DNA from: Akkermansia sp.
GTDB taxonomy: Bacteria > Verrucomicrobiota > Verrucomicrobiia > Verrucomicrobiales > Akkermansiaceae
Assembly: GCA_020047775.1 (NCBI GenBank)
Contig: JAIFNK010000016.1
Location: 1 to 18,853 of the forward strand
Direction of reading: 5' to 3'
Length of the DNA: 18,853 nucleotides
A program made the position numbers and the translations under genes. The number at the start of each line of letters is the position of its first letter. Position 1 is the stretch's first letter. Shown here piece by piece: positions 1-18,853 of this stretch. The notes under the pieces were generated by a model that was not told where the DNA came from, ran no database searches, and saw only the letters and a list, made by a program, of their open reading frames with translations.

Positions 1-2
1 GT

Positions 3-236
3 CCGGACCGTTTTCCTGAAAACGGGTCCCCGGGCCAGCGCTATGCCTTCGACAACAATTATGAATACCGGCTGCGCGGTTATTATACGGGGCAGCAGGC
101 GTATGATCCGAACAGCAACCAGTTCCTTCCCGAATTCATGCTCACCGGTCATGAGGTGGTGGACCGTCAGCCCGGATGGTTGTTCCGGCCGGATGACCGC
201 TACGACCGCTATCGGATCACGATGATGCCGCGCTGA
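3..236 (+). CDS. C-terminal fragment of an unrecognised protein (5' end outside window)
   Basis: An open frame enters from the left edge and runs 77 codons to a TGA at 234-236, with no stop before it. The visible part is rich in Tyr, Arg, Asn, Asp and Gln (it includes NNYEYRLRGYYTGQQAYDPN) and ends in RYRITMMPR. It has no hydrophobic segment. I do not recognise the family. The next gene starts 32 bases downstream on the same strand, so the two may be co-transcribed. The frame choice rests on its continuous openness and on this close spacing; a different short frame at 43-225 is less convincing. Confidence 0.55.
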   Translation, partial: PDRFPENGSPGQRYAFDNNYEYRLRGYYTGQQAYDPNSNQFLPEFMLTGHEVVDRQPGWLFRPDDRYDRYRITMMPR

Positions 237-268
237 GCGATTTCTCCGAACCTTCCCCGCTTCAGCCC

Positions 269-1279
269 ATGAAGATCGAATACATTCAACGCTCGGTCAA
301 CACGAGGCGTCATCATCGTACTCCCGGAGACGCTCCCAACATCGGGCGGGTCGCACGGATTCACGGGACGGGCGCTCCGCTGGAAATAGAGGACTTCAAA
401 AGCCGCCGGGAGGACTGGGGGTGGACGTCGAGGGTAAATCTTCCAAAAGCGCTTCTGATGTGGACTTTGTTGTTTGCCGGGGTGGTTTTGCTGCTAGTCT
501 TCGGATTTCTGTGGCTGCGGCTGAGTCCGAAAATCATTTCCGAAGAGGAACTGGCCATGGCGGGTGTGGAGCGCGACGAATCCCTGGTGCGGGTGGTCGC
601 ACGGTTTCCCTCGCCGTCCGAGGGGGATTCGCTGGTTCTGGTGAAACACGCGCTGACGATCCGGGATCCGGCCTTGGTCGGGAGTTACTTCCGTTCCGGT
701 GCTGCAAATCCGGTGGAAATCGTCGATTTTTTGAAGGGACTGGAGGCCAGCGACGGCACGGTCACCGGCTATGAATGGCTGAGCAGCCTGGCCGTGAACC
801 GGTTGTCAGTCGAAGGGGTGTTCGTGAAATTGAAAGCCAAAGACGGACAAGCATACCGGTTGGCGTTGCTGACTCCGGACGAGACGGGGAAGTGGAAGGT
901 CGATTTCGAGGCGTTAGCCCGGACGGTGAAACCCTCGTGGCGCGAGATCCTTGAAACATCTACGGTTACCGCCGTGGTGCGGGTGTCTGTGATGAAGGAC
1001 AGTTATTACAACGGCCCGTTCCGGGACGAGAAGGAATGGGTCTGTCTTGGAATGGTTTCGCCGGACATTGACACGATGCTGCTGGGCTATTGCAGGGTCG
1101 GCTCTCCTCAAGCTGCGGCCTTGGATTGGATGTTTTCCAAGGGAGACGTCAACCTCTGCCGGGCGACCTTGGAGCTGCGCCGGGTCGAGGGAGCGGAGGC
1201 CCGGCAGTTCGAGATCGGGCAGGTGCTTGCCCCGGACTGGATCGTGGATGAAGTGCCTTTTGACGAGGGATTCCGCTAA
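269..1279 (+). CDS. Hypothetical single-pass membrane protein, 336 aa
   Basis: The product is unrecognised. Residues 1-60 are basic and polar (RRHHR, KSRRED) and probably cytoplasmic. Residues about 61-84 form one strong membrane helix (WTLLFAGVVLLLVFGFLWL). The remaining 250 or so residues are a soluble mixed alpha/beta region, probably outside the cytoplasm. This is a signal-anchor layout rather than a cleaved signal peptide. No catalytic motif is visible. The ATG at 269 is the first start after the preceding stop and lacks a clear Shine-Dalgarno sequence, so the true start could lie downstream, although any start must precede the membrane helix at about residue 60. It follows the truncated gene at the left edge by 32 bases and converges on the TPR gene. 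Confidence 0.7.
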   Translation: MKIEYIQRSVNTRRHHRTPGDAPNIGRVARIHGTGAPLEIEDFKSRREDWGWTSRVNLPKALLMWTLLFAGVVLLLVFGFLWLRLSPKIISEEELAMAGVERDESLVRVVARFPSPSEGDSLVLVKHALTIRDPALVGSYFRSGAANPVEIVDFLKGLEASDGTVTGYEWLSSLAVNRLSVEGVFVKLKAKDGQAYRLALLTPDETGKWKVDFEALARTVKPSWREILETSTVTAVVRVSVMKDSYYNGPFRDEKEWVCLGMVSPDIDTMLLGYCRVGSPQAAALDWMFSKGDVNLCRATLELRRVEGAEARQFEIGQVLAPDWIVDEVPFDEGFR

Positions 1280-1303
1280 AGACGGTCTCCGATGGCAACA
1301 AAA

Positions 1304-1331
1304 CGCCGCCCCCCCGTGAGAAAGGGCGGCG
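1304..1331 (-). terminator. Rho-independent terminator of the TPR gene
   Basis: An 8-bp GC stem (CGCCGCCC at 1304-1311 with GGGCGGCG at 1324-1331) encloses a 12-base loop. Read on the minus strand, the stem is followed at once by TTTTGTTG, the U-rich tail of an intrinsic terminator. It lies 35 bases past the stop of the minus-strand TPR gene. On the plus strand there is no T tract after the stem, so termination of the 336-aa gene here would be weaker. Confidence 0.75.
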
Positions 1332-1366
1332 GATGAACCGGTTTCGGAATTCCGGATTCCGTACGA

Positions 1367-2755
1367 TCAGGTGTAGGACGACTCGACGCGGTGCGCGACA
1401 TCGCGGTAGCCGTAGTCCACTTCGTAAATCTGCTTGAAGCAGTCGAGCGCGGCGGCCTTGTCATTCACTTCCTCGTGGATGAGGCCTTTTTCGTAGAGAA
1501 CTTCCTTTTTGGTGTTGTCCATGGCCACGAGGTCGGCGAGGGCGTCGGTGAGGGTCTTGATGGCAAGGTCGAACATGCCCTTGGCGCGGAAGGCGCGGGC
1601 CAGCGTGAGCAGGACCTTGGTGCGGATGTGGGGATTGCGGGTGGCCTGCTGGAGGTGGGGAATGGCGGCGCTGTATTCACCGGACTTGAAGAGAGCGGTG
1701 CCGAGTTCGAAACGCAGCTGCGGGTCGGTCGGGTTCTGGTCCACGCGGTTCTGGGCTTCCAGGACCTGCTCCGCGATGCGGTCGGCCTTGCGGGCGTCCA
1801 GGGCGGCACGGAGTTCCGCGTTTTCCGGATCCGCGGCGACGGCGGCGGCCAAGGTTTTCAAGTCGGTCTCGAGCGCCCGGTCCTTCATCGCGGCCGCCTT
1901 GGTGGCCAGCGCCACGTCGCCATTGCTGAGCGAGTGTGCCCAATTGTAGAACGAGTGGGCGTTGTGCCAGTCTTCGAGTTGCTCGTAAATATTGGCGAGG
2001 TCCTTGACGGTGGCGAGGTGGTTCGGGTCGAGGTTGTATTTCTCGATAATCTTGTCACGGCGCTCTTCCAACTGCTCGCGGGTGAGTCCGGTGCGGGAGG
2101 CTTTTTCGAGTTCCTCGAATTCCGCGGTGTTTTTCATGAGCGAGCGCATGTCGGCGTTCTCATCCCACTTCTGTTTCTGCATGGAGGCGCGGGCGGAAGC
2201 ATCCTTGGAGCCCTTGATGGCGGCACCGTCGGTGGGGTGGTGCTTGATGATGTCGTTGTAAACCTCGGAGGCCAGCATCGGCTTCTCGCGGGAGATGTAG
2301 AATTCGGCGAGCTTGTGGAGCATCTTGGCGTTCTCGGGGCTGCCCTTGCGGACGGTTTCAAGAGCGAAGGCGGCGGTCTCTAGCAGTTCGAGCTTCACGC
2401 AGGTGTCGAAGAGGAGGTCATTCGCCTGGTCATTGTAAGGGTCCTTTTCCAGTTCCTTTTCGATGAGCGGAAGGGTGCCTGCCGGGTCCTTTTTCGCCTG
2501 GCTCTGGAGCTTCATGATACTCATGCCGCCGCCGGACATGCCGAACAGGCCGGCTTTTTTCTTGGTGTTCCCGGCGACTTGGAACTCGCAGTTACGGAGC
2601 ATTTTCCGGCCGTCGAGAAATCCGGGGCAATCTTTCAGGACCGCCTGCAAAAGACTGATCCCGTAGGCAAGGTTGGAGGTTTGAACTGCGGTGAGGGCTT
2701 TCAGCCAGATTGGTTTGATGTTCGGCGGGAGTTCTTTTTCGGTGATCTCGGGCAT
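1367..2755 (-). CDS. TPR-repeat protein, 462 aa
   Basis: A cytoplasmic helical-repeat protein; the role is unknown, and TPR arrays usually act as protein-docking scaffolds. From about residue 90 to the C-terminus the sequence is a run of helix pairs with TPR spacing: ELEKDPYNDQANDLLFDTC, LAEFYISREKPMLASEVYND, LANIYEQLEDWHNAHSFYNW, LRFELGTALFKSGEYSAAIP and EKGLIHEEVNDKAAALDCFK. Residues about 62-82 form a Lys-then-Gly/Met-rich linker (GNTKKKAGLFGMSGGG). No signal peptide or membrane helix is present. I start it at the ATG at 2753-2755, giving MPEITEKELPPNIKP, which reads like a natural N-terminus. An upstream in-frame ATG at 2839 would add 28 residues of unlikely composition. It is a single-gene unit with its own terminator. 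Confidence 0.82.
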   Translation of the reverse strand: MPEITEKELPPNIKPIWLKALTAVQTSNLAYGISLLQAVLKDCPGFLDGRKMLRNCEFQVAGNTKKKAGLFGMSGGGMSIMKLQSQAKKDPAGTLPLIEKELEKDPYNDQANDLLFDTCVKLELLETAAFALETVRKGSPENAKMLHKLAEFYISREKPMLASEVYNDIIKHHPTDGAAIKGSKDASARASMQKQKWDENADMRSLMKNTAEFEELEKASRTGLTREQLEERRDKIIEKYNLDPNHLATVKDLANIYEQLEDWHNAHSFYNWAHSLSNGDVALATKAAAMKDRALETDLKTLAAAVAADPENAELRAALDARKADRIAEQVLEAQNRVDQNPTDPQLRFELGTALFKSGEYSAAIPHLQQATRNPHIRTKVLLTLARAFRAKGMFDLAIKTLTDALADLVAMDNTKKEVLYEKGLIHEEVNDKAAALDCFKQIYEVDYGYRDVAHRVESSYT

Positions 2756-2886
2756 GGCGATAAGAGTAATAAGGTTTTTGAAATGCCATTCAACGATGGC
2801 GTCTTGGCAGAAAATGGAGGTTGGATCACTCCTTGGCAAGCGTGGGTGATGCGGAAAAGGAAGAGAATGCCGGAATCCGCTGTTTT

Positions 2887-2914
2887 TTGAGATTGCTGGA
2901 GTGAATCGGATAAG
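2887..2914 (+). promoter_or_regulatory. Possible sigma70-type promoter for the IF-1 gene
   Basis: A TTGAGA box (5 of 6 to consensus) at 2887-2892 is followed after 16 bases by GATAAG (4 of 6) at 2909-2914, about 60 bases before the IF-1 start. It is the best pair I could see in the 219-base gap between the divergent TPR and IF-1 genes. Such matches arise easily by chance, so this is tentative. Confidence 0.25.
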
Positions 2915-2974
2915 GTAACCCGAAGCCGCGAGGCGGTAATCGCCCGCCCGCCGTTTGTTTCATCTCACTTCAAT

Positions 2975-3268
2975 ATGCCTCCTCGCCCCAAGAATTCCGG
3001 TCGCCGTAATAATCGCAATCGATACGGTCCGCCCAAGCGTTCCACCAAGGACGAAGAAGAAAAGGCCGTGGAGGTCGACGGTGAGATCTCATCCGTGCTT
3101 GCAGGGACGATGTTCCGGGTGAAACTGGAAAGCGGCCACGAGGTGTTGGCGCACATTTCCGGGAAAATGCGCAAGCGCTTCATCCGCCTGGTGGTGGGGG
3201 ACAAGGTCAAGATGGAGATGTCTCCCTATGACCTTACCAAGGCCCGGATCGTGTTCCGGTTGAGCTGA
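2975..3268 (+). CDS. infA: Translation initiation factor IF-1 with basic N-terminal extension, 97 aa
   Basis: IF-1 is an OB-fold protein that binds the ribosomal A site during initiation. From about residue 31 the sequence follows IF-1 closely: [20 protein letters not shown], then [20 protein letters not shown], then [15 protein letters not shown]. The AHISGKMRK and PYDLxKxRIVFR blocks are family signatures. At 97 residues it is about 25 longer than the E. coli protein. The excess is an N-terminal tail rich in Arg, Asn, Lys and Pro ([20 protein letters not shown]) followed by an acidic DEEE patch. The ATG at 2975 has no evident Shine-Dalgarno sequence. A later start could in principle remove the tail, but no in-frame ATG occurs before the core (the next is Met46). 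The gene ends 3 bases from the end of the convergent scpA. Confidence 0.9.
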
Positions 3269-3271
3269 GTC

Positions 3272-4051
3272 CTACGCGTAGTCGGCTCCCACTTCAGCGG
3301 CTTCAAGCGCGGCAACCGACTGGTTGTCCCGCCTCTCGATGACGATGTCGCCGAGCAGGTCGCTCTGGCGGACGACGAATTGATTGAGCTTCATCAGCTC
3401 CAGCAGCGCGAGGAATGTGACGATCACCTCCGCCTTGGTGGTGGCCGATTGGAAGAGCTCTTCGAACCGCCGCGACTCGCCGGGGGCGAAATGGCCGAGC
3501 AGCAACTCGATTTTGTCAGAGACCGTGTAGCGGTCGTCGATGATGTCGCCGAAATCGTGGGATTCCTCGAAGCGCTTCAGCACGTTCTGGAACGCGCGAA
3601 TCAAGTCGAAGATCGAGACCTCCGCCAGACTGGCGGGCTCTTCGGCGGGCAGTTCGGAAGGATCGGGCTGGTGGGCGAATCGTCCTTCCTGCTCGAGTTC
3701 CCGCAGGCTGAGGAATCCGGCGGCGTCCTTGAACTTCTTGTATTCGATGAGTTGGCGGATCAGTTCCCAACGCGGATCGTCCTCCTCGGCGTCCTCTTCC
3801 GGCGGCTGGTCCACCCGCGGCAGGAGCGTCCGGCTTTTCAGATACATCAGGTTCGCGGCCATCACGATGAACTCGGAGGCGAGGTCGATGTTGAGCAGTT
3901 TGAAGGTGTTGATGTAGTCGAGGTATTGCCGGGTAATGCGCTCGATGGAAATGGAATGGATGTCCACCTCGTCCCTCTTGATCAGGTAGAGGAGCAGGTC
4001 GAGGGGGCCCTCGAAGATTTCGAGGCGGACTTTGTAGTCGGTGGCTTCCAT
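3272..4051 (-). CDS. scpA: Segregation and condensation protein A (ScpA kleisin), 259 aa
   Basis: ScpA is the kleisin subunit that, with ScpB, bridges the SMC dimer in chromosome condensation and segregation. The N-terminus has the family hallmark (KVRLEIFEGPLDLLLYLIKR, then VDIHSISIERITRQYLDYI), followed by AANLMYLKSRTLLP. The middle holds an acidic linker (EEDAEEDDP) and the helical RQLIEYKKFKDAA. The C-terminal winged-helix region includes VTFLALLELMKLNQFVVRQ. Length is normal. The start MEATDYK at 4049-4051 places the conserved EGPLDLL motif at about residue 14, as usual. No scpB follows; the next gene downstream is the convergent IF-1 gene, so scpA is apparently outside the common scpA-scpB pairing here. 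Confidence 0.95.
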   Translation of the reverse strand: MEATDYKVRLEIFEGPLDLLLYLIKRDEVDIHSISIERITRQYLDYINTFKLLNIDLASEFIVMAANLMYLKSRTLLPRVDQPPEEDAEEDDPRWELIRQLIEYKKFKDAAGFLSLRELEQEGRFAHQPDPSELPAEEPASLAEVSIFDLIRAFQNVLKRFEESHDFGDIIDDRYTVSDKIELLLGHFAPGESRRFEELFQSATTKAEVIVTFLALLELMKLNQFVVRQSDLLGDIVIERRDNQSVAALEAAEVGADYA

Positions 4052-4155
4052 GGAGTGGGTGGTAGGGTAGGAACGGTGACTCTGCGAGGGTAAATTTGCC
4101 TCGCTTCAGTCGAGAGGGAGCGTTTTACTTAAGCCGCTGCAAGGCGAGTCGAATC

Positions 4156-5799
4156 ATGGAGTCCGAACAATCTCAAAATTTCAACGAACGTCTCAGCCAG
4201 TGGGTCGCGAACCAGGGGTTTTGGTTCCAAATCCGCTATTCCATGGCCGACAGCGGCAACAGGGGATCCGCGCTTTTTCATCTGCTGAGCATCGGTGCCC
4301 GGCTCTTGGTTTTCCTGATCCTGGTGGGGGTCGGGTCATGGATCTACTTGGTGAAGCGGACGGATAGCCGGAAGTATCGAGCTGGATTCAAGGATTCGAT
4401 TCACTCCGCACTTTCCGCGACCGAGACCGAACTTAGCGGGTTTTCCCGAACGAAAGGCCGGCTTGAGATCGGGCGAGTGTTAAGCCAAGGGGGGAGTGGG
4501 ACATTCTTCACCTCGGTGGAGGCGAGAAACATCCGCTGCAAGATGGGATTGCTCGACGGGGTGACCGGCAAGTGGGATACGGGTCCGATTTCGGTGTCCA
4601 CACTGAATCTGGGACTGCGCTCGGGTGCCGACGACGCGGAATCTGCGAAGGCGTTTTCCGCAGTGCTGTTCAGGCAGTCCGACAAGGTCGAGATCAACAC
4701 CCTGGAGGTGGGGTCCGCGACCCTGCGCTGGGGATACTCCGAGAGAACCCGCGGATCCATCGAGGGAAGCGCCCTGACGGCCAACCGGATCGGTTCCGGT
4801 TGGCGACTGGTTTTCAAGGGGGGCACCTTCTCCCAGAACTGGCTGCGGAAGCTGGAGATCGTCAATTTGGTGGTGCAATGTGATCCCGACGGAATGTTCT
4901 TCGAAAAGGCCGAGTTCCGACGGGGGCAGGCAACCGTGAGCCTGTCCGACCTCAAGCTGACCGGGGGCGAGCGTCCGATGGTCTCCGGCATCGCCAAAAT
5001 CCGCATGTTGGGGCTCGACAGCGCCCTGCCGCCGGCGCTGAGGAGCTTTGTCGAGGGAACGATTTCCGGTGACTTTGCGGTGTCGGGATCCACCAATTCC
5101 CCGGAGGGGATTGGATTTGAAGGGCTCGTCAAGCTGGACGGGCAGGATACGATCGTGCTGCGGGAGCGGATTCATCTGCTCAAAGCTCTCTCGGTGGTGG
5201 ACTATGTGCGCAATTACTATCGCGTGGATTTCCGCGAGGGGTCGTTCCAGATCAAAACGAGCAACGGAGGATTACAGATTTCGGGTTTGAAACTCAAGGC
5301 GCAGGATCTGTTAACCCTGGAGGGGGATCTCCAGGTGAGGATGCCCACTGCCGAGGAGACCAAGGAAGCCGCCGGAAAAGTCCCAGGGGCGGACAGTGCG
5401 CGCTTGTTCCAGCCCGGGAAAGGACCGGGCGACGGAAGTCCCGTGAAAGACCCGGATGATGGATTCACCCTGGGTGGCGAGGCATTGGAGACCGGTCGGG
5501 TGAAAAGGCCGGCACCGGGAGCCGCGCCCCCCACGTTGTTCAACCGCCTGGGGCTCAGTCTTGAGGAGCGGCGGATGGAGCAGCAGACGGCCGACCGGGA
5601 TGCGCAATCCCTCCGCTATCACGGCAGCTTCCTGATCACGCTGTTGCCGGACGCATTCGAGCGTGCGCCAAGACTCACGCAGCAGTTTCCCGTGGACGCC
5701 GGACTGGGCAGGATTCCTATCGTCGTTCCCCTGGAGGGCACGATCTATCAACTCACCCTCAAGCAGGCGGAGGAAATCTACCAGCAGCGGACCCGCTAG
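4156..5799 (+). CDS. Membrane-anchored protein with AsmA/TamB-like character, 547 aa
   Basis: One membrane helix lies near the N-terminus (about residues 41-66, ARLLVFLILVGVGSWIYLV). A long beta-rich region facing the periplasm follows, in which short strands alternate with phrases such as LNTLEVGSATLRWG-like and FREGSFQIKTSNGGLQISGL. The segment at about 280-400 (PPALRSFVEGTISGDFAVSG, then GLKLKAQDLLTLEGDLQVRM) resembles AsmA/TamB/YhdP-type envelope proteins, thought to move or organise lipids. This is resemblance by eye, not a firm assignment. A Pro/Gly/Asp-rich disordered stretch follows (about 400-465), then a conserved-looking C-terminal piece. I prefer the ATG at 4156 (MESEQSQNF); an in-frame ATG at 4096 would add 20 residues. 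It is divergent from scpA and convergent with metF, with 3 bases between stops. Confidence 0.6.
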   Translation: MESEQSQNFNERLSQWVANQGFWFQIRYSMADSGNRGSALFHLLSIGARLLVFLILVGVGSWIYLVKRTDSRKYRAGFKDSIHSALSATETELSGFSRTKGRLEIGRVLSQGGSGTFFTSVEARNIRCKMGLLDGVTGKWDTGPISVSTLNLGLRSGADDAESAKAFSAVLFRQSDKVEINTLEVGSATLRWGYSERTRGSIEGSALTANRIGSGWRLVFKGGTFSQNWLRKLEIVNLVVQCDPDGMFFEKAEFRRGQATVSLSDLKLTGGERPMVSGIAKIRMLGLDSALPPALRSFVEGTISGDFAVSGSTNSPEGIGFEGLVKLDGQDTIVLRERIHLLKALSVVDYVRNYYRVDFREGSFQIKTSNGGLQISGLKLKAQDLLTLEGDLQVRMPTAEETKEAAGKVPGADSARLFQPGKGPGDGSPVKDPDDGFTLGGEALETGRVKRPAPGAAPPTLFNRLGLSLEERRMEQQTADRDAQSLRYHGSFLITLLPDAFERAPRLTQQFPVDAGLGRIPIVVPLEGTIYQLTLKQAEEIYQQRTR

Positions 5800-5802
5800 G
5801 TT

Positions 5803-6708
5803 TCAGGCCTGTGCCCCGAGGCCGAGGCTGTGATAAATCTCGCGGGTGGCGTGGCTTCTGTTGAGCGTGTAAAAATGGATGCCGTCCACGCCCTCGTCGA
5901 GCAGGCCCGCGCATTGTTCCGCCGCATACTGGATTCCCACACGTTCGACCGCTTCGGGATTTGAGTTGGCCCGCGCCAGCGCCCGGATCAGCTTGGCGGG
6001 GTATCTCGCGCCAGCGGCGAGCTCCGCCATGCGCTTCATGCCGGAAAGCGACGTCACCGGCATGACCCCCGCGATGATCGGCACCCGGATGCCTGCAAGG
6101 TCGCAACGATCACGAAAATCGAGGAAATCATGGTTGTCGAAAAACAGCTGGGTGCAGATGTAGTCCGCGCCGGCGTCCACCTTCGCCTTGAGGAAATCGA
6201 GCTCATCCACCCGGTTGGGAGTCGTCGGGTGGCCTTCGGGGAACCCCGCCACGCCGATGCCGAAGCCGCGCGGGTCGGGGTGCGCGCCGGAGTCGTTGAA
6301 TTTGCGGATGAAGCTCACGAGGTCAGCCGCATGGCGGAATCCGCTTTCCGACCAGTCGTAGTCCGGCTGGTCCTTCGGCGGGTCGCCGCGCAGGGCGAGG
6401 ATGTTGCCGACGCCCGCTGCGGCATAGCGCGTGAGGATGTCCATCACCTCCTGCCCGGAATGACCGACGCAAGTCAGGTGCGGGACCGGTGGGATCGAGG
6501 TGGTTTGTTTGATCCGCACCACAAGGTCGTGGGTCAGTTCGCGCGTGCCGCCGCCGGCACCGTAAGTCACGGAGACGAACGCCGGTCGCAGGGGCTCAAG
6601 CTCGCGGATCGTCTGATAGAGATCCTCCCAGGCGGTGGCGGACCGCGGCGGGAAAAATTCAAAGGACAGCGAGGGTTTGGAATCTTTCAGGATGTCTCGG
6701 ATGTGCAT
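5803..6708 (-). CDS. metF: Methylenetetrahydrofolate reductase, 301 aa
   Basis: MetF reduces 5,10-methylenetetrahydrofolate to 5-methyltetrahydrofolate with a flavin cofactor, supplying the methyl group for methionine synthesis in the cytoplasm. The family blocks appear in order: LSFEFFPPRS (Glu17 matches the proposed general acid), FVSVTYGAGGGTR, PPVPHLTCVGHS, NILALRGDPP, IGVAGFPEGHP, GADYICTQLFFDN and PIIAGVMPVTS. The length is that of a bacterial single-domain TIM-barrel enzyme without the eukaryotic regulatory domain. The start MHIRDILKDSKPSLSFEFF fits the family. It appears monocistronic. The 118-base gap to the divergent EF-hand gene shows no methionine-linked riboswitch or other element I can recognise. 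Confidence 0.97.
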   Translation of the reverse strand: MHIRDILKDSKPSLSFEFFPPRSATAWEDLYQTIRELEPLRPAFVSVTYGAGGGTRELTHDLVVRIKQTTSIPPVPHLTCVGHSGQEVMDILTRYAAAGVGNILALRGDPPKDQPDYDWSESGFRHAADLVSFIRKFNDSGAHPDPRGFGIGVAGFPEGHPTTPNRVDELDFLKAKVDAGADYICTQLFFDNHDFLDFRDRCDLAGIRVPIIAGVMPVTSLSGMKRMAELAAGARYPAKLIRALARANSNPEAVERVGIQYAAEQCAGLLDEGVDGIHFYTLNRSHATREIYHSLGLGAQA

Positions 6709-6826
6709 GGCGGGTGGGTGAAGAGAGTGGAAGGATTCCTAAGCGGGAGTCGAAACTTTTTCGAAAGTGTGGAGTTTCTCTTGGAGTTGGCTTAGCGTGA
6801 CGCGGCTAAAAAAGCCTCAATTGCTT

Positions 6827-7615
6827 ATGAAAACAATCCCTGTTTCCTTTCTTGTTGCGGGTCTTCTGTCGCCGGCGGTCTGCCTCGCGCAGCCCCAGGA
6901 GCCGACGATGGATGCTCCGAAGCGGCCCGCCCAAGATGAAAGGCGCGGTCAACACCGTCCCGACCGGCCGTTTTTGGAAGCGTGGAAGGCTGCGGATGCC
7001 GACAACGACGGGTCGCTCTCAAGGGAGGAGTTCGCCCGGATCCCGAGAATCCAGAATCTGCCCGAAGAAAAGCGCGGCCACTTGTTCGACCGCTTCGACA
7101 AGGATGAAGACGGGAAGCTGAACCGCGAGGAGTTGGTCCATTTTGGAAAGCCCCGCGACGGTGCGTCTGATCCACCTTTTAAGCGCTTGTGGGAGCTGGA
7201 TTCCGACAAAAGCGGCGGAATCAGCTTGGATGAATTCAAGGCGGGCCAGCTTTTTATGAAGCTTCCTCCGGAAAAACAGCAGGTGGTTTTCAGCCGGTTG
7301 GATACCGACGGGGACGGGGTCATCACCCCGAAGGACCGCCCTGAGCCTTCATTCAAGCGGTTTGACGGCAAGCCGCACCCAAATCGGCAGGATGGAGAGC
7401 GGCCCGGATGCGAAAGGGGACCGGAGCAAATCAACCGCAAGCTGGATGTGAACGGGGACGGTTCCTTGACTTTCGAGGAGTTCCGCGCCGGGCCTGCGGT
7501 AAAGAACCTGACGGAGGACGAGCAGGAGGACCGGTTCGAATCGCTCGACCGTAATGGTGACCACAAGATTTCCCCGGATGAGTTTCCGCCATCACCGGCA
7601 CCTCCCTCCAAATAG
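6827..7615 (+). CDS. Secreted EF-hand protein with six calcium loops, 262 aa
   Basis: It begins with a signal peptide (MKTIPVSFLVAGLLSPAVCLA, cleavage probably before Gln22). Six EF-hand loops start at residues 57 (DADNDGSLSREE), 91 (DKDEDGKLNREE), 125 (DSDKSGGISLDE), 159 (DTDGDGVITPKD), 207 (DVNGDGSLTFEE) and 241 (DRNGDHKISPDE). The loops fall into three pairs, each with 34 residues between loop starts. Loop 4 has Asp at position 12 instead of Glu, and loop 6 has His at the usual Gly6. Pro-rich linkers follow the signal peptide and separate pairs 2 and 3. No enzymatic domain is seen, so a role in calcium binding outside the cytoplasm is inferred. I start at the ATG at 6827 because it gives a clean signal peptide; an in-frame ATG at 6767 would spoil it. 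Confidence 0.85.
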   Translation: MKTIPVSFLVAGLLSPAVCLAQPQEPTMDAPKRPAQDERRGQHRPDRPFLEAWKAADADNDGSLSREEFARIPRIQNLPEEKRGHLFDRFDKDEDGKLNREELVHFGKPRDGASDPPFKRLWELDSDKSGGISLDEFKAGQLFMKLPPEKQQVVFSRLDTDGDGVITPKDRPEPSFKRFDGKPHPNRQDGERPGCERGPEQINRKLDVNGDGSLTFEEFRAGPAVKNLTEDEQEDRFESLDRNGDHKISPDEFPPSPAPPSK

Positions 7616-7632
7616 GATCCGCATTCCGGATC
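7616..7632 (+). terminator. Small hairpin after the EF-hand gene, possible weak terminator
   Basis: A perfect 6-bp inverted repeat (GATCCG at 7616-7621 and CGGATC at 7627-7632) with a 5-base loop begins right after the stop codon. No T tract follows, so intrinsic termination would be poor. Nothing else is recognisable in the 219-base gap up to the end of folK except a second GC hairpin at 7808-7821. Confidence 0.25.
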
Positions 7633-7807
7633 AGGCTCGCGGGCACGGCAAGTCATAGCGGGGAAATTGTCATCCATGCCCGGGTCGAGTTGCAGTGAAA
7701 TCCAAGCGGTGGGCATCGACCGGAACAGGGGCATGGCGTTGGAGAGCCATCACCCGTCCGTCCGTCCGGCATTCAAAACCTCGCATCGGAAATATCACTG
7801 CCGTCCG

Positions 7808-7821
7808 GGCGGCGGGCCGCC
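7808..7821 (-). terminator. GC-rich hairpin downstream of folK, possible terminator
   Basis: GGCGGC (7808-7813) and GCCGCC (7816-7821) can pair (realistically a 5-bp stem with a 4-base loop). It lies 13 bases past the folK stop on the minus strand. It lacks a following T tract, so it may only assist rho-dependent ending or slow nucleases. Confidence 0.22.
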
Positions 7822-7834
7822 GTGTGCCAGTACT

Positions 7835-8371
7835 TCATGGGTTGGTCCCCTGGGGGGAGACCCTGGAATCACATGCTTCAACCCGGATCAACGGCGGCTC
7901 GTCGGATTGCAGTTCTTCCAACAGGGCGGCGATGTTCCGGGTTCGTCCAGGCAGGATGAGGTCGGGGCGGATTTCCGCCAACGGTTGCAGCACAAAACGG
8001 CGCTCGCCGAGGCGCGGATGGGGCAGGACGAGGTTTTCGGTATCGATGATCCGGTCGCCGAAGTAGAGGAGATCGACATCGATGGTGCGGGGGGCGTTGC
8101 GCTCGGGAGTGCCGGAGCGGCCGAGTTGCCGTTCGATGGACTGCGTCAGTTCCAGCAGCTCAAGGGGGCCGCCGGCGAACGCGATTTCCACGACGGAGTT
8201 GTAAAAAAACGGCGAACCCGGCGGGCAGAGCAACGGCTCTGTCTGATAGGTGGACGCGCCGAGGATCGCCTCGCCCGCCACGGCGATTTTCCCCAGCGCT
8301 TTACGCGCCGCGTCCAGGTTGGCGAGGCGGTCGCCGAGATTGGAGCCTAGGGCGAGACCGACACGTGGCAT
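7835..8371 (-). CDS. folK: HPPK, 6-hydroxymethyl-7,8-dihydropterin pyrophosphokinase, 178 aa
   Basis: FolK transfers pyrophosphate from ATP to 6-hydroxymethyl-7,8-dihydropterin, the step before dihydropteroate synthase in folate synthesis. Family motifs run in order: GLALGSNLGDRLANL at the N-terminus, STYQTEPLLCPPGSPFFYNSV, the IERQLGRSGTPERNAPRTID loop with the metal-binding VDLL aspartates, and LPHPRLGERRFVLQPLAEI. Length is close to the usual 160 or so, with an 18-residue C-terminal tail. The start MPRVGLALGSNLGD is clear from the family. It follows the protease gene by only 3 bases on the same strand, so the two are very probably co-transcribed; I see no functional link between them. Confidence 0.96.
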   Translation of the reverse strand: MPRVGLALGSNLGDRLANLDAARKALGKIAVAGEAILGASTYQTEPLLCPPGSPFFYNSVVEIAFAGGPLELLELTQSIERQLGRSGTPERNAPRTIDVDLLYFGDRIIDTENLVLPHPRLGERRFVLQPLAEIRPDLILPGRTRNIAALLEELQSDEPPLIRVEACDSRVSPQGTNP

Positions 8372-8374
8372 GGC

Positions 8375-9835
8375 TCAGTCCTCGAGGTTTTCGAGACTGT
8401 CGATGCCGTTTTCCCGCATCCGTTTGTTAGCCCCCTCGACCATGGTGGCGGGGATCACGACAGGGCGGGATGCTCCGAAGAGCTCGATGACGAAGAACTC
8501 GGGGGCTTCCTGCGGGTGCAGCAATTCGCGGGCGTGTTTGAGATCGGTCACCTCGACGCCGTTGATCTTGTCCACGGCGAAGCCTGAAAAACCCGCAAGC
8601 TGGCTGGTGACCGGATCGCTTTCCACACGAGTAAGCACGACGATGTCCTTGTGTTTTTCAAACAGCCCCTTCGGCACGTAGTCCGTATAAAGCCGGCGGA
8701 GGGTGACGTTCTCGAATTTGGATGTGGCGAAGAGATTGGTATCCAATGGTTGGAACACAAGTCCGGCGAAGACCAGGTAGCGGGGCTTTTTTTCATACTC
8801 AATGGAGTACATCCGCGACCAGTGGAGCGGCTTGAGCACGATGTCCACGTCATTCCACGCACCGTCCCGGAACAAGCGTACGGCCACCTTGTCCCCGGCG
8901 AATTTGCGCTCGACGATTTCGTTGAGGTTCACGTTTTCGCCGTCGATGTTGATCATTCCGGCGCTGTCCACGGGCTTGCCATCGAGAGACATGAGGATGT
9001 CGCCGGGTTTGAGGAAGCCGTCGCTGGAGCTGGTGGGGACGACATTACTGATGAGCACGCCCTTGCCGTCGTTGGGCAGGCCGAGGGCTTTGCGCATGGC
9101 GGGATTGTGGAGCGGGAACTCACTAACACCGAGGTCGGCATAGAGGTCGTATTTCCCGTCCTCGATGTCCTTGAGGAAGCGCCGGATGACCGGGGTGGGG
9201 ATGATGTAGCCGGTGTTGTCCGCCTGGCGGAGGCCCTGGAACGCGACTCCGACGACTTTGCTGTCCTGCACGACCGGGCCGCCCGAGTTGCCCGGATTGA
9301 TCGCGGCATCGATCTGCACGACAAGATGCGAGTCGGCGCGGGAATGCGAGTAGGGTTGGAAATCGATGCGGGACACGACGCCGCGGGTGACGGACAAGCG
9401 TTCGCCGCCGACCGGGTAGCCGATGACGCGCACTTGGGACTCGAGGCTGGGGACATCTCCGAATTCAAAGACCGGGAACGATTCGAAATCTTGGAAGTCC
9501 TCGACGGACAGCAGGGCGAGGTCACAGTCATGGGCGATGAACTCGACCTTGGCCGGATATTTTTTCGGGCTGCCGTAAACCGTGACGAGCAGGCGGCGGC
9601 CGTTGGAGACGACATGGGCGTTGGTGAGGATTTTGTTTTTTCCGATAAGAAATCCCGTGCCGATGCCACCGCTGAAGCGGCCGGAGTTCCACGGCGTTTG
9701 GTAGTCCGGAACCTGGGTGGCGACCTCGATGCGCAGTACTGACCGATAAACATCCGAGGGTAAGGACGGGCTCTGGGCGAGCAGCGTGGGGAGGGCCAGC
9801 GCGAGCAGGATGAACGGGAAAAACAGGCGGATCAT
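8375..9835 (-). CDS. Exported trypsin-like serine protease with PDZ domain (Deg/HtrA type), 486 aa
   Basis: A signal peptide (MIRLFFPFILLALALPTLLA) is followed by a chymotrypsin-fold protease domain. The catalytic triad is visible: His74 in TNAHVVS, Asp105 in HDCDLALLS and Ser184 in NPGNSGGPV. A PDZ domain follows at about 233-300 (PNDGKGVLISNVVPTSSSDG, then LKPGDILMSLDGKPV). A second, more divergent PDZ-like region lies near the C-terminus (SQLAGFSGFAVDKINGVEV). HtrA-type proteases degrade or refold damaged envelope proteins. The layout looks closer to the plant-type Deg branch than to DegP, but this is by eye. I start at the ATG at 9833-9835 because it gives the signal peptide; an in-frame ATG at 9907 would add 24 residues before it. 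It is the first gene of a pair with folK and divergent from the OB-fold gene. Confidence 0.9.
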   Translation of the reverse strand: MIRLFFPFILLALALPTLLAQSPSLPSDVYRSVLRIEVATQVPDYQTPWNSGRFSGGIGTGFLIGKNKILTNAHVVSNGRRLLVTVYGSPKKYPAKVEFIAHDCDLALLSVEDFQDFESFPVFEFGDVPSLESQVRVIGYPVGGERLSVTRGVVSRIDFQPYSHSRADSHLVVQIDAAINPGNSGGPVVQDSKVVGVAFQGLRQADNTGYIIPTPVIRRFLKDIEDGKYDLYADLGVSEFPLHNPAMRKALGLPNDGKGVLISNVVPTSSSDGFLKPGDILMSLDGKPVDSAGMINIDGENVNLNEIVERKFAGDKVAVRLFRDGAWNDVDIVLKPLHWSRMYSIEYEKKPRYLVFAGLVFQPLDTNLFATSKFENVTLRRLYTDYVPKGLFEKHKDIVVLTRVESDPVTSQLAGFSGFAVDKINGVEVTDLKHARELLHPQEAPEFFVIELFGASRPVVIPATMVEGANKRMRENGIDSLENLED

Positions 9836-9962
9836 AGGCTTGCGGTCGATCTTACGGGCGAGGACGCCGACGGCAAACGAAATCTGGAAGCGTGCCGGAG
9901 GCTGCAATCACGGGCAGGTTTTCTAACCCGGTTTACCTTGCCATCCCGGGGGGACGCCCGCC

Positions 9963-10619
9963 ATGTTCCCAAGCGTCATGGAACTTTGGGAACAGGCGAT
10001 TCTGCCATATAATCTGCCATTCACGCTTTTGCTTGGACTGGTGGTGGTGTTCTGGATCCTGACGTTGCTTGGTGCCGTCGGTGTGGACTCGCTCGACGCA
10101 AACCTTGACGGAGTCGGGAACGACGCGGGCGGGGACCTTGGCGATGTTCCCGCCGCCATGCTGCGCGTTGTCAACGCGGGGTTCGTCCCGTTGACGGTGG
10201 TGCTGAGCATCCTGATCCTCATGATGTGGGTCTGTTCCATCACGCTGAACTACTATTTCAATCCGGGGCAAAGCTGGTTGCTTGCCGGTGGCTTTCTGAT
10301 CCTGGCATTCGTCCTTGCCGTGATTGCGACCAAGTTCCTCACCCAGCCGCTGGTGCCCCTGATGCGCAAGCTGAAGGAGGCGGAGAACGTCGCTCCCGTC
10401 ATCGGCGGGGTTGGAATCGTCCGCTCGATTGAGATGGATTCCAAATACGGTCAGGTCGAGGTGGAGCGCCCCGGCGGCGCCACCGCACTGCTCAACGCAC
10501 GTCTCGGTGTCGATGCCGAGCCTGTTCCCCGCGGAACTCCTGTCGCGATCATTTCCCTCGACGAATCGACCGGCCTCTATCTGGTCCGCTCCCTGCCACC
10601 CGTTCCGCCAATTGACTAA
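9963..10619 (+). CDS. YqiJ-like membrane protein with C-terminal OB-fold, 218 aa
   Basis: The protein has three membrane helices (about residues 19-40, FTLLLGLVVVFWILTLLG; 74-96, VPLTVVLSILILMMWVCSI; 103-124, SWLLAGGFLILAFVLAVIA). A small beta-rich C-terminal domain (about 140-212) has the look of the OB-fold found in YqiJ and NfeD-like partners of flotillins (VGIVRSIEMDSKYGQVEVER, then PRGTPVAIISLDESTGLYLV). NfeD/YqiJ proteins are known to sit beside flotillin genes and are thought to act with them in membrane microdomains. The ATG at 9963 has a G-rich stretch (GGGGGGA) about 8 bases upstream. An in-frame ATG at 9978 (MELWEQ) is an equally plausible start. It opens the cluster, 21 bases before the flotillin gene. 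Confidence 0.8.
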   Translation: MFPSVMELWEQAILPYNLPFTLLLGLVVVFWILTLLGAVGVDSLDANLDGVGNDAGGDLGDVPAAMLRVVNAGFVPLTVVLSILILMMWVCSITLNYYFNPGQSWLLAGGFLILAFVLAVIATKFLTQPLVPLMRKLKEAENVAPVIGGVGIVRSIEMDSKYGQVEVERPGGATALLNARLGVDAEPVPRGTPVAIISLDESTGLYLVRSLPPVPPID

Positions 10620-10640
10620 CGAAAACTGCCCGATATCATC

Positions 10641-12677
10641 ATGAATCCCACCCAACACCTGTCCTCCGTGACCGTTCCTCCGCTCGCGGCCTTTCCAACG
10701 GAAATCGCCTCCATCGGATTCATCGTCCTTGTCCTCGTCCTCGTGGGCTTCCTCTATCTGCTGCTCACCTGCTACCGGAAGGTCGAGAAGGGCCGCGCGC
10801 TGGTCCGCACCGGGGGTACGGCGGCCAAGGTCATCCTCAACGGTGGCTTCGTGATCCCGATCATTCACCGCGCCGAGCTTATCGATATCTCCGTCAAGCG
10901 CATCGAAATCGACCGGACTGGCAAAAACGGGCTGATCTGCCTGGATAACATGCGCGCCGACATCAAGGTGGTTTTCTTCGTCCGCATCAACAACGTCGAG
11001 GCGGACATCATCAAGGTGGCGGATTCCATCGGCTGCGTCCGTGCTTCCAGCGAACCGGAAATCCGCAATCTGTTTGATGCGAAATTCTCCGAAGCGCTCA
11101 AGACCGTCGGCAAGCGTTTCCTGTTCACCCAGCTTTATGAAGACCGCGACAAGTTCCGTGAAGCGATCCTCCGCGTGATCGGCACCGACCTCAATGGCTA
11201 CGTTCTCGAAGACGCCGCTATCGACTATCTGGAACAAACTCCGGTCGAAATGCTCGATCCCGACAACATCCTTGATGCCGAGGGTATCAAGAAGATCACC
11301 GAACTCACCGCCGAGCAGGCGAAGCTTTCTAACAAGATTCAGCGCGACAAGGAGAAGGTCATCAAGCAGCAGGACGTCGAGGCCCGCGAGGCGATTCTTG
11401 AATTGGAGCGGCAGTTGAAGGAAACCGAAGCCCGCCAGCAGCGCGAGGTCGAAACCGTGCGTTCCCGCGAGGAGGCGGAGACCGCGAAGGTGGCTGAGGA
11501 GGAGCGCCGGAAATCCAACATCGCCCGCATCGCTGCGGATGAGGAGATCGCCATCGCGGACCAGAACATGCAGCGCCAGGTGCTCGTGGCCCAGCGCAAC
11601 AAGGAGCGCACCGACGGTGTTGAGATAGAGCGTGTCGAGCGCGAGCGCATGATCGAGCAAATCGAGCGCGAGCGGGTGACGCAGCTTAAACAGATCGAGT
11701 CGGAAAAAGCCGTCGAGCAACAGCGCAAGGAGATCCAGGAAGTGATCCGCGAGCGCGTCATCGTTGAGAATCTGGTAGTCGAGCAGCAACAGCGGATGAA
11801 GGATACCGAGGCCTTCGCTACCGCCGAGCGCGAGAAGAAAGTCACCGTCACCCAGGCCGAGGCCGCCGCGCAGGAGAACCTCATCCAACAGATCAAGGAG
11901 GCCGAGGCGCACAAGCAGGCCGCCCAGTTCAAGGCGGACGAGGAGGCTTACTCGATCACCACCCACGCCGAAGCGTCACGCCAGGCGGCGAAACTGGGAG
12001 CAGAGGAAAAACTCATCATGGCCGAGGCCTATCAGGCCGCGTCCGAGAAGGAGGCTGCCGGCAAGATCCTGCTGGCCGAAGCCCTCACCAAGGACTCCGC
12101 CGCCATTGGCATGGGCGAGGCCGAGGTGATCCGCGCCAAGGGAAGCGCCGACGCGGAGGCCATCCGCGAGAAGGCCGATGCGATGAAACTCTTCGAAGAA
12201 GCCGGTCAGGATCACGAGGAGTTCAAGCTCGAACTCGAAAAGGACAAGACCATCGAGCTCGCCCAGATCGACGTCCAGCGCCAGATCGCGGAGCAGCAGG
12301 CCATCGTCATCGGCGAGGCGCTCAAGCACTCGAAGATCGACATCGTCGGTGGCGAGACCGAGTTCTTCGATCGCATCACCCGCGCCATCACCACCGGCAA
12401 GGTGGTGGACCGCACCATCGGCAACAGCCAGGTGCTCGGCGACGTGAAGGACACCTTTTTCAACGGCGATCCCGAGTATTTCAAAGCTCAGGTCGGCACC
12501 TGGATCGCCGACTTCGGCGTCGCCACCGAGGATCTCAAAAACCTAAGTGTCTCAGCTCTGCTAGGAAAGCTCGTCGGCTCGGCGGACGGTGAAAAGCGCC
12601 AGCGGCTCATCGGCATGCTCGGTGCGGCGGAGAGGTTCGGGCTTGCTGATGTGAAGGCTGCTTCATTACTGAAGTAA
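10641..12677 (+). CDS. Flotillin / SPFH-domain protein, YqiK-like, 678 aa
   Basis: Flotillins are membrane-bound scaffolds that oligomerise through an SPFH (band 7) domain and a long coiled coil. Here one membrane segment (about residues 23-44, IASIGFIVLVLVLVGFLYLL) leads into an SPFH region (about 45-215: YRKVEKGRALVRTGGTAAKV, GGFVIPIIHRAELIDISVKR, LEDAAIDYLEQTPVEMLDPD). About residues 215-560 are almost uninterrupted charged coiled coil rich in Glu, Arg, Gln and Ala, including the AEA-type repeats (QAEAAAQ, IKEAEAHKQAAQFKADEEAY) typical of flotillins. A more globular tail (about 585-678, GGETEFFDRITRAITTGKVV) follows. It lies between the OB-fold gene (21 bases upstream) and, past a nuclease cassette, the giant ATPase. 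The start follows the preceding stop closely and precedes the membrane helix as expected. Confidence 0.92.
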   Translation: MNPTQHLSSVTVPPLAAFPTEIASIGFIVLVLVLVGFLYLLLTCYRKVEKGRALVRTGGTAAKVILNGGFVIPIIHRAELIDISVKRIEIDRTGKNGLICLDNMRADIKVVFFVRINNVEADIIKVADSIGCVRASSEPEIRNLFDAKFSEALKTVGKRFLFTQLYEDRDKFREAILRVIGTDLNGYVLEDAAIDYLEQTPVEMLDPDNILDAEGIKKITELTAEQAKLSNKIQRDKEKVIKQQDVEAREAILELERQLKETEARQQREVETVRSREEAETAKVAEEERRKSNIARIAADEEIAIADQNMQRQVLVAQRNKERTDGVEIERVERERMIEQIERERVTQLKQIESEKAVEQQRKEIQEVIRERVIVENLVVEQQQRMKDTEAFATAEREKKVTVTQAEAAAQENLIQQIKEAEAHKQAAQFKADEEAYSITTHAEASRQAAKLGAEEKLIMAEAYQAASEKEAAGKILLAEALTKDSAAIGMGEAEVIRAKGSADAEAIREKADAMKLFEEAGQDHEEFKLELEKDKTIELAQIDVQRQIAEQQAIVIGEALKHSKIDIVGGETEFFDRITRAITTGKVVDRTIGNSQVLGDVKDTFFNGDPEYFKAQVGTWIADFGVATEDLKNLSVSALLGKLVGSADGEKRQRLIGMLGAAERFGLADVKAASLLK

Positions 12678-12681
12678 GAGG

Positions 12682-12723
12682 GGGAACCACGGAATACTCG
12701 GAACACACGGAAAGGAAGAGGAA
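12682..12723 (+). repeat. Left arm of inverted repeat framing the GxxExxY gene (42 bases)
   Basis: It begins GGGAACCACGGAATACTCGG and ends AGGAAGAGGAA. It matches the reverse complement of 13101-13141 over its whole length, apart from one extra A in the run GGAAAGG. CGGAA recurs three times at exact 9-base spacing (12690, 12699, 12708). The arm starts 4 bases after the flotillin stop and ends on the A of the nuclease start codon, so it carries that gene's Shine-Dalgarno-like sequence (GGAAGAGG). Confidence 0.95.
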
Positions 12724-13097
12724 TGGCACTTGTTTTTGAGGCTGAAACCTATGAAATCCTAGGAGCTTGTTTTGAAGTTTATCGGGAGAAGGGCTGTGGA
12801 TTTTTGGAGGACGTTTATCAGGAATGTCTGGAGATCGAGTTCGAAATCCGTGGCATTCCCTTCGTTGTGAAACCGCCGCTCGAACTGGAATACAAGGGGC
12901 GGAAGCTCCGAAAACGATATGAACCCGACTTTTTCTGCCACGGCCAGGTGATCCTCGAAATCAAGGCGGCAAAATCCATAGATGACAGCCACCGCGCCCA
13001 AGTGATGAACTACCTCCATGCGACAAAAACCCGTATCGGTCTGCTCGTTAATTTCGGTCACTATCCGAAAGTCCAACACGAAAGATTCATCCTCTAG
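12723..13097 (+). CDS. GxxExxY protein, PD-(D/E)XK nuclease fold, 124 aa
   Basis: The GxxExxY motif is present as Gly26-Phe-Leu-Glu29-Asp-Val-Tyr32 (CGFLEDVYQECLEIE). A PD-(D/E)XK-type core follows: Asp69 in RYEPDFF, then Glu79 and Lys81 in VILEIKAA. The HRAQVMNYL helix with Gln93 and the GLLVNFG strand are typical of the family. Length (124) is normal and all the presumed catalytic residues are intact. The cellular role of GxxExxY proteins is not established; nuclease activity is inferred from the fold. Translation probably uses GGAAGAGG just before the ATG, and that sequence belongs to the left repeat arm. Codon use looks less GC-biased than in the flanking genes (for example GTTTTTGAGG, TTTTGAAGTT), which is consistent with a separate history. 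Confidence 0.9.
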   Translation: MALVFEAETYEILGACFEVYREKGCGFLEDVYQECLEIEFEIRGIPFVVKPPLELEYKGRKLRKRYEPDFFCHGQVILEIKAAKSIDDSHRAQVMNYLHATKTRIGLLVNFGHYPKVQHERFIL

Positions 13098-13100
13098 GTC

Positions 13101-13141
13101 TTCCTCTTCCTTCCGTGTGTTCCGAGTATTCCGTGGTTCCC
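13101..13141 (-). repeat. Right arm of inverted repeat framing the GxxExxY gene (41 bases)
   Basis: It reads TTCCTCTTCCTTCCGTGTGT at its start and ends GTGGTTCCC on the plus strand, the reverse complement of the left arm at 12682-12723 minus one base. It begins 4 bases after the nuclease stop codon and ends 16 bases before the ATPase start. In RNA it could pair with the left arm, closing off the nuclease ribosome-binding site. Confidence 0.95.
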
Positions 13142-13157
13142 ATATCTTCTCCGCCCG

Positions 13158-16100
13158 ATGAGCGACTCACCCCAACAACTTGAAGGCGGCGCCTACGAGG
13201 TCATCCGTGCCCGCCTGGACCAGCACGGTGCGGTTCTGCGTGAGCGGGTGGATGCGCTCAACGCCGCGCGGCACGAGGTTTTCGGGTCGATCCCGACGGA
13301 GCTTCTCTCCACCGGTCATGTCGCCACTCCGCACAATTGCATTCCGCGCGATTTGGTGAGCCTCGGCGACGGGATCTATCTGCTGGGTTACAACATCCAG
13401 TTCGGACTGAAGCAGACCACCGAGGTCGCCGACGTCTTCGCGGTCTGCCGCCTGGACGAGCAGCGGAATTTTCATCCGGTCGCCCTCGAGGTGGTTCTGG
13501 GAGACGCGGTTTTCAATGAGGATTTCCAAGCCTTGTTCCGCTACTATCGGAATACGGTTTTCGTGAAGTTCATGCTCATCGGTCCGCATCTCCACATGAA
13601 GATGCGGATCGGAAAATCCGAGGATGATTTCAAGACCTTCAAGTGGCGGATCAAGGGTGACGGGACGCTCGAATATTTGGGAAACCGCTCCGAGCACGAG
13701 TGTCGTTATCCCGAACAGGTCGAGTTCCAATGGAAGCGTGCCCACCGCGACATGCACCGCGCGGGCGAGCATCCGCACGTCTCGGTGGAGGACCGCGTCT
13801 TCGTGGAAACCATCGGCGGCGACCTGACGATCAAGGTGGAGGACAACACCGCGAGCGGGCAGGGAATCTACTCGGAACCGGTGGCGGATCCGGACCAGAC
13901 GCTCGACGATGCGGAGATCCACTATGCCATTCTCGGGCCGCTGGTGATTCTGCGGATTCTGCCGTATCGTGAGACGACGCACCGGCACTTGGTTTATAAC
14001 GAAAAGACCCGCGAGGTGCATCGCCTCGATGGCATCGGCCAGTCCTGTGTGTTGCTGCCCGGAGACCAGGGGATTCTGTTCGCCAACGGCTACATGCTGG
14101 CGACCGGCGCGGTGAAAACCTACGAGACCGGCAAGTCGGGCCTGCATTTCGAGCGGCGGATCGCGGCCGGAAATGGCGAGGACACGTTGTTTGTTTTCTA
14201 TCAACGAAACTCCGGGCATTACGTCCTCTTCTCCTACAACGTCATCGCGCAGAGCGTCGAGACGCCGGTCGTCTGTAATGGCTTCGCGCTCGATCCGGAC
14301 GGGCGGATGGTGTTGTTCCAGGCACCGGAGCAACCTCAAAAGCACCACGCGCTGCAAGTCTGGCGCACACCCTACGTCGCCGACTCCAACACCGCGGTGC
14401 CTGCGGAAAAACGCGAGTCGCTGCTGTTCAAGATCGGCAATTCCGCGCTGGTCCGCGGCATGGCGGAGGCCCGCGAGATCCTCATATTGTTAGGCAAGGG
14501 TGATACCTACGCGGACGTCTATCTGGAACTCGTGCGCCGCAGCCGCGAGGTGCTCGACGGTTATTTCTGGCTGAAGGAAAAGGAAGCCTGCCAGTTGTCG
14601 GAACCGCTGGAAGCGATCCACGCCGCGGCGAATGCGGCGATTGATGAGTTCGACAAGGTGGTGCGGTTGCGCCAGGCGACCGCCGCTCGGACCGAAGAGG
14701 TGCGCGCCGCCACCGAGGCGCTTCTCAAGACCGTGCGACTCAGTGCGCCGGACGACATCCGCGGATTCGTCCAGCATCTGGCGGACCTCCGCCTGCGCCG
14801 GGGGGAAATCATCGGTTTGCGCGAGTTGAGATATGCGGATGGCGTGCTGATCGATGATCTCGACCAGCGCGTGGCTGCGGCTTCGGACGAGGTTTCGGCA
14901 AAGACGGTGGATTTCCTGCTGCGCGAGGGAGCGCTGGAACCTTATCGCCTGGCCATCGAATCGCAGCGCGCGTCGCTTGCCGCGATTTCCAAGACCGCCG
15001 AGGCCGATGCCACGGCGAAGGGGCTTGATGCGGCGGGGGCCGAGCTGGAGTTGCTGATTGAAATCGTCAGCAATCTTCGGATCGAAGACGCCACTCAGAC
15101 GACCGCGATCATCGAGAGCATTTCCGCGCTGTATGCCACGCTCAACGGGATCCGGGCTGAGTTGAAATCCAAACGGCGTGATCTCGCCCGCGTCGAGGGG
15201 GTCGCGCAGTTCAGCGCGCAGATCAAGCTGCTAGGCCAGGCGGTGGTGAACTTCCTCGACCTCTGCGACACTCCCGACAAGTGCGGCGAATACCTGACCA
15301 AGGTGATGGTGCAGGTGGAGGAACTTGAAGGGCGATTCGCCGAGTTCGATGAATACATCGAGGAGCTCTCCCGCAAGCGCGAGGAGATTTACGAGGCGTT
15401 CGAAGGCCGCAAGCAGGCGCTCGTCGAGCAGCGGAACCGCCGTGCGGGAAACCTCCTGAAGTCCGCGGAACGGATTCTAGCAGGACTCGCGCACCGCGTC
15501 GCCTCGCTGGACGACATCAACGCGATCAACGGATATTTCGCCGGGGATCTGATGGTTTCAAAACTCCGCGACATCATCGGCGAGTTGCGGAACATCGACG
15601 ATACCGTCAAATCCGACGATCTTCAAACGCGGCTCAAGACCTTGCAGGACGACGCCGTCCGCCAGCTCAAGGATCGCAAGGAGCTGTTCGCCGACGGTGG
15701 AAATTCGTTGAAGTTCGGCAGGCACAGTTTCTCGGTGAATACGCAGGAGCTGGAACTTTCCATCGTGCCACACGAAGGGACGATGTGTTTCCATCTCTCC
15801 GGCACGGCGTTTTTCGAGCCAGTGGAAAGCGAGGAGTTCCTGGCCACCCGCGATGTGTGGGAGCAACAGGTGATCAGCGAGAACACCCGCGTCTATCGGG
15901 CGGAGTGGCTTGCCTGGCAGATGCTGGAGCAGGGCGTGGTCCAAGGGGAGCCGACGCTCGCGGACGTTCATGAATTCATGGCTCCACGCTATGCGGAAGG
16001 TTACACCAAGGGAGTGCATGACGAGGACGCGCTGCGGATTCTCGGCGCGATCCTGCCGGTGCACCGGGCGCTCGGACTGCTGCGCACCGGGCCTCGGGTG

Positions 16101-18290
16101 AGGTCGCTTGCCTTGTTGTTCTGGGAGATCCATCGCGTCTCGGACGAGGGCAGGCAGTTAGGTTTGCTGGTCGCTGCCCATGGGGCGATGCGCCGGTTTT
16201 TCCAAGCGCCTTCCACGGAGGTTCATCCGCTGCGTTCCACGCTGGAGCGGGCGTTGATGGAGTTTGTGAAAAATTCCCGTGCCGCGGCTTTGTTGGTCGC
16301 GATGAGCGACTCCAACGCGGATGCGATGGCGGGCGACGCGGCGGCCTATCTCTTCGAGCAACTCGCGTCCGGCGGACCGATGCTCGCCTCCGCCGAGGCC
16401 GCGGCGTGGACGGCGGATTTCAAACTGGCGCTTGGCACTCGCGGTGCTGCCAGTGAATTCGCGAAGTCCATCGAACCACTCGCCAATGATCCGGAGCAAC
16501 GGTTTCTCGTGCTTTTCGACTGGATGAGCGGTTATCTCCGCACCACGGATCCGCTGGAATCGAGTCCGTACCGCACACCGGTGCCCGCATGGCTCGCCGA
16601 GTCCGCCGCCCACTGGCTGCGTGGAGGAATCGAGCAGTTGGGCGTGGTGGAAACCTCCAGTTCGATCCGTGTCGAGGGACTGCGCGGCCAGCACGCCGTC
16701 ATCGCCGACGGCGGGATTTATGAAACCGACTATCAGGCGGTCCGCAACCGCCTCACGCGGTTCGCCCGTCATGATGTCCCGGCATTCGAGGCCAGTGCGC
16801 GGCTCAAGCAGCGTTTGATCGAAAACCGTCGCGCGCAGATCCGCTTGGACGAGTTCAAGGCCAAGGTCATGAGCTCCTTCGTCCGCAACCGGCTCATCAA
16901 CGACGTCTATCTGCCGATCATCGGTGAGAACCTCGCCAAGCAGATCGGCACCGTCGGTAGTGACACGCGCACCGACCGATCGGGTCTGTTGTTGCTTGTT
17001 TCGCCGCCCGGTTACGGCAAGACGACAATCATGGAATACGTGGCGAACCGGCTTGGACTGACGTTCATGAAGATCAACGGTCCGGCGCTCGGCCACGGCG
17101 TGGTTTCGCTGGATCCCACCGAAGCGCCGAATCTATCCGCTCGCGAGGAAGTGGATAAACTCAACCTCGCGCTGGAAATGGGCGACAACGTGATGATCTA
17201 CGTGGACGACATCCAGCACACGAATCCGGAGTTCCTCCAGCGCTTCATCAGCCTGTGCGACGCCCAGCGGAAGATGGAAGGCGTCTGGCGCGGCAAGGCC
17301 CGGACCTACGATTTGCGGGGGAAAAAGGTCGCAGTGGTCATGGCGGGCAACCCCTACACCGAGGGCGGGACCCAATTCAAGATTCCCGACATGTTAGCCA
17401 ACCGCGCCGACACGTATAACCTCGGCGACATCCTCGGCGGGCATCTCGACGCGTTCAAGGCGAGTTACATCGAGAACTGCCTGACTGCGAATCCGGTGCT
17501 CGCGCGTCTGGCGAGCAAGCATCAGGAGGATGTTTACGCGGTGATGCGCATCGCGGAAACCGGCAGTCACGAGGGAGTGGATTTCAAGGGCAACCACGCC
17601 TCGGCGGAGATTGAGGAAATGGTCGCCGTCGTCCGCCATCTGTTTGAAATCCGCGACACCATCCTGCGGGTGAACCAGGAATACATCTGCAGCGCCGCGC
17701 AGGAGGATGCCTATCGGACCGAGCCGCCGTTCAAGCTCCAGGGTTCCTATCGGAACATGAGTCGCATCGCCGTGAAGGTGATGCCGCTGATGACCCGCGA
17801 GGAAATCCGCGGGTTGATCCTGGATCACTATCGAAACGAATCGCAGACGCTGACACAGGGAGCGGAGGCGAATTTGCTCAAGTTCAAGGAATTCGAAGGC
17901 ATCGCCAACGAGCAGGAAAAAGCGCGCTGGGCGGACATCAAGAAGGAGTTCATGAAGCGGCGTCTGCTAGGTGGTGTCGGCGAAGAGGATCCGGTCGGCC
18001 GGGTGGTCGCACAGCTTTCCGGATTCCAGGACGGGCTGGATGCCATCAAGTCGATCATCGCGGAAACCGGGCGTGAGCACGCGAAGCCACAGACTCTGTC
18101 CGAGACCACGGTGGCCCACCTTCGCGAGATCATCCAGGGCCTCCGGGCGGTGCCGGTGGAGGTGGATATCAAGGTCGTGCCAGTGCAGGAGTCCGACGGG
18201 CCGATCCAGCGCATCGACCGCAGCGGGACTGCCCCCCTGGAGCTCAAGCCGGAGGTGCGCCAGGGAGATCTGGATGCCGGGGCTCCATGA
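13158..18290 (+). CDS. Giant AAA ATPase of the 'DNA repair ATPase' (DUF3686-like) type, 1710 aa
   Basis: Residues about 60-430 are beta-rich with recurring strand-turn units (DGIYLLGYNIQFGLK, ILGPLVILRILPYRE, DGIGQSCVLLPGDQGILFAN, NGFALDPDGRMVLFQ) and look propeller-like. About 430-845 are mainly helical coiled coil (VEELEGRFAEFDEYIEELSR). A short beta segment (about 850-900) and a helical region (905-1215) follow. The AAA core spans about 1215-1500: Walker A SPPGYGKTT (1282-1290, Lys1288), Walker B VMIYVDDIQ (Asp1350, Asp1351), sensor-1-like Asn1398 in MAGNPYT, possible Arg finger Arg1416 in ANRADT and sensor-2-like Arg1532 in GSYRNM. No nuclease motif or membrane helix is visible. Databases label such proteins DNA repair ATPase, but I know of no firm demonstration. 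It ends the flotillin cluster, which suggests work at the membrane with those partners. Confidence 0.88.
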   Translation: MSDSPQQLEGGAYEVIRARLDQHGAVLRERVDALNAARHEVFGSIPTELLSTGHVATPHNCIPRDLVSLGDGIYLLGYNIQFGLKQTTEVADVFAVCRLDEQRNFHPVALEVVLGDAVFNEDFQALFRYYRNTVFVKFMLIGPHLHMKMRIGKSEDDFKTFKWRIKGDGTLEYLGNRSEHECRYPEQVEFQWKRAHRDMHRAGEHPHVSVEDRVFVETIGGDLTIKVEDNTASGQGIYSEPVADPDQTLDDAEIHYAILGPLVILRILPYRETTHRHLVYNEKTREVHRLDGIGQSCVLLPGDQGILFANGYMLATGAVKTYETGKSGLHFERRIAAGNGEDTLFVFYQRNSGHYVLFSYNVIAQSVETPVVCNGFALDPDGRMVLFQAPEQPQKHHALQVWRTPYVADSNTAVPAEKRESLLFKIGNSALVRGMAEAREILILLGKGDTYADVYLELVRRSREVLDGYFWLKEKEACQLSEPLEAIHAAANAAIDEFDKVVRLRQATAARTEEVRAATEALLKTVRLSAPDDIRGFVQHLADLRLRRGEIIGLRELRYADGVLIDDLDQRVAAASDEVSAKTVDFLLREGALEPYRLAIESQRASLAAISKTAEADATAKGLDAAGAELELLIEIVSNLRIEDATQTTAIIESISALYATLNGIRAELKSKRRDLARVEGVAQFSAQIKLLGQAVVNFLDLCDTPDKCGEYLTKVMVQVEELEGRFAEFDEYIEELSRKREEIYEAFEGRKQALVEQRNRRAGNLLKSAERILAGLAHRVASLDDINAINGYFAGDLMVSKLRDIIGELRNIDDTVKSDDLQTRLKTLQDDAVRQLKDRKELFADGGNSLKFGRHSFSVNTQELELSIVPHEGTMCFHLSGTAFFEPVESEEFLATRDVWEQQVISENTRVYRAEWLAWQMLEQGVVQGEPTLADVHEFMAPRYAEGYTKGVHDEDALRILGAILPVHRALGLLRTGPRVRSLALLFWEIHRVSDEGRQLGLLVAAHGAMRRFFQAPSTEVHPLRSTLERALMEFVKNSRAAALLVAMSDSNADAMAGDAAAYLFEQLASGGPMLASAEAAAWTADFKLALGTRGAASEFAKSIEPLANDPEQRFLVLFDWMSGYLRTTDPLESSPYRTPVPAWLAESAAHWLRGGIEQLGVVETSSSIRVEGLRGQHAVIADGGIYETDYQAVRNRLTRFARHDVPAFEASARLKQRLIENRRAQIRLDEFKAKVMSSFVRNRLINDVYLPIIGENLAKQIGTVGSDTRTDRSGLLLLVSPPGYGKTTIMEYVANRLGLTFMKINGPALGHGVVSLDPTEAPNLSAREEVDKLNLALEMGDNVMIYVDDIQHTNPEFLQRFISLCDAQRKMEGVWRGKARTYDLRGKKVAVVMAGNPYTEGGTQFKIPDMLANRADTYNLGDILGGHLDAFKASYIENCLTANPVLARLASKHQEDVYAVMRIAETGSHEGVDFKGNHASAEIEEMVAVVRHLFEIRDTILRVNQEYICSAAQEDAYRTEPPFKLQGSYRNMSRIAVKVMPLMTREEIRGLILDHYRNESQTLTQGAEANLLKFKEFEGIANEQEKARWADIKKEFMKRRLLGGVGEEDPVGRVVAQLSGFQDGLDAIKSIIAETGREHAKPQTLSETTVAHLREIIQGLRAVPVEVDIKVVPVQESDGPIQRIDRSGTAPLELKPEVRQGDLDAGAP

Positions 18291-18450
18291 TGAATGACCT
18301 GATGCTCCCATTCCCCGACCTATAGCTTACCATGGAGATCCGGGTGGAACCATCCGCACCAGCTTCTTCCAAAGCGATGCCGTGAAACTACGATGAACCG
18401 GGTTGCAAATCCCCCTTTCGCAACGCCCGAACCTTTGGTAGGCTCCGCCC

Positions 18451-18669
18451 ATGGTCAGTCTTGCAGAATTCAAGAAACAAACCGCAGCGTTGCCGGTCGA
18501 ACAAAGACCCTCACTGGCGAGTTTCCTGCTCCACTCGCTGCCCGAACCGGATTACGACGTTTCTGACGAGGAAGTGGCTGAAAGGCTCCGGCAAATGAAA
18601 TCGGGCGAAGTCAGCACTATTTCCATGGCAGAGTTGCGCGATGCCGTTTTTTCCGACCGGGGACGCTGA
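18451..18669 (+). CDS. Antitoxin-like small protein (addiction-module type), 72 aa
   Basis: It resembles the short antitoxins that pair with ParE/RelE-type toxins. The N-terminal half is helical (ALPVEQRPSLASFLLHSLPE, compare the usual LP-x-E-R-x-x-L-x-x-x-L-L-x-S-L pattern). The C-terminal half, AERLRQMKSGEVSTISMAEL, matches the characteristic R-x-x-x-x-x-S-G-E-V-x-x-I-x-x-E-x-x-x pattern that wraps the toxin. The TGA stop overlaps the next gene's ATG by one base, the usual antitoxin-first coupling. The 160-base gap upstream (18291-18450) holds no gene; I see no convincing terminator or promoter in it. Confidence 0.75.
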   Translation: MVSLAEFKKQTAALPVEQRPSLASFLLHSLPEPDYDVSDEEVAERLRQMKSGEVSTISMAELRDAVFSDRGR

Positions 18670-18853
18670 TGCTGCGTTTTCACCCACAGGTCCGGCGCGA
18701 CGTGAGCACTGCGATCCTTCTCGATGACTCGGTCAGCGATTCGCTCGGTGACGATTTCTGGACGAAATTCGAACAGGCATGCCGACAGGTGGGAGCTCAT
18801 CCCGAGCGTTTTCACTTTGATCCAGCGGCTGGCGACGCGCCAATCTTGAAAAA
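18669..18853 (+). CDS. ParE/RelE-like toxin, N-terminal part (cut by window end)
   Basis: The ATG at 18669-18671 overlaps the antitoxin stop (TGATG). The frame then stays open for 61 codons to the edge. The start MLRFHPQVRRDVSTAILLDD and the later DDFWTKFEQACRQVGAHPER and FHFD follow the pattern of plasmid-stabilisation toxins of the ParE/RelE superfamily: an early strand, a long helix with FW, then a PERF turn. The C-terminal strands that carry the active or binding surface are beyond the window, so completeness cannot be judged. The overlap implies translational coupling, and together with the antitoxin it is a plausible type II toxin-antitoxin pair. Confidence 0.72.
   Translation, partial: MLRFHPQVRRDVSTAILLDDSVSDSLGDDFWTKFEQACRQVGAHPERFHFDPAAGDAPILK

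What the first reader, a model, noticed from the sequence alone, without database searches (positions are those of the whole stretch)
12682..13141. A GxxExxY nuclease gene exactly framed by a near-perfect 42/41-base inverted repeat
The arms at 12682-12723 and 13101-13141 match as reverse complements with a single one-base indel, and the gene fills the space between them with 0 and 3 bases to spare. Arms this long and this similar are either recent or under selection. A nuclease-fold gene in such a frame looks like a minimal mobile or homing-type unit without a transposase. I am not aware of a described mechanism for GxxExxY mobility.
Basis: partly seen in the sequence, partly recalled or inferred. 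Interest (0 to 1): 0.8.

Follow-up and report, generated by a model that had tools for sequence, protein, structure and literature searches.

The report
Nuclease genes framed by repeat arrays
A small nuclease-like gene sits exactly between two mirror-image copies of a short repeat array, and the same arrangement, with a repeat sequence that follows the type of nuclease, recurs around this gene family in many bacterial groups, which suggests a kind of repeat-associated genetic element that I could not find described.

Summary
In the window a 124-aa GxxExxY protein (TIGR04256; minimal RecB/Cas4-like PD-(D/E)XK fold, nuclease residues kept) lies between inverted arms of 42 and 41 nt, each three 9-nt units plus an inner tail. 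The same test finds matching arms at 103 of 119 testable GxxExxY loci of this order (controls 11 of 889) and at 63 of 80 testable loci from many phyla (controls 29 of 989). Arm sequence follows protein subfamily rather than host genome (116-row tree: 9 motif changes, shuffled mean 34.7). Gene-less copies, often inverted pairs, are dispersed. The window's site is filled in G000 and G020; G021, G027 and G009 lack the gene there. At pheS|pheT, species carry nothing, short gene-less stretches, one of two GxxExxY subfamilies, or a four-helix-bundle (S23) gene. The window's unit is not recent: G020 shares it at dS about 1.6, dN/dS about 0.03. Best reading: a RAYT/REPIN-like repeat-associated system built on a PD-(D/E)XK protein instead of a Y1 transposase. 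Recognition of the arms by the protein and the chemistry of movement are inferred, not shown.

The parts
12682..12723 (+). left arm (42 nt): three 9-nt units at 12686-12694, 12695-12703, 12704-12712, then an AGGAAGAGGAA tail that holds a Shine-Dalgarno-like stretch (by eye)
12723..13097 (+). GxxExxY gene, 124 aa, PD-(D/E)XK nuclease fold; E29, D69, K81, Y97, N110 invariant in 95 aligned sequences, Q93 in 90% or more
13101..13141 (-). right arm (41 nt), inverted copy of the left arm; units at 13111-13137
10641..12677 (+). upstream neighbour, 678-aa flotillin-like protein (NCBIfam match far below cut-off, 19 of 700 bits); its stop codon ends 4 nt before the left arm
13158..18290 (+). downstream neighbour, 1710-aa protein with DUF3686, DUF7902 and AAA domains; with the upstream gene it was used for the empty-site test

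Best explanation
The unit is one copy of a widespread repeat-associated element. A small gene for a PD-(D/E)XK protein, with no room for a promoter of its own, is framed by two inverted arrays of 8-10-nt units, lies close behind the stop codon of an upstream gene and is read in its neighbours' direction. Each protein subfamily has its own kind of array. The protein, perhaps as an oligomer, recognises the units and nicks or cleaves the inverted pair (as cruciform, hairpin or duplex); repair or copying then keeps the two arms alike and seeds gene-less copies elsewhere. The gene-carrying copy moves rarely, taking its arms along, and is otherwise inherited in place. The habit is that of RAYT genes with their REPs. 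Shown: architecture, association of motif with subfamily, dispersed copies, sites without the unit, low dN/dS, conserved nuclease residues. Inferred: recognition of the arms by the protein, cleavage, and its role in dispersal.
For: Arms at 103 of 119 loci against 11 of 889 controls at score 14, and 91 of 119 against 1 of 889 at 18 (loci at shared sites are not independent). 63 of 80 against 29 of 989 at 14, and 55 of 80 against 3 of 989 at 18, in named genomes of many phyla, an archaeal MAG and one IMG/VR contig. Motif follows protein: Mantel rho 0.37 for 7679 between-genome pairs under 60% identity, 500 permutations at most 0.135, while only 2 of 57 same-genome pairs have similar arms. Tree of 116 rows: 9 motif changes against 34.7 shuffled, 0 of 200 as low, 78 of 80 rows of the CRCNN[A/C]G class on one side of a 98/99 branch. 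Arms follow the gene where this can be seen: G020's gene between the two parts of metH (L038) groups with pheS|pheT-site genes (97/88) and has CGCCAAG arms like theirs. Gene-less copies. G000, G009 and G020 carry 8, 8 and 18 copies of the window's arm, the nearby G021 and G027 none; four other genomes have 1-3. Sites without the unit. dN/dS 0.023-0.056 in the six of 14 comparisons that could be calculated, several near saturation. No excess of G-U-compatible arm differences, 171 against 200, p=0.15, as expected for action on DNA. Model pLDDT 95.8; best Foldseek match SSO0001 (4ic1), then lambda exonuclease.
Against: No biochemistry: binding and cleavage are untested. No target-site duplication or exact end was established. 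16 of 119 loci have no arms at score 14, among them G000's C83 gene. Window-type arm copies occur without a cognate gene among those examined in G009 (8 copies, both of its genes examined), G022 (3 copies, 4 of 8 genes examined), G050 (3, 1 of 3) and G001 (1, 1 of 6); for G009 a past loss would explain it. G018 has 54 CGCCAAG copies although none of its three genes examined (of 5) has such arms. Some gene-less pairs mix motif classes. Arm homogenisation beyond descent is clear at one site only. An unrelated family (S23) has the same architecture, so the nuclease chemistry cannot be what the architecture needs.
Confidence: 0.55

Rival explanations
1. IVS-like RNA element. The gene is transcribed by read-through from the host operon; the two arms pair in the mRNA into a long stem that RNase III cuts, so that the insert is removed from or insulated in the transcript. 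The unit is tolerated between essential genes for that reason, as the S23-coding intervening sequence is in 23S rRNA.
For: No room for a promoter between arm and start codon. Neighbours run in the gene's direction: 20 ++ against 1 -- among the confident cases, 79 unclear. S23 genes have the same frame (28 of 30, controls 0 of 216) and occur at the pheS|pheT site; the rRNA version is cut by RNase III (PMC4990558, abstract and passages).
Against: RNA pairing should favour differences that keep G-U pairs in the sense strand: 76 against 82 in 73 loci, 171 against 200 in 146 loci, no excess. It does not explain why the motif tracks the protein subfamily, nor the gene-less copies, four of seven of which in G020 seem to lie between convergent genes, on weak strand calls.
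Confidence: 0.2
2. Passenger model. The arrays are moved by another enzyme, such as the RAYT-like Y1 transposases common in these genomes, and GxxExxY and S23 genes are cargo.
For: Y1_Tnp is found in 57 of 59 genomes, often in many copies. Two unrelated genes use the same architecture.
Against: In the same kind of test 17 of 20 Y1_Tnp genes are framed by repeats of their own, which look like palindromic REPs and unlike the arrays (by eye). Four array arms folded have little or no structure of their own. The array motif is tied to GxxExxY subfamily. G038 and G057 have no Y1_Tnp match, but G057 has no GxxExxY and the one gene of G038 was not examined, so this does not decide.
Confidence: 0.1
3. 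Immobile regulatory unit. The arms are binding sites through which the GxxExxY protein controls its own or the operon's expression; presence and absence reflect ordinary gain and loss of a useful gene.
For: Low dN/dS and long residence at one site; Shine-Dalgarno-like stretch inside the arm (by eye); units spaced near one helical turn.
Against: Genes with arms occur at several unrelated sites and alternate with other contents at one site; gene-less copies are dispersed; nuclease residues are conserved.
Confidence: 0.12

Closest known systems
RAYT / REPIN (REP-associated tyrosine transposases and inverted REP doublets)
   Same: Small gene flanked by two inverted extragenic repeats; repeats dispersed in the genome, largely as inverted pairs; several types per genome, each with its own repeat; genes keep their place while flanking repeats change and still match (PMC2817692 and PMC3116915, search listing and passages).
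   Different: RAYTs are Y1 transposases, REPs are palindromic, and PMC2817692 reports fast substitution in rayt genes; here a PD-(D/E)XK protein with low dN/dS and tandem 8-10-nt units. Both kinds of system occur in these genomes.
S23-coding intervening sequence of 23S rRNA (Coxiella; Leptospira), four-helix-bundle family TIGR02436
   Same: Small ORF in an element called selfish, with inverted repeats and tandem heptamers before the start codon (PMC4990558, abstract and passages). TIGR02436 genes in this order have the same frame and occur at the same pheS|pheT site as GxxExxY.
   Different: Unrelated protein family and another motif kind; the described IVS lies in rRNA, the GxxExxY units whose neighbours were named here lie between protein genes.
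PD-(D/E)XK nucleases of the RecB/Cas4/lambda-exonuclease type
   Same: Fold, and residues E, D, K, Q and Y; that QxxxY marks the RecB/Cas4 group is recalled.
   Different: Single 124-aa domain; Cas4 and RecB/AddAB act in larger complexes (recalled). Three neighbouring proteins searched are not helicase or Cas proteins by family.

Membership tests
GxxExxY (TIGR04256) / PDDEXK_3 (PF13366) | profile match above curated cut-off | tested here: met
   134.1 bits against 35; 134.2 against 22
GxxExxY (TIGR04256) / PDDEXK_3 (PF13366) | nuclease residues and fold | tested here: met
   E29 D69 K81 Y97 invariant in 95 sequences; model pLDDT 95.8, Foldseek best 4ic1 E 9.7e-5; activity not tested
RAYT/REP system | gene flanked by two inverted extragenic repeats | tested here: met
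   for the window; 103 of 119 loci
RAYT/REP system | same repeats dispersed in the genome, largely as inverted pairs | tested here: met
   dispersal: 8 sites in G000, 18 in G020, reversed-pattern control 0. Pairs: 7 of 15 G020 loci read show a second, inverted copy of the same pattern with up to 7 mismatches; not counted over whole genomes
RAYT/REP system | Y1 (HUH) transposase domain, PF01797 | tested here: not met
   only PF13366 at E 0.001 or better
RAYT/REP system | each repeat is itself an imperfect palindrome | tested here: not met
   four arms folded as DNA: 0, -2.7, 0, -4.5 kcal/mol, z 1.4, -1.6, 0.4, -0.8 against shuffles
S23 intervening sequence | S23 / four-helix-bundle ORF | tested here: not met
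   the ORF is PDDEXK_3 / TIGR04256 only
S23 intervening sequence | located in a 23S rRNA gene | tested here: not met
   lies between two protein genes; no Rfam match in the window
S23 intervening sequence | RNase III excision of the insert from RNA | not testable with these tools
   the indirect G-U test shows no RNA-pairing signal
Insertion sequence / MITE | DDE or other known transposase in the element | tested here: not met
   the ORF between the arms matches PDDEXK_3 only; a MITE needs none of its own
Insertion sequence / MITE | target-site duplication | tested here: inconclusive
   filled and empty sites are too diverged to read exact ends
Homing endonuclease unit | invades the allelic empty site by cutting it | not testable with these tools
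   recurrent sites such as pheS|pheT would fit but also hold other genes

The most novel reading that the evidence does not exclude
GxxExxY proteins and their arrays are an independent class of repeat-propagating element, found in bacteria and at least one archaeal MAG, in which a single-domain PD-(D/E)XK nuclease without any transposase reads a subfamily-specific tandem code in inverted arrays and, by nicking and repair, copies these arrays and now and then its own gene into gene junctions. The four-helix-bundle S23 units would be a second family of the same architecture, so that RAYT/REPIN is one of at least three parallel solutions.
Probability: 0.35. Interest if true: 0.9.

Novelty: new variant of a known kind. 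Interest (0 to 1): 0.78.

Why it matters
It would give a context and a testable substrate to a very common protein family named only for a motif, found at E 0.001 or better in 52 of 59 genomes of this order. It offers a likely source for short extragenic repeats in the groups sampled, a natural set of matched nuclease-DNA pairs from which a recognition code could be learned, and a frame that links the long-known S23 intervening sequence with RAYT/REPINs. In the held library the name GxxExxY occurs in two papers, both in passing, and six array sequences that I searched for occur in none.

Tried and rejected
Recent insertion: rejected for the window's unit because G020 has it at the same site with dS about 1.6.

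RNA stem as the selected feature: the G-U test gives no support; kept as a rival. RAYT as the mover: those genes have repeats of their own; kept as a rival.

Arm homogenisation (mean local scores within an element against between species on the same side): metH 33.3 against 18.3, pheS|pheT 26.5 against 23.2, ACAGG-type at pheS|pheT 28.3 against 22.3, hisS|aspS 33.8 against 34.7, and for closer relatives the reverse (window site 32.0 against 37.2; L105 group 29.3 against 35.8; L115 pair 22.2 against 42.0). The groups were set by hand and may hold independent insertions; L078 and L088 were put in the metH group without a site check, L070 on one flank only. The distance comparison is biased because arms are cut out by matching each other.

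Sites without the unit: of eight gene-less G020 loci only L303 gave hits across the junction (G044, G022, G038, G043); for the other seven the listed hits were one-sided (list cut off). Two early survey scripts set gene starts wrongly and were replaced. Neighbour strands by longest ORF (52 ++, 16 -+, 6 +-, 5 --, 5 undetermined) contain wrong calls; the codon-based version is strict and leaves 79 of 100 unclear.

Full report
1. The observation. The window (contig C208 of a 57%-complete MAG, 3.06 Mb) holds an inverted repeat with arms at 12682-12723 and 13101-13141. The outer 31 nt are perfectly complementary and stand above every other inverted repeat listed for the window. With the 1-nt indel the arms are 42 and 41 nt. 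The ORF 12723-13097 fills the space and matches TIGR04256 and PF13366. Each arm is an array: ACCACGGAA, TACTCGGAA, CACACGGAA, then a purine-rich tail next to the gene.

2. Where the host lies. One relative's locus (G051, L064) has the same arms and contig length as JAUIAH010000009.1, 'Verrucomicrobiia bacterium' (L190), so the order belongs to the Verrucomicrobiota.

3. It is general. I aligned 300 nt upstream with the reverse complement of 300 nt downstream for the GxxExxY genes I held from this order: 121 loci (the own genome's four, two found beside the DUF3686 gene, and 115 from the listing, which was itself cut off). 119 could be tested: 103 reach score 14 and 91 reach 18; shifted control windows reach these in 11 and 1 of 889. 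Some loci are orthologues at one site, so they are not all independent. Of these 81, 80 could be tested: 63 reach 14 (controls 29 of 989), 55 reach 18 (controls 3 of 989). Arms are arrays of 8-10-nt units that differ between loci but match within a locus.

4. The motif follows the protein. For 128 loci at score 18 or more, arm similarity between genomes rises with protein identity (mean local score about 6 below 40% identity, 13.1 at 60-75%, 23.8 above 75%); for 7679 pairs under 60% identity rho is 0.37, 500 permutations at most 0.135. Of 57 pairs within one genome, 2 have similar arms. I labelled the arms of 146 loci by unit type (15 'mixed' and 3 short proteins left out, 12 near-copies dropped) and built a tree of 116 proteins: 9 label changes, shuffled mean 34.7, none of 200 as low. 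The CRCNN[A/C]G type (80 rows, most of the non-Verrucomicrobial ones fetched with that subfamily's pattern) has 78 rows on one side of a 98/99 branch; the ACA[AGT]GATT and CACTGA types are each one side of a supported branch; the CRCNGAT and CRCNAAT types need 5 and 3 changes.

5. Copies without the gene. The window's arm pattern (27 nt, up to 3 mismatches) has 8 sites in the own genome, 6 outside this unit. In 59 genomes, own included, 7 have any: G000 8, G009 8, G020 18, G022 3, G050 3, G028 2, G001 1; the reversed pattern has none. G028's two lie just before a GxxExxY gene cut by its contig end. A CGCCAAG pattern is found in 24 of 59, control none. Of 15 G020 loci read, 7 show an inverted pair with spacers of 52-109 nt, most of them different from one another; others are single or paired with an array of another class. 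G000 has similar pairs. This is how REPINs look.

6. Sites without the unit. Of 23 loci with the DUF3686 gene, a GxxExxY gene lies beside it in G000, G020 (92% identical protein) and G044 (52%); tblastn finds none in the other 20. G021 has 12 nt between stop and start codon where G000 has the unit; G027 has a short spacer; G009 has another ORF. In the tree of the two neighbours G000 and G009 are sisters (98/97), then G020 (92/86), G021, G027. The simplest history is a gain before G000, G009 and G020 parted and a loss in G009, which kept 8 copies; G021 and G027 have none. G044 has a unit with different but mutually matching arms, gained apart or long diverged. A gene-less copy of G020 (L303) has sites without it in G044 and G022, read by alignment, and in G038 and G043 by hit coordinates.

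7. One site, many tenants. Family searches name the flanks pheS|pheT, hisS|aspS (above cut-off) and two ORFs that together cover metH (one locus each). Between pheS and pheT, 22 sequences from 22 genomes among the loci in hand (not a random sample) show: only a few bases in G016 and G001; short gene-less stretches in G020, G006, G011, G007, G018, G017; GxxExxY of the CRCNN[A/C]G kind in nine, of which G021 has lost the right arm (score 7.5) and G032 has an in-frame stop; GxxExxY with ACAGGATT arms in G053, G043, G047; and a four-helix-bundle gene in G009 and G015. The metH and hisS|aspS sites vary likewise, by hit coordinates. G020's gene at the metH site groups with pheS|pheT genes and carries CGCCAAG arms, one case of arms going with the gene and not the site.

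8. Not recent, and under selection. Between G000 and G020 the gene has dS about 1.59 and dN/dS 0.026; five other pairs give 0.023-0.056; of 14 pairs tried the other eight were saturated, nearly identical or broken, and dS above 1 is rough. The left-arm core is identical over 27 nt in G000 and G020, the right one differs at 2.

10. Two other small-gene systems in the same genomes. TIGR02436 (S23) genes: 28 of 30 framed by inverted arrays of another motif kind, controls 0 of 216. Y1_Tnp genes: 17 of 20 framed at score 14, controls 0 of 36, by repeats that look like palindromic REPs (slightly longer downstream window); this is also a positive control for the test.

11. DNA or RNA. If the arms mattered as an RNA stem, differences that keep G-U pairs in the sense strand should prevail; they do not (76 against 82; 171 against 200, p=0.15). 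Yet the gene has no room for a promoter and lies along the direction of its neighbours (20 ++, 1 --, 79 unclear; S23 14 ++, 13 unclear), just behind the upstream stop codon (median -0.5 nt from stop to arm, n 20). Expression by read-through is therefore likely, and an IVS-like RNA role is not excluded.

12. Known or new. RAYT/REP anatomy is close except for the enzyme, the palindromic repeat and the pace of gene change (PMC2817692, PMC3116915; listing and passages). The S23 intervening sequence of Coxiella has inverted repeats and tandem heptamers before its ORF (PMC4990558; abstract and passages). For GxxExxY the held library has two passing mentions; searches with array sequences and related words found nothing on it (listings only). 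Most subscription papers are not held, so absence from print is not proven.

13. Verdict. A repeat-associated element class of RAYT/REPIN-like habit built on a PD-(D/E)XK protein, widespread and, as far as I could search, undescribed. The architecture and its tie to protein subfamily are well supported; what the protein does to its arms is the open, now testable, question.

Noticed in passing
L126-L155: Four-helix-bundle (TIGR02436/S23) genes of the order are framed by inverted arrays of another motif kind, 28 of 30, and occur at one insertion site used by GxxExxY units.
   Followed up: partly
L380-L399: Y1_Tnp genes are abundant (57 of 59 genomes) and 17 of 20 examined are framed by repeats that look like palindromic REPs.
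   Followed up: partly
L038 and L350, metH site: The unit lies between two ORFs that cover metH profile positions 84-322 and 317-768 (L038), so methionine synthase is encoded in two parts around it; whether relatives without the unit have one ORF was not checked.
   Followed up: no
L291, L297, L300, L303 and L009: By eye, gene-less copies combine or nest arms of different motif classes, for example CGCCAAG with ACGGA, or ACGGA with GATTCGT, like mosaic elements.
   Followed up: no
L206:4800-6600 and L071:1900-2700: Arrays lie at or beside ORFs that look like type I restriction specificity subunits (HsdS, by eye).
   Followed up: no
L014 (G009), between flotillin-like and DUF3686 genes: At the place of the window's unit G009 has a different short ORF starting MKTRIGTYAICLSAF, lipoprotein-like by eye.
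   Followed up: no
G022:C31:52295-52321 and G022:C38:64-90: Window-type arm copies lie at contig ends, which suggests that such repeats break assemblies and that copy numbers in draft genomes are underestimates.
   Followed up: no
L236 (IMG/VR contig): A GxxExxY gene with matching arrays (score 24) on a contig classed as viral.
   Followed up: no
window 13158-18290: 1710-aa protein with DUF3686, DUF7902 and an AAA domain next to a flotillin-like protein; the pair recurs in relatives, role unknown.
   Followed up: no
L111, L122, L311: Several array copies crowd one region beside a GxxExxY gene.
   Followed up: no
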